Source: Polyangiaceae bacterium
GTDB lineage: Bacteria; Myxococcota_A; Polyangia; Polyangiales; Polyangiaceae
DNA length: 53,679 bases
Assembly (NCBI GenBank): GCA_025937835.1
Contig: JAICQO010000040.1
Coordinates: forward strand, 1-53,679
Reading direction: 5' to 3'
Positions 1-53,679 of this stretch are shown piece after piece. Made by a program: the position numbers and the translations under genes. Position 1 is the first letter of the stretch, and the number at the start of each line of letters is the position of its first letter. Under the pieces are notes generated by a model. It worked only from the letters and a program-made list of their open reading frames with translations. It searched no databases and was not told the origin of the DNA.

Positions 1-1167
1 GATTTCGGCGAGCGCCGCCTCCAGCGCGAGCGAGCGTTGCCCTTCCTTGGAACGCAGCGCCACGCTCCTCGCTGCGACCTCCTCGTTGCCGATCACGAGC
101 GCGAACGGCACCAGCGCTTGGTGCAAATCGACGACGCGCCGTGACAGCGACTCGTTGCGATCGTCCACCCGAACGCGCACACCGCGCTCGCGCAACGCTG
201 CCTGGGCTTCGCGCGCGAACACCGCGTGGGGCTCGCCGAGCGGCAGGATCCGCACTTGCTCCGGGGACAACCAGGCGGGTAGCGCCTGGCCGTGGTGCTC
301 GAGCAAGACCCCGAGGAAGCGCTCCAGGCTGCCGTACAGAGCGCGGTGAAGCATCACCGCACGCTGGCGTTGCCCGTCGCGATCCACGAAGCCGAGGTCG
401 AAGCGCTCCGGCATCACGAGGTCGAACTGAATCGTGCCGCATTGCCATTTTCTGCCGAGTCGATCGGAGAGCACGAACTCGAGCTTCGGCCCGTAAAAGG
501 CGCCGCCGCCGGGCTGCACGGAGTGAGCCCAGCCGAGGCGCTCCAGTACCTCCGAGAGCGCGGCCTCCGAGCGATCCCAGAGCGCCTCGGCGCCGGCGCG
601 GTCCGCCGGCCGCGTCGCGAGCGAGAGCTCGAGCGAGTCGAAGCCGAAGCGCGCGTAGAACGGCGGAACGGAGCGACAGAAGCGTTCGACCTCCTCCAGC
701 GCTTGCTCGAACGCGCAGAACACGTGTCCGTCGTCTTGCGTGAACTGTCGCAGGCGCAACAGGCCCTGCAGCGTGCCGCTCGGCTCGTCGCGGTGCACGA
801 CCCCGAACTCGGCGAGCCGGATCGGCAGATCGCGATACGAAGGGTGGCGCCGTTCGGCGATGTACACGTGCCCGGGGCAGCTCACGGGCTTCACGGCCGC
901 GTCGAGCTTCTGGTCGAGCACGCGAAACATGCCCTGCTCGAAATGCTGCCAGTGGCCGCTGGCTTCCCAGACGGGGCGCCTCAAGATCTGCGGCGTGCGG
1001 ACCTCGGAATAGCCCGCGAGGTCGAGCTCTTCTCGCGCGAGTTGCTCGAGGATCCGATACAGAATCAGGCCGTTCGGGTGCCAAAAGGCCATTCCCGGCG
1101 CCTCTTCCTGGAAGTGGAAGAGGTCGAGGCGTTGACCCAGACTGCGGTGGTCTTCTTCATCGATCAT
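1..1167 (-). CDS. thrS: Threonyl-tRNA synthetase, catalytic/anticodon-binding form, cut by left edge
   Basis: Charges tRNA-Thr in the cytoplasm. The reading frame runs off the left edge, leaving about 389 residues. Class II landmarks are clear: motif 2 (RDEPSGTLQG...FTQDDGH) and the three zinc ligands of ThrRS, Cys in KPVSCPGH, His in QDDGHVF and His in LHRALYGSLERF. A nearly complete anticodon-binding domain follows. The protein starts at the equivalent of about residue 245 of a standard bacterial ThrRS, in the DHRSLGQRLDLF segment, so the TGS and editing domains are absent. ATG at 1167 is preceded by AGGA at 7 nt, and the region upstream is a leader-peptide attenuator with no coding similarity to the missing domains. 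Whether the genome has a second, full-length ThrRS cannot be seen here. Confidence 0.95.
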   Translation of the reverse strand, partial: MIDEEDHRSLGQRLDLFHFQEEAPGMAFWHPNGLILYRILEQLAREELDLAGYSEVRTPQILRRPVWEASGHWQHFEQGMFRVLDQKLDAAVKPVSCPGHVYIAERRHPSYRDLPIRLAEFGVVHRDEPSGTLQGLLRLRQFTQDDGHVFCAFEQALEEVERFCRSVPPFYARFGFDSLELSLATRPADRAGAEALWDRSEAALSEVLERLGWAHSVQPGGGAFYGPKLEFVLSDRLGRKWQCGTIQFDLVMPERFDLGFVDRDGQRQRAVMLHRALYGSLERFLGVLLEHHGQALPAWLSPEQVRILPLGEPHAVFAREAQAALRERGVRVRVDDRNESLSRRVVDLHQALVPFALVIGNEEVAARSVALRSKEGQRSLALEAALAEI

Positions 1168-1234
1168 GGGAATGTCCTGGTTCTCGAGGTGCGGTGGTTC
1201 GGTTGAACGCCGACTGGAACCAGAACTCAGCGAG

Positions 1235-1317
1235 GCCCGTCCCAATCGGGGCGGGCTGTCGGAGGTCAGTGATTGCGATTCAGCGCGCGCACACGACCGC
1301 CGGCCCGCCAGTGCGGG
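1235..1317 (-). promoter_or_regulatory. Transcription attenuator of thrS (alternative stems)
   Basis: Four segments behave like a classical amino-acid attenuator, read on the minus strand. Segment 1 is CCCGC (1317-1313) and segment 2 is GGCGGGC (1309-1303); they form a 5-bp stem with loop ACTG. Segment 3 is GCCCGCC (1256-1250), an exact 7-bp complement of segment 2. Segments 3 and 4 form a hairpin at 1256-1235 with arms GCCCGcCCC and GGGaCGGGC, one mismatch and loop GATT. Segment 1 lies in the Thr-Arg codons of the leader peptide, so a ribosome stalled on the first Thr codons would mask it and free 2 to pair with 3, preventing 3:4. No U-tract follows the 3:4 hairpin, so the way it stops transcription, or whether it acts on translation instead, is open. 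Confidence 0.75.
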
Positions 1318-1351
1318 TAGTGGTCGTGGTGGTGGCTGCGCGAAGACGCAT
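1280..1351 (-). CDS. Thr-rich leader peptide of thrS (23 aa)
   Basis: A 23-codon ORF, ATG to TGA, lies 113 nt upstream of the thrS start. Residues 7-12 are six consecutive threonines (codons ACC ACC ACG ACC ACT ACC) and residue 14 is a seventh; residues 15-17 are Gly-Gly-Pro. It resembles in principle the leader peptide of the E. coli thr operon, in which ribosome pausing at Thr codons senses charged tRNA-Thr. No Shine-Dalgarno sequence is visible; the predicted transcription start is about 4 nt before the ATG, so the message would be nearly leaderless. The codon run, its position before a ThrRS gene and the overlapping alternative stems support the call; expression has not been shown. Confidence 0.82.
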   Translation of the reverse strand: MRLRAATTTTTTRTGGPAVVCAR

Positions 1352-1361
1352 CAGGCTTTGC

Positions 1362-1389
1362 AGGATACGCGCGCGAGTCTGCTTGTCAA
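1362..1389 (-). promoter_or_regulatory. Putative sigma-70-type promoter of the thrS leader
   Basis: On the minus strand a perfect TTGACA (1389-1384) is followed after 16 nt by TATCCT (1367-1362). It sits between the pirin stop codon and the leader-peptide ATG. The expected start of transcription is near 1355. Confidence 0.65.
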
Positions 1390-1414
1390 CCGCGTCCGAG
1401 CGCGAAAGTCGATT

Positions 1415-2530
1415 TCAGGTCGCGCGCTCGACATTGCCGTTCGCGTGTCGCGCGAAGCGCTCGCCGCTCGTCCCGTGCACGGGGTCGCTCGACTGCCAGG
1501 GCCAACCGCCGAACTCCGTGCGGCGGTAGTCCGTGAAGGCCTGACGGATTTCCTGCTCGGTGTTCATCACGAACGGACCGCGTTGCACGACGGGCTCGCC
1601 GATCGGGCGGCCCTGGAGCAGCAGCGCTTCGCTCGTCCCCGAGCCATTTTCGAGGGTAGCCTCGCGCTCGGCCAGGAGCTCGTAAGCATGACCGTTCGCC
1701 ACCGGCGTTCCGCCGAGCACGACGCCGTTGCCGCGGAACAGGTACAGCATGCGATTCACGCCTGGGCTCGCAGCGGGCAGCGTGACGCGAGCGCCTGGTT
1801 CGAGCTTGAAGGTCCAGATCGCGACCTCGCTGTTCGGCCGGGATGCCCACGAGCTCGGCGGAGGTGCGAGCGGCGTCAGCTTCTCGATGCTGCCGGCGAT
1901 CACCGTGAGCTCCGTCGCGCGCCCCGCACGATCTTTCAAGACCTGGCGCGGGATCTTGTGACTCCAGAACATGGAGAAGTGCGGATCGGCGAACTTGTCC
2001 GCGCGCGGCAAGTTCATCCAGATCTGGAATAGCTCGAGCGGGTTGGGGCCCGAGCGCTCGAGCAGCGGGAACATCTCGGCGTGGACGATGCCCTTGCCCG
2101 CGGTGAGCCACTGCACGTCCCCCTGGCCGTAACGCGCCGCCGCGCCGAGCGAATCCGAGTGATCCACCAGCCCGCGCCGCACCACCGTGACCGTCTCGAA
2201 GCCGCGGTGTGGATGCGAGGGAAAGCCGGGGACGGTGCGGCCGTGATACATGCGCCAGCCGTCCTTCACCTCGAAGTCGCTGCCGAGACGACGGCCGGTG
2301 AGCGACGCGGCTGGACCGAGGCTTTCGTTACCCTGCGGGTAGGCGTCGTCGTGATGCACGCAAAACAGGAATGGATCCAGAGTGGGCCACTGGGGCCCCA
2401 GCGCCTGACGCTTGCGGATCAAATCTTTTACGACGGCGGACGGCTCCGCGGTCGGGTGAGGCGAATTGCCCTTGCATGCGGCCAACACGGGCGCTGTGAC
2501 GAGAGCACCAATCACGCTGCGGCGGTTCAT
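1415..2530 (-). CDS. Pirin-family protein with Tat/lipoprotein signal
   Basis: A 371-residue cupin-fold pirin relative. Metal ligands of the family are present: His106 and His108 in HPHRG, His150 and Glu152 in VHAEM. Pirins bind Fe and some have quercetinase activity; the substrate here is unknown. The N-terminus (NRRSVIG, then VLAAC) looks like a twin-arginine signal ending in a lipobox with Cys19, which would place it in the envelope, whereas most pirins are cytoplasmic. ATG at 2530 was chosen because the signal peptide begins there; the open frame extends upstream to 2770 without pirin-like sequence. It diverges from the MFS gene across 191 nt in which no clear operator was seen. Confidence 0.9.
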   Translation of the reverse strand: MNRRSVIGALVTAPVLAACKGNSPHPTAEPSAVVKDLIRKRQALGPQWPTLDPFLFCVHHDDAYPQGNESLGPAASLTGRRLGSDFEVKDGWRMYHGRTVPGFPSHPHRGFETVTVVRRGLVDHSDSLGAAARYGQGDVQWLTAGKGIVHAEMFPLLERSGPNPLELFQIWMNLPRADKFADPHFSMFWSHKIPRQVLKDRAGRATELTVIAGSIEKLTPLAPPPSSWASRPNSEVAIWTFKLEPGARVTLPAASPGVNRMLYLFRGNGVVLGGTPVANGHAYELLAEREATLENGSGTSEALLLQGRPIGEPVVQRGPFVMNTEQEIRQAFTDYRRTEFGGWPWQSSDPVHGTSGERFARHANGNVERAT

Positions 2531-2705
2531 TTTCGACTCACGGAGCATAGGGCAAGGGTGAAAGCCGGCAAGCCTCCGGTAGCTCTCGCCCACAACCCCA
2601 GCTGATTGAACACATTGGTTAGCTTCTGGACACCCCGCGTCCGGCCGTCGACAATTCGAGCTTCCTCGTGATCCCACCCCGCCTCTGGTGTCGCGAGCCG
2701 AAGTG

Positions 2706-2712
2706 AAGGAGG
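2706..2712 (+). promoter_or_regulatory. Ribosome binding site fixing a TTG start
   Basis: AAGGAGG stands 9 nt before the TTG at 2722 of the MFS gene. It decides the start, because no ATG or GTG in this frame is equally well placed. Confidence 0.7.
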
Positions 2713-2721
2713 TTCCCGCTT

Positions 2722-4026
2722 TTGGATTCTGACGTCCGTGCATTGTCTTCTGTTTCGAGAACCCGGGCATGGGGGCTGACCGGGTTCACGACGCTCGCGC
2801 TCGCCGTGACGCTGATCGACCGCCAGGCTTTGTCAGCGCTGGCCGAGACGGTGACCGATTCGCTCGGTATCTCCGACGTCGGCTACGGCTGGCTGTCCTC
2901 GGGGTTCGCCGCGGCCTACCTGGTCGGCTCGCTGCCGTTCGCTCAGTTGATCCAGCGCATCGGCCCGCGCTTCGGGCTGGTGCTGACCTTGTCGTTGAGC
3001 TCCGCAGTGGTCGGGCTGCACGCCTGGGTCCCGGGCTTTGCCGCGTTGTTGCTGCTCCGGATCGCGCTCGGGCTCAGCGTGGCGCCGTCGCTCGCGTGCG
3101 CGACGCAGACCGTGCACCGCGTGATGCCGTTCAAGGATCGAGCGCGCGCGATCGGCATCCTGTACCTCGGCAACTCGATCGGCTCCTCGGTCTGCCCGCC
3201 GCTCGCGGTCTTCCTCGAGTCGCGCCTCGGCTGGCGCGACGCGTTCTTCACGATCGCGGCGATGGGGCTCGTGCTGGTGCCGATCTGGCTGTTGCTCGCG
3301 TTCACCGGGCGCGATCGGCCGACCTTCGACGCGCCGTCGATCCCGATGGGCGGCCTTCGCACGTTGAGCCCGTTCACCCGCAAGCCCGACAGCATTTTCC
3401 TGCTGATCCGCGACGAGCGCATCCTGCGCGGCAGCTTCATCGTGGCCGCCGCGGCGCCCGTGACGACGGTGGTGCTGCTGTGGGGCTCGAAATACCTGAT
3501 CCGCGACCACGGGCTCGAGCAGCACCAGGTCGGGCATTACCTGTGGCTGCCCGCGCTGTTGTTCGGGCTGGGCTCGATGGGCTTCGGCGAGCTGCGCGCG
3601 CGCTCGGCGCGGACCCGCGCGAGCTCGCGGCCGCCTCGCGCGCTGGTGGCCTCGGCTGGCGCGATGTGCTCACTGCTCGCCGCGGTGCCGTTCGCGCAGG
3701 GGGCCTGGCCGTGCATCCTGATCGCGAGCCTGGCGATGTCCGGCGCCGGTGGCCTGTATTCGCTGGCGACGAGCGACATGCTCTCGCACGCGAGCCGCGG
3801 CACGATCCCGGCGGTCACCGGGCTCACGACGTTCACGCAGAGCCTCGTGTACATCACGGTCAGCCCGATCATCGGTCACCTGGTGCAGACCTACGGGAGC
3901 TACGACTTCGTGATGGTCGGCGCGGGCCTGTGGGTGCTGCCCGGCTGCGTGTATTGGCTGCTGCGGACGACGCGCGATCCGAGGCAGATCCCCTCGATGC
4001 GACCGCACGAGCCGTTTCGCGGCTGA
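2722..4026 (+). CDS. Major facilitator superfamily transporter
   Basis: A 434-residue polytopic inner-membrane protein with the twelve-helix hydrophobicity expected of MFS carriers. The first helices contain an Asp-Arg pair (LIDRQALSALAE) and a following WLSSGFAAAYLVGSLPFAQLIQ stretch of the kind seen in the anion:cation symporter (hexuronate/sugar-acid) branch, so an organic acid is a plausible substrate, but this is inferred. It starts at TTG with a strong ribosome binding site. It runs towards the DUF882 peptidase gene, with 18 nt between the stop codons, and diverges from pirin. Confidence 0.88.
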   Translation: MDSDVRALSSVSRTRAWGLTGFTTLALAVTLIDRQALSALAETVTDSLGISDVGYGWLSSGFAAAYLVGSLPFAQLIQRIGPRFGLVLTLSLSSAVVGLHAWVPGFAALLLLRIALGLSVAPSLACATQTVHRVMPFKDRARAIGILYLGNSIGSSVCPPLAVFLESRLGWRDAFFTIAAMGLVLVPIWLLLAFTGRDRPTFDAPSIPMGGLRTLSPFTRKPDSIFLLIRDERILRGSFIVAAAAPVTTVVLLWGSKYLIRDHGLEQHQVGHYLWLPALLFGLGSMGFGELRARSARTRASSRPPRALVASAGAMCSLLAAVPFAQGAWPCILIASLAMSGAGGLYSLATSDMLSHASRGTIPAVTGLTTFTQSLVYITVSPIIGHLVQTYGSYDFVMVGAGLWVLPGCVYWLLRTTRDPRQIPSMRPHEPFRG

Positions 4027-4044
4027 GGCGTGAAACTCGGGCCG

Positions 4045-4782
4045 TCAGGGCTCGAACGGCACTTGCGGCACCGCGAGCCCTTCGGGCCAGTCCAGGCGTC
4101 GCGAATACACCGCGTCCTGCTGAGGCAAGCCCTTGCCGCCGATCGAACGCTCGCGCCAGTTGCGGCCCGGGGGAGAGCCGTCGAGCCAGTGAAAGCTGGT
4201 CTGCCGCGAATCGAGGTGCACGAACTGCGTGCGCGGGTGGGTGTAGATCCCGACGCCGGCGCGCGGCAGCGTGCGCAGATAGGAAGCGAGCTTGACCGCT
4301 GGCACGCCGTCCAGCTTGAAATCGATGGCCTGGCCCGTGCCGTGATAGCCCTGGCGTTTGCGGCCCGGCTTTCGGTACGCCGAGATCACCTCCACGCGCT
4401 CCACCTTGAAGTGATACGCGGCGCGAAAGAGCAGCTGCAGCGTGCGCCGGTCGAGCCGCGTGGTCACGTAGTGCTTGCGATCGTGGGTGTCGCCGAGCAG
4501 CTCGTCGAGCTTCTTCGCGGAGGCTTCGTCGACCTGGCCGAAGGCGTCGTAGAGCCGTAGCTTCTCCGAGCGCCTGGTGTTGACGAAGTAGATCTCGAGC
4601 GCCGGCAGCGACGCATAGGCGGAAAGCTCCGGGGGCGGGCCCGGCGCTGGCGGTGGCGCTACGGGCCGTGCCTTGACGGGGGCTGCGACGGCCGCCGGTG
4701 CGTGAGAAGACGCGCTGTAGACGAGCGCGCCAGTGAGCGCGAGCCCGGCCAGGGCAGCGGTCAGTGCGCGAGCGCGACGCAT
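4045..4782 (-). CDS. DUF882/YcbK-type M15-like peptidase
   Basis: A 245-residue exported protein. An N-terminal signal/anchor (residues 5-24) precedes a Pro/Ala linker and a C-terminal peptidase domain. Likely zinc ligands are His147 and Asp154 in GYHGTGQAIDF and His189 in FVHLDS; SAYR at 135-138 is the other family hallmark. Members resemble D-Ala-D-Ala carboxypeptidases, and some are associated with peptidoglycan remodelling. It is transcribed alone, converging on the MFS gene and divergent from a lipoprotein gene across 123 nt. Confidence 0.85.
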   Translation of the reverse strand: MRRARALTAALAGLALTGALVYSASSHAPAAVAAPVKARPVAPPPAPGPPPELSAYASLPALEIYFVNTRRSEKLRLYDAFGQVDEASAKKLDELLGDTHDRKHYVTTRLDRRTLQLLFRAAYHFKVERVEVISAYRKPGRKRQGYHGTGQAIDFKLDGVPAVKLASYLRTLPRAGVGIYTHPRTQFVHLDSRQTSFHWLDGSPPGRNWRERSIGGKGLPQQDAVYSRRLDWPEGLAVPQVPFEP

Positions 4783-4905
4783 TCGGCCCGAATGCTAACG
4801 GACTTTGACGAGTCCGCGACTGGATTCTATTTGCTTGTAAAATTCCGATGTAGGGGAGCAGGCGCTATCGCGCTCCACTCCAGCAGTAGGTGTAGAGTCT
4901 CGAAG

Positions 4906-5430
4906 ATGACCAGCAGGATCGGCGCGATTCTGGGCGTGCTCGGCGTGTTGACGGCGTGCGGAGGGGCCGCCACTCCCGAACCCACGGAGCCGACGGACGC
5001 GGCGCCGGCTACCGAAGTCGGAGCGGCAGAGCCCGCTGAAGCGCCCAGCGAGGCGGCGTCCGAGAGCAGCGCGAGCGGCGAAGCCAACACCGACGCCGCA
5101 CAGGTTCAGGAGGTGCTGCAGCTCGTGCTCGACGACGAGGCCCTGAACCCGTACCTGCACCTCGAGCAACCCGATCGCTTTCCGCTGCGCGTTGCGACTC
5201 GCAACCTGCCGCCCGGCGTCGAGCTCGTCAAAGCCACGAAGCCGGTGGTGCTCGTGGACAAACCGGACGACGAAAAGAAGCCGCTGCTCGTGTTCACCGA
5301 AGTAGACGTCGGCAAAGACAGCGCGAGCGTGCGCTACCGCTACGACGTCGAAGGCATCCGCGGCGCGTGCACCCTCGAGCGGCGCGACGGGCGTTGGATC
5401 CTGAAGAAGAGCCGCGTGACGGAGCGCTAG
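4906..5430 (+). CDS. Hypothetical lipoprotein
   Basis: A 174-residue protein with a short signal peptide and lipobox (VLTAC, Cys at residue 18), an acidic Ala/Glu/Pro/Ser linker to about residue 65, then a small soluble domain. The domain ends in an alternating pattern (VRYRYDVEGIRGACTLERRDGRWILKK... region) like the C-terminal strands of SnoaL/NTF2-like folds, which is only an impression. ATG at 4906 was chosen because it begins the signal peptide; the open frame upstream is antisense to the DUF882 gene start. Function unknown. Confidence 0.75.
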   Translation: MTSRIGAILGVLGVLTACGGAATPEPTEPTDAAPATEVGAAEPAEAPSEAASESSASGEANTDAAQVQEVLQLVLDDEALNPYLHLEQPDRFPLRVATRNLPPGVELVKATKPVVLVDKPDDEKKPLLVFTEVDVGKDSASVRYRYDVEGIRGACTLERRDGRWILKKSRVTER

Positions 5431-5448
5431 CGCCCGCGGTAACGCGCG

Positions 5449-6972
5449 CTACGGCGCAGTCTGAAACGCCCGCCTTTGCGAGAACGAAAACGCGGGCGAG
5501 CCGTGCTTCGGCCCTCGCGGCGCTTCCCAGTCGTCGCTCAGCGGATCGAGGAAGCCGTCGGGGCCCGTGACCTCATCCATGGTTTCCGCCCGGCCGTGGG
5601 TCTCGACCGTCCAGGTGTGCACGGCGTTGGCGCGCAGCTTGAAGCCGCCGACCACCTCCGGCAGCGTGATCTCGGTGTCCATCGTGACCACGTAGATGCC
5701 CTGGTAGAAGTCCTTGTCCTCGATGTGCAGGACGCGGGCGCCCGGTTTGGCCGTCCATTCGAAGGTCGTGCTCGGGCTGACGTCTACCGCGTCCGACGCC
5801 GGGCTGATCAGCGCCACCGCCTCGGGCGGAGTAATCGCGATGCCGCCGCCGTCGAAGGCTTCGGCCGCGACGCCGTAGGGCCCCGTGAAAATGTCGCCGT
5901 GAGAGCCGACCGCGAGCACCGTGGCGTTCGGCAAGTCCGGCGCCATGAACACGAAGTTCGTGCCGTCCGCGCTCTCGTTGAACAGCTCGATCACCGCGTT
6001 GTCGTCGAAGCGCACGTAACCGGCGATCTTGGGCGAGTCCGCGATGGTGCGCATCACGGTGCCCTGGACGCGGACGCTCGGCACCGTCGTCGGCGCGAGA
6101 TCGACCCGTACGTCGGCTGGCATGCCGTCGACGAACGCGACGGGAGCCTCGGTCTCGCCGTAGCTCTCGAAGCTCGCGGGACCGGGCATGGTGTCCATGT
6201 CGGACTCGGTCCACCACAGGCCGTGCCCTGTGACCTCGACGTTGGCAGGCCCGGACCAACTCGGGAAGGTGGTGAGCTGAGCTCCGCTCGGCCGCAGGAA
6301 AAACGACGAATCGGCCCCACCGAGCGCGATGGCGACCACGTTCTCCCCGCCGAACATGGCGTTGTCGCTGTAGAACGTCGTGGTGTTGCTGCGCTCGGCC
6401 AGGCCCGTTTCCACCTGCAAGGTGGGGTCGAGGCGGGTGACGCCCTGGTACACCCAGGCGTAGTTGATCCGGCCGTTGTCCACGACCAGCGAGATGTCGT
6501 ACGGCGGGGTGACGTCAGCAAGCGTGAACGTGCCGTCGTTTGCCGTGGCGGTGGTCAGCTCGCCGATGCCGACTGGAACGCTCGGCACCGGGCGACCCCA
6601 GAAGTCGATGACCTTGCCGCGCACCTCGCCGCTCACGGCCTCTCCGCTGCCGCCTTCGCCGCCTTCGCCGCCGGCTCCGCCGGGCGACTCTCCCGCGGCC
6701 TCCGGGCTGCCGCCCGTGCTCCTGGCGCCGCCGGCGCTGCTTCCGCCGGTTTCCGCGCGACCGCCGGTGGTTGCGGGCGCTCCGCCGGTGGAGGTTCCGC
6801 CGTCCTCGGCGCGACCGCCGCTTCCGTCCCGGCCGCCGGTTTCCGCGCGACCGCCGCTGCTACTGCCACCGGGCTTCGGGCCCTCTTCGAGCTCTTCGAT
6901 GCCGATCACGCTCGTGCAAGCGCCAAGAGCGAGGGCGAGCGACGACCAGGCGAGCCAATCCGAGCGGCGCAT
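5449..6972 (-). CDS. Lipoprotein with carboxypeptidase-regulatory-like domain
   Basis: A 507-residue protein. The signal peptide ends in a lipobox (ALGAC), followed by about 75 residues of Gly/Thr/Ser/Ala repeats (TGG and GGR units), a linker typical of secreted proteins in Polyangiaceae. A beta-sandwich segment (GEVRGKVIDFWGRPVPSV... TANDGTFTLADV) matches the carboxypeptidase-regulatory/transthyretin-like pattern. A later stretch (SPASDAVDVSPSTTFEWT) looks like a fibronectin/Ig-type repeat. Its ATG overlaps the stop of the TPR gene by one base (TGATG), so the two are probably co-translated. Role unknown, presumably cell surface. Confidence 0.8.
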   Translation of the reverse strand: MRRSDWLAWSSLALALGACTSVIGIEELEEGPKPGGSSSGGRAETGGRDGSGGRAEDGGTSTGGAPATTGGRAETGGSSAGGARSTGGSPEAAGESPGGAGGEGGEGGSGEAVSGEVRGKVIDFWGRPVPSVPVGIGELTTATANDGTFTLADVTPPYDISLVVDNGRINYAWVYQGVTRLDPTLQVETGLAERSNTTTFYSDNAMFGGENVVAIALGGADSSFFLRPSGAQLTTFPSWSGPANVEVTGHGLWWTESDMDTMPGPASFESYGETEAPVAFVDGMPADVRVDLAPTTVPSVRVQGTVMRTIADSPKIAGYVRFDDNAVIELFNESADGTNFVFMAPDLPNATVLAVGSHGDIFTGPYGVAAEAFDGGGIAITPPEAVALISPASDAVDVSPSTTFEWTAKPGARVLHIEDKDFYQGIYVVTMDTEITLPEVVGGFKLRANAVHTWTVETHGRAETMDEVTGPDGFLDPLSDDWEAPRGPKHGSPAFSFSQRRAFQTAP

Positions 6973-7940
6973 CAGAAGCTCCCCCGCACGCTGGCGCCCG
7001 CCGGCCCGAGGCCCACGGTCGGCGCGTCCGAGCTCGAACCTGCGGTGAACCAGAGCACCGCACCCGTCGCGACCAGCGCGATGCCGGCGCCGAAACCGAT
7101 CGTGGACAGCAGGGCTTGCGAACGCGCGTCGTCTTCGAGGCTCTTGCCCTCCGGACCACACCCGTAGGGGTAGTCGCTGCACTCCGCCTTCGCGTCGTCC
7201 CAGCTGGAAGAGGCCTTGAAACCGAATAGGCCACCGACGATCAGACCTGCGCCGCCCAGGCCGAGCGCGACCGCCGCCAAGGTTTTCTGCGAGCTGCTGC
7301 TGCTGCTGCTGCTGCTGCTCGTGTCGAGCGCCGTCGAGACGCTCGACGCAGGCGGGGGAGGGCTCGCCGCCTCCGGGGGCAACTCGGGGATCTCGACGTT
7401 GACGAGCGCGCCGTCGCCCGTGACGTCGACGGTCGTCGAATACGCCGCTCTTCCGGGCGCCGAGGCCGTGACGGCGTGACTGCCGGGGTCTACCGGGATC
7501 GCGATCCCGAGCTCTGCCGGGTCGAGCCGAGCGCCGTCGCGCCGCACCTCGAGGCCCGAAGGGGCCGCGCCCTGGATCGAGATCGTGAGGCGCGCCAGGC
7601 GCTTCTCCAGTGCTTCGGCGCGTTCCCGCGCCAGCTGCTCACGATCCGCCGAGCCGGTGGCTCGCGCGAGCGACACTGCCTCGCGGAACTGAGCCCAGGC
7701 GCTGGCCGTCTTTCCGCTGCGCTCGTAGCACTCGGCCAGGTTCAACGAGGTGCCGACGCCGGGATCGATCTTCTGGCTCGCCTCGAACTTCTGACAGGCC
7801 TCGGCGATCCGGCCCTCGGCCATCAGCCGGCGACCTTCGGAAAAAAGCGCCTCCGCAGCCACCTTGTCCGAGCCCTGAGCGTGCGCGGCGAGTGAGGAGA
7901 CGAACACTGCGCCAGCGTAAGCAAGCGATATCCAACGCAT
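6972..7940 (-). CDS. TPR protein with PEGA-like domain and C-terminal membrane helices
   Basis: A 322-residue exported protein. A signal peptide (residues 1-21) is followed by a tetratricopeptide region (about 25-115, with AEACQKFEASQKIDPG and LNLAECYERSG), then a PEGA-like beta segment (LEVRRDGARLDPAELGIAIPVDPGSHAVTA). A poly-Ser run and two hydrophobic helices (about 220-240 and 280-300) complete it. This architecture is very common in Sorangium relatives and is of unknown function, usually held to be envelope scaffolding. It is coupled to the downstream lipoprotein gene by a TGATG junction. Confidence 0.82.
   Translation of the reverse strand: MRWISLAYAGAVFVSSLAAHAQGSDKVAAEALFSEGRRLMAEGRIAEACQKFEASQKIDPGVGTSLNLAECYERSGKTASAWAQFREAVSLARATGSADREQLARERAEALEKRLARLTISIQGAAPSGLEVRRDGARLDPAELGIAIPVDPGSHAVTASAPGRAAYSTTVDVTGDGALVNVEIPELPPEAASPPPPASSVSTALDTSSSSSSSSSSQKTLAAVALGLGGAGLIVGGLFGFKASSSWDDAKAECSDYPYGCGPEGKSLEDDARSQALLSTIGFGAGIALVATGAVLWFTAGSSSDAPTVGLGPAGASVRGSF
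7293..7319. repeat. (GCT)9 trinucleotide repeat
   Basis: Nine perfect GCT units on the plus strand encode a serine run (AGC codons) inside the TPR gene. Length changes would keep the frame and alter only the linker before the first membrane helix. Confidence 0.9.
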
Positions 7941-8051
7941 GCTCGAACTCGTAACTCAGTTGATTCAGGACGACAACGCCTTGTCGCCGTTCGAGCAGCG
8001 GCCGGCCCGCGATGCGTTCAGCCAGCGGGGGCGCGAGCCTCGAGCTCGGCA

Positions 8052-8553
8052 CTACTTGTTGGGCTGGGGCGTGATCCGGAGGTACGGCTCGACCGCGCGA
8101 AACCCCTTCGGAAACTTGGCCTTCGCGTCGGCGTCGGAGACCGACGGCACGATGATGCAGTCCTGCCCGTCTTTCCAATTCACCGGAGTTGCGACGCTGT
8201 TCTGGGAGGTGAGCTGCAACGAAACGCACCGTGAGCGTGTCGTTCGCGTTCGGGTGAATCCTGTCGTAGAGGCTCGCGATCTTGCGATCGGGATCGCCGA
8301 GCAGCGGGAAGTTCAGGCGTGTCCCCTGGGTCTCCTCGATGTCGCCCTGCCAGCGGCGGTGATCCTCGACCGAGTCGACGCTCAGCCCGAGCACCTGGAC
8401 GTTCCGCTCGTCGAACTCCGGCTTCAGCTTCGCGACCTCACCGAGCTCGGTGGTGCAAACCGGAGTGAAGCCCTTGGGGTGAGAAAACGACACTCCCCAG
8501 CTGTCGCCGAGGTACTCGTGACATCGGATCTGCCCAGTGAGCGCCCGCTCGGC
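8052..8553 (-). pseudogene. Decayed 1-Cys peroxiredoxin (Prx6 type)
   Basis: The sequence matches the Prx6 family: EYLGDSWGV, FTPVCTTELG with the peroxidatic Cys, then LSVDSVEDH, the IEETQG and NFPLLGDPDRK region, and IHPNANDTLTVR. At 8223/8224 it then jumps, with a change of frame, to SLQLTSQNSVATPVNWKDG and CIIVPSVSD, ending at TAG 8054-8052. Family members have about 33 residues between those points, so roughly 100 nt are missing. The first 15-20 residues and a start codon are also absent: homology begins at about 8553, just below the DUF1552 stop. It probably once reduced peroxides. A sequencing error could explain the frame but not the missing segments. Confidence 0.82.
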
Positions 8554-8594
8554 CGGTAAGACTGCGCGGAAACGCGAGCTGGCCGAGGCGCCTT

Positions 8595-9965
8595 TCAGAC
8601 CAGACCGGAAAGCTCGCCGCTGCAGTACTCGGGATTGCCGAACGTCGTGGCGGGGACGCCCATCGCGTTCAGGACAGAGACCAGCAGATCGGCGTGGTTC
8701 GCCTTCTGATAGGTGAGCGCGCGACCGGTGCGGAAGTACCAGCCGCCCCCGACCATCAACAGCGGCATGTCCGTGTGAGCGTGGGTCGCGCCGATCGCGA
8801 CCTCGTTGCCCCACAAGACCAGCGTGTTGTCGAGCGCGGTGCCGTTGCCCTCCGGGATTTGACTCAGCTTGTCGAGCAGGCGAGCCAGGCGCGAGGCATG
8901 GAAGGCGTCGCGCGCTTCGAGCTGGACGCGTGCGGAGTTGTCGCTCACTCCGGAGTGCGAGAGCAGGTGACCTTCGCCGGTTGCGTCGATCCACGGGTAG
9001 CGGACGCGGTTCAGCGAGGTAGAGAATTGAATCGAGGCCACTCGCGTGAGATCGCAGGCGAAGGCCAGCGCCAACAGGTCGATCTCGAGGTCGGCGATCT
9101 TCGGGATGTCGGCTTCGGAGCTGGCGTCGATCAGCGAGGGGCGCTCGGGCGGCTGGCAGTCGTTCGGCGTGCCGCCCGCGGTGAGGCGGCGCTCGACGTC
9201 GCGCACCAGCGTGAGGTGCGAGTCGAGCTTGGCCCGGTCGTCGCTCGAGAGCCGCGGACCCACGGCCGTGAATTGGTCCTGCACCACGTCGAGCACCGAT
9301 TTGCGGCGCAGGCGCAGCTGGTCCATCTCGGTTCCGGCGTTTGGCCCGAGCGACGAGAACAGGCGATCGAAGACCGCCGTGGGATCGTTCATCGGCGGTA
9401 GCGGCCGCGCCGGGCCGGCGTAGGCGATACGCCCCTGCACGTCGTTGTCGAGCGCGTGCACGCCGAGCTCGAGGCTCGGCAAGAGCGTGTCCTGGCCGAT
9501 CGTCTTCACGACCTCCTGATCCACGCTGATGCCGTTGGCCCACCCCGAGCGCTGGCCGCAGCCGTCCACGAAATCCGTGCCGCTCTGCAGCTCGCGATTC
9601 GTGAACAGGCAGCCGATGCCGCGCTGGTGGAGGCCGCCGGGGAACTGGGAGTTGTCGGCGATCTTCAGGTCTACGCCGTTGAAGAACGTGAGCCGGTCCT
9701 TGTGGGCGGCGAGCGAGGCGTGGGTCGCGTTCAGGTCGAAGCTGGTCTCGGACGTGACGTTGAGCGGCTTCCAGGCGTCCATCATCACGCCGTTCGGCGT
9801 GTACATCAGCACCAGGCGCTTCGGCGCCTCGCCTTCGGCGGCGCGCGCCCTGCCCGAGAGCGAGGACATCAATGGCAGCCCGACGGCGAGGCCGCCCGCG
9901 CCGAGCAAGAGCTCGCGCCGGCCGATGCGCTGCCGAAGCGTGTGGCGCCGTAGCTTGTCGCTCAT
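8595..9965 (-). CDS. DUF1552 protein with Tat-type signal
   Basis: A 456-residue exported protein. The N-terminus has a twin-arginine motif (IGRRELLLGAGG) and an Ala-rich cleavage region (GRARAAEG), then the DUF1552 domain. Recognisable pieces are LMYTPNGV, FFNGVD, the GCLFT segment, PSLELGV and the late LWGNEVAIGATHAHTDMPLLMVGG segment. DUF1552 proteins occur in Planctomycetes and myxobacteria alongside DUF1592-type c-type cytochrome-like proteins; their substrate is not established. ATG overlaps the upstream gene's stop by 4 nt (ATGA), indicating translational coupling. Confidence 0.92.
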   Translation of the reverse strand: MSDKLRRHTLRQRIGRRELLLGAGGLAVGLPLMSSLSGRARAAEGEAPKRLVLMYTPNGVMMDAWKPLNVTSETSFDLNATHASLAAHKDRLTFFNGVDLKIADNSQFPGGLHQRGIGCLFTNRELQSGTDFVDGCGQRSGWANGISVDQEVVKTIGQDTLLPSLELGVHALDNDVQGRIAYAGPARPLPPMNDPTAVFDRLFSSLGPNAGTEMDQLRLRRKSVLDVVQDQFTAVGPRLSSDDRAKLDSHLTLVRDVERRLTAGGTPNDCQPPERPSLIDASSEADIPKIADLEIDLLALAFACDLTRVASIQFSTSLNRVRYPWIDATGEGHLLSHSGVSDNSARVQLEARDAFHASRLARLLDKLSQIPEGNGTALDNTLVLWGNEVAIGATHAHTDMPLLMVGGGWYFRTGRALTYQKANHADLLVSVLNAMGVPATTFGNPEYCSGELSGLV

Positions 9966-11671
9966 GGCATGGTCTCCGTGACGGCCGCGCGATAGCGGAA
10001 GCCCGTGCTCAGCGTGATCGCCACCAAGAGCTCGCGCAGATCGCCGTTGGATTGATCGAAGGCGGCCTTGACCTCGTCGACGCTGCACGAGTCGTCCTCG
10101 GTCAGCGCGCGGCCCATCGCGTAGCGGTACCAGGTGGTGGCCATGCAGTCGCGCACTGCCTGGCTGTTCCGGAGCTTCTCCGCCAGCTCCTGCACGTCGG
10201 CGAGCGGGCCGTCGAGCCCGAGCGCGCCCGAACCTCGGATCTGCCCCGTGTGGTCGATCGGCAGGTTCTTCTCGGTGGTGCGGTAGCGACCGAGCTGGTC
10301 GTACGACTCGAGCGTGTAGCCGAGCCCGTCGAACAACGAGTGGCAGCCCGCACACTCTTCCTTCTGCGTGTGCTCGCGGAAGCGGTCGCGCGTGGTGCCC
10401 GACAGATCGGGATCGGGCGGCGTGGTGTTGGCGCCGGGCGGCGGCTGCGGCACCTCGAGGCACATCAGCGTCTGACGCACGAACACGCCGCGCAGCACGG
10501 GCGCGGACTGATCGGGGTGCGCGAGCAGCGACAGGATCGCCGGCTGGGTCAGGAGGCCCGCGCGATCGGGCAGCTCGATCGGCGCGAAGCCGGAGCTCGG
10601 AGCGGCTACGCCGTACAGCGGGGCCAGGGCAGGCGAGACGAACACCGTCTTCGACGAGAACAGCTCGGAGACCTTGCCGCTGCCCCAGTACACCTGATCG
10701 ATGAAGTGATCGAGCGAGCCCAAAAGATCCGGGCCGACGAGCATGCCCTGGTCGCTCTCGGTGGGGATGCGCATCAGGGCGGGCAGCGAATCCAACTTCA
10801 ACCACTGATGGTGGAACTCGCGGACCATCTCCTTGGCGCGGTCGGTCGCGAGCAGGCGCCTCGCTTGCTTGGCCACGTCTTCGTCCAGCTCGAGCAGGTT
10901 GCTGTCGGTGAACCGCATCAGCTCGCTGTCGGGGGTCGACCCGGTCAAGAAGAAGGCCATGCGCGACGCAAGCTCGTGCGGCGCGAGCGGCACCGCGCCC
11001 TTCTCGGGCGTGGGCGGCGCGAGCTGGGTGTCGAAGCGGTACAGGAACTGAGGCGATTGCAGCATCGCGTTCAGCACCATCTCGACCGCGAACGCGTAGC
11101 CCGAGGCGGCGTAGCTGCGCTCGAACAGGCCGTCGAAGATCTGCAGCTCGATCGGCGAGAGCGGGCGGCGGAAGGCCTGATGCCCGAAGGTCTGGGTGAA
11201 CGACTTACCGCACGTGAGCGGGGTTTGCTCCGGCTGGCAGGGCGCGAGTGTCTCGAGGCGGCTCGCGACGGCGGCTGCGGCCAGCTTCTCCGCCGACTCC
11301 AGGTATTTTTCGACGAGCAGCGGGCTCGCCTGGTGCGCGTTCAGGTTGTTGTTGAAGCCGTCGACCTGATTCTCGGGCGGGAACGAGCTCGCCGGTCGGG
11401 TCGTGTCCCCGAGCAGATCGGCGACCACGGCGTTGTACTGCGCGCGGGTCAAGAGCGCCGCGGGTGCCGGCGCACCGACGGGCGCGGCGCACATCGCCGA
11501 GGGCGGCGGCTCGACGCCCGGCATGCCGCCCCCGGACGACGGCGGCATCATCGGACCCTGCATCGGCGTGCTCGCGGTCGGAGTCGGAGCCGGAGTGTCG
11601 GTGCCGTCCTGCACGCTACATCCGAGCAGCCCCGCCAAGCAGCCCAAAGCAATCAGTGGCGCACGCCGCAT
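9962..11671 (-). CDS. DUF1592-type lipoprotein with one heme-binding motif
   Basis: A 569-residue lipoprotein (lipobox GLLGC, Cys18) with a Pro/Met/Thr linker and then the usual domain series DUF1587, DUF1595, DUF1592, DUF1588, DUF1585. Supporting motifs are LLTRAQYNAVVADLLGD, FRRPLSPIE, FLTGSTPD, RGVFVRQTLMC and the C-terminal TGFRYR. A single CxxCH (Cys440-His444, ECAGCHSLFDGLGYTLE) would bind one heme c. Family members are thought to take part in periplasmic electron transfer or polymer breakdown. First gene of the pair with DUF1552; the promoter should lie in 11672-11890, shared with the divergent DUF3105 gene. Confidence 0.92.
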   Translation of the reverse strand: MRRAPLIALGCLAGLLGCSVQDGTDTPAPTPTASTPMQGPMMPPSSGGGMPGVEPPPSAMCAAPVGAPAPAALLTRAQYNAVVADLLGDTTRPASSFPPENQVDGFNNNLNAHQASPLLVEKYLESAEKLAAAAVASRLETLAPCQPEQTPLTCGKSFTQTFGHQAFRRPLSPIELQIFDGLFERSYAASGYAFAVEMVLNAMLQSPQFLYRFDTQLAPPTPEKGAVPLAPHELASRMAFFLTGSTPDSELMRFTDSNLLELDEDVAKQARRLLATDRAKEMVREFHHQWLKLDSLPALMRIPTESDQGMLVGPDLLGSLDHFIDQVYWGSGKVSELFSSKTVFVSPALAPLYGVAAPSSGFAPIELPDRAGLLTQPAILSLLAHPDQSAPVLRGVFVRQTLMCLEVPQPPPGANTTPPDPDLSGTTRDRFREHTQKEECAGCHSLFDGLGYTLESYDQLGRYRTTEKNLPIDHTGQIRGSGALGLDGPLADVQELAEKLRNSQAVRDCMATTWYRYAMGRALTEDDSCSVDEVKAAFDQSNGDLRELLVAITLSTGFRYRAAVTETMP

Positions 11672-11890
11672 CGTGAGTCCCGCAAAGGGTGCCGCGCAAC
11701 GTGCGCACCGTCAACCACAGAGCCCGATTTGGACGCGAATTGGACACGGCGCTCCAACGCGACCCGCGCGAGCTGCCATGCGGCCGGAACGCGGCCTCGT
11801 TCGATTTTTCCGCCCCAGGCGGCCATGGCGAATCTCGACAGGGCACGGGGTCGACGCTGTTTGCGGTTTTGACGTACTTACAGGGTTGAA

Positions 11891-12538
11891 ATGCGTCGCT
11901 TCAAAGCCCTGGATCCCGTTGTCGCCTTTCTGTGCCTCGCGCTCTCTGCGTGCGGAGCAGACGACGAGCCCGGACCCACGACGCTGGGAACGGGCGGGAA
12001 GGGACCCACGGGCTGCGGTGCGGACGCCGCGAGCGTCGCGGGGACCAGCGGCGAATTTCCGCCGGAGCCAGCCGACGGCAGCGAGTGCGGAGCCGTGGTC
12101 ACCCAGGAGACTCCCACGGGCGCTTCGCACGTCGCGGCGTGTAGCAGCCTGAGCTACGCGTCCAATCCGCCGAGCTCCGGCAACCACTACGGCGTGTGGG
12201 CCGACTTCAAGCACTACGAGGCGCCGGTGGCGCGCGGCAACTGGGTCCACTCGCTCGAACACGGCGCGATCGTCGTGGTCTACAACTGCACGGGCTGCGA
12301 CGACGAGATCGCCGAGGCGGTGGCCTGGATGGACACGCTGCCCGAGGACCCGAGCTGCGCGCAGTACGGCAGGCAGCGCCGGTTGGTGCTGACGCCGGAC
12401 CCGCTGCTCGACGTGCGCTGGGCCGCGGCCGCCTGGGGTTACACCCTGCGCAGCGATTGCTTCGAGCCGGACGTCTTCAGCGAGTTTGCCGTGGCACACG
12501 TCCGCAAGGGACCCGAAGATCTGTGCGCCACGCCCTGA
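11891..12538 (+). CDS. DUF3105 lipoprotein
   Basis: A 215-residue protein with a signal peptide ending in LSACG (lipobox) and a DUF3105 domain. The domain's typical motifs are SNPPSSGNHYG, WVHSLEHGAIVVVYNC and the later LVLTPDP. His and Glu in HSLEHG are conserved in the family and suggest a metal site, but no reaction is known. It carries several cysteines besides the lipidated one, including CTGC. It is followed 75 nt later by the GH9 gene on the same strand. Confidence 0.85.
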   Translation: MRRFKALDPVVAFLCLALSACGADDEPGPTTLGTGGKGPTGCGADAASVAGTSGEFPPEPADGSECGAVVTQETPTGASHVAACSSLSYASNPPSSGNHYGVWADFKHYEAPVARGNWVHSLEHGAIVVVYNCTGCDDEIAEAVAWMDTLPEDPSCAQYGRQRRLVLTPDPLLDVRWAAAAWGYTLRSDCFEPDVFSEFAVAHVRKGPEDLCATP

Positions 12539-12613
12539 GCGGACGTGTCTAGTCAGAACGCCTTCCTCGCGCCGTCGCTGGCGCGGTCCGGCGCCTGAGC
12601 TAGAGAAGCCCCC

Positions 12614-14326
12614 ATGACCTGGTACCGGTTCCCGATCGGCGCGACGACGCTGGCCTCGTTGGGTTTGCTCGCCTGCGATCCGGGCAAAGAGGTGTGCGGC
12701 GCCGATGAGCGAAAGGTGGGCGGCGAGTGCGAGTCGATCGTCGCGCACGAGGTGCGCCTGAACAGCGTCGGCTTCTTGCCCGACCGCATCAAGCGCGCGA
12801 CCCTGGTCGGCGGCAGCGGCGCGTTTCGGGTCGTGAGCGACTCCGGCGAGGTCGTGTTCGAAGGGCAGGCCGTCGCGGCGCAAACCAGCCCCGACACGGG
12901 CGAGGCCAACCTCTACGTCGCGGACTTCAGCGAGGTCACGCAGACCGGCCGCTTTCGCGTGGTTGCCGAGGGTGTCGGCGACTCGCCCGAGTTTCGCATC
13001 GCTCCGGACGTGATGGTCGAGGTCGCGCGCGTGCTGATGATGGGCATGTACGGCCAGCGCTGCGGCGTGGCCGTGAACGTCGACCACGAGGGGACGCATT
13101 TTCACCACGATGCCTGCCACCTCGAGGACGGGCTACTCGACGAGTTCGGGAAGCCGAACCAGAAGCAGCCGGCGCTCTACGGCTGGCACGACGCCGGTGA
13201 TTACGGGAAGTACGTCAACAACGGCTCGCTCTCGCTAGCGAACATGCTGTTTGCCTGGGACCAATTCCCGGCGCTCCGTGAGCTCGAGTTCGGTGTCGAA
13301 GATCCGCGCGGGCTGCCGCAGTATCTCGACGAATGCCGCTTCCAGCTCGACTGGCTGTTGGGCATGCAGATGGAGGGAGGCGGCGTCTCCGATCGCGTGA
13401 CCACGCGCACGTTCGACGCGATGGTCTCGCCGGAGGCGTCCGTCGCTCCTCGCTACATGGCGCCCGTCACCAGCACCGCGACGGCGGACTTCACGGCGGT
13501 CGTCGCGCACGCTGCCCGCTCGTTCGCGGGCTTCGACGACGAGCTCGCCGCACAGTATCGCGAGGCAGCGCTCGCCGGCTGGGAGTTCTTGAAGGCGAAC
13601 CCCAGCCCGATCAGCGGCGGCGACGGCCTCTCGATGCGCTTCACCGGAGGCTACTGGAGCACGGACGCCGACGACCGGCTCTGGGCAGCAGCCGAGATCT
13701 GGGCGCTCACGGGGGACGCGGAGGCGCTCGAGATGTTCGAGTCGAAGGCCGGCATGCTGGTGATCGATCAGCTCTGGGATTGGCCGAACCTGAACAACCT
13801 CGCAACGTTCACCTATCTGCTCGCGGACCGCGAGGGCAGGGACCCCGAGATCGTGAGCAGGTTGACCACGAACCTCGGCCTCGGCCTCGAACAGCTACGA
13901 AATGCCGCCTTGGCGCACCCATACGGCCGCGACACGGGCCTCCAGTACTACTGGGGCATCAACGGCGTCGTGGCGCGCACCGCGCTGAACTTCGGTGTGT
14001 ACGACCAGCTGGTGCCGGATCCCAAGAACAAGGACGGCATCGCCATGGCGCTCGATCACCTGCTCGGGCGCAACTACTACGGGCGCTCGTTCGTGACGGG
14101 CATCGGTCACGACCCCGCGTTCTATCCGCACCACCGCCCGTCGGTCGCCGACAGCAACCCGGAGCCGTGGCCCGGCCTGCTCGTGGGCGGGCCGTGGTCG
14201 CGCGACGCCAACGCCAGGCAAGCCACCGTCTGGGTCGATGCTGCGACCGACTTCAATACGAACGAGGTGGCGATCAACTGGAACGCGGCGATGATCTACG
14301 CCGCGGCGGCGCTGCTTCCCGAGTGA
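12614..14326 (+). CDS. GH9 glycoside hydrolase (cellulase-type) lipoprotein
   Basis: A 570-residue secreted lipoprotein (lipobox GLLAC, Cys21). An N-terminal Ig-like CelD domain (about 45-135, beginning VRLNSVGFLPDRIKRATLV) precedes the (alpha/alpha)6 GH9 domain. The conserved DAGDY is present with Asp193 and Asp196 (the second being the usual catalytic base), as are the HHRPS motif and the catalytic acid Glu551 in TNEVAINWNA. GH9 enzymes cut beta-1,4-glucans by inversion; some act on cello-oligosaccharides or glucosamine polymers, so the exact substrate is uncertain. Surface anchoring rather than free secretion is likely. No carbohydrate-binding module is attached. Confidence 0.93.
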   Translation: MTWYRFPIGATTLASLGLLACDPGKEVCGADERKVGGECESIVAHEVRLNSVGFLPDRIKRATLVGGSGAFRVVSDSGEVVFEGQAVAAQTSPDTGEANLYVADFSEVTQTGRFRVVAEGVGDSPEFRIAPDVMVEVARVLMMGMYGQRCGVAVNVDHEGTHFHHDACHLEDGLLDEFGKPNQKQPALYGWHDAGDYGKYVNNGSLSLANMLFAWDQFPALRELEFGVEDPRGLPQYLDECRFQLDWLLGMQMEGGGVSDRVTTRTFDAMVSPEASVAPRYMAPVTSTATADFTAVVAHAARSFAGFDDELAAQYREAALAGWEFLKANPSPISGGDGLSMRFTGGYWSTDADDRLWAAAEIWALTGDAEALEMFESKAGMLVIDQLWDWPNLNNLATFTYLLADREGRDPEIVSRLTTNLGLGLEQLRNAALAHPYGRDTGLQYYWGINGVVARTALNFGVYDQLVPDPKNKDGIAMALDHLLGRNYYGRSFVTGIGHDPAFYPHHRPSVADSNPEPWPGLLVGGPWSRDANARQATVWVDAATDFNTNEVAINWNAAMIYAAAALLPE

Positions 14327-14333
14327 GAGCTGG

Positions 14334-14385
14334 CTATCAGCTGTCAGCCGTCAGCGTGCGTGAGCCGATAGCTGACAGCTGGTAG
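14334..14385. repeat. Hyphenated inverted repeat between GH9 and cyclophilin genes
   Basis: The arms CTATCAGCTGTCAGC (14334-14348) and GCTGACAGCTGGTAG (14371-14385) are complementary at 14 of 15 positions around a 22-nt spacer, and the spacer carries further partial copies of the GTCAGC/GATAGCTGAC unit. It lies between convergent stop codons, so it may act as a bidirectional terminator, or be a REP-like dispersed repeat. No T-run follows. Confidence 0.75.
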
Positions 14386-14399
14386 CTGACGTGTCCAGG

Positions 14400-14915
14400 T
14401 CACTCGTTGATCGTCACCTTCACCATCTGAATCGGCGGCCGCGGGCGATCGTTGGCTCCCGTGGGGGCGCTCTCGATCTTCTTCACCACGTCCATGCCCG
14501 AGGTCACCTTGCCGAAGACCGGGTGCTTGGAGGGGCCAGGGGTGAACCAGTCCAGGTACGAGTTGTGGACGGTGTTGATGAAGAACTGGCAGCTGCCGCT
14601 GTTGGGCTGGCCGGTGTTGGCCATCGACAGCGTGCCGGGCTCGTTCGAAATTTTGGCGTCGGCGGGGTGCTCGTCCTGGATCCGGCCGTCGGGACCGTTT
14701 CCGGTGCCGGCGCGGGGGCTCTCGGGATCCCTGCTGTTGGGACAGCCGAACTGGATCATGAAGCCGTTGATCACGCGGTGGAAATGCAGGCCGTCGTAGA
14801 AGCCCGACTTGGCCAGCTTGATGAAATTTCCTGCGGTCAGCGGCATCTTGTCCTGGAAGAGCTCGACCGTGATGTCACCGAGCGACGTGCTCAATACTGC
14901 CGTGGGGTTTGCCAT
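14400..14915 (-). CDS. Peptidyl-prolyl cis-trans isomerase, cyclophilin type
   Basis: A 171-residue single-domain cyclophilin without a signal peptide, so cytoplasmic. It isomerises X-Pro bonds during folding. Active-site stretches are [13 protein letters not shown] (Arg, Phe, Gln), [10 protein letters not shown] and HPVFGKV, all in the usual order and spacing of the bacterial PpiB group. Length is normal for the family. It is transcribed alone, divergent from argF across 148 nt. Confidence 0.96.
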
Positions 14916-15063
14916 GGGCGGGCAAGGTAGTGCCGAAGCCAGCCCTCACCAAGTCGAAACCGGCTCCGCCCGCGAATTCGTGTCCAAAATCGCGGGGCTA
15001 TGACGCTAGCCGCGTGACGTCGACATCCGAAGGTGATACGGAAGCGCGCTTTCGGAGGCCAGG

Positions 15064-16020
15064 ATGAAAGATTTGCTGCGCACCCTCGACCTCAGCAAGG
15101 CGGACTTCAAGTACCTGCTGAACCGGTCGCGAAAGTTCAAGGCGAGCCCGCACGGCCGGCGCTCCTTGCTTTCCGGCGAGAGCGTCTGCCTGTACTTCAC
15201 GAAGCCGTCGACGCGCACGCGCATCTCGTTCCAGGCGGCCGTGTCGCGCCTGGGCGGTAGCCCGATCATCCTCGGGCCGAACGACCTGCAGCTCGGCCGC
15301 GGCGAGACGATCGAGGACACGGGTCGGGTGATCAGTCGCTACACCCGCGCGTTCGTGACCCGCACCTACCGGCACGAAGACGTCGAGCGCTTCGCCAAGG
15401 TGCTGTCGGTGCCGGTGATCAACGCCCTGACCGATTCTCATCATCCCTGCCAGAGCGTGGCCGACATGTTGACCTTGCTCGAGCACCGCGGCTCGCTCAA
15501 GCACCGCCGCATCGCCTACTTCGGCGACGGCAACAACGTGGCCGTCAGCTTGATGGAAGCCGCAGCGCTGTGCGGCGTCGACTGCGCGATCGCGACGCCA
15601 AAAAATTACACGGTTTCACAGACGATGGTCGACGAAGCCCGCGAAGTGGCGGAGGCGAACGGCGCCTCGCTGCTGATCACGGAAGATCCGGAAGAGGCGG
15701 CGCGCGGTGCCGACGCGCTGTACACGGACGTCTGGCTCTCGATGGGCGACGACGACAACGAGCGGGCGCAGCGCCAGCGCGCGCTCCAGCCGTATCAGGT
15801 GACGCGCAGGCTGATGGGCCTCGCCAAACCGGACGCGATCTTCATGCACTGCCTGCCGGCGCACCGCGGCGAGGAAGTGACGGAAGAGGTCGCGGACGGA
15901 CCGCAATCGGTGATCTTCGATCAGGCGGAGAACCGGCTGCACACCGCCGTCGCGATCTTGTACGCGCTGATTGAAGGCAAGCTGACGGGCCGCAAGAACG
16001 AGGACGGCCAGGAAGCCTGA
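15064..16020 (+). CDS. argF: Ornithine carbamoyltransferase
   Basis: A 318-residue enzyme making citrulline from ornithine and carbamoyl phosphate in arginine synthesis. The carbamoyl-phosphate loop STRTR (49-53), the HPCQ motif (127-130) and the ornithine loop HCLPAHRGEEVT are intact, which separates it from aspartate carbamoyltransferase. Length is typical. GGAGG stands just before ATG 15064. No other arginine gene is adjacent. Confidence 0.97.
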   Translation: MKDLLRTLDLSKADFKYLLNRSRKFKASPHGRRSLLSGESVCLYFTKPSTRTRISFQAAVSRLGGSPIILGPNDLQLGRGETIEDTGRVISRYTRAFVTRTYRHEDVERFAKVLSVPVINALTDSHHPCQSVADMLTLLEHRGSLKHRRIAYFGDGNNVAVSLMEAAALCGVDCAIATPKNYTVSQTMVDEAREVAEANGASLLITEDPEEAARGADALYTDVWLSMGDDDNERAQRQRALQPYQVTRRLMGLAKPDAIFMHCLPAHRGEEVTEEVADGPQSVIFDQAENRLHTAVAILYALIEGKLTGRKNEDGQEA

Positions 16021-16030
16021 ACGCCGCGCG

Positions 16031-16198
16031 CTAGCCGCCGAGCAGCAGCGTCACCAGCGAGGCCAGGCACGCGAACGTCGCGGCCGCGGCGAACAGCGCG
16101 AGCTCGGCGCGACGCTGGGCCTCGGGGGCGAGCCTCGCAGCCAGCACCCTCGCGGGGGGCCGGCGATGCATACGGTGGGCGGGGATTCGAACGGACAT
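16031..16198 (-). CDS. Small single-span membrane protein (55 aa), hypothetical
   Basis: A short frame from ATG 16198 to TAG 16031. It has an Arg/His/Pro-rich N-terminus (MHRRPPARVLAARLAPE) and one strong hydrophobic helix at the C-terminus (LALFAAAATFACLASLVTLLLGG, about residues 33-55). The pattern of a basic cytoplasmic head and a tail anchor is plausible for a real protein. It follows the MepA-type gene by 47 nt on the same strand and ends 10 nt from the argF stop. No homology is recognised; no convincing ribosome binding site is visible. It could be chance. Confidence 0.42.
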   Translation of the reverse strand: MSVRIPAHRMHRRPPARVLAARLAPEAQRRAELALFAAAATFACLASLVTLLLGG

Positions 16199-16245
16199 CC
16201 CCCAACGCTACGACCGCGTAACGCTCGAGTCGAACCGGCGGCGAA

Positions 16246-17442
16246 TTATGGTGTGTCTCGCGCCGACATGCGCGCCGGCTGCGCCGCCGGCTCGGGCGGT
16301 ATGCGCCGTGGCGGGAAGCGCAGCGGCGGGCTGATTGCGGGACCCTTCTTCGGCCCGACCGGGATCCGGTAGCTGCGGTTTTCGCGGATCTTGCTGGTTC
16401 GGAGCCCGTTCGCGCTCTTCAGCGCGGGAACGGTGGTGTGGAAGCGCTTGGCGATCTTTCCCAGCGTGTCGCCGCGCCGAGCGCGGTAGCGGATGAAGCT
16501 CGGCGGAGCCTTCCGGAGGCCGAGCTCGTGCAAGATCGGGGCGACCCGCCGGCCTGTTTCCTGAGCCACGGGGTTGAAGAAGCGGATGTGCAGGTGCGTG
16601 GCGTGCCCGGGCGCGTGGCGAATGATGCGGCGCATCCCGCCCGCGCCGCCGTGGAACAGGCTGCGCACCCACTCGGCGTTCTCGCCTGCGGACAGCGCGT
16701 AGGCCTCGAGCAGCGTCTGGATCGAGTGATCGATCAAGATCATGTCGACATCGGTCTCGATCACGAGCGCGCGCACGAACGCCCAGGTCCGCGGCAGGTC
16801 GAGATTCTGCTTGGTGCCGCGGGAGTACCAGGGCGATGAATCGCGATAGTAGAACGAGATGTCGACGTCGCGCCCCGCCTGGTGGCTGATGTGCGGGCTC
16901 AGCGGCCCGCCTTCTTTGGCGCTGATGTGACCGAGCGCCAGCGCGGGTGTCCCCGGGAACTCCGACTGGACGCGGCGGATCGCCGCACACAGGTAGTCGA
17001 GGGTTTCCTGCGTGGCGAAGGCGCCGGAGGGGTTCTGGAGCTTGAACAGCGGCCCGTCTTCGGCGCGTACGCCGTTCAGGAGCGCGCCCGCGCTCGGGGC
17101 GCCGAGTGAGATCGAGCCGAGCGAGCCGAGATCGTTCTGCACGGCCTCGCGCAACCGGGTCGCGTCGTAGCCGTCGAGCGGGTGAACGCGAGGCCGCTCG
17201 GCTTCTGCTTCGAAAAGCAAGTCGTCCTCCGCCTCCGCCTCGTCCAGCACGGCGCCGGGCGGCGCGTCCGGCGCCTGGCCACCGGCTTGCTGGGGCTCGG
17301 GGCCGCCCGCACGCTGCCCGGGTGAGGACGCGGCGGCGCGGGGCGGCGGATCGACGTGCAGGCCCCGGGTCGTACACGCCACGAGCAGTGCGGCGAGCAC
17401 CGCGGTGTGGCGCGAGAGCCGAGGGGCCGGCGTGCAGCGCAT
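16246..17442 (-). CDS. Penicillin-insensitive murein endopeptidase (M74) with LysM domain
   Basis: A 398-residue exported lipoprotein-like protein (LLVACTT after the signal helix). After an acidic/Pro-rich linker comes a MepA-type M74 domain (about 90-310) with the metal-binding motifs SHQAGRDVDI and HATHLHIRF. A LysM module follows near residues 318-362 (YRARRGDTLGKIAKRF...SYRIP), then a Pro/Arg-rich tail. MepA cleaves D-Ala-meso-DAP cross-links in peptidoglycan; LysM would bind glycan. E. coli MepA lacks LysM. Its ATG shares one base with the epimerase stop (TAATG), so they form an operon. Confidence 0.92.
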   Translation of the reverse strand: MRCTPAPRLSRHTAVLAALLVACTTRGLHVDPPPRAAASSPGQRAGGPEPQQAGGQAPDAPPGAVLDEAEAEDDLLFEAEAERPRVHPLDGYDATRLREAVQNDLGSLGSISLGAPSAGALLNGVRAEDGPLFKLQNPSGAFATQETLDYLCAAIRRVQSEFPGTPALALGHISAKEGGPLSPHISHQAGRDVDISFYYRDSSPWYSRGTKQNLDLPRTWAFVRALVIETDVDMILIDHSIQTLLEAYALSAGENAEWVRSLFHGGAGGMRRIIRHAPGHATHLHIRFFNPVAQETGRRVAPILHELGLRKAPPSFIRYRARRGDTLGKIAKRFHTTVPALKSANGLRTSKIRENRSYRIPVGPKKGPAISPPLRFPPRRIPPEPAAQPARMSARDTP

Positions 17443-18389
17443 TAGTCGCGTCGCTCCGTGTAGAAGACCTTGGTGCGATCGAGCCCTTCCGCGAGCGGAA
17501 CCGGCGTGCCGATGTAACGAAACGCGATGCTCGCATCGAGCACGCTGCGCTCGAGGTCGCCCAGCCGGGGCACGCCGTATTCGAAGGTTTGCTCGACGCC
17601 CAGCCGCTGGCAGATGCCGCGCGCGAGCTCCTCCGTGGTCGTGGCCTCGCCGGTGCCGATGTTCATGATCGGCTGCTCGACGCGACCGTCGAGCGCCAGG
17701 ATGTTCGCGCGGACGACGTCCGCGACGTAGACGTAGTCGCGCACGCAGCCCGCGTCGCCGGCCTGGCTGCGTCCGTTGACCCGCAGCTTCTTTCCGGCCA
17801 GCGCGGCCGCGAAGAAGATGGCTACGACGCCGGCCTCGCCGTGCGGATCTTGACGCGGCCCGTACACGTTCGCGTAGCGCAAGATCGTGCTCGGTAGATT
17901 GCGGGTGTCGCGATAGCAGGCGAGCAGGCCCTCGAACGCCAGCTTGTGGATCGCGTACGGGCTACTCGGTCGTGCCACCGTGGCCTCGTCGGCGCGAAGC
18001 TCTGCCGGTACTTCGCCGTAGATGGCTCCTCCCGTGCTCGCGAACACGAAGCGGCGCACCTGCGAGCCCTGCTCGGTGCACGCTTCCAGCAGGTTCAGCC
18101 CGCCGAGCACGTTGACGGCCGCGTCCAGCCGCGGATCGCGGACGCTGATCGCAACGCTGGCTTGCGCTGCTTGATGCGAGACGGCCTCGGGCCGAAAATC
18201 GCGGAGCGTGCTGCGGGTGAGATCGTCGTTTCGCAGATCGCACTCGTAGAACTTGGCCGCTGCGGGGACGTTCTTCCGGTGTCCGGTGCTGAGGTTGTCC
18301 AGCACCGCGACCTCATGACCTGCCTCGAGTAGCCCTTCGGCGATGTGGCTTCCGATGAAGCCGGCTCCGCCGGTAACCAGGATTCGCAT
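17442..18389 (-). CDS. NAD-dependent UDP-sugar epimerase/dehydratase (GalE-like)
   Basis: A 315-residue extended short-chain dehydrogenase. The NAD-binding GGAGFIG begins at residue 7, Ser/Thr of the catalytic triad lie in ASTGGAIYGE, and YxxxK is present in SPYAIHK. The C-terminal half has the nucleotide-sugar pattern (YANVYGPRQDPHGEAGVVAIF; CVRDYVYVADV). It probably makes a UDP-hexose for surface polysaccharide; GalE function and precise substrate are inferred. It is the first gene of the pair with the murein endopeptidase. Confidence 0.9.
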   Translation of the reverse strand: MRILVTGGAGFIGSHIAEGLLEAGHEVAVLDNLSTGHRKNVPAAAKFYECDLRNDDLTRSTLRDFRPEAVSHQAAQASVAISVRDPRLDAAVNVLGGLNLLEACTEQGSQVRRFVFASTGGAIYGEVPAELRADEATVARPSSPYAIHKLAFEGLLACYRDTRNLPSTILRYANVYGPRQDPHGEAGVVAIFFAAALAGKKLRVNGRSQAGDAGCVRDYVYVADVVRANILALDGRVEQPIMNIGTGEATTTEELARGICQRLGVEQTFEYGVPRLGDLERSVLDASIAFRYIGTPVPLAEGLDRTKVFYTERRD

Positions 18390-18578
18390 ACGTTTCCTTT
18401 TCGGTGTCGTAGAGCGGCTGTGCTCGCCCGCGACAGGCCGCGGTTATAGCTCGGATTTCGTTGGGGTGCCCCGGGGCTCTGGCTCTGGGGCCGAAACGGG
18501 CGCGGCGAATCGCCGCAACCACGCTTCGAAACGGCTCTGGATTGCGTATCTGCGCGGCTACGCGCACCTTTCGCGAGC

Positions 18579-19169
18579 ATGTCAGTCACCGAAATCGATC
18601 GCGATCCCTTGCTCACGCTCACGCGCTGGCACGCGGAGGCGCGCGAGCGCGGAGCCGTCGAGCCGGATGCGATGACGTTGGCTACGGTGAGCGACGGACG
18701 ACCCTCTGCGCGCATCGTGCTCTTCAAGGGGCTCGCCTCGGGAAAGATCCAGTTCGTCACGAACTACGAGAGCCGCAAGGGCCGGGAGATCGAGCAGAAC
18801 CCGCAGGTGGCGCTGGTGTTCTTCTGGGTCGAGACCATGAAGCAGGTGCGCGTCGAAGGCCGAGCCGAACGCGCGAGCGCCGACGAATCGGATCGCTACT
18901 TCGCCTCGCGGCCGCGCGAGAGCCAGCTCGGGGCGTGGGCTTCCGATCAGAGCCGCGTCGTGATTTCGCGCCAGGAGCTCGAGGCGCGCTTCGCGGAGAC
19001 CGAGCGCCGCTTCGATGGCACGCGCGTCGAGCGCCCGCCGCATTGGGGGCTCTATTCGGTGCTGCCCGAGGTCGTGGAGCTCTGGAGCTCACGGCCGCAC
19101 CGGCTGCACGATCGGCTGCGCTACCAGCTCCACGGGACGAGCTGGAGCGTGGACCGGCTGTTCCCGTAG
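18579..19169 (+). CDS. pdxH: Pyridoxamine 5'-phosphate oxidase
   Basis: A 196-residue FMN enzyme that oxidises PNP/PMP to pyridoxal 5'-phosphate. FMN and substrate-binding segments are intact: ARIVLFKGL, NYESRKGREI, ASRPRESQLGAWAS and the C-terminal SRPHRLHDRLRYQ with final RLFP. Length is typical of the compact bacterial form. It is a single-gene unit, divergent from the epimerase gene across 189 nt; no tRNA or other gene was found in that gap. Confidence 0.95.
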   Translation: MSVTEIDRDPLLTLTRWHAEARERGAVEPDAMTLATVSDGRPSARIVLFKGLASGKIQFVTNYESRKGREIEQNPQVALVFFWVETMKQVRVEGRAERASADESDRYFASRPRESQLGAWASDQSRVVISRQELEARFAETERRFDGTRVERPPHWGLYSVLPEVVELWSSRPHRLHDRLRYQLHGTSWSVDRLFP

Positions 19170-19191
19170 GTAAGCCGCGCTTGAAATGGAC

Positions 19192-19425
19192 TTAGGGCAG
19201 GGGCTCGCTGCGGCGCGGCCGGAGCGCGCGCTCCAGGCCCGGGCTCGTCTCGAGCGGCGCGACGCAAAATGCGGCTTCGTGGCCCGGCCCCGACGAGCAG
19301 GTCCCCGTCTCGCACCCGGCGACGGAGTTCTTCAGCAGGAACTCTTCGAGGTGCCTGCGGAAGTGTTCCGCGGTCTTCGAAGCCGTGGGTCCGAAGAAAT
19401 CCCAGAACAGACGGACCCGACTCAT
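19192..19425 (-). CDS. Small conserved-looking protein coupled to oxidase subunit III (77 aa)
   Basis: A 77-residue soluble protein starting at ATG 19425, whose A overlaps the upstream stop in an ATGA junction. It has an amphipathic N-terminal half (DFFGPTASKTAEHFRRHLEEFL) and a Cys/His-rich centre (GCETGTC...GPGHEAAFC), ending in a Pro/Arg tail. The Cys and His could bind metal, and the coupling to a cytochrome oxidase subunit suggests an assembly or metal-handling job, but this is inference. An open frame extends upstream to 19494 inside the oxidase gene; the coupled ATG is preferred. Confidence 0.68.
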   Translation of the reverse strand: MSRVRLFWDFFGPTASKTAEHFRRHLEEFLLKNSVAGCETGTCSSGPGHEAAFCVAPLETSPGLERALRPRRSEPLP

Positions 19426-20027
19426 CCGAACAGCTCGAGCGTCGCGAACAACACCAGCCAGACCACGGCCAGGAAGTGCCAGTACTCGGCGCACAGACTC
19501 ACGCCTTCGTGGCGCGAGCTCGAGTACTCACGGGCCACTGCGCCGTTCAGGACGATGCCGAGCGGCACGAAGCCGCCGATCACGTGCGCCGCGTGAAGCC
19601 CGGTGAGCAGGTAGAAACCGACCACGACGTGCGCCGGCTGGTCGTTGCCGAAGGCCACGCCGTGCAGGCTGTACCAATTGACCGCCTGTACCGCGAGGAA
19701 CGCGAGGGCCAGGACCATCCCGAGCCGGAGCCGCCCCGGCAAGGCTGCGAGCCGATTGCTACGCGCAGCGCGCCGCGCGCTCTCGAGCGCAGCGCTGATG
19801 GCGAGCGCCAGCAGCGTGGACAGCCACAGGCCCGCGGGCGGCGCCGGAGTCGTCGCGCCACGCCAATTGGCACTGTCTGCGCGGGTCACGAAGTACCCCA
19901 CCAGCGTCGCGAGGAACAGCACGGCCAGGGAGGCGAACAGCACGTACACCCCGAGCCTTCGCGACGACATCCGAAAGGACGGTTCTCGCGGCGGGGCGCT
20001 GGGGCTCGGCCAGTGCGGCTGACTCAT
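19422..20027 (-). CDS. Heme-copper oxidase subunit III
   Basis: A 201-residue inner-membrane protein with five predicted helices. Helix four carries the family motif GLHAAHVIGG and helix five YWHFLAVVWLVLF, both characteristic of subunit III of cytochrome c/quinol oxidases. ATG 20027 was chosen over an upstream start at 20087 because GGGAGG precedes it by about 5 nt. Subunits I, II and IV are not in the window, so this is a solitary subunit-III gene, possibly a second copy or a partner of an oxidase encoded elsewhere. Confidence 0.9.
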   Translation of the reverse strand: MSQPHWPSPSAPPREPSFRMSSRRLGVYVLFASLAVLFLATLVGYFVTRADSANWRGATTPAPPAGLWLSTLLALAISAALESARRAARSNRLAALPGRLRLGMVLALAFLAVQAVNWYSLHGVAFGNDQPAHVVVGFYLLTGLHAAHVIGGFVPLGIVLNGAVAREYSSSRHEGVSLCAEYWHFLAVVWLVLFATLELFG

Positions 20028-20147
20028 CGCCGCCTCCCATACCACGCGCTCGAACTTGAGCGTGCGCGGGCGGTCCCGGCGTGACAAGTCTCGAGCCGCC
20101 CGCCTATCCTGGGGCTCGCCCAGACCCGCCCCCCGCGCCCTTTTTCT

Positions 20148-22346
20148 GTGATCGCCGCCCCCGTTCAGCCGATCGTGAATACTCTCGACCCGACGCGCTC
20201 CAGTTCCGCGTCGAGCGGCCTTTCAATCGGGGTCGTGGCCGGGGTGCTCAGCGCCTGGTCGCTGGTAGTGGCGGACGCGCTGGTGCGCTCCGGGATCCCG
20301 CCGTCGGCGTTGTCGGGGCACTACGTCGGGTCGCTCGGTCTGTACTCGGCGGTGGGGGCCGGGTTCGGCGCGCTCGCGTTCGGCTTGGTTTCGCTCGAGC
20401 GCGGGCTCGCGCGGTTTTCGTTCTGGGCGCCCCGCAAGGCCAAGCTTGCCCCCTGGGTCTACGCGACGGTCGCAGCGCTCGGCAGCCTGAGCACCGCGAT
20501 TTCGACCTTCTCCACGGACAAGCTCGAGCACAGCCCGCTGAAGTTCATCGGCCCGGCCGTGTTCTCGGGTGCTTGCGGCTTCGCGGCGCTGGTCGGTAGC
20601 TGGTTCATCCTGCGAGGCTTCGAGTCGCTCCTTCTGCGCGGCAAAGCCTACCTCGCGATCGCGGGCAGCCTGTTCCTCGGCGGTGCCACGACCACCTACC
20701 TCGATCTAACGCAATACGTGGCGCTCTATCCGCGGTTGCACACGCTGCTGGAGTTCGTGGCAGCGCTGTTCTTCGGCAGCGCCTACGCCCTGTGGTTGCG
20801 GAGGCTCTCGTTCTCGGCGCTTCCGGCCCGCGTTCTCCGGGTGTTGGCCGTCGCGGCCGGCGTCTGGTGCGCGCTGACCATCGTCTGGTCGCGCCCGAGG
20901 ACCTGGTTCGACGACAGCCTGAAGCACGTGTGGCTCGAAGAGGCGTACGTGGGGCGCATGCTTCGGCGCCTGCAAGTTGCCGAGACGTTCTTCGCCGATC
21001 CCTTCAACTGGCCGGGCATGCACATGGCGCGCATCGAACGCGTGAAGACACGCTACGCCCTGCGCAACACCTCGGTCGCGCCCCAGTGGGCCGAGCCGCT
21101 GTCCGAGCCGCCCGAAGTGTGGGACGCACTCCGGCAGCTGCGCGGAGGCCAGGCGCGCTACGACGTGATCGTCTACTACGTGGACTCGCTCCGGCGCGAC
21201 GCGGCGCAGAACCGCGAGCTCATGCCCGCGCTACAAGAGTTCGCCGAACGCTCGCTCGATTTCCGGCGCGCTTACTCGGTCGGCTCCGACACGCTGCGCT
21301 CTCTGCCCGCGCTCACGGGGGGTAACTACGACGTCTCGCAGACGCCGGAAAACGACCTGTTGCGTGTGGCCAAGCGCGCGAACTACGAGACCACGCTGAT
21401 CATCGCCAAGAGCGCGCACGAGTTCTTGAGCAAGCTGCGACCGGAGTTTTCGTTCGAGAACGCGCACGCGATCGAGGACTACCCCGCCGAGCTCCAGGTC
21501 TGGGGCTACGGCGCGCAGCAGCCCACCGCACAGGCGCTGGTCGACCGCGCGCTGGTGGAGCTCGACCAGAAGCGCAGCCGGCCCCTGCTCTTGTGGCTGT
21601 TCAACTTCGATCAGCACAACTGGGCGCAGCTCGATCAGGAGCACGTCGAGAACCAGGCGCGCCGTTACGGGATCACGGACGAGCCGGACGAGCTCGCGTT
21701 CCGCTACCGCGCCGTGGCCCGCTCGATCGACGCGGAGTTCGGGCGGCTGCTGCGCGGGCTGGAGGAGCGCAAGCGCCTCGACAAGACCATCGTGTTGTTC
21801 GTCTCCGATCACGGCGAGTCGATGGGCCGCGACGGGTTCTGGATGCACTCGGTGTTCCTGTGGGAGGACCTGATCCGGGTGCCGCTGGTGCTGCACGTGC
21901 CGGGCGTGGCGCCGAAGCGGGTGGACGAGAAGGTGTCCCTGGTAGACGTCGCGCCGACGCTCGGCCGCTTCTTCGATCCGACGCTGAACGGCCGCGGCTT
22001 TCACGGCCAGGACCTGCTCGGCTATGCCCTGCCCGAGCCGCCGAAGCGGCGTTTTCCCCTGCTGGTGGTCGGGGCCTCGAAGGACGTGCTCGTGCGGGTG
22101 GGCTTCGTCGACCCGGCATCCCAGTACAAGCTGGTGCTGTCGCTGGAGGCGGCGTTGCCCGAGCTCTACGATCTGAGCGGTGACGACCCCGACGAGCTGA
22201 ACCTCGCGTTCTCGAAGACCGCGCGCGTACAGAAGGGCCTCGAGCTCCTGGCGCGTTCCCCGATTTTCCCGCGCACGAACGACGATTTCGAGATGCGCGA
22301 TACCCGCGAGCAAAAGGCCGCCGCGCTGTTCGGGCCCGCGCCCTAA
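20148..22346 (+). CDS. Membrane-anchored sulfatase-fold hydrolase/transferase
   Basis: A 732-residue protein: six or seven N-terminal transmembrane helices (about 25-240), then a periplasmic alkaline-phosphatase/sulfatase-fold domain (about 335-690). Metal-site motifs are VYYVDSLRRD and the later FVSDHGESMGRDGFW. At the nucleophile position the sequence is SDTLRSLPALTGG, with Thr382 and neither the Cys nor the Ser needed for formylglycine. That favours a phospho-transfer enzyme like the LtaS/phosphoethanolamine transferase group over a true sulfatase (inference). It starts at GTG 20148; GTG 20175 is an alternative. Its stop overlaps queG tail to tail. Confidence 0.85.
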   Translation: MIAAPVQPIVNTLDPTRSSSASSGLSIGVVAGVLSAWSLVVADALVRSGIPPSALSGHYVGSLGLYSAVGAGFGALAFGLVSLERGLARFSFWAPRKAKLAPWVYATVAALGSLSTAISTFSTDKLEHSPLKFIGPAVFSGACGFAALVGSWFILRGFESLLLRGKAYLAIAGSLFLGGATTTYLDLTQYVALYPRLHTLLEFVAALFFGSAYALWLRRLSFSALPARVLRVLAVAAGVWCALTIVWSRPRTWFDDSLKHVWLEEAYVGRMLRRLQVAETFFADPFNWPGMHMARIERVKTRYALRNTSVAPQWAEPLSEPPEVWDALRQLRGGQARYDVIVYYVDSLRRDAAQNRELMPALQEFAERSLDFRRAYSVGSDTLRSLPALTGGNYDVSQTPENDLLRVAKRANYETTLIIAKSAHEFLSKLRPEFSFENAHAIEDYPAELQVWGYGAQQPTAQALVDRALVELDQKRSRPLLLWLFNFDQHNWAQLDQEHVENQARRYGITDEPDELAFRYRAVARSIDAEFGRLLRGLEERKRLDKTIVLFVSDHGESMGRDGFWMHSVFLWEDLIRVPLVLHVPGVAPKRVDEKVSLVDVAPTLGRFFDPTLNGRGFHGQDLLGYALPEPPKRRFPLLVVGASKDVLVRVGFVDPASQYKLVLSLEAALPELYDLSGDDPDELNLAFSKTARVQKGLELLARSPIFPRTNDDFEMRDTREQKAAALFGPAP

Positions 22347-23491
22347 TCCGCCGCTTCGAGCGCGGCGCGCGCTTCGGCGCGGACGTCGCCGTCGCCGTCG
22401 GACTCGGCAGCCCGTCGTAGCGCGGCGCGCGACGCTGGATCGAGCTCCGGCGCGAGCTCGCCGAGCGCCCAGGCAGCGTGGCTGCGGACGAGCGCGCTCG
22501 GGTTGTTCTCGAGCGCGCTCACGAGCGGCGCGACGGCCGCGGCGCTTCCGCTGTTGCCGAGCGCGATCGCGGCGTTGCGCTGGAGCGTCACGCGGTTCAC
22601 GCGGCGCAGCGCGGTGCGGCGCGCGAGCTTGCGATAGCCGGCCGAGCCGAGCTCGAGCAGCGCTACCAGATCGAGCTCGGCTCGGTCCGGGCGTGGCGAG
22701 AGCAGGTTCGGGGCCTTTTGCGCGCTCGCTCCCTGGTTGTAGGGGCAGACCTCCTGGCAAGCGTCGCAGCCGAACACTCGGTCACCCAGCCCGCGGCGTA
22801 GCTCGGCGGGGATGGCGCCGGTCGCTTCGATGGTCAGATAAGAGACGCAGCGGCGCGCGTCGAGCAGGTGCGGCGCGACGAAGGCTTGCGTCGGGCAGGC
22901 GTCGAGGCAAGCGCGGCAGCTGCCGCAGCTCTGGGGCAGGGCAGCGGGCGGCGTCGCCTCGAGCTCGACATCGACCAGCAGCTCGCCGAACAGCACGTAG
23001 CTACCGAGGCCGGGCGCGATCACCAGCGTCGATTTGCCATGAAAGCCGAGGCCGGCTCGCGCGGCGAGCTCGCGCTCGAGGAGCGGCGCGGTGTCGACGC
23101 AGGCGCGCGTTCGCACCGGGTGACCGACGAGCTCGGGCAACGCACGCTCGAGCGCTGCGAGCTTGTCCTTGAGAACCAGGTGATAATCGTCGCCCTGCGC
23201 GTAGCGGGCGAGGCGACCGGTGAGGGCGCCGGAGCGCGGCGGCGGGTCCGGCGTGTTGCCGTACGAGAGCGCGACCACGATCACGCTCTTGGCCTCGGGC
23301 AAGAGCTGTCTCGGGTCGTGGCGCGGGCCCTCGGACAAGTAGTCCATCGCGCCGTCGTAACCAGCGGCAAGAAAGGCATCGAGCCGGTCTCGACCCTCTT
23401 CCAACGGTTGCGCCGAGGCGAAGCCCACGCGAGAGAATCCGAGGGCCCTGGCCACCTGGACGATACGCTCGGACAGCTCTCTCGGGGACAC
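22343..23491 (-). CDS. queG: Epoxyqueuosine reductase
   Basis: A 382-residue cobalamin/Fe-S enzyme for the last step of queuosine synthesis in tRNA. The conserved CVDTAPLLERELAARAGLG and GFHGKSTL carry the substrate/B12-site residues, including the catalytic Asp. Two 4Fe-4S clusters are bound by CGSCRACLDACP and CDACQEVCPYN. The C-terminal 70 residues form HEAT-like repeats (RNAAIALGNSG, RSHAAWALGELAP). GTG at 23491 was chosen because the family N-terminus (LSERIVQVARALGFSRVGFA) begins just after it; the long open frame upstream is noncoding. Confidence 0.94.
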   Translation of the reverse strand: MSPRELSERIVQVARALGFSRVGFASAQPLEEGRDRLDAFLAAGYDGAMDYLSEGPRHDPRQLLPEAKSVIVVALSYGNTPDPPPRSGALTGRLARYAQGDDYHLVLKDKLAALERALPELVGHPVRTRACVDTAPLLERELAARAGLGFHGKSTLVIAPGLGSYVLFGELLVDVELEATPPAALPQSCGSCRACLDACPTQAFVAPHLLDARRCVSYLTIEATGAIPAELRRGLGDRVFGCDACQEVCPYNQGASAQKAPNLLSPRPDRAELDLVALLELGSAGYRKLARRTALRRVNRVTLQRNAAIALGNSGSAAAVAPLVSALENNPSALVRSHAAWALGELAPELDPASRAALRRAAESDGDGDVRAEARAALEAAD

Positions 23492-23662
23492 GGTCGGCGC
23501 CAGCCTAACAGGATCCGGCCCATTGCCCAGGCGCGGAGCCCGGCGCCGAGCCTGCGCTCGGGCGGGAATAAATCCGGAGCTTCCTGGGTCCCATGCGCCG
23601 AAACTTTGTAGTAAACGCGAGAAGCATTTTTCGGCGGTGGAACCAAGAGACGGGACGTCGAC

Positions 23663-24669
<1,007 letters not shown>

Positions 24670-24673
<4 letters not shown>

Positions 24674-25392
24674 ACGCCATCGTCTTGATCGCGCGGCGCG
24701 AGTTCTTCGCCTACCTGCGCTCACCGCTCGGCTCGGCGATCATCGCCGCCTGCCTGTTGATCGACGGCATCTTGTTCTACTTCCGGGCGCTGACGCCGAA
24801 GCTCCTGAGCGCGGAGGTGCTGCAGGAGTTCATCTACTCAGCCAGCGGCACGACGATGATCGCCGGCCTCGTGCTGTCGATGCGGTTGCTCGCCGAGGAA
24901 CGTCAGACCGGGACGCTCGTGCTGTTGAACACCGCGCCGGTCAAGGATTCGCAGATCGTGCTCGGCAAGTACCTGTCGGCGCTGACCGTGCTCGCGATCC
25001 TGACGCTGCTCACGGCGTACATGCCGATTTTGATCTTCGTCAAGGGCAGCGTCAGCGTCGGCCACATCCTGGTCGGCTACCTGGGCTTGTTGTTGCTGGG
25101 CAGCGCGTCGATCGCGATTGGCCTGTTCGGCTCGGCGCTGGCCCGCTCGCAGATCGTCGCAGCCATCATCGGCGCCGGGATCCTGACGCCGATGGTGCTG
25201 CTCTGGGCCGTCGCCAAGGCGGTCGATCCCCCGCTCAATCGCTATGTGTCGGCGCTCGCGCTGCACCACGACAATTTCAGGCCGTTCATGCTGGGTCGGC
25301 TCGATCTCGGGGCGGTGGCTTATTACCTGGTCGTCAGCTACTTCTTCCTGCTCGCGGCCACCAAGGTGCTGGAGGCACGCCGATGGCGATGA
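24670..25392 (+). CDS. ABC-2 type permease (GldF-like)
   Basis: A 240-residue inner-membrane protein with six predicted helices, and the MRLLAEERQTGTLVLLNTAPV motif between helices two and three that marks ABC-2 permeases of the Gld/Nos group. It starts at GTG 24670 with GTGA overlapping the ATPase stop, preceded by GGAGGG. Together with the ATPase it should form the transport core. Confidence 0.92.
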
Positions 25393-27500
25393 CCGATAAA
25401 GAGACCGCTCTAGCTCCCGCGGTCCTCCGTGGCGGAGGCGCGCCCGGCTGGACGATCATCGTCTACCTTTTGGGCCTGACCGCGGTGTACCTCGGCGAGC
25501 GCGTGCTCGTGGCCTTCGACAAGCTCTCGAGCTTCGCGGTGGTGGCCGGGCTCGTGGCCGCCGTCGCTGCGACGGCGTTGCGCTTCGCGCCGCGCTTTCG
25601 GGTGGGGGGCGAGCGCAAGTCGATCGAGACCCTGCTGGCCGCGCTGTCGGTGGTCGGGCTGCTCGGGGTGCTGATCTACTTCCTGACCGACGGCGCGCTC
25701 TCGCAGAAGCTCGGCATCGACACGGTGCCGGTCGAGAAGCGCGACGCGATCCGCGAGTTTTCGCGGGTCGTGTGGGTGTCGCTGATCGTGATCGCCACCG
25801 TACCGATGGTGTTCGTGGAGACCGCGCTGCGCCCGATGCAGAATTCGGAGCGCCCCGAGAGCCGGCGCGTTCGCGCCGCGGCGGGCGCGGGCCTTTCGCT
25901 GGCGCTCGCGGCCGTTTACGGCTCCCTCGCCGTCTACGCGGCGGGCGGCGTCGATCTGCGCGTCGATTACTCGTACTTCCGCACCTCGCGCCCCAGCGAG
26001 TCGACCAAGAAGTACCTGTCCACGCTCAGCGACGAGCTGCGCATCGTGGCGTTCTTTCCGGACGTCAACGAGGTGCGGACCGAGGTCGCGAGCTACCTGC
26101 AAGAGCTGAGCGGCTCTTCACCGAAGCTCAAGGTCGAGCTCCACGACCGGCTGCTGGTGCCGAAGCTCGCCAAGGATCTGCGCGCCGTCCAGGACGGCGT
26201 GATCGTGCTGTCGCGCGGAGGGCAGACGCAGTCGCTGTCGATCGGCACCGAGCTCGACGCGGCGCGTCCCAAGTTGAAGACGCTCGATCGCGATTTCCAG
26301 GAGCAGCTGCTCAAGGTGCTGAAGACCCGCCGCACCGCGTACCTCACGGTCGGTCACGGTGAGATCAACGATCGGCCGCGAAGCGGGACGACCGAAGAAG
26401 GACGCACTTCGCAGATCATCCGCCAGCTGATCCAGCGTCAGAACTTCACGATCCGCGATCTCGGGCTCGCCCAGGGTCTCGCCAAGGACGTGCCGGACGA
26501 CGCCGATCTCGTGATCTCGCTCGGGCCGACCGAGGTGTTCTCGCCGGAAGAGCTGGCGGCGCTCGGCCGCTATGCGGCGCGCGGCGGCAAGCTCGTGCTC
26601 GCGCTCGACGGCGAAGCATTCTCCACGAGAGACCTGGTCACGGCCGAACCACAGCCGGCGGCCGCCGGCTCTGCGGCGCCTTCCGCCGCCCCCGCCGCTT
26701 CGGCAGCCCCGGTTGCCTCCGCGGCGCCCGCGGCCGTGGCGAGCGACGCGGCGCCCGCGCCCAGCGCCCCCGTCGGCGCCGAAGCGGCGCGAGCGCTCGC
26801 GGAGATCGTGGGGCTCACGTTCACGCCGGAGCCCCTGGCGAACGACAAGAACTTCGTGCCGGTCCGCTACAACAACTCGGACCGCGCGAACCTCGTGACC
26901 AACAGCTTCTCGTCCCACGCCTCCGTCACGACGCTGAGCCGCAACTCGGGTCGCGCTGCGGTGGTGCTGTTCGGCGCCGGCAGCCTGGAGAAGGGCAAGG
27001 CGCCCGCCGACGCGAAGATCGAGTTCACGCTCCGCTCCATGTCCGGCACCTTCCGCGACAAGAACCGGAATTACACCGAGGAGGCGGACGAAAAGCACGT
27101 CGGCGTCTTCAACCTGGCCGCCGCGGTCTCCCGTCCCGTGACGGCTGCACCCGCCGCGAAGAAGAAGGACGACGAGGCCAAGGACGAGAAGGGAAAGGAC
27201 AAGCCCAAGGACGTCCCGGAAATGCGCGCGTTCGTCCTTTCCGACGCGGACGCGCTGTCCGATCTGGTCATGAGCCGTGTGGTCGGAAACCAGATCCTGT
27301 TCGTGGACGGCATGCGCTGGCTGGTGGGAGAAGAGAGCGTGACCGGGCTCCCCAACACCGAAGAAGACAAGCGCATCGAGCACACGAAGCAGGGCGACCT
27401 CGGCTGGTTCTACGCCTCGATTTTCGGCGCACCGGTGGTGGTGCTCGGGCTCGGGTTGCTCGCCAGCAGGAAGAGCCGCGGCGCGGGAGGCAAGCGATGA
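25389..27500 (+). CDS. GldG-family ABC transporter auxiliary membrane protein
   Basis: A 703-residue protein with five hydrophobic helices (one at the C-terminus) around a large periplasmic ABC_transp_aux/GldG domain (from about residue 190: YFRTSRPSESTKKYLSTLSDELRIVAFFPD). This is followed by a GIFT-like beta domain with VISLGPTEVFSPEELAALGRYAARGGKLVLALDG. A low-complexity Ala/Pro insert lies near 420-460 and a Lys/Asp-rich stretch near 590. The frame opens with ATG GCG ATG: ATG 25389 gives the same 4-nt ATGA overlap as the other junctions and is preferred; ATG 25383 is possible. Confidence 0.9.
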   Translation: MTDKETALAPAVLRGGGAPGWTIIVYLLGLTAVYLGERVLVAFDKLSSFAVVAGLVAAVAATALRFAPRFRVGGERKSIETLLAALSVVGLLGVLIYFLTDGALSQKLGIDTVPVEKRDAIREFSRVVWVSLIVIATVPMVFVETALRPMQNSERPESRRVRAAAGAGLSLALAAVYGSLAVYAAGGVDLRVDYSYFRTSRPSESTKKYLSTLSDELRIVAFFPDVNEVRTEVASYLQELSGSSPKLKVELHDRLLVPKLAKDLRAVQDGVIVLSRGGQTQSLSIGTELDAARPKLKTLDRDFQEQLLKVLKTRRTAYLTVGHGEINDRPRSGTTEEGRTSQIIRQLIQRQNFTIRDLGLAQGLAKDVPDDADLVISLGPTEVFSPEELAALGRYAARGGKLVLALDGEAFSTRDLVTAEPQPAAAGSAAPSAAPAASAAPVASAAPAAVASDAAPAPSAPVGAEAARALAEIVGLTFTPEPLANDKNFVPVRYNNSDRANLVTNSFSSHASVTTLSRNSGRAAVVLFGAGSLEKGKAPADAKIEFTLRSMSGTFRDKNRNYTEEADEKHVGVFNLAAAVSRPVTAAPAAKKKDDEAKDEKGKDKPKDVPEMRAFVLSDADALSDLVMSRVVGNQILFVDGMRWLVGEESVTGLPNTEEDKRIEHTKQGDLGWFYASIFGAPVVVLGLGLLASRKSRGAGGKR

Positions 27501-28513
27501 AAGGCCTGACGATTCACGTCGCGCTCCTGGCCCTGGCCAGCGCGGCCGCATTGCAGATCTGGACCCGTGACGCGGAGCAGGACAAGACGGCCTCCGCCGA
27601 GGTCTCCGTGTGGAGCGCGCCGCCGGAGAGCGTCGAAGGCGTCGTGCTCGAGACCAAGTCGCGTAAGGTGGTGATCGAGCCCAAGAAGGACGCGGTCGGC
27701 CGCTATTACGTGCTGCGCGTGGAAAAGGACGCGAGCGACCCAGCTTCCGACGGAGACGAGCCGCCGAAGCACCCCGAGCCGCCGAAAGGCCCGCTCAAGC
27801 AAGAGAAGCTCGCGTTCGTCGGCGTGAAGAGCGCCGACGAGACGGTCGCCAAGCTCGCGAAGCTCTCGGCGGTGCGCGCGTTAGGCAAGCTGGACCCCGC
27901 CCGCGCCGCCGATTTCGGCCTCGACAAGCCCGAGGGCACGCTGAAAATCAAGATCAGCGGCAAGGAACATCTGCTCACGATCGGCGCCAACACCCCGGGC
28001 GCGAGCGAGCGCTACGCAAAATACGGCGCCTCGGGCGAGGTCTTCGCGATCTCGGGCGAGATCATGCAGAGCCTGCAGTTCGCCGATTCCAGGCTGATGG
28101 AGCGCGAGTTCCACGCCTACGAGCCCGAAGAGGTGACGCGGATCCGCGTCACCAAGGGCGGGAAGTCGCGCGAGCTCGTGCGCGTCGCCGGTAAGCAGGA
28201 CGCCTGGGCGGATGCAGCCAGCCCGACCAAGCCCGACGAGAGCTTCGGCAACTGGAACACGAAGCTCGCGCGCGTGCGCATCACCGACTACGTCGAGAAG
28301 CCCGCGGTCGCCCCGGGCCCCGAGAACCAGAGCGTGCGCCTCGAGTACTTCAATGGCTCGAAGAGCCTCGGCTTCCTCGAGCTCTACAAGCTGCCCGGAG
28401 GCACGGAGGGCAACGAGTACCTCGCCAAGAGCGAGCAGACGCGCTGGTACGCCAAGGTCCTCGGCAGCGCAGCCGAGCAGGCCGACCAGGATTCGGCCAA
28501 CCTCTTCAAGTAA
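27497..28513 (+). CDS. DUF4340 protein, fourth gene of the Gld-type ABC operon
   Basis: A 338-residue protein anchored by one N-terminal helix (residues 3-22), the rest periplasmic. Repeated beta units with the DUF4340 pattern are visible (VEGVVLETKSRKVVIEPKKD; LGKLDPARAADFGLDKPEGTLKIKISGKE; ADSRLMEREFHAYEPEEVTRIRVT). The domain has no known activity, but typically sits beside GldG-type genes. ATGA overlap with the preceding gene; it ends 28 nt before the convergent sulfatase-fold gene. Confidence 0.88.
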   Translation: MKGLTIHVALLALASAAALQIWTRDAEQDKTASAEVSVWSAPPESVEGVVLETKSRKVVIEPKKDAVGRYYVLRVEKDASDPASDGDEPPKHPEPPKGPLKQEKLAFVGVKSADETVAKLAKLSAVRALGKLDPARAADFGLDKPEGTLKIKISGKEHLLTIGANTPGASERYAKYGASGEVFAISGEIMQSLQFADSRLMEREFHAYEPEEVTRIRVTKGGKSRELVRVAGKQDAWADAASPTKPDESFGNWNTKLARVRITDYVEKPAVAPGPENQSVRLEYFNGSKSLGFLELYKLPGGTEGNEYLAKSEQTRWYAKVLGSAAEQADQDSANLFK

Positions 28514-28540
28514 CCCGCATCGCCCTGCGACCCGCGGCCT

Positions 28541-29905
28541 CTACTTCTTTGCCGGCCCGACCGGACCGCGCGCGGTGCCGCCCTCTTTGAGCTTCGCGCC
28601 GCCGTAGGGTTCGACGACCGGAAGCGACGCGTAGCGCTCCTCGAGCGCTTTCTTCATGCGCTCGAGCTCGGCCGGCTGCTCCTTGGCGAGGTTCTTCGAC
28701 TCGCTCGGGTCGGCTTCGATGTCGTAGAGCTCGAACCGTGTCTTGCCGAAGGCGATGAGCTTGTACTTGCCGAGGATCAGCGCGCGCCGCGGCGGGTTGT
28801 GGCTGTCTTCGCTGAGCTCCACCAGGATCGGCTCGCGCGGCTCGGGGGTGGCGCCGCGCAGCTCCGGCACCCAGGAGGCGCCCTGAAAGCCGGCCGGCGC
28901 AGGCACCTTCATCAGCTCCAGGATCGTCGGCGCCAGATCGACGTGCGAGCGCCGGAGGTCGATGCGCGCAGGCTTGATGTCGCCGCCGGCCACGAGCAAC
29001 GGTACGCGCACCAGGTTCTCCCACAGCTCGAAGGCGTGCTTGTACATGCCGTGCTCGCCGAAGGCCTCGCCGTGATCGGCGGTGACGATCACCACCGTGT
29101 CCTTCCACCACGGCTGTTGCTCCGCGAACTCGAGCAGCTTGCCGATCCAGTAATCCGCGTGCCAGATCTCGGAGTCGTAGCGATCGCGGGCTTTCTTGCC
29201 GAAAACCGGGCTTTCGGGGTGCTGGTGGTACTCGTCGTGGGGATCCATGTAGTGGGTCCATGCGAAGAACTGGCGCCCGGTGTTGCGCGGATCCCCGAGC
29301 AGCTTGATGCCGAGCTTGGTCGTCTTCTCGCTGGTGATGCTCTTGTCGGTCTGCGCATCGAAGCTGATTCCGGGGACCAGCTCCCAGGTGCCGAAGCCCT
29401 GCTCCAGGCCCTTGCCGCGGCCGAAATACATGTGCGCGTGCCAGCCGGTGGTCGCGATGTTGCGCTCGCTCAGGACCTCCGTGAAGAAGGTGTTGGCCGC
29501 GGCATACTTGGTGAAGAAGTAGCCATCCCGGTAGAGGGTGGAGGCGTAGCGGCCGGTGAGCATCGTGGCCACGCTCTTCGCCGTGTAGCTCGAGGCGCTG
29601 TACATGTGGCTGTACACGACCGATCTCTCGGCGAGCTTGGTCAGGTTCGGCGCGTTGGGGCGCGAGTAGCCGAGCCACGGCACGTCGGTGCGCAGGCTGT
29701 CGATCGTGAGCAGGATCACGTTCATCGGCGGGGACTCGGCGGGCTTTTCCGGCGCGGCGCTCGGCGCCGGCACCGCGCTCGGCGCGCGCGCGGCCGCTGT
29801 GCTGGCTTCGGGAGCCGGGGCAGGAGCCGGGCTCTTCTTGCAACCAAAGAGGGAAAGGGTGCACAGCGCGGCGCCCAGCCAGTGTCCGGAGAAACCTCGA
29901 ATCAT
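28541..29905 (-). CDS. Sulfatase-fold lipoprotein
   Basis: A 454-residue lipoprotein (lipobox LFGC, Cys22) with an Ala/Pro linker and an alkaline-phosphatase/sulfatase-fold domain from about residue 60. Metal motifs NVILLTIDSLRTD and TADHGEAFGEHG are intact, and the C-terminal KYKLIAFGKTRFELYDIEADPSESKNLA is the usual sulfatase end. At the nucleophile position (TAKSVATMLTGRY) Thr108 replaces the Cys/Ser of CxPxR, so formylglycine-dependent sulfatase activity is not expected. Last gene of an overlapping five-member operon; ATG overlaps the stop of the small lipoprotein gene (ATGA). Confidence 0.88.
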   Translation of the reverse strand: MIRGFSGHWLGAALCTLSLFGCKKSPAPAPAPEASTAAARAPSAVPAPSAAPEKPAESPPMNVILLTIDSLRTDVPWLGYSRPNAPNLTKLAERSVVYSHMYSASSYTAKSVATMLTGRYASTLYRDGYFFTKYAAANTFFTEVLSERNIATTGWHAHMYFGRGKGLEQGFGTWELVPGISFDAQTDKSITSEKTTKLGIKLLGDPRNTGRQFFAWTHYMDPHDEYHQHPESPVFGKKARDRYDSEIWHADYWIGKLLEFAEQQPWWKDTVVIVTADHGEAFGEHGMYKHAFELWENLVRVPLLVAGGDIKPARIDLRRSHVDLAPTILELMKVPAPAGFQGASWVPELRGATPEPREPILVELSEDSHNPPRRALILGKYKLIAFGKTRFELYDIEADPSESKNLAKEQPAELERMKKALEERYASLPVVEPYGGAKLKEGGTARGPVGPAKK

Positions 29906-30168
29906 CGACCGATCAGCTCTCTTTCCAGTTGGTCGAGCTCTCGCTCGAGGTTCGAACCCGTGATCTTCTCGGTAGCTTCCTGTTCGAAGTCGCTCTCGGT
30001 CGGCAGCTCGGGCGGCTCCGGCTGGGGCGCGGGCGGCGCGGCAGAAGCGCGCTCGGCGGGGGTGCTCTCGGCCGCAGGCGCCCTCTCCGCGGACGGGCTC
30101 GGTTCCGACTTCTGCTTCGAGCAGCCGGCGAGGGACAGGAGCACGGCCAGCACCAGCGCGAGCCTCAT
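29902..30168 (-). CDS. Small lipoprotein (88 aa)
   Basis: A short lipoprotein: signal peptide with LAGC lipobox (Cys16), about 40 residues of Ser/Pro/Ala/Glu, then a charged C-terminal helix (SNLERELDQLERELIGR). It is joined on both sides by 4-nt ATGA overlaps, so it is firmly in the operon. No domain is recognised; the helical tail could dock onto one of its neighbours. Confidence 0.78.
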   Translation of the reverse strand: MRLALVLAVLLSLAGCSKQKSEPSPSAERAPAAESTPAERASAAPPAPQPEPPELPTESDFEQEATEKITGSNLERELDQLERELIGR

Positions 30169-30761
30169 GGCGCGCTCACCTTCGCCGCAGCGGAGGCAGC
30201 CGGCCCCGTGGGTCGCTCGGCTGCGAGGGCTTGCATGGCGCGCTCGTGTCGGCCCCGCTCGAGGTCCTTGAGGCGCTCCAGCCGCTCCAGAAGCTCCGTG
30301 CGCTTTTCGCCCTTTCGCTCGGTGACGGCCAAAAACTGCATGCGGCGGATCTTGGCCATCCTGCGGCCGTGCAGCGCGAGCTCTTCCTTCGCCTGGGCGG
30401 TCGTCGCAACTTCACCCCAGCGGGCGTGGAGCGAGCGTCGCCGTTCGCGGCGGAGCTCGCCGGAGTGCTGGCGCAGGTCCTGCATTTTGGCGGCGATCTC
30501 CGCGCCCTTGCCGTCCGGATCCTTCACGGCCTCGTCGAACGCGCGTTCACGCTGCCGCGCGAGGCGCCCGGCGGCGCGCTTGCCGTCGGCGGGCGCGCGC
30601 ACGCGATTGCGCAGGCGCTCGAGCACCTCCGGAGGCAGGCGGCGGTGCTCGCCGCGCACGCGCAGGTCGTCGACGGACGACGAGGCGCGCGGCGAAGGCT
30701 CCGCGTATGCAACGCCGCACACGAGCATCAACGCGAAGGCGTACGAGCAGCGGTTCAACAC
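30165..30761 (-). CDS. Exported charged helical protein
   Basis: A 198-residue periplasmic protein. GTG 30761 is preferred because GGAGG lies 7 nt upstream and a clean signal peptide begins there (SYAFALMLVCGVAYA). The mature part is almost entirely helical and rich in Arg, Glu and Ala (LPPEVLERLRNRV... GELRRERRRSLHARWGEV... LLERLERLKDLERGRHERAMQALAAE). It resembles in style the Spy/heavy-metal-resistance helical chaperones, but no signature is definite. It overlaps the membrane protein gene by 7 nt and the small lipoprotein gene by 4 nt. Confidence 0.75.
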   Translation of the reverse strand: MLNRCSYAFALMLVCGVAYAEPSPRASSSVDDLRVRGEHRRLPPEVLERLRNRVRAPADGKRAAGRLARQRERAFDEAVKDPDGKGAEIAAKMQDLRQHSGELRRERRRSLHARWGEVATTAQAKEELALHGRRMAKIRRMQFLAVTERKGEKRTELLERLERLKDLERGRHERAMQALAAERPTGPAASAAAKVSAP

Positions 30762-31735
30762 GGATTTTCCTCCAATGGGCGAGCGCGATCGCGCGCAGCC
30801 GGCGTCCACGACACGCCGGAGTCCTTGGGTCGAGCGGGCTCGGCGACGATCGCGGTCGTGACCGCGTGCGCGGCGGGGCCACAGAGCGGCAGCGAGCGCG
30901 GCCCGCGCGCGGTCTGAACCAGCACGTGTTGCGGGCGACGGCTACACGCTCCCACCGCGTCGGCGCGCAGGATTTCTCGCTCGGAGAGCTCGCCGGGGCA
31001 CAGGCTCAGCGTCAGGATCGAGGTGTCGAAGCGGATCCCCTCGGGGCTGATGCGGACGCGGATCCGCAGCAGCAGCAGCAAGAGGCCCGAGAGCGCGACC
31101 AAGCTGGCGAACACGAGCGGCAGGAAGCGGCCCAGCGTCGTCGGGGGCGAGCTGACCTTGGAGAAGGTGAAGACCGTGACGCCGAGGATGAACAACGAGC
31201 CGAGGCAAGCGGCGAGCGCGGTGCGGCCCTGAGCCTGCCAGCGCGGTCCGCGCACTTCGAGCGCGCGCAGCGTCGCCGGCGCCGCTTGCTCGGAGCAAGC
31301 GAGAGCGCTCTGCGAGAGCCCCCAGCCCGCTCGCACCGGCAGACCGAGCTCGTCGCGCAGGCGCCGCAGATCGATCAGCGCGAGCGCGGGATCGCGGTAC
31401 TCGAGCAGCGGCTCGAGGCTGCCCCGGCCCTCGATCAACACGCGATACGTCGCGTCGTCTCCCTCGTGCGGTTCGGCGAGCACGAGCTCCGCCTCGGGCG
31501 GGATCACCACGTCGACCCGCGCCTTCCGTGTCGCGAGCAGCGCGGCCCCGCCGACCCACGCAAGCCCTGCGAGCGTGGTCACGGCGCAGCCGAGCAGGCT
31601 CGCGCCGAACAGCCACGGCAACGCGACCGTCGACACGACCAACGGGGCGAACAACAAGGTGGGACCGATCGACGAGCGACGTTCGACCGTGATGATCCCA
31701 GGGCGAATAGAGCGAAGCGACCTCACGCGCGCCAC
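30755..31735 (-). CDS. Hypothetical membrane protein, first gene of a five-gene operon
   Basis: A 326-residue protein with two pairs of transmembrane helices (about 25-70 and 170-215). A soluble segment lies between them, with a C-terminal PH-like beta segment (RIRVRISPEGIRFDTSILTLSLCPGELSEREI). It starts at GTG 31735; GTG 31726 is an alternative. No family is recognised. It heads an operon of overlapping envelope genes running down to 28541; the promoter should be in the 106 nt shared with the divergent L,D-transpeptidase. Confidence 0.75.
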   Translation of the reverse strand: MARVRSLRSIRPGIITVERRSSIGPTLLFAPLVVSTVALPWLFGASLLGCAVTTLAGLAWVGGAALLATRKARVDVVIPPEAELVLAEPHEGDDATYRVLIEGRGSLEPLLEYRDPALALIDLRRLRDELGLPVRAGWGLSQSALACSEQAAPATLRALEVRGPRWQAQGRTALAACLGSLFILGVTVFTFSKVSSPPTTLGRFLPLVFASLVALSGLLLLLLRIRVRISPEGIRFDTSILTLSLCPGELSEREILRADAVGACSRRPQHVLVQTARGPRSLPLCGPAAHAVTTAIVAEPARPKDSGVSWTPAARDRARPLEENPC

Positions 31736-31841
31736 GGGAGTACATCAGGGGGTGTGACTGCGCCAGCCTTCCGCCGTCCGGCCCCGGGTTCAGCAGTTTC
31801 CTGGCTCGAGCGCGTCATCCGACGCTAAAACGCGGGGTCTG

Positions 31842-33410
31842 ATGGATTTTCTGCGCCTCTCGCTGCTCGCGCTCGCCGGCTGCGCCGTCGCGGTCGTCGG
31901 CTGTGAGCGAAATCCGAGCCCGACGCCGGCTCTTTCTCGCGCCGCGGACGCGAAGGCGGCGGATTCGAGCGCGCCCGGTCCAGGGCCGCAGGCCGCGGTC
32001 TCTGGGGAGAGCGGCGCTGGAACGACGCCCGACAGCGGGCCTCGGATCTACTCCCGGCGACCGCGAACCTGGATCTATGCCGAGCCGCGGCGGGGCGCGG
32101 CGCGCCTCGGCTACCTGCGCGCAGGGGCCTCGGTGCCGAGCTCGGCCGCGAGCGCCGGAACCGAGGGCTGCGCCAGCGGCTGGTATCCGGTGAAGCCGCG
32201 CGGGTTCGTGTGCGGCTCGGGTGCCACGTTCTCATCCGACGATCCGATCGTGCGCGCCACGCGCGAGTCTCGACCCGATTTTTCCCGCAAGCTGCCCTAC
32301 GTCTACGGCACCGTTCGACGCCCCGGACCCTTGTACCGCGGCCTGCCGAGCGCGGAGGAGCTCGCGAGCGCCGAGCCAGGGCTCGAAGAACGGATGGCGA
32401 CCTGGCTCTCGACCGAGGGAGAGCGCGGCGCGAGCTATGCGCAGGAGGTCTGGCTCGGCGGCACAGGGCCGGCGCCGGATCCCGCGTTGCTCTGGAAAGA
32501 CCGCACGACCGCCGACGTGCCTCCGTTCCTCACGCCGGGCTCGCGCCTGCCCGATTTCGGACACGCCGACGATGACGATCAGGAGGAGGGGCCGACGATG
32601 CGTCCGCGCGCGGGGTATTCCTTCCTGAGGAGCTTCGTCTGGCAGGGGCGTCGTTACGGCCTCACGTCGCAGCTGACCGTGGCTCCGCTCGACCGTTTCC
32701 GCCCGATCCGCGGCTCCGACTTTCACGGCGTGATCCCCGGCAAGGACATCGAGTACCCGTTCGCGTTCGTGCGCTCGCCGAGAGCTCGCTTCTGGAAGCT
32801 CGAGGCGGGCAAGCTGGTAAACGCCGGGGCTGCGCCCTACCGCGCCGCCGTGAAGCTCACCGGCAAGCAGAGCTTCTTCCGCTCGCGCCTGCACTACGAG
32901 ACCGAAGACGGTCAGTGGCTGAGCGACGCCGACGCTTCGCGGCTCGATCCCGTCAAGCGTTTACCCGGCTTCGGCAAGAACGGGGAAAAGTGGCTGGACG
33001 TGAACCTGAGCAAGCAGACGCTGGTCGCCTACGACGGCGCTCAGGCAATGTACGCGACCCTGATCTCGAGCGGTGAGGCGGGCCTCGACGATCCGGAGCA
33101 CAGCACCGCGACCAAGCGCGGCATCTTTCGGATCCACACCAAGCACGTGACGAGCACGATGAGCTCGGACGAGGCGGGGGAAGAGTTCGAGCTGCGCGAC
33201 GTGCCCTACGTGCAGTACTTCGATCAAGGCTACGCGCTGCACGGCGCGTACTGGCACGATCGCTTCGGGATACCGAGGAGCCACGGCTGCATCAACCTGT
33301 CGCCGGAGGACGCGAAGTGGCTGTTCTTCTTCACCGAGCCAAAGGTGCCCGAGGGCTGGCACGGGGCGCTGCTACCGCTCACGGGCACGGTGGTGTTCGT
33401 GCACCAGTGA
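31842..33410 (+). CDS. L,D-transpeptidase lipoprotein (YkuD)
   Basis: A 522-residue lipoprotein (VVGC, Cys21). After an Ala/Ser/Pro linker comes an SH3-like segment (about 65-130; RTWIYAEPRRGAARLGYLRAG), a long middle region, and a C-terminal YkuD domain (about 380-520). The catalytic motif HGAYWHDRFGIPRSHGCINLS supplies His and Cys483. These enzymes make 3-3 peptidoglycan cross-links or attach proteins to the wall, and use a Cys where penicillin-binding proteins use Ser. It is much longer than the roughly 300-residue E. coli enzymes because of the N-terminal half. Confidence 0.93.
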   Translation: MDFLRLSLLALAGCAVAVVGCERNPSPTPALSRAADAKAADSSAPGPGPQAAVSGESGAGTTPDSGPRIYSRRPRTWIYAEPRRGAARLGYLRAGASVPSSAASAGTEGCASGWYPVKPRGFVCGSGATFSSDDPIVRATRESRPDFSRKLPYVYGTVRRPGPLYRGLPSAEELASAEPGLEERMATWLSTEGERGASYAQEVWLGGTGPAPDPALLWKDRTTADVPPFLTPGSRLPDFGHADDDDQEEGPTMRPRAGYSFLRSFVWQGRRYGLTSQLTVAPLDRFRPIRGSDFHGVIPGKDIEYPFAFVRSPRARFWKLEAGKLVNAGAAPYRAAVKLTGKQSFFRSRLHYETEDGQWLSDADASRLDPVKRLPGFGKNGEKWLDVNLSKQTLVAYDGAQAMYATLISSGEAGLDDPEHSTATKRGIFRIHTKHVTSTMSSDEAGEEFELRDVPYVQYFDQGYALHGAYWHDRFGIPRSHGCINLSPEDAKWLFFFTEPKVPEGWHGALLPLTGTVVFVHQ

Positions 33411-33439
33411 TCCGCTAGTGCCGAGGCTTCCGGGTTGTT

Positions 33440-36400
33440 CTACGCCGTCCTACGTTTCGCGGGCGCGAGCGGCCAGCCGAGCTTCTCGAGGTCGCGCACC
33501 AGGCCGGCCATGGCGCGCCGCACCTGGGTGGCGGTCGGGCGGTGGCGCAGGTCGCGGCGTAAACACGCCGCGAGCAAGGTCGCGATGTCGCGCGTGAGCG
33601 GCGCGTGGGCGTACGTCGCGAGCCGCGGCGGCCAGCCGTCGTGGGCGACGTGCGCCTGGGCGATGCTCATCTCGTCGTTGCCGTCGAACAGCAACGTCGC
33701 CGTGAGCGCCTCGTACGCCATCGCGCCGAAGGCGTAGATATCCGCGGGCAGCGGCGTCTTCGGAGCGCCCTCGGGGGCGACGCCCAGCACCTCGGGCGAG
33801 CAGTAATGGACGCTGCCGCAGCCCGGACGCAGGTGACGACCGCTGAGGCCAAAGTCCACGAGCACCGGCGTCTCGCCGTCTCGCACGATCACGTTGGAAG
33901 GTTTGATGTCGAGGTGCGCGACTCCCACGCCGTGCATCACCTCGATGCCTGCCAGGATGCCGTCCAACAGGCTCAGCACGGCCTGCATCGTCAGCGAGCG
34001 ATTGCGGATCAAGCGATCGAGGCTCGGCCCGCGGATCGCTTCCATCACCAGGATCGGCTTCGGCCGCGCGCCGACGTCGAAGGTCACGAAGCGGGCCAGG
34101 TTCGGGTGCTGCGGCAGGGCCAGGAGCGCCCCGGCCTCTTCGCGGAACAGCTGCAAGAACTCTTGCTCCGACAGGCTGCGCGCCGTGGTCGGATCGTAGT
34201 CCGGCACCTTGAGCGCGAACCCCTCCGCCTTCGGGTTGTTGCGCTCTTCCAGGCGGCGCGCCAAGAACACCGAGCTCGCGCCGCCGCTGCCGAGCGCGCG
34301 GATCACGTAGAATGCGCCGATCGTGCGCTGGGGCAACAGCCAATCGGGCAGCTGCGACTTCCGGCGCTCGAGCGGGATCGGGAACAGATCGCTCGCGGCG
34401 GCCACGGGCAGCTCGTCGATCCTCTCCAGCACGGAGGCGACGGCCGAGCCGAGGGCGGGGGGCACGTCGGAGACGGTGCCGCGGATCGACAGCTCGAGCT
34501 GGTTTTGGTTGGCGGGGACGCCGCTGCTCACTGCGCGCTCGACCAGCGCGGACAGCGAAGGCGCTTCGGTGACGACCGGGATCTCCTGGCCTTCGTCGCC
34601 GAGCAAACGCCGCGCCGCGCCGCGCATCAATCGGCCCAGATCTTCGAGCGCGGTCTCGACCTCGGACAGCGCGTCCGCTCCCGAGCCGGTATCGACGAGC
34701 TCGCTCTGTCCGCGCGCATCGGCGACCGACTCGAGCGCACGGCCGAGCCTCAGCACGACCCGGCGCAGGGCCTCACCGCGGTAAGAGCCACCCGCGCCGA
34801 GGCCGCGGCTCAACCGCACGATGCGCTGGGCGGTGCGGTTGCCGTCGTGCTCGGGGCGCAGGCTATTTTCCGGCGATTCGGAGCCCTCCGCCGCCTCGGG
34901 CGTCGGGCTCAAGAACTCCGCGTAGCAGCCGACCACGGCGCGCACGTCGGGGTTCGTCGAAGCTTCGCCGATCATCTGGTAGGTCTCGACCGCCTCGGCG
35001 CGGCTCGCCAGCACCAGCAGCAGATCGGCCGGCTCGCACATGTTCTCGCGCACTGCCGCGTCGAGCGCTCGGGCGAGCGTGGCGCCCGCGATGCGGTGCG
35101 CGACGCCGCCAGCCGCTCCCGATACGCCTTCGAGCAGCTGGCGCACCGTCTGGCGCACCCGCGCGCGGACGCGCCGGTTGTCGTCGTCCTGACGCGAGCT
35201 ATCGACGTCCATCAGGTGCAAGAGCGCGCGCATCCGCCGCTGATTGGCGATCATCACGCCCGTCGAGTGGGAGGGAGCGCTCGTGGCGTGGGCCTCGACC
35301 AGGTACTTGCCGAGCTTGTCGTAAACCCGATCCATCTCGGGGATCGTGACGTCGGTCTCTCCCGGGCGGCGCCCCAGCAAGAGCAGATTGCTGAGGCGAG
35401 GGCTCTCGAGCGCCGAGGTGTCCACGTCCTTGAGCGTGCCCAGCACGTACGGCAAGAGCTGCTCGTCGGACGGGTCCTGAGTGACCACGAAGTCCACCGC
35501 CCGCCCGAGCGCGTTCACCGCCTTCGTCGCCAGCTCGAAGGCGGCGCGTGCGCCTTGAGTCTCGTAGGCGGCGAGCGCCCGGCGCACGAGGCCGACCGAG
35601 TCGTCTTCGTCTTCGTCCCGATCGAGCTGGCGCAGCGCGCGCTCGGCGATCGTCCGCAGCACCGAGGTGTTCTTCTCGGCGTGCGAGGCCAGCGGCTCGC
35701 GGAGCTGCTGGGCGGCGCTGGCCCCGAACGCCGGATCGAGCACGTCACCGAGCAGCGCCGCCACCGCCTCTGCGACGTCGGGGCGCCGCGTACGGCTGAT
35801 CCAATCGAGCAGCGTCTCGGCGGCGGCCGGCTCGGCCTCCACCACGCGCGGCAGGCCGAGCACCAGCGTGGCCGCGATGCCCGGATCGCGCTCGGCGAGC
35901 GGCCCTTCGAGGACGCGGCGGCTGGCTCGCAGCGCCTCCTCGGGATCGCTCGCGATCAACGCCACGAGCGAGACCGCGCCACGGCGCCACTCGGTCGGGC
36001 TCAGCGCCGGATCGAGCGACAGCTCGACCTCCTCGCGCAGGCGCGAATCGACGCCCGCGAGCAGCCCGCGCGCCACGGCCGCGTGCCGCCACACCAGCGG
36101 TTCGCGATCCATCAACAGCGCCGAAAGGGCGCTGCCGGGGCCGTTCGAGGTGAGGAGCTGCCGCGGATGGCTGTCACCGGCTTGCGCGCGCGACGCTGCC
36201 TCTCGTGCGGCGTACTCGAAGAGCTTCGCGGCGAGCCTTCGCGCCGGCAGGGTGCCGGTCTTGGCGGCGTCGATGAAACGCTCGCGGAGCTCGCGGCGGA
36301 TCACGATCGTGAGCGCCAGCGCGTCGGCGTTCACGCCCGAGCCGACCGGCAGATCGAACAGGAGGCCCACGCGCGCGCGGAGCGTCGCGGTTTCGAAGGG

Positions 36401-36787
36401 GCGCCCAGACGCCAGCGCCATGCGCGTCGCGACCGCTGCGAAAGTTGCCGCAGTGCCCTCGTACAACCGCGCGAACACGCGCCGCCCGAGCTCGTGCCGC
36501 ACCTTGCCCGGCGGCAGCGCAGCCGTGAGCTCGTAGAGCGCTACCGCCGCCGAACCGGGGGCGAGCCAATCGAGGTCATCCACCAATCCGACTTCGAGTG
36601 CCAGTCCGAGCGCGCGCTGAATGACGTCCTGGTCCATCCCGTCGAGCGGCGGTGCCCCTTGGAGGCCGAGGCCGGCTCGGTGGCCAAGCGCGGCGATCGC
36701 TTGGCGGAAACTGGCGCGGCGCTGGGCATCATCCGTGACACGGAGCAGTGTGCCGAGCGCGTCAACGGGGGACGACCGAACACGCAT
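33440..36787 (-). CDS. Large protein with C-terminal serine/threonine kinase domain
   Basis: A 1115-residue soluble protein. The first 820 or so residues are helical and repeat-like, with HEAT-type leucine/alanine periodicity and no identified domain. A Hanks-type kinase follows at about 820-1095: Gly-loop ALGSGGASSVFLA, Lys in FALKV, catalytic loop HLDIKPSN, DFGLSG, and SPEVLG in place of APE. The HRD Arg is replaced by Leu, a non-RD kinase, so activation-loop phosphorylation may not control it. Most bacterial kinases of this type have the kinase first. No membrane segment is seen. It converges with the L,D-transpeptidase gene, 29 nt apart. Confidence 0.9.
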   Translation of the reverse strand: MRVRSSPVDALGTLLRVTDDAQRRASFRQAIAALGHRAGLGLQGAPPLDGMDQDVIQRALGLALEVGLVDDLDWLAPGSAAVALYELTAALPPGKVRHELGRRVFARLYEGTAATFAAVATRMALASGRPFETATLRARVGLLFDLPVGSGVNADALALTIVIRRELRERFIDAAKTGTLPARRLAAKLFEYAAREAASRAQAGDSHPRQLLTSNGPGSALSALLMDREPLVWRHAAVARGLLAGVDSRLREEVELSLDPALSPTEWRRGAVSLVALIASDPEEALRASRRVLEGPLAERDPGIAATLVLGLPRVVEAEPAAAETLLDWISRTRRPDVAEAVAALLGDVLDPAFGASAAQQLREPLASHAEKNTSVLRTIAERALRQLDRDEDEDDSVGLVRRALAAYETQGARAAFELATKAVNALGRAVDFVVTQDPSDEQLLPYVLGTLKDVDTSALESPRLSNLLLLGRRPGETDVTIPEMDRVYDKLGKYLVEAHATSAPSHSTGVMIANQRRMRALLHLMDVDSSRQDDDNRRVRARVRQTVRQLLEGVSGAAGGVAHRIAGATLARALDAAVRENMCEPADLLLVLASRAEAVETYQMIGEASTNPDVRAVVGCYAEFLSPTPEAAEGSESPENSLRPEHDGNRTAQRIVRLSRGLGAGGSYRGEALRRVVLRLGRALESVADARGQSELVDTGSGADALSEVETALEDLGRLMRGAARRLLGDEGQEIPVVTEAPSLSALVERAVSSGVPANQNQLELSIRGTVSDVPPALGSAVASVLERIDELPVAAASDLFPIPLERRKSQLPDWLLPQRTIGAFYVIRALGSGGASSVFLARRLEERNNPKAEGFALKVPDYDPTTARSLSEQEFLQLFREEAGALLALPQHPNLARFVTFDVGARPKPILVMEAIRGPSLDRLIRNRSLTMQAVLSLLDGILAGIEVMHGVGVAHLDIKPSNVIVRDGETPVLVDFGLSGRHLRPGCGSVHYCSPEVLGVAPEGAPKTPLPADIYAFGAMAYEALTATLLFDGNDEMSIAQAHVAHDGWPPRLATYAHAPLTRDIATLLAACLRRDLRHRPTATQVRRAMAGLVRDLEKLGWPLAPAKRRTA

Positions 36788-36925
36788 TTATCGTTCCAGT
36801 AGTTTACGGTGCGTTCTACGAAGTCAAAAAGCTTTCTGCACTCGTGCGCAGGATGATCCGCACTCGCGACCACCTCCGCCACGCTCCGCGTACCTTTCGC
36901 GCGTCACCCGCGGTTCCGGGGGCAT

Positions 36926-36944
36926 ACGAGAACTCGTGTTCACG
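36926..36944. promoter_or_regulatory. Overlapping inverted repeats in the 275-nt kinase/lipoprotein gap
   Basis: ACGAG-AA-CTCGT (36926-36937) overlaps CGTG-TT-CACG (36935-36944); inside them GAAC-TCGT-GTTC (36930-36941) also fits the Gram-positive LexA pattern. It lies in the longest gene-free stretch (36788-37062), between divergent genes, where an operator would be expected. Short palindromes occur by chance, so this is tentative. The rest of the gap shows no gene, only a GAAGGAGG ahead of the 37063 start. Confidence 0.3.
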
Positions 36945-37062
36945 AAACGCGCTGCGCCATTCTACGGGTCTGCGAGAAATCAGGCAAAATCTCGCGGTAT
37001 CCTGGCGCCCGCGACCTGGCGTGTCCCTTGAAAGCTCCACTGAAGGAGGCTGATTCCGAACC

Positions 37063-38082
37063 ATGATCACTCAACGCACCCGCTCGCACCTCGTTCTGCT
37101 GGCTGCAGTTGCCGCCGTCGCGGCGCCCGCCTGCACCCTCGAGAAATCCGATGACGTGTCGGAGTATCGGGAGGCGCTGCCCGAAGCAGCCAACGTTCGC
37201 GTCGCGGGACCCGAGGCAGAGAGCGGTGGCGACCGCACCCAGGCAGCCCGCGGCGCGGCGCTCCTCGCCGACGGGGCCACGCGCGCTTCGGGCACCGCCG
37301 AGTGGTACCGCTTCACGCGCAACGTGCGCGACGGCGTGAACCTCGTCACGGCGGGCGTGCTCGGCAGCGTCTGGTACGTCGTGCACACGCGGCCGACGAC
37401 GGTGGGGGAAGACTACGCGGAGTGGGGCCCGTACACGGACGCGCTCGACCCAGTGACGTGGCGCTTGCGCGTGGACCGCGTAGACGACCACGAATACGAC
37501 TACCGCCTCGAGGGGCGGCCGCGCGCGTCGGACTCCGAGAGCGACTACCTGACGGTGCTCGAAGGCAAGGGTTACGGCAGGGCGGATTCACGCCACGGCG
37601 ACGGCCATTTCACGATCGATCTCGACGCACAGCGCACGCTCGACCCGGACCGCCACGAGGACGACGCGGGGACGGTGAGCATCACCCACGATCTGCCCGC
37701 CGCGAGCCGCCGCAGGCTCGGCGCCTTGCCGCGCGAGATCAGCGCCGTCCTCGATCCTCCCGGTGACACCGAGCTCACGATCGTCTCAAACGCCAACGAG
37801 GACGGCACGGGGCAGCTCGAAGTCTCCGGTCGGGTCGACGTCGATGATTCGAAGCAGACGGCGCTCGAAGAGGTGGCGGTCCTGAGCCGGTTTCGCGCCG
37901 ACGGTGCCGGCAGGGCCGACGTGGTGATCGCGGCCGGCGACGTCCCGGCATCGCTCGGCGCCTTGAGCGTGTCCGAATGCTGGGGGAGCGATTTTTTCCG
38001 CACCCATTACGCGGACTCGGCAGAGTTTTCCCCGACCGAGGGCGACGCTTCGGCGTGCGTCTACGAGGCGAGCGATCCCTGA
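37063..38082 (+). CDS. Hypothetical lipoprotein
   Basis: A 339-residue protein with a signal peptide ending in AAPAC (Cys24, lipobox), then an acidic soluble region. Alternating beta-type segments with many Asp/Arg/Glu are seen (WRLRVDRVDDHEYDYRLEGRPR; FTIDLDAQRTLDPDRHEDDAGTVSITHDL). No family is recognised. GAAGGAGG precedes the ATG by about 13 nt. It stands 23 nt before the P5C dehydrogenase gene on the same strand, which may mean co-transcription, although no functional link is evident. Confidence 0.72.
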   Translation: MITQRTRSHLVLLAAVAAVAAPACTLEKSDDVSEYREALPEAANVRVAGPEAESGGDRTQAARGAALLADGATRASGTAEWYRFTRNVRDGVNLVTAGVLGSVWYVVHTRPTTVGEDYAEWGPYTDALDPVTWRLRVDRVDDHEYDYRLEGRPRASDSESDYLTVLEGKGYGRADSRHGDGHFTIDLDAQRTLDPDRHEDDAGTVSITHDLPAASRRRLGALPREISAVLDPPGDTELTIVSNANEDGTGQLEVSGRVDVDDSKQTALEEVAVLSRFRADGAGRADVVIAAGDVPASLGALSVSECWGSDFFRTHYADSAEFSPTEGDASACVYEASDP

Positions 38083-38105
38083 GCCAATGATGCTAGCCTG
38101 ACGCG

Positions 38106-39721
<1,616 letters not shown>

Positions 39722-39722
<1 letters not shown>

Positions 39723-40624
39723 TGTCCAAGACCTCAGAACCTCCCGCGCCCGAGGGCGTGCTGCTCACGGCGCACGGCTCGGTCGAAGCGCTCGACGAGC
39801 TGCCCGACTTCTTGAAGCGCATCCGTCACGGCCGGCCCGCGCCGCCGGAGCTCGTGGCCGAAGTGCGCCGGCGCTACGAAGCCATCGGCGGCTCGCCGTT
39901 GCTTCGCATCACCGAGCAGCAAGCGGAGCTCTTGTCGAAAGAGCTCCGCTTGCCGGTGTACATCGGCCTGCGCCTGTCGAAGCCCGAGCTCGGTGAGGCG
40001 CTCGCTCGAGCGCGGCGCGACGGCGTCCGCAGGTTGTGCGTGCTGCCGCTCGCGCCGTACAGCGTGCACGTCTACGCAGCCGCCGCAGAAAAGGCGCTGG
40101 CCGCGCTCGCAGATCCCGCTGAGCTCTCGCTGGTTCCGGTCGCGCCGTTCGGGACGAGCTCGGAGCTGGTCGCGGCCCACACCGCGCGGATCCGCGAATC
40201 GCTCACGAACGCGAGCGACGGCGCAGCGCTTTTGCTCACGGCGCACAGCTTACCCCAGGGGGTAATCGACGCGGGCGATCCGTACCAGCGCGAGTTCGAG
40301 TTGTCGGCGAAGGCGATCGGCGCGGCGCTCGGCCGCCACGTCGAGCTCGCGTATCAGAGCCAGGGCTTCGGCGGCGGCGCCTGGCTCGGCCCCGACCTCC
40401 AGGCGGTATTCGACGCGTTGAAAGCGCGCGGGAAGCGTGAGGTGGTCGTCGCGCCGGTCGGCTTCCTCGCCGATCACGTCGAAACGCTCTACGACCTCGC
40501 GATCGAAGCCAAGGCTTGGGCCGAAGAGCGCGGGCTCGCCTTCACGCGCGTACCCGCGCTGAACAGCTCCCCGGAGCTTACCGACGCGCTTGCCGCCGCG
40601 GTCCGGCGTGCGCTTTTCCGTTGA
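39722..40624 (+). CDS. hemH: Ferrochelatase family protein
   Basis: A 300-residue protein of the ferrochelatase family, which inserts Fe(II) into porphyrin (protoporphyrin or coproporphyrin) to make heme. The metal-site His is in LLLTAHSLPQGVIDAGDPY and the conserved His/Glu of the second site in FLADHVETLYDL. The N-terminal VLLTAHGSVEALDELPDFLKRIRHGRP is also typical. ATG 39722 was chosen because it forms a TGATG junction with pruA; a TTG one codon earlier is possible. No other heme gene is in the window. Confidence 0.93.
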
Positions 40625-40694
40625 GCTTTCGCGCCATCCTCTGCACGATGCCCCGAGGGTCGGCCCCACACCGGCTGTTCAGGGCCTCTCGCAA

Positions 40695-41738
40695 ATGGCG
40701 CGTTCCGCTTCCGTTCCGCAGTTTCTCGTGATCGTGTCGCTCGCGCTCTCGCTCACGAGCTGCGGTTGGCTGAAGGGGCCCGTCAACGCGAGCCCCGCGC
40801 TGCGCTGGTGGTTGTTCTCGAACTTCGGCGCCCAGCGCCTGTGCCCGGAGATGATGAAGCGGAGCGCGCCGCTCCGGATGGTACAGGGGGGCAACACCGT
40901 CGGGCGCTTCTTCCCGGACAGCTGCAGCACGCAGGTGAACGACGCGGCGCAGACCGTGACGCTCAACTTCGGCGGCACCGGTTATGCCTGGACACCGGTC
41001 GCCGGTCGCGTCGGCTTCTCGGCGGGCGCCACCGTCGACTACCGGATGGACTTTTACCTCGCAGAGGAGGCCGTCTACATTTACGCGGTCACGGCGCGCG
41101 TCCAGCGCGGACCCGAGTTCCAGGTGGGCGGCATCGAGTATCCGGTCGCGAACTTCGCGGCTCACAACAGCCCCGCGGGCTATCTGTTCAACACCTTCGG
41201 CTCGCAGCTGATGCAGAGCCAGCTCGCCGCAGGGTTCACGGTGATCCACGGCGACGACGGCGACGAGTTCACGCTCGGCCGGCTGTCTCCGCCGCAGCGC
41301 GTGCCGAGCCCGTTCGTACGCGGGGAAGAGCGGTTTCAGCTCGCCAACGAGACGACCGAGATCCGCGCCGGTCAGATCGACTTTCTCGGCCCGTTCGAGG
41401 TCGTGGACGCGTCCGCGGCTCTGTTCCTGCGCACGCGCCTGTCGGGGCCGTCGGCGGACGTGCTGGTCGTCTCGCGCAGCGTGGGCGACGTGTGGCGCAA
41501 GGGCCTGGAGATGGGCCAGCCGCTCGCACCTCCGCCGTCTCCACCGATCTCCGCCTGGGTGCTGACTCCGGGCAACGAGCGCCAGGACACGATCCGCGTG
41601 GGACCGGGTCAATATTACGTGGTGATCGAGAACGGTAACCGCGTCGGCACCGTGAACCCGCCCTGGTCACCCCTGGGAGTGATTGGCGGCAACGTCGCGA
41701 CGGTCTCGTATATCGCCGAGCTCGGCGACGTGGATTGA
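40695..41738 (+). CDS. Hypothetical lipoprotein
   Basis: A 347-residue lipoprotein with a clear signal peptide (FLVIVSLALSLTSCG, Cys20 in the lipobox). The mature part is beta-rich and has no recognised family (TVTLNFGGTGYAWTPVAGRVGFSAGATVDYR; GPFEVVDASAALFLRTRLSG). The C-terminus ends in a strand with a GQYYVVIENGNRVGTVNPPW pattern, suggesting an exposed beta-sandwich. ATG 40695 begins the signal peptide; the open frame upstream overlaps the hemH end and is not coding. Confidence 0.75.
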   Translation: MARSASVPQFLVIVSLALSLTSCGWLKGPVNASPALRWWLFSNFGAQRLCPEMMKRSAPLRMVQGGNTVGRFFPDSCSTQVNDAAQTVTLNFGGTGYAWTPVAGRVGFSAGATVDYRMDFYLAEEAVYIYAVTARVQRGPEFQVGGIEYPVANFAAHNSPAGYLFNTFGSQLMQSQLAAGFTVIHGDDGDEFTLGRLSPPQRVPSPFVRGEERFQLANETTEIRAGQIDFLGPFEVVDASAALFLRTRLSGPSADVLVVSRSVGDVWRKGLEMGQPLAPPPSPPISAWVLTPGNERQDTIRVGPGQYYVVIENGNRVGTVNPPWSPLGVIGGNVATVSYIAELGDVD

Positions 41739-41815
41739 CCGACGTGCCCGCCGTCGGACGTCGCGCCGCGGGACGGCACGGCCGGAGTCGATCATGCGCG
41801 GCCAGGGGCGGCGGT

Positions 41816-41839
41816 TGACAGGCCCGTGGGCCTCTGTCA
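41816..41839. promoter_or_regulatory. Strong inverted repeat just upstream of bolA
   Basis: Arms TGACAG (41816-41821) and CTGTCA (41834-41839) enclose GCCC-GT-GGGC with a 2-nt bulge, forming a stem of about ten pairs ending 10-13 nt before the start codon. A perfect TTGACA (41815-41820) overlaps the left arm, so the repeat may sit on the promoter as an operator, or form a 5' hairpin or terminator. No T-run follows. Confidence 0.5.
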
Positions 41840-41851
41840 GATAGGCCGGTG

Positions 41852-42109
41852 ATGATCGACCCCGAAGAGGTCAAAACACGCCTCGTGGCGGCGCTCCCCG
41901 GTGCAGAGGTGGAGATCGTCGACTTGACCGGCACGCGAGACCACTACCAGGCGCGGGTCGTCTCGGCGCTGTTCGAGGGCAAGTCGCCGATCGAGCAGCA
42001 CCGGCTGGTCTACGGCGCGCTCGCCGAAGCCATGCAGGGCGCCATTCACGCCCTTGCGCTCAAGACTTACACGCCCAAAGCTTGGGCGAAGCTCAAGGGA
42101 GAGTCCTGA
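41852..42109 (+). CDS. BolA-family protein
   Basis: An 85-residue BolA/IbaG-like protein. The family's fold is seen in [26 protein letters not shown], the central [27 protein letters not shown] (with the conserved RVVS and QHRLVY) and the C-terminal [13 protein letters not shown]. BolA proteins pair with CGFS glutaredoxins and share a 2Fe-2S cluster; such a glutaredoxin is the next gene, joined by TGATG. GTG 41849 one codon earlier is a possible start. Confidence 0.95.
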
Positions 42110-42423
42110 TGGACACCGCACTCAAAGAACGAATCGAGCAGACCGTCGGCGCCAGCAAGATCGTGCTGTTCATGAAGGGGAACAAGAACTTCCCGCAGTG
42201 CGGCTTCTCGGCGCAGGTGGTCGGTATCTTGAAGAAGAAGGGCGTCGAGTTCAAAGACGTCAACATCCTCCAGGACGCCGAGCTTCGGCAGGGCCTGAAG
42301 GAGTACTCCAACTGGCCGACGTTCCCGCAGCTGTACGTGAACGGGCAGCTCGTCGGCGGTTGCGACATCGTGGCCGGCCTCGAAGAGACGGGCGAGCTCG
42401 ATCAGGTTCTGAAAGCGGGCTGA
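42109..42423 (+). CDS. grxD: Monothiol glutaredoxin (Grx4/GrxD type)
   Basis: A 104-residue glutaredoxin with the CGFS active site at Cys31 ([18 protein letters not shown]), the [17 protein letters not shown] glutathione-binding segment and the C-terminal [10 protein letters not shown]. The family ligates a 2Fe-2S cluster with glutathione and hands it to target proteins, alone or with BolA. Its ATG shares a base with the bolA stop, so both proteins should be made together. An in-frame ATG at 42082 lies inside bolA and is not preferred. Confidence 0.96.
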
Positions 42424-42451
42424 GCCGCTTCGCGAACGAGAGGGGAAACCG

Positions 42452-43210
42452 GTGGCACGGCCGCTCGTCCTTTTGTCGAATGACGACGGTTACCGCTCGT
42501 CGGGGCTCCAGTCGCTGCGCACGGCGTTGCTCGAGCTCGTCGACGTCGTGGTGTGCGCTCCCGACACGGAACAGAGCGCCGCCAGCCACTCGCTGAGCCT
42601 GCACCGCCCGCTGCGGCTCTTCCCACACGGAGAAGGCATCTTCTCGGTCGACGGCACACCGGCGGACTCGGTGTACGTCGCGCTGCATGCCGACCAGCGC
42701 GTGTTGCCGCGCCGGCCCGACGCCGTGGTGTCCGGCATGAACCTGGGCGTGAACCTGGGGGACGACGTCTTCTACAGCGGCACCGTGGCCGCCGCGCGCG
42801 AAGGCGCGTTGAAGGGCATCCCGTCGATCGCGCTGTCGGCGGCGCTCGATGCGGACGCCACTGCGGCGGCAGCGCTCGGAGCCCGCCTGGTCCAGGCCTT
42901 GCTCGCGCAAGCGTCGAAGGAGCCCGTGCTCTTGAACGTCAACGTGCCGCCCGGTGACCGCTGGCCCGTGCAAGCGACGCGGCTCGGCGCGCGGATCTAC
43001 AAGGACGAGGTCGATTTCCGGAAGGATCCGCGCGGCCGCGAGTACCTGTGGATCGGCGGCCCCGGCGCCGAGCACCGAGCCGTGCCCGGCTCGGACACCG
43101 AGGCCTACGATCAGGGCGCGGTCGGCGTGACGCCCCTGGTGCTGGATCTGTGGGGCCGCGACAAGGCGAGGACTGCGGAGTCGATCGTGCAAACGTTGGC
43201 CAGCACCTGA
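42452..43210 (+). CDS. surE: 5'/3'-nucleotidase SurE
   Basis: A 252-residue metal-dependent nucleotidase, stationary-phase survival family. The metal site SNDDG is at residues 9-13, with the downstream SGMNLGVNLGDDVFYSGTVAAAREG and the LLNVNVPPG motif. It hydrolyses 5'- and 3'-nucleoside monophosphates and short polyphosphates. It starts at GTG 42452, 28 nt after the glutaredoxin stop, on the same strand. Confidence 0.96.
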   Translation: MARPLVLLSNDDGYRSSGLQSLRTALLELVDVVVCAPDTEQSAASHSLSLHRPLRLFPHGEGIFSVDGTPADSVYVALHADQRVLPRRPDAVVSGMNLGVNLGDDVFYSGTVAAAREGALKGIPSIALSAALDADATAAAALGARLVQALLAQASKEPVLLNVNVPPGDRWPVQATRLGARIYKDEVDFRKDPRGREYLWIGGPGAEHRAVPGSDTEAYDQGAVGVTPLVLDLWGRDKARTAESIVQTLAST

Positions 43211-43310
43211 GCCCGAATCGAGCACGATTGCTGGGCCGCCCCGACGGCCGGGCCTGAGTCCTTGCGCCGGGTGCCCGGTTGCAGGGACACTCCACCCGAA
43301 GCGAGCTGCC

Positions 43311-43982
43311 ATGGCGTCCAGAAAGGGAACGATCGTCAAACGACCGAGGCCGATGCCTGCGCGGCTCAGCCCGACACCGCGCGGCGTCGAACAGAAAAAG
43401 GCGCCACCCGCCAAAGATCGGCGCACCTTCGAAGACGTGACGCTGCCGGCGGAGTTCGACGGCCTGGCGTACGTGCGCGGTCTGATCCGCGAGATCCCCG
43501 ATTTCCCCGAGCCCGGGATCCTGTTTCGCGACATCACGCCGCTGCTCGCCGATCCGAAGGGCTTTCACATCGTGCTCGACGCGATCGCGCACCGCTTCGT
43601 GGGCTCGCAGATAGACGCCATCGTCGGCGTCGAGTCCCGCGGCTTCATCTTCGGCGGCGCGCTCTCGGCGCGGCTCAACGCGAGCTTCGTGCCCGTGCGC
43701 AAGCCGGGCAAGCTCCCGGGGCGCACCGACAAGGTCTCCTACTCGCTCGAGTACGGCGAGGCCGAGCTCGAGATGCACCGCGACCAGCTGCGCGAAGGCG
43801 CGGCCGTCTTGGTGGTGGACGATCTGCTCGCGACCGGTGGCACGGCCGCGGCCGCGGGCGAGCTCGTGCACCGACAGGGCGCGTACGTGCTCGCGTATGC
43901 GTTCGTGATCGAGCTCACGCCGCTCGGCGGCCGCGAACGCTTGTTGCCCGTCCCGACCGTGTCGATCGTCCGCTACGAGTGA
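43311..43982 (+). CDS. apt: Adenine phosphoribosyltransferase
   Basis: A 223-residue salvage enzyme making AMP from adenine and PRPP. The PRPP motif AVLVVDDLLATGGTAAA is intact, as are FPEPGILFRDITPLLADP, GVESRGFIFG and VRKPGKLPG, the latter characteristic of Apt. An N-terminal extension of about 45 basic residues (SRKGTIVKRPRPMPARL) is absent from typical members of about 170-180 residues. Start 43311 is the only ATG before the core; the extension could also be untranslated if a later codon is used. Confidence 0.94.
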   Translation: MASRKGTIVKRPRPMPARLSPTPRGVEQKKAPPAKDRRTFEDVTLPAEFDGLAYVRGLIREIPDFPEPGILFRDITPLLADPKGFHIVLDAIAHRFVGSQIDAIVGVESRGFIFGGALSARLNASFVPVRKPGKLPGRTDKVSYSLEYGEAELEMHRDQLREGAAVLVVDDLLATGGTAAAAGELVHRQGAYVLAYAFVIELTPLGGRERLLPVPTVSIVRYE

Positions 43983-43985
43983 GCG

Positions 43986-45194
43986 TCAGCGCGGCGGCGC
44001 GCCCTGCCACGGGAACGCCACGACGTCCTGGATCCGCGAGACGCCGAGCGCGAGCGCCACCAAGCGATCGAACCCGAGCGCGTTGCCGCTGCTCGGCGGC
44101 ATGCCCTCGGCGAGCGCCGACAAGAACGCCTCGTCGAGCGGGTAAACGCTGCGCTTTTCGGCGCGACGACGCTTTCGCTCGAGCACGAAACGCCGCCGCT
44201 GCTCGTCCGGATCGGTGAGCTCGCCGTAGCCGTTCGAGAGCTCGACGCCGCCTACGTAGAGCTCGAAGCGCTCGGCGAAGCGCGGGTCGGCGGGGCAGGG
44301 GCGCGACAGCGCCGCCTGCGAGAGCGGGTAGTCGCAGAGGAAGACCGGCCGGTCGCGGCGCGCGAGCGCCGGCTCGACCCGCTCCACGAGCAGCTCGAAG
44401 TAACGATCTTCGTTGTTCTCGGCGAGCTTCGCGACGTCGCGGATCCCAGCGTGCTCGCGGAAGGCGTCTTCGACGCGGACTCGCTCGAACGGGGGCTTCA
44501 CGCGGATTGCGCGGCCATCGGGGCTCTTCAGCGCGAACCGGCCGGACAGCGCCCGCGCGACCCGCGACACGAGCGCCTCGGTGTCAGCGAGGATCGCGCC
44601 GTAGTCGGAGAACGCACGGTACCACTCGAGCAGGGTGAACTCGGGCTCGTGCAGCGCGCCGGACTCGTCGCGACGGAACACGCGGCCGAGCTGGAACAAG
44701 CGCGGCACGCCACCGACCAGCAGCCGTTTCATGGCGTGCTCGGGTGAAGTGATGAGATAGCCGGAGGCCGCGCGCAGCGCTTCGACGTTGCGATCGACAC
44801 CGGGCGCCCGCACGAGCAGCGGGGTCTCCACCTCGAGGAAGTGCTGTTCGGCGAAGTAGCTGCGCGCTTCCGAGAGCGCTCGCGAGCGGGCCGCGAGCTG
44901 CCGACCCACGCCGTTCAGGAGGAAGCGGCCGAGCTCGCCGCCGCCGCGCGGCTCCGGTGCTGAAAGGCGCTCCACGATCCGGCTGGCCCGGAGCAAGGAT
45001 CCCGTCCAGGCCCCGGAGAAGACGACGAGCTCGCCCGGCTGTAGCTCGAGGCGGGCTCGAGCCTGGACCTGGATCATGCCGAGTGCGTCGGCGAGCACGA
45101 CGCCTTCGGGCGAGCACGAGAACACGCGGCCGCCGACGCGCGCTTTGCAGGGTGCGCGACCGAGCAGATCGCTCGGCGAGAGCGTCGGGTTCAA
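43986..45194 (-). CDS. epmA: EF-P lysine ligase, EpmA/GenX type
   Basis: A 402-residue class II lysyl-tRNA-synthetase-like enzyme. Recognisable parts are VETPLLVRAPGVDRNVEAL, SPEHAMKRLLVGG, motif 2 FRRDESGALHEPEFTLLEWYR and motif 3 GNALGFDRLVALALG. EpmA attaches beta-lysine to elongation factor P. A short OB-like N-terminal segment of about 75 residues is present where a true LysRS has a full anticodon-binding domain. It starts at TTG 45194, whose TTGA overlaps the sctS stop by 4 nt; no better start was found. EF-P and EpmB are not in the window. Confidence 0.88.
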   Translation of the reverse strand: MNPTLSPSDLLGRAPCKARVGGRVFSCSPEGVVLADALGMIQVQARARLELQPGELVVFSGAWTGSLLRASRIVERLSAPEPRGGGELGRFLLNGVGRQLAARSRALSEARSYFAEQHFLEVETPLLVRAPGVDRNVEALRAASGYLITSPEHAMKRLLVGGVPRLFQLGRVFRRDESGALHEPEFTLLEWYRAFSDYGAILADTEALVSRVARALSGRFALKSPDGRAIRVKPPFERVRVEDAFREHAGIRDVAKLAENNEDRYFELLVERVEPALARRDRPVFLCDYPLSQAALSRPCPADPRFAERFELYVGGVELSNGYGELTDPDEQRRRFVLERKRRRAEKRSVYPLDEAFLSALAEGMPPSSGNALGFDRLVALALGVSRIQDVVAFPWQGAPPR

Positions 45195-45469
45195 CCGAGG
45201 CCGAATACGCTGCTCGCGAACGTGGCGACCTGAGCGCCCATCCATGGCCCCAATACTGCCAGCGCCAGCGCGACCACCACCAGACGGGGCAAGTGGCTCA
45301 ACGTGATGTCCTGGATCTGCGTCGCGGCCTGCAACACGGCCACGAACAGGCCGATCAGCGCGGCGAGGCCCACGACGGGCAGAGACACGAGCAGCGACAG
45401 GATCAGCGCTTCCTGCCCGAGGCGCGACAGCGTCTCGAGTGACGGCGAAGATCCCAGCGCCGCGATCAT
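45191..45469 (-). CDS. sctS: SctS/FliQ-family export-apparatus protein
   Basis: A 92-residue inner-membrane protein with two helices. It closely follows FliQ/SctS: LIGLFVAVLQAATQIQDITLSHLPRL corresponds to the LQAATQINEMTLSFIPK signature, followed by LALAVLGPWM. In flagella and type III secretion systems this protein forms part of the export gate with SctR and SctT. None of the other export or flagellar genes is in the window. The ATG overlaps the lipoprotein stop (ATGA) and its stop overlaps the EpmA start, so it is the middle gene of a coupled operon. Confidence 0.9.
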   Translation of the reverse strand: MIAALGSSPSLETLSRLGQEALILSLLVSLPVVGLAALIGLFVAVLQAATQIQDITLSHLPRLVVVALALAVLGPWMGAQVATFASSVFGLG

Positions 45470-46023
45470 CCTTCGCTGCCGCCCGTGGCCGGCTCTTCCT
45501 CGCTCGGTTCACCGCCCGCGCCCGCCGTCGGCGCGCCGCCGCTGCCCTCGGGTTCCACGACGCCGCCAGCGCCTGCTGCAGCACCACCCGCCACGCCACC
45601 GGACGCATCTGCGCCACCCGTGGTGCCGCCAGCGCTGCTCATGCCGCCCGTCGTGGTCGAGCCACCGGATTCGTTGGTCGAGCCGCCGGTTTCGCTGGTC
45701 GAGCCTGCGGTGCCGCCGGTTGCGATCGACGCGTCGCTGCCGTTACAGCGGGCGTCGTCGATTGGCGCGCCAGCGGGCGGGCAGCAGCGGTCTACGGTGC
45801 TGCCGCGCGGCCGCACGCACTCGAGCCCTTCGTCGCAATCCTCATCGCCGTTGGCGGTGTGATCGCAACGTTCGCCCTCGGCTTGACGCGAGCAGCCGCC
45901 CGCCGCCACGCCGTAGGCGCAGAGCAGCAGCGCGAGCGCTCCCACGCGACGCAGGCCGCGCCTTCGGTTCGACCGGCCGCGGAGATCAGTGTTTTCGAAG
46001 GAAGAGGCGAGGCGCTTTTGCAT
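45466..46023 (-). CDS. Cys-rich lipoprotein with Gly/Thr/Ser repeats
   Basis: A 185-residue protein. A basic N-terminus precedes a hydrophobic segment and lipobox (VAAGGC). A compact Cys-rich part follows (GERCDHTANGDEDCDEGLECV...DRCCPPAGAP), then about 90 residues of TGG/GGS/SGG repeats. The Cys pattern is typical of small disulfide-bonded surface proteins in Polyangiaceae; no function is known. First gene of the operon with sctS and epmA. Confidence 0.72.
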   Translation of the reverse strand: MQKRLASSFENTDLRGRSNRRRGLRRVGALALLLCAYGVAAGGCSRQAEGERCDHTANGDEDCDEGLECVRPRGSTVDRCCPPAGAPIDDARCNGSDASIATGGTAGSTSETGGSTNESGGSTTTGGMSSAGGTTGGADASGGVAGGAAAGAGGVVEPEGSGGAPTAGAGGEPSEEEPATGGSEG

Positions 46024-46038
46024 GCTGGAACCGCCCGC

Positions 46039-46068
46039 GTTCTAGCAGCGATTCCCGAGATATGTCCA
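46039..46068 (-). promoter_or_regulatory. Possible promoter of the lipoprotein-sctS-epmA operon
   Basis: On the minus strand TGGACA (46068-46063) is followed after 18 nt by an extended-type TGCTAGAAC with TAGAAC at 46044-46039. Five of six and four of six positions match the sigma-70 consensus. The predicted start is about 10 nt before the ATG. Confidence 0.3.
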
Positions 46069-46163
46069 CGCCCCCCGCGGGCCAGCGTTTTTTAAGCAAC
46101 CGGCCAGAGTCTCCGTCCGAAAGCAGCCAAATGTTGGGGCTTCGTTCGTGCTCGTCGAGTAAG

Positions 46164-48419
46164 CTACGGCGCCGCCACTGTCTTTGAATCGGGGGACATC
46201 CACTTCGAGAGGATCTGCCCGAGCTGCGCCAATTGGACCGGCTTGGTCAGCAGGTCGTCCATGCCGGCCTCGAGGATCTTGTCGCGTTCATCGGACAGCG
46301 CGTGTGCCGTGACCGCCACGATCGGAACTCGCGGCGCGCCGCGCTCGCGCTCGTGACGGCGGATCCTCTCCGTCGCTTCGTAACCATCGAGCACCGGCAT
46401 CTGGCAGTCCATCAGGACCAGTGAGTACCGATTCTTCTCGAAAGCCGCGACGGCTTCCGCGCCGTCGGCTGCGAGGTCGAAGGGATAGCCGAGCGACTCG
46501 AGCAGGTCCTTCATGACCTCCTGATTCAGCGGATGATCCTCGACGACGAGCACGCGCGAGTCGGTCGCGGCGGGCGCCGGCTTCGGCGGGCTGGGCTGCG
46601 AAGCCGCGGCTCGTACCAGCTTCAAGCCGGGCAGCGCGCTCGCCAGGTCGGCCTGGCGGATCGGCTTGACGAGCACCTGATCCACCCAGGTGCGGAGCCC
46701 TTCGGCGACCGCGACGTCGCGCCCGAGAGAGGTCAGCATCACGATCTCGAGCTCGCGGAGCTCCTCGTCGTCACGGATCGCGCGCGCCACGTCGATGCCG
46801 GACATGCCGGGCATCTGCAGGTCCAGGATCAGGATCGTGAAAGGCTCGCCCGCCGTTTTCAGGCTGCGCAGCCGCTCGAGCGCTTCTTTGCCGCCTGCCG
46901 CGCTCTGGTGGCGGACCTGCCACGAGTCCAAGAGCTCTTCGAGGATCGCGCGGTTCGTGGCGTTGTCGTCGACGATCAGGACGTGCTGCGGCTCGGCTTG
47001 CTCCACGCGCGGCGGCTCGGCCGACTCGACGCGGCCGAACGGCAGCTCGAACCAGAACCGGCTGCCCTCGCCGGGGGTGCTTTCGACGTCGAGCGTGCCG
47101 CCCATCAGATCGACGAGCCGCCGGGAGATGGCAAGCCCCAGGCCCGTGCCGCCGTGGCGCCGGGTGAGCGAGCCGTCGATCTGCGAAAATGCCTGGAACA
47201 GTCGGTGTTTGTCCGCGTCAGCGATGCCGATGCCCGTGTCGCGGACGTCGAAGCGAAGCAGCGTGCTCGTGGCGCCCTCGCGGGTCTTCGACAAGCGCAA
47301 CACCACGTCACCCCGCTCGGTGAACTTGATCGCGTTCGAGACCAGGTTCGCGAGCACCTGGCGCGCGCGATCGGCATCGCCGAGCACGCGCAGTGGCACG
47401 TCCGGATGCACGTGAACTGCGATTTCCAGGCCCTTCTCGTGGGCTTGCTCGGACATCAGGACCGCGAGCTCTTCGACCAGGTCGCGAGGAGAGAACTCGA
47501 GCTTCCGGATTTCGAGCTTTTCGGCCTCGATCTTCGAGAAGTCGAGGATGTCGTTGATCACCGTCAAGAGCGAGTTCGCGGAGGCGGCGATGGTCTGCGC
47601 GTAGCGTTTCTGGCGCACGTCCAGCGAGGTCGAGAGCAAGAGCTCGGTCATGCCGATGACGCCGTTCATCGGTGTCCGGATTTCGTGGCTCATGTTGGCC
47701 AAAAACTCGCCCTTGAGTCGCGTCGACTCGAGGGCCAGGAGCGTGGTGCGCTCCAGGCTACGAAACGTGGCGCCGATCAGGCCGAGCAGGGGACCTATCC
47801 AGAACCGGAAGAACAACAGGCTGAGCGCGATGCCGGCCAGGCAAGCGCCCACCGTGGTCCAGAGGATCCGGCTTCGGAGCTCCATGCCTGCCTTCACGCG
47901 CTCGAGTGAGACCACGAGCGCCACCTTGCCGATCAACGTGGACTCGATGCGGGACTCGGCCCAGCACCAGACGACGCCCGGGGCTTCCTGAACCTTGAGC
48001 GGCGCGCCCCGGAACAAGGTGGAAGGAGGAAGGCGCACTGCGCCGCTCCGGAACAGCAGCCGCTCGTCGGCGCTCACCACCGCGAGCTCGGCGACGTCGG
48101 CATCGGTCGTGTAGGCCTTGGCCGCCGCCGTCAACAGGGCCATGTCCTCGGCGGCGATCCCGACTTCCATCGCCTGCGCGAGCTCGAGCGTGCCGTGGAC
48201 GGCCTTCCACTCCAGATCACTCCGAATCAGCGGTGTCAGCCGGTCGAAGATGCTCGCCAGCATGAACAGCGTCACCGTCGCGAGCCCGAGCAGCAGCCCG
48301 ACCGCGAACAACGCAAGCCGCACGCGGATGCCCCGACCGGACGCGATCTTGCGCGCGCTCTCGGTGATCACGGGCGCATCCTCGGTGATCGCGGCGGCGA
48401 GCGAGGTGGGCTCGGACAC
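46164..48419 (-). CDS. Membrane hybrid histidine kinase with two receiver domains
   Basis: A 751-residue sensor kinase. Helices at about 34-58 and 185-208 bracket a periplasmic sensor domain of about 125 residues. No HAMP domain is apparent. HisKA carries His245 in SHEIRTP. The ATPase domain has [17 protein letters not shown] and [18 protein letters not shown]. Two receivers follow, with phospho-Asp in [12 protein letters not shown] and in [13 protein letters not shown]. There is no HPt domain in the protein, so its receivers need a separate HPt partner, and one is encoded nearby (50574-50891). It starts at GTG 48419, divergent from the porin gene across 84 nt. Confidence 0.95.
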
Positions 48420-48503
48420 GACGCGGCGAGGCTAGCAGACCGGCGCGTGCTGCAGAAGAAGACTCGACGGGTCCGTGGACCTCGTGATTCAATCGCCAGC
48501 GCA

Positions 48504-50042
48504 ATGATCAGGGATCCGCGCCGCGTCGGGCGGTTGCTGAGAGCGCTGAGCCTCGCCGGCGTGTTCGGCGTCGCTGCGACGAGCAACGCCGGTGCACAGC
48601 CTTTGTCGCCGCCGATCGACACGCCGCCACCGCTGCCCGGTCCCCCGACACCCGAGGCTCCACCGACCGCGCCGGAGCCCGTGCCCACCACGCCGGAGCC
48701 CGTGCCCGCCACAGCGGAGCCTGCACCCAGCGCACCGCTGTCCGGCGCTCGATCGCCAGTGACGACCGCGCTGCCAGCCAGCGCGGCCGCGCCTCCGACC
48801 AGCGCGCCTGCGCCCACACCTGCTGCGGATCCCGGGCGCGATCCGCTCGCGATCGAGCTCGAGGCAGAGCTCGTGAAGCAGGCGATCGGCGACGTGCAGG
48901 GGGACGACTACGAGCTCGAGATCTACGGCTTCCTCGATTTCACGTACACCCACCTGTTCCAGGACTTCGCCTTCGCTGCGCCGTTCGACAGCTTCGCGAT
49001 CGGGAACTTCAACCTCTACCTGGCGTCGGAGCTCGGTGACGATTGGAGGACGCTCGCCGAGGTTCGCTACAGCTACTTGCCGCACGGCGCGGTGCAGATG
49101 GACGAAACCGGCTCGACCCGGCTCGACACCACCGCGGGGGATTACACGGACTTCGGGCGGCCGCTGCGCTGGGGCAGCACGATCATCGAGCGCGCCTGGC
49201 TCGAGTACACCGCGCACCCGCTGCTCACCGCCCGCGTCGGCCACTGGCTGACGCCGTACGGGATCTGGAACGTCGACCACGGCTCTCCGGTGGTGATCGG
49301 CGTGCGGCGCCCGTTCATCGTGGGCGAGTCCTTGCTGCCGCAGTCTCAGACGGGCATCGAGCTTCGGGGCACGCACAACTTCGAACGGCTGCAGCTCGGT
49401 TATCACCTCACGCTGTCCAACGGGCGGGGCCCGATCGATACGCATCAAGACCTCGACGACAACAAGGCGTTCGGCGGGCGCCTGTTCGCTCGGGCCGACA
49501 CGGCTCACGGCGCGGTGACGGTGGGCGTCTCCGGCTACATGGGCCGCTACACCGATCGCGAGCAGGAGTTCGCGGTCGAGGACGGCACGTTCGAGACGCG
49601 CTTTCCTCGCACCGCCCAGTACGACGAGCTAGCGCTCGCCGCCGATTTGAAGTGGGAGTATCGCGGCTTCCTGCTGCAAAGCGAGGCGATCCTGAACGAT
49701 CGCAGCTACGACGACGCGCTCCGACCTCAGGCGCTCGGCGCGCAAGATCCCAGCCAGCTCGTGCCCGACGACCGGCGCGTCGGTATCTACGGGCTCGCCG
49801 GGTACCGCTTCGAATGGCTCGGCATGATGCCGTTCGCTGGCCTCGAGTATTACGACGCCGGCGCGGAGAGCACGTTCATCCGAGAATCCGCGGCGTTCTG
49901 GGGCGGGTTGAACGCGCACCCGACGGCTCGCGTCGTGCTCAAGGCGCAATATACGTACTCGTGGTTTCCGAACGGTGGAGAAGCTCTGCCGGACGGCGCC
50001 AACTACAACGCGGTCGACCTGCAGGCGGCGTGGAGCTTCTGA
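48504..50042 (+). CDS. Outer-membrane beta-barrel porin with Pro-rich N-terminal linker
   Basis: A 512-residue protein. A signal peptide (to about 31, NAGAQP) is followed by about 80 residues rich in Pro, Thr and Ala (TAPEPVPTTPEPVP...), which could span the periplasm or bind peptidoglycan. The rest alternates as barrel strands (LEIYGFLDFTYTHLFQ; NLYLASELGD; ERAWLEYTAHPLLTARVGHWLTPYG) and ends in a terminal aromatic strand (VDLQAAWSF) typical of BAM substrates. ATG 48504 begins the signal peptide. Its TGATG junction with the PstS-like gene couples them. Confidence 0.85.
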   Translation: MIRDPRRVGRLLRALSLAGVFGVAATSNAGAQPLSPPIDTPPPLPGPPTPEAPPTAPEPVPTTPEPVPATAEPAPSAPLSGARSPVTTALPASAAAPPTSAPAPTPAADPGRDPLAIELEAELVKQAIGDVQGDDYELEIYGFLDFTYTHLFQDFAFAAPFDSFAIGNFNLYLASELGDDWRTLAEVRYSYLPHGAVQMDETGSTRLDTTAGDYTDFGRPLRWGSTIIERAWLEYTAHPLLTARVGHWLTPYGIWNVDHGSPVVIGVRRPFIVGESLLPQSQTGIELRGTHNFERLQLGYHLTLSNGRGPIDTHQDLDDNKAFGGRLFARADTAHGAVTVGVSGYMGRYTDREQEFAVEDGTFETRFPRTAQYDELALAADLKWEYRGFLLQSEAILNDRSYDDALRPQALGAQDPSQLVPDDRRVGIYGLAGYRFEWLGMMPFAGLEYYDAGAESTFIRESAAFWGGLNAHPTARVVLKAQYTYSWFPNGGEALPDGANYNAVDLQAAWSF

Positions 50043-50614
50043 TGGACAAGCGCCGCACCGTCCTCGGATTGCTCACCGCGCTCACGCTCGAGCTCTTGAC
50101 CAAACCTGGCGCCGGCGAGCCTGCCGAGCAAGAGCTGGCGGTGGTCGTCGCCAAGACGAGCCCAATCGACGAGCTCTCGTTCTTCGAGCTCCGCCGCCTG
50201 TATCTGGGGGAAGATCTGCGCGGCCCCGGCGGGAACAAGTTGATCCCGCTCAATCGGGACTCGAAATCGCCGGAGCGCGTCGGCTTCGACCGCTCCGTGC
50301 TGGGGCTGTCGCCCGAGGCCGCGGCCCGCTACTGGATCGATCGCAGGATCCGCGGGCAGTCCGGGCCCCCCAAGGTCGTCGAGCCGGCGACGGTGTTGCA
50401 GCGGGTCGTGGCGCGCGTCCCGTTCACGGTGACCTACGTTCGCCGGGAAGAAGTCAGCGCGGAGCTGAAGATTATTCCCATCGACGGCAAGCGCCCGGGC
50501 GACAGCGGCTACCCGATCGTGATCGCGACCGCCGCGTCGTCGCCGACCTTCACGGGTAGGATTTCCCCCGGGGTCAGGGCGGGAGCGAAGCCAGCTCTGC
50601 CAGCGTCTCTTTGA
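50042..50614 (+). CDS. PstS-like periplasmic substrate-binding protein
   Basis: A 190-residue exported protein with a weak signal segment (TVLGLLTALTLELLTKPGAG), then a small PstS-like/PBP-like domain: ELAVVVAKTSPIDELSFFELRRLYLGEDLRGPGGNKLIPLNR and the FTVTYVRREE region. It is about half the size of a classical phosphate-binding protein, as in the short PBP-like proteins found beside porins and sensor kinases. Anion (phosphate) binding is inferred from the family, not seen. Its last 41 nt overlap the end of the convergent HPt gene. Confidence 0.85.
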   Translation: MDKRRTVLGLLTALTLELLTKPGAGEPAEQELAVVVAKTSPIDELSFFELRRLYLGEDLRGPGGNKLIPLNRDSKSPERVGFDRSVLGLSPEAAARYWIDRRIRGQSGPPKVVEPATVLQRVVARVPFTVTYVRREEVSAELKIIPIDGKRPGDSGYPIVIATAASSPTFTGRISPGVRAGAKPALPASL

Positions 50615-50891
50615 GGGCCTGGCCGAGCGCCGCCATGGCCTCGGCGCTCGGCACCGCGCCGGCGCGGGCGAAGCGCTCGATTTCGGCGGCGGCGTCACCC
50701 AGGCGCACGGCGCCGAACGTGTAAGACCCGCCCTTCAAGCGGTGCGCCGCCTTGGCGATCTCGGCGGGGGCTCCCGAGCTCAGCGTGCTCTCGAGCGCCG
50801 CGAGATCCTTCGGCGCGTATTCGGCGAACAGCTGGCGCATGCGCTCGGAGCGCCGCGTCGCCGGGTCGAGCAACACCGAGGGGGCTTTCAC
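50574..50891 (-). CDS. Free-standing HPt phosphotransfer protein
   Basis: A 105-residue all-helical histidine phosphotransfer protein. His50 sits in the classical motif AAHRLKGGSYTFGAVRLGDAAAEIE, followed by the helices that complete the four-helix bundle. It would relay phosphoryl groups between receiver domains in the cytoplasm. Its ATG overlaps the stop of the REC-kinase-REC gene by 4 nt, so the two are made together. Confidence 0.93.
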   Translation of the reverse strand: MKAPSVLLDPATRRSERMRQLFAEYAPKDLAALESTLSSGAPAEIAKAAHRLKGGSYTFGAVRLGDAAAEIERFARAGAVPSAEAMAALGQALKETLAELASLPP

Positions 50892-52498
50892 GAGCCACTC
50901 CGAGCGCCGCTCGCCGTCTCGAGCTCGAGCAGCCGGGAGGCGATGCTTTCGACCAGCTCCGACGGAGGAAACGGCTTGAGCAAAATGCGGTTGCCCCCGC
51001 GCTCGAGCGCGTCGCGGGTCGAGGGCGTCAGGATGGCCCCGGTACAGAACAGGAATCGGTTGGCGAGGCGCGGCACGATGCTCGACACCTGCGCGTGGAG
51101 CGCCACGCCGCCGAGCCCCGGCATCGTGCAGTCACACACCACGATGTCGAAGTTCGCGTCTTGTTGTAGTAGCTCGAGGGCGGCCTCGCCGCTCGCGCGC
51201 GTGACCACGTCGTGGTGCCGCTCCACGAACGCCGCCAGCACGCGCCGGATCGACGGCTCGTCGTCCACCACCAACACGCGCGCACGGCCGCGGGCGGCGG
51301 TGGAGCTCGTGTCTCGTGCGGTGCCGAGCCGGGCCGGCGCCACGGCGAGCGCGTTCCGCACCGGCAGCGACACGCTGAAGCGCGTGCCCCGGCCCTCGAC
51401 GCTCGAGCACGACAGCTCGCCGCCGTGGAACTGAACGATCTCGCGGGCCATCGACAGGCCGAGCCCTGTGCCCTGTTCGCGCGGCTTGGTCGTGAAGAAC
51501 GGCTCGAAGATGTCGCGCAGGCGATCGGCCGGGATCCCGCAGCCGGTATCCTCCACGCTGAGCTCGATCGTCGAGCTCGTGCCGCCGGGCTCGCGCAAGC
51601 GGGTGGCGATCCGGACCTGGTTGCGACTCGGCGCGCCCGGCTCGATGGCGTGGCAGGCGTTGACCAGCAGGTTCGTCACCACTTGCTCGAGCTTGGTCGC
51701 GTCGGCGACGATTTCCGGGATCGGCTCGAGCTCCATCACCAACGTCGCGCGCTCGCGCAGCGAGTTCCGCACCAGGTTGGCGGCTTGCTTCACGACCGCG
51801 TTCAGATCGACCCGGCTGGCCTGGGCGCGCCCGAGCCTGGAATAGCTCTGGAGCTCGCGGGTCACGCGGGCGATGCGGTCGATGCCGATCAGGTTGTCCT
51901 CGACCAGAGACGAGACCTCGTCGAGCACGGTCAGCATCTCTGCTGCGGTCGCGCGCGACGACGGCGCGAGCTCATTTTCCGCGCGCTCGGCCAGGGTCTT
52001 GAGGCGGGCGAGCTGCTGCTCGATCGTCAGCAAGTTCCCGAGCACGAAGCTCGCGGGGTTGCTGACCTCGTGGGCGACGCCGGCTGCCAGATGACCGACC
52101 GTCGCCAACCGATCTGCCCGCGACAGGCGCGCCTTCAAGCTATGACGCTCGATCGCGTAGCGGACCGAGCGGAGCAGCGCGTCGCGCGAGAACGCGCCCT
52201 TGCTGAGGTAGTCTTCCGCGCCTTCGCGCAGCACCTCGACCGCGGACTCGTCGCTGCGGTTGCCGGTCAGCACCACGATCGGCACGTCCCCGGTTACGGT
52301 CCGGGCGCGGCGCACGGTCTCCGTGCCTTCGGTGTCTTCGAGAGAGAGATCGAGCAGCACGACGTCCGGGCTCTCGCCTTCCGGCAGGCGCGCCGCGAGG
52401 CTCGTCAGGTGCTGCACCTGAACCTCCGGCGCGCCCTCGAGAGCCTCGAACACGGCTTGGGCGTCGATCGGGTTGTCTTCGATGAGGAGGATTCGCAC
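50888..52498 (-). CDS. REC-histidine kinase-REC protein
   Basis: A 536-residue soluble regulator. The first receiver (1-115) has Asp50 in VVLLDLSLED and Lys100. HisKA carries His143 in GHLAAGVAHEVSNP. The ATPase shows NLLVNACHAIEPG, DTGCGIP and GTGLGLSMAREIV. A second receiver follows, with Asp in DIVVCDCTMPG and ILLKPF. No membrane segment or DNA-binding domain is present, so the output is probably phosphotransfer. GTG 52498 was chosen because it gives the usual MRILLIEDN receiver start; a TTG at 52534 would add 12 residues. Followed by the HPt gene in a 4-nt overlap. Confidence 0.93.
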   Translation of the reverse strand: MRILLIEDNPIDAQAVFEALEGAPEVQVQHLTSLAARLPEGESPDVVLLDLSLEDTEGTETVRRARTVTGDVPIVVLTGNRSDESAVEVLREGAEDYLSKGAFSRDALLRSVRYAIERHSLKARLSRADRLATVGHLAAGVAHEVSNPASFVLGNLLTIEQQLARLKTLAERAENELAPSSRATAAEMLTVLDEVSSLVEDNLIGIDRIARVTRELQSYSRLGRAQASRVDLNAVVKQAANLVRNSLRERATLVMELEPIPEIVADATKLEQVVTNLLVNACHAIEPGAPSRNQVRIATRLREPGGTSSTIELSVEDTGCGIPADRLRDIFEPFFTTKPREQGTGLGLSMAREIVQFHGGELSCSSVEGRGTRFSVSLPVRNALAVAPARLGTARDTSSTAARGRARVLVVDDEPSIRRVLAAFVERHHDVVTRASGEAALELLQQDANFDIVVCDCTMPGLGGVALHAQVSSIVPRLANRFLFCTGAILTPSTRDALERGGNRILLKPFPPSELVESIASRLLELETASGARSGS

Positions 52499-52616
52499 GG
52501 ACGACGCCCCGAGCCGGGGTGAGAGAGCCTGCAATGCCGCCGCGGCCAGCGCAATCCCGAGCGCTGGAGTCGCGAATTGAATCGGAAAAAGCGCGTTGGG
52601 TCGGTGTCTGTGCGGA

Positions 52617-53288
52617 TCAGCCGCGGCGTTCGGCCTTGGCCTCGACCGTCATCACGAACACCCGCAGATACTCGACGGCGCTGACGATCGAGAACACGAG
52701 CGAGATGTAAACGAGGGCTCGACCCACCACGACCAGATCGACCCACCCGAGGTCGAGCGGGCCGAGCGTCAGATGGTACGGATAGCCGAGGATCAAGCAC
52801 AAGATGCCGATCATCTGCAGCGCCGTCTTGATCTTGCCCTCTTCGCCGGCGGCGATCACCACGCCCTCGCTGCTCGCGACGCTGCGCAGGCCCGTGATCG
52901 AGATCTCGCGCGCGAGCAGCAGCGTCACGGCCCAGGCCGGGATCCGCCCCATCGGCACCATGTAGATCAGCGACGCCATCACGAGCAGCTTGTCGGCGAG
53001 CGGATCCAGGAACTTACCGAGCACGCTGACGACGTTCATCTTGCGCGCCAGGTAGCCGTCGAGCAGATCGGTGATCGCCGCCGCGGAGTAAACCAGCGCG
53101 GCGATCGTGCAATCCTTCGGCGTGCCGCGATCGATCAACAGCAGCACGACCGGGATCACCAGCACGCGCCCCATCGTGAGCAGGTTCGGGACGTTGAACG
53201 CATCCTCGCGCAAAGAGCGGCGCCGGCGCTTGCGCTCCTCGCGGACGCGCGCTCGGACGGACGGGCTGCGGCGAGTCAGGCGGGTCAC
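52617..53288 (-). CDS. pgsA: CDP-diacylglycerol-glycerol-3-phosphate 3-phosphatidyltransferase
   Basis: A 223-residue inner-membrane enzyme making phosphatidylglycerol phosphate. The CDP-alcohol phosphatidyltransferase motif DGX2ARX8GX3DX3D is present as DGYLARKMNVVSVLGKFLDPLAD. Four or more helices surround it. An Arg/Lys-rich N-terminal extension of about 30 residues precedes the first helix. It starts at GTG 53288, overlapping the AIM24-type gene's stop by 4 nt. Confidence 0.95.
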   Translation of the reverse strand: MTRLTRRSPSVRARVREERKRRRRSLREDAFNVPNLLTMGRVLVIPVVLLLIDRGTPKDCTIAALVYSAAAITDLLDGYLARKMNVVSVLGKFLDPLADKLLVMASLIYMVPMGRIPAWAVTLLLAREISITGLRSVASSEGVVIAAGEEGKIKTALQMIGILCLILGYPYHLTLGPLDLGWVDLVVVGRALVYISLVFSIVSAVEYLRVFVMTVEAKAERRG

Positions 53289-53679
53289 GGGTCGTCCACG
53301 AACAGGGTACCTTCACCGCTGAAGCTCACGGCACCCGAGATCCACAATCCGGTTTGAATGCTCGGAGGAGCCTGGCCGACGACACGGCCGGTCCAGCCGA
53401 GCACGGTGGCAGCTCGCACGCTGACCGCGCCCTCCCCGCTCACTCGCAGCGCCGAGAGCCGGCGGCTGACCTCGACCACGACCTCACCCTGGCCCTTGAG
53501 CTGCACCATGGCGAGCGGTGCGGTTTCACCCACCGGCAGGCGACCGTTTTCGTATTGCAACGAGCCGTGGAACGCGACCAGGCGCGACTCTCGCACGTAG
53601 AGGACCTCCTCTCCGAGCTCGATCACGAGCAGCTCGCGCTCGGAGGGGGGCTCGAGCACGACGAAACCGGTCCCGAACA
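53285..53679 (-). CDS. AIM24-family protein, cut by right edge
   Basis: The C-terminal 131 or so residues of a protein whose start lies beyond the window. The pattern LVIELGEEVLYVRESRLVAFHGSLQYENGRLP followed by VQLKGQGEVVVEV and a closing LFVDDP strand fits the AIM24/TspF beta-helix-like family, of unknown biochemical role. It is coupled to pgsA by a 4-nt overlap. Confidence 0.7.
   Translation of the reverse strand, partial: FGTGFVVLEPPSERELLVIELGEEVLYVRESRLVAFHGSLQYENGRLPVGETAPLAMVQLKGQGEVVVEVSRRLSALRVSGEGAVSVRAATVLGWTGRVVGQAPPSIQTGLWISGAVSFSGEGTLFVDDP

Follow-up and report, generated by a model that had tools for sequence, protein, structure and literature searches.

A contig of a Polyangiaceae bacterium opens with a threonyl-tRNA synthetase (ThrRS) gene, thrS, preceded by a short reading frame that contains a run of threonine codons. 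The question raised by this locus is whether a ribosome translating that frame controls the synthetase gene. The whole stretch analysed, hereafter the window, comprises 53,679 bases. The original prediction placed a ribosome-mediated attenuator at 1235-1389, with a promoter, a 23-codon ORF, six Thr codons and three alternative stems (1:2, 2:3 and 3:4). The promoter, the ORF and the Thr codons are all present on the minus strand (Table 1). The attenuator reading gains support from the Thr run found at every short thrS locus compared and from the pairing tests described below; on this comparison, the leader is very likely a ribosome-mediated attenuator through which a shortage of charged tRNA-Thr turns on a spare ThrRS. 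A second tier that hides the Shine-Dalgarno site of thrS is probable. The element covers the predicted interval and extends past 1235 to the thrS start at 1167 through two further segments, 5 and 6. Four features lie outside the original prediction: the gene is an accessory short paralog, it is spread over Myxococcota and Burkholderiaceae, its leader ORF is nearly leaderless, and a hairpin lies over the Shine-Dalgarno sequence.

Table 1. Features of the thrS leader region in the window
Feature	Position	Strand	Basis or remark
Sigma-70-type promoter TTGACA-16-TATCCT	1362..1389	minus	10/12 matches
Leader peptide ORF, 23 codons, MRLRAATTTTTTRTGGPAVVCAR	1280..1351	minus	ATG start, 10 nt past the -10 box; expected to be leaderless or close to it
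Six consecutive Thr codons (ACC ACC ACG ACC ACT ACC), proposed sensing codons	1316..1333	minus	ORF translation
Segment 1, Thr codons, pairs with 2	1313..1333	minus	1:2 swap test
Segment 2, GC-rich stretch after the Thr codons, pairs with 1 or 3	1292..1310	minus	1:2 and 2:3 swap tests
Segment 3, pairs with 2 or 4	1248..1259	minus	2:3 and 3:4 swap tests
Segment 4, pairs with 3 or 5	1234..1246	minus	3:4 and 4:5 swap tests
Hairpin 3:4, GC-rich, terminator-like, without a U-tract in the source species	1235..1256	minus	folds
Segment 5, anti-Shine-Dalgarno, CTCCGTCCGG-like, pairs with 4 or 6	1201..1222	minus	4:5 and 5:6 swap tests
Segment 6, thrS Shine-Dalgarno region, AGGA at 1178-1175	1175..1188	minus	5:6 swap test; paired in folds
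Short thrS paralog	1..1167	minus	catalytic and anticodon-binding domains, without TGS or editing domain; truncated at contig end

The gene behind the leader encodes a ThrRS, as proposed, although it is a short second paralog and not the usual thrS. The 389 residues readable before the contig end contain only two Pfam domains, tRNA-synt_2b and HGTP_anticodon, and their alignment to E. coli ThrRS (chain 1qf6_A, 642 residues) spans residues 241-614 of the latter. A second ThrRS match in the source genome lies on another contig (G000:C49) in a 654-aa frame. Since the window gene retains the core and anticodon-binding domains alone and this second match occupies a 654-aa frame, it is a spare, short second ThrRS, with the housekeeping thrS located elsewhere in the genome. 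Conserved positions in 56 aligned short enzymes include the zinc ligands (all three, apart from one gap at one of them), the arginine of motif 2, Tyr462 and Gly463 (E. coli numbering), suggesting that the short enzyme is probably an active synthetase. A pirin-type protein (1415-2770, minus) lies upstream of the leader on the same strand, followed by an MFS transporter (2722-4026, plus) and a DUF882/M15-type peptidase (4045-4782, minus); none of these window neighbours has an evident tie to thrS. Flanking ORFs at nine loci, judged by eye only, look mutually unrelated.

The Thr run is rare in the window and conserved outside it. Six ACN codons in succession are found at one place in the 53,679 bases and in none of 100 dinucleotide shuffles. 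A Thr-rich leader ORF lies upstream of thrS at 85 of 85 short thrS loci; as some genomes were sampled twice, these amount to 69 distinct leaders. Of the 85, 84 have at least five Thr within nine codons. The atypical leader, L040, has four Thr and no start codon where one would normally stand. Controls were drawn from 54 other thrS loci, mostly full-length, of which three had less than 150 nt upstream; a Thr-rich hit appeared in 1 of the remaining 51. This sole hit, at L060, lies about 500 nt away in a frame without a preceding Met or Val; five of nine codons there are Thr. At three control loci (L048, L061 and L137), the frame reaches the locus end, making the true start uncertain. The original prediction named relatives that keep thrS and lose the Thr-rich ORF or the pairing as the finding that would speak against it; in the sequences compared, all 69 distinct leaders of short thrS keep the Thr run, and in the 53 used for the pairing test own segments pair better than swapped ones. 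An additional locus outside the 85, L115, is a copy of L008 and also carries the Thr run.

A non-redundant set of 53 leaders was retained from the 85 after removal of near-duplicates and of L015, L093, L040 and L113, which have odd spacing or a run-on frame; the position of the Thr run was set by hand in L022 and L040. Every one of the 53 has an in-frame ATG or GTG 12-24 nt ahead of the Thr run, whereas the other two frames combine a start with an open frame in only 4 of 106 cases. Third positions of the Thr codons vary (ACC 216, ACG 113, ACT 39, ACA 2). The leader ORFs span 16-36 codons, and their stop codons lie 87-156 nt from thrS. Together, the conserved frame and variable third positions indicate that the leader is a translated reading frame, beyond a mere RNA motif.

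Some leaders depart from this layout. In L015 (G031:C859) and in L093, a named copy of it, 369 nt separate the leader stop from the matched thrS start, versus about 110 nt usually, reflecting either an insertion or a thrS start elsewhere. L113 and L167 are the same Burkholderia leader, in which the frame lacks the usual stop and continues into the thrS region; the remaining Burkholderia leaders examined keep the leader stop codon.

The promoter is the only promoter-like site called within 900-1800 of the window. Upstream of the 53 leaders, the best promoter-like score averages 7.7, compared with 5.1 at random positions in the same loci. The distance from the end of the -10 box to the leader start codon is 6-10 nt in 46 of 53 leaders, most commonly 7 nt (20/53). 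Transcription usually begins about 7 nt after a -10 box. Given this spacing, the leader ORF is probably leaderless or nearly so. A precedent for a leaderless leader ORF is trpL of Sinorhizobium (PMC7298713).

For analysis of RNA structure, the 53 leaders were divided into six segments along an alignment, and the duplex energy of each sequence's own segments was compared with that of segments exchanged between sequences. The three stems of the original prediction can form in the window, and these, together with two further helices, are stronger between own segments than between swapped ones: 0 of 5000 permutations were as good for 1:2, 2:3, 3:4, 4:5 or 5:6 (z = -8.4, -5.1, -8.6, -6.2 and -6.4, respectively). 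Control pairs 2:4, 3:5, 4:6, 1:5 and 2:6 were at chance in the same 53 leaders, and 3:6 was rather worse. With 36 divergent representatives, hand-picked with the protein tree in view, all five neighbour helices again gave 0 of 10,000 each; in this set, 1:3 and 1:6 were at chance and 1:4 was rather worse. Because control and neighbour pairs have the same ancestry, ancestry alone cannot explain the contrast between them. One further pair, 2:5, was also better than swapped (47/5000 in 53 leaders; 19/10,000 in the 36 representatives). This pairing is not predicted by a simple chain and may represent a further alternative state, or it may merely mirror 4:5. The strongest local hairpin in the window is 4:5, at -20.8 kcal/mol, and segments 5 and 6 pair beside and across the AGGA of the thrS Shine-Dalgarno sequence.

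Covariation in relatives, which had been put forward as a check, is only partly borne out. Pairs were counted on a separate alignment for an off structure (1:2, 3:4 and 5:6) and an on structure (2:3 and 4:5). In the off structure, 73.5% of cells are paired, compared with 71.0% in shuffles (0/500 as high) and 35-48% in slid registers; the on structure has 84.9%, compared with 82.4% in shuffles (0/500 as high) and 38-56% in slid registers. These paired cells agree with the swap tests. Double changes, however, do not exceed those in slid registers, numbering 58 cells in the off structure against 65 at slide -1, and 25 in the on structure against 26 at slide -3. For the on structure, two of five measures are ordinary relative to shuffles: pairs with double changes (99/500) and further pair types (94/500).

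These features fit a switch in which transcription would begin at, or a few bases from, the leader start codon and a ribosome would translate the leader peptide. With plentiful Thr-tRNA, the ribosome would reach the stop codon and cover segment 2, allowing 3:4 to form the terminator-like hairpin and segment 5 to pair with the Shine-Dalgarno region in segment 6, so that thrS stays off. With scarce Thr-tRNA, perhaps resulting from threonine starvation or a blocked main ThrRS, the ribosome would stall at the Thr run and cover segment 1. Pairing of 2:3 would then leave segment 4 free for segment 5, transcription would proceed, and the Shine-Dalgarno site would be open. The spare enzyme, by charging tRNA-Thr, would in turn shut off its own gene. 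In its fullest form, this proposal describes a six-segment relay in which one stalled ribosome sets both transcription and translation of thrS (2:3, then 4:5), acting through a leaderless leader ORF on an emergency synthetase without an editing domain, in a gene-plus-leader unit that has moved between phyla; we give this combined account an even chance of being right.

Equilibrium folding of growing transcripts with a ribosome mask gives a mixed picture of the relay. In the window, stalling at Thr codons 2-4 leaves 2:3 with 5.0-6.5 pairs and 3:4 with 2.1-3.8 after segment 4 has been transcribed, and 4:5 reaches 8.9 pairs after segment 5 has been added. With the ribosome at the stop codon instead, 3:4 has 8.0 pairs, and later 7.1, with 0.9 in 4:5. 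A stall at Thr codons 1 and 5 yields almost no 2:3, yet 4:5 still has 8.9 and 7.7 pairs. Across the 53 leaders, a loss of more than two 3:4 pairs at one or more stall codons is seen in only 31, and a gain of more than two 4:5 pairs in 30; even a ribosome at the stop codon leaves 4:5 a mean of 3.4 pairs. In full-length transcripts at equilibrium, stalling hardly exposes the Shine-Dalgarno region (mean unpaired 0.308 when stalled versus 0.271), with a gain above 0.1 in 9 of 53 leaders and a loss above 0.1 in one. Hairpin 5:6 persists on stalling in the window at equilibrium, and the second tier would therefore need co-transcriptional kinetics. Support for this tier comes from the swap test and from modelled folding during transcription, not from equilibrium folds.

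The absence of a U-tract after hairpin 3:4 was named as the main weakness of the original prediction. This weakness is eased by the relatives and persists in the window and in Myxococcus and Corallococcus. In 12 of 12 Burkholderia loci examined (three repeating loci already counted and nine additional), six or seven T directly follow the hairpin, giving it the appearance of an intrinsic terminator in that genus. The other 51 tails average 2.78 T in ten bases, compared with 1.35 in the rest of the leader (0/10,000 draws as high), and 17 of these 51 have at least four, suggesting that 3:4 is probably an intrinsic terminator in part of the Myxococcota. The window has three T in the ten bases after 3:4 and no terminator called at its leader, and Myxococcus and Corallococcus tails have one T each. 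With so few T, intrinsic termination is doubtful in these cases.

This variation bears on which level of expression the leader would control. It is possible, though rather unlikely, that transcription attenuation acts alone, with 3:4 deciding readthrough, 5:6 reflecting the pairing expected of any C-rich stretch close to a Shine-Dalgarno site and 4:5 reflecting shared composition. The Burkholderia U-tract, the U enrichment of the other tails as a group and the small opening of the Shine-Dalgarno sequence in equilibrium folds would all suit this account. However, composition does not readily explain why 4:5 and 5:6 pass the swap test in both leader sets while 4:6, 3:5 and 2:4 fail, nor why modelled stalling strengthens 4:5 in more than half of the leaders. 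The converse, that control is purely translational in species without a U-tract (Myxococcaceae and the window), is a little less probable still. Here, stalling would act through 2:3 and then 4:5 to expose the Shine-Dalgarno site, and transcription would either not end prematurely or be ended by Rho on untranslated RNA. The T-poor tails of Myxococcus and Corallococcus are consistent with this idea, as are the lack of a called terminator and the presence of 5:6 in the window. Against it, the number of T in the tail correlates with the strength of neither 3:4 nor 5:6 (Spearman p 0.20 and 0.28).

Two other explanations would change what the leader senses or what the gene is for. E. coli ThrRS binds its own messenger as a tRNA-Thr mimic and uses its N-terminal domains for operator binding. 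A comparable protein-binding operator here, in which ThrRS would bind the leader as a tRNA-Thr mimic and the Thr run would be incidental, seems very improbable: the short enzyme lacks the N-terminal domains, and the Thr run keeps to one frame with a start at a fixed range ahead of it and variable third positions. Its appeal lies in the known autoregulation of E. coli thrS, which is named in one paper (PMC2965389). Alternatively, the leader might sense inhibition of the main ThrRS by an antibiotic such as borrelidin or obafluorin, with the short enzyme serving as a resistant substitute. Any block of ThrRS would deprive the leader of Thr-tRNA, the gene is accessory and patchy (at least 21 of 108 family genomes; 19 of 65 Burkholderia genomes), and a second ThrRS, ObaO, is a known obafluorin immunity factor (PMC11252418). 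A change of Gly463 (E. coli numbering) to Ser or Ala is given there as a feature of ObaO-type obafluorin resistance (PMC11252418), but the equivalent residue is Gly in 56 of 56 aligned short enzymes, and none could be assigned to the ObaO type. Met at the Leu489 position is found in short (16/56) and full-length (9/19) enzymes alike and is thus uninformative on resistance. A role as a resistance copy appears unlikely.

The proposed attenuator can be compared with several known systems. Like the thr operon attenuator of gammaproteobacteria, which has the leader gene thrL and the Rfam family Thr_leader, it combines a Thr-rich leader peptide, alternative 1:2, 2:3 and 3:4 pairing and a stalled ribosome that senses Thr-tRNA. 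It differs in having a synthetase paralog as its target, a nearly leaderless ORF and two extra segments over the Shine-Dalgarno sequence. A chain of alternative hairpins over six segments is also shared with the enteric his operon leader, where the final hairpin serves as terminator; in the present leader, it is the central hairpin that resembles a terminator, and the final one covers the Shine-Dalgarno sequence. T-boxes offer another comparison, and those of thrZ sense uncharged tRNA-Thr. Bacillus thrZ is likewise a second ThrRS gene under RNA control, but its T-box senses tRNA directly, whereas a translating ribosome is the proposed sensor here.

Searches against Rfam assigned the leader to neither class. 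No family matched anywhere in the window at gathering thresholds, only three unrelated weak hits appeared in 1100-1420 at E values up to 10, and five relatives gave none at E values up to 1. Membership of Thr_leader was rejected, as no covariance-model match was obtained in the window, at relaxed thresholds or in the five relatives. A T-box was rejected in the same way (window at gathering thresholds; 1100-1420 at E up to 10; five relatives).

The published record contains related arrangements. Attenuators are described for threonine genes in other species and, in the form of leader peptides, for the Streptomyces synthetase genes pheST, trpS and leuS (PMC1262725), and leader-peptide attenuators are also described for hisS/hisZ of bacilli, synthetase paralogs included (PMC2965389). 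These share with the present case a synthetase gene under a leader rich in its own amino acid. The amino acid, gene and phyla differ, and a Shine-Dalgarno relay is not named for them in the text available. T-boxes are reported at thrS of Firmicutes and at thrZ, the second thrS of bacilli (PMC2494555). The cyanobacterial ThrRS T2 is a stress-induced second ThrRS with impaired editing; it is regulated through Zur and zinc, and its editing domain persists in degenerate form (PMC4787780). By comparison, the enzymes considered here lack the editing domain altogether and have a Thr leader ahead of the gene.

Among the open-licence matches listed, a scope with little subscription literature, no paper described a Thr leader at thrS. 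We know of no earlier Thr-codon attenuator on a threonyl-tRNA synthetase gene. The principle is classic; we are not aware of earlier examples of this target, this distribution, a near-leaderless ORF on a gene of this type or the Shine-Dalgarno tier. Beside thrZ T-boxes and Zur control of cyanobacterial T2, the leader would represent a third solution to the problem of when to induce a spare ThrRS. Many myxobacteria, including Myxococcus xanthus (strain AM003, L075), are predicted to induce an editing-less enzyme during a shortage of Thr-tRNA, possibly at the cost of more Ser-for-Thr errors. The relay would also make it possible to ask cleanly whether stalling of a single ribosome governs termination as well as access to the Shine-Dalgarno site, and the leader with its gene could act as a natural reporter for ThrRS-targeting compounds.

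The short paralog is present in at least 21 of 108 genomes of the window's family, besides fragments in G070 and G071, and also occurs in further families of the same order and phylum. Named genomes among the best 80 matches listed include Myxococcus, Corallococcus, Archangium, Hyalangium, Pyxidicoccus, Nannocystis and Sorangium, together with three Burkholderia records and one Holophagaceae record. Each of eight named genomes checked has two ThrRS matches, the second lying in a 614-709-aa frame in seven and measuring 439 aa in the Holophagaceae genome. Matches to the short query at E values up to 1e-150 were found in 19 of 65 Burkholderia genomes, and the Thr leader is carried by Caballeronia sp. 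SBC2 as well as by the 12 Burkholderia loci. The short paralogs form one clade: most members are Myxococcota, and the rest come from Burkholderia, Caballeronia and a single Acidobacteriota record. A quick tree built from 53 short and 19 full-length proteins places the short enzymes on one side of a branch with SH-aLRT support of 99 (no bootstrap).

An RNA model built from 51 of the 53 leaders (L009 and L020 left out) was searched against 106 of the 108 family genomes. It returned 22 hits in 21 genomes, 19 of them at a short thrS. The model missed G031 and G007, whose leaders were found by a script search. Three weak hits lie away from any short thrS, with E values of 0.017-0.026: L161 (G051:C244), L162 (G054:C24) and L163 (G102:C1:8362346).

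Individual records also show some irregularities. L171 (G507, Burkholderia) has a TGA inside the short thrS match and is perhaps a decaying copy. In L087, a record titled Comamonas sp. KCTC 72670, the short thrS and its leader are Myxococcus-like, and the record is perhaps mislabelled or contaminated. Additional thrS genes are found on plasmids of Acetobacter, Thioclava, Pantoea and Gluconobacter (L177-L180), the one in L180 being unannotated. Those of Acetobacter, Thioclava and Pantoea (L177-L179) are full length and have no more than three Thr in nine codons within 300 nt upstream. Neighbours of the four plasmid genes include folE/folE2, a Fur-family or other repressor, dksA, carbonate dehydratase, hemB and hisI, sets that presumably correspond to zinc-starvation genes.
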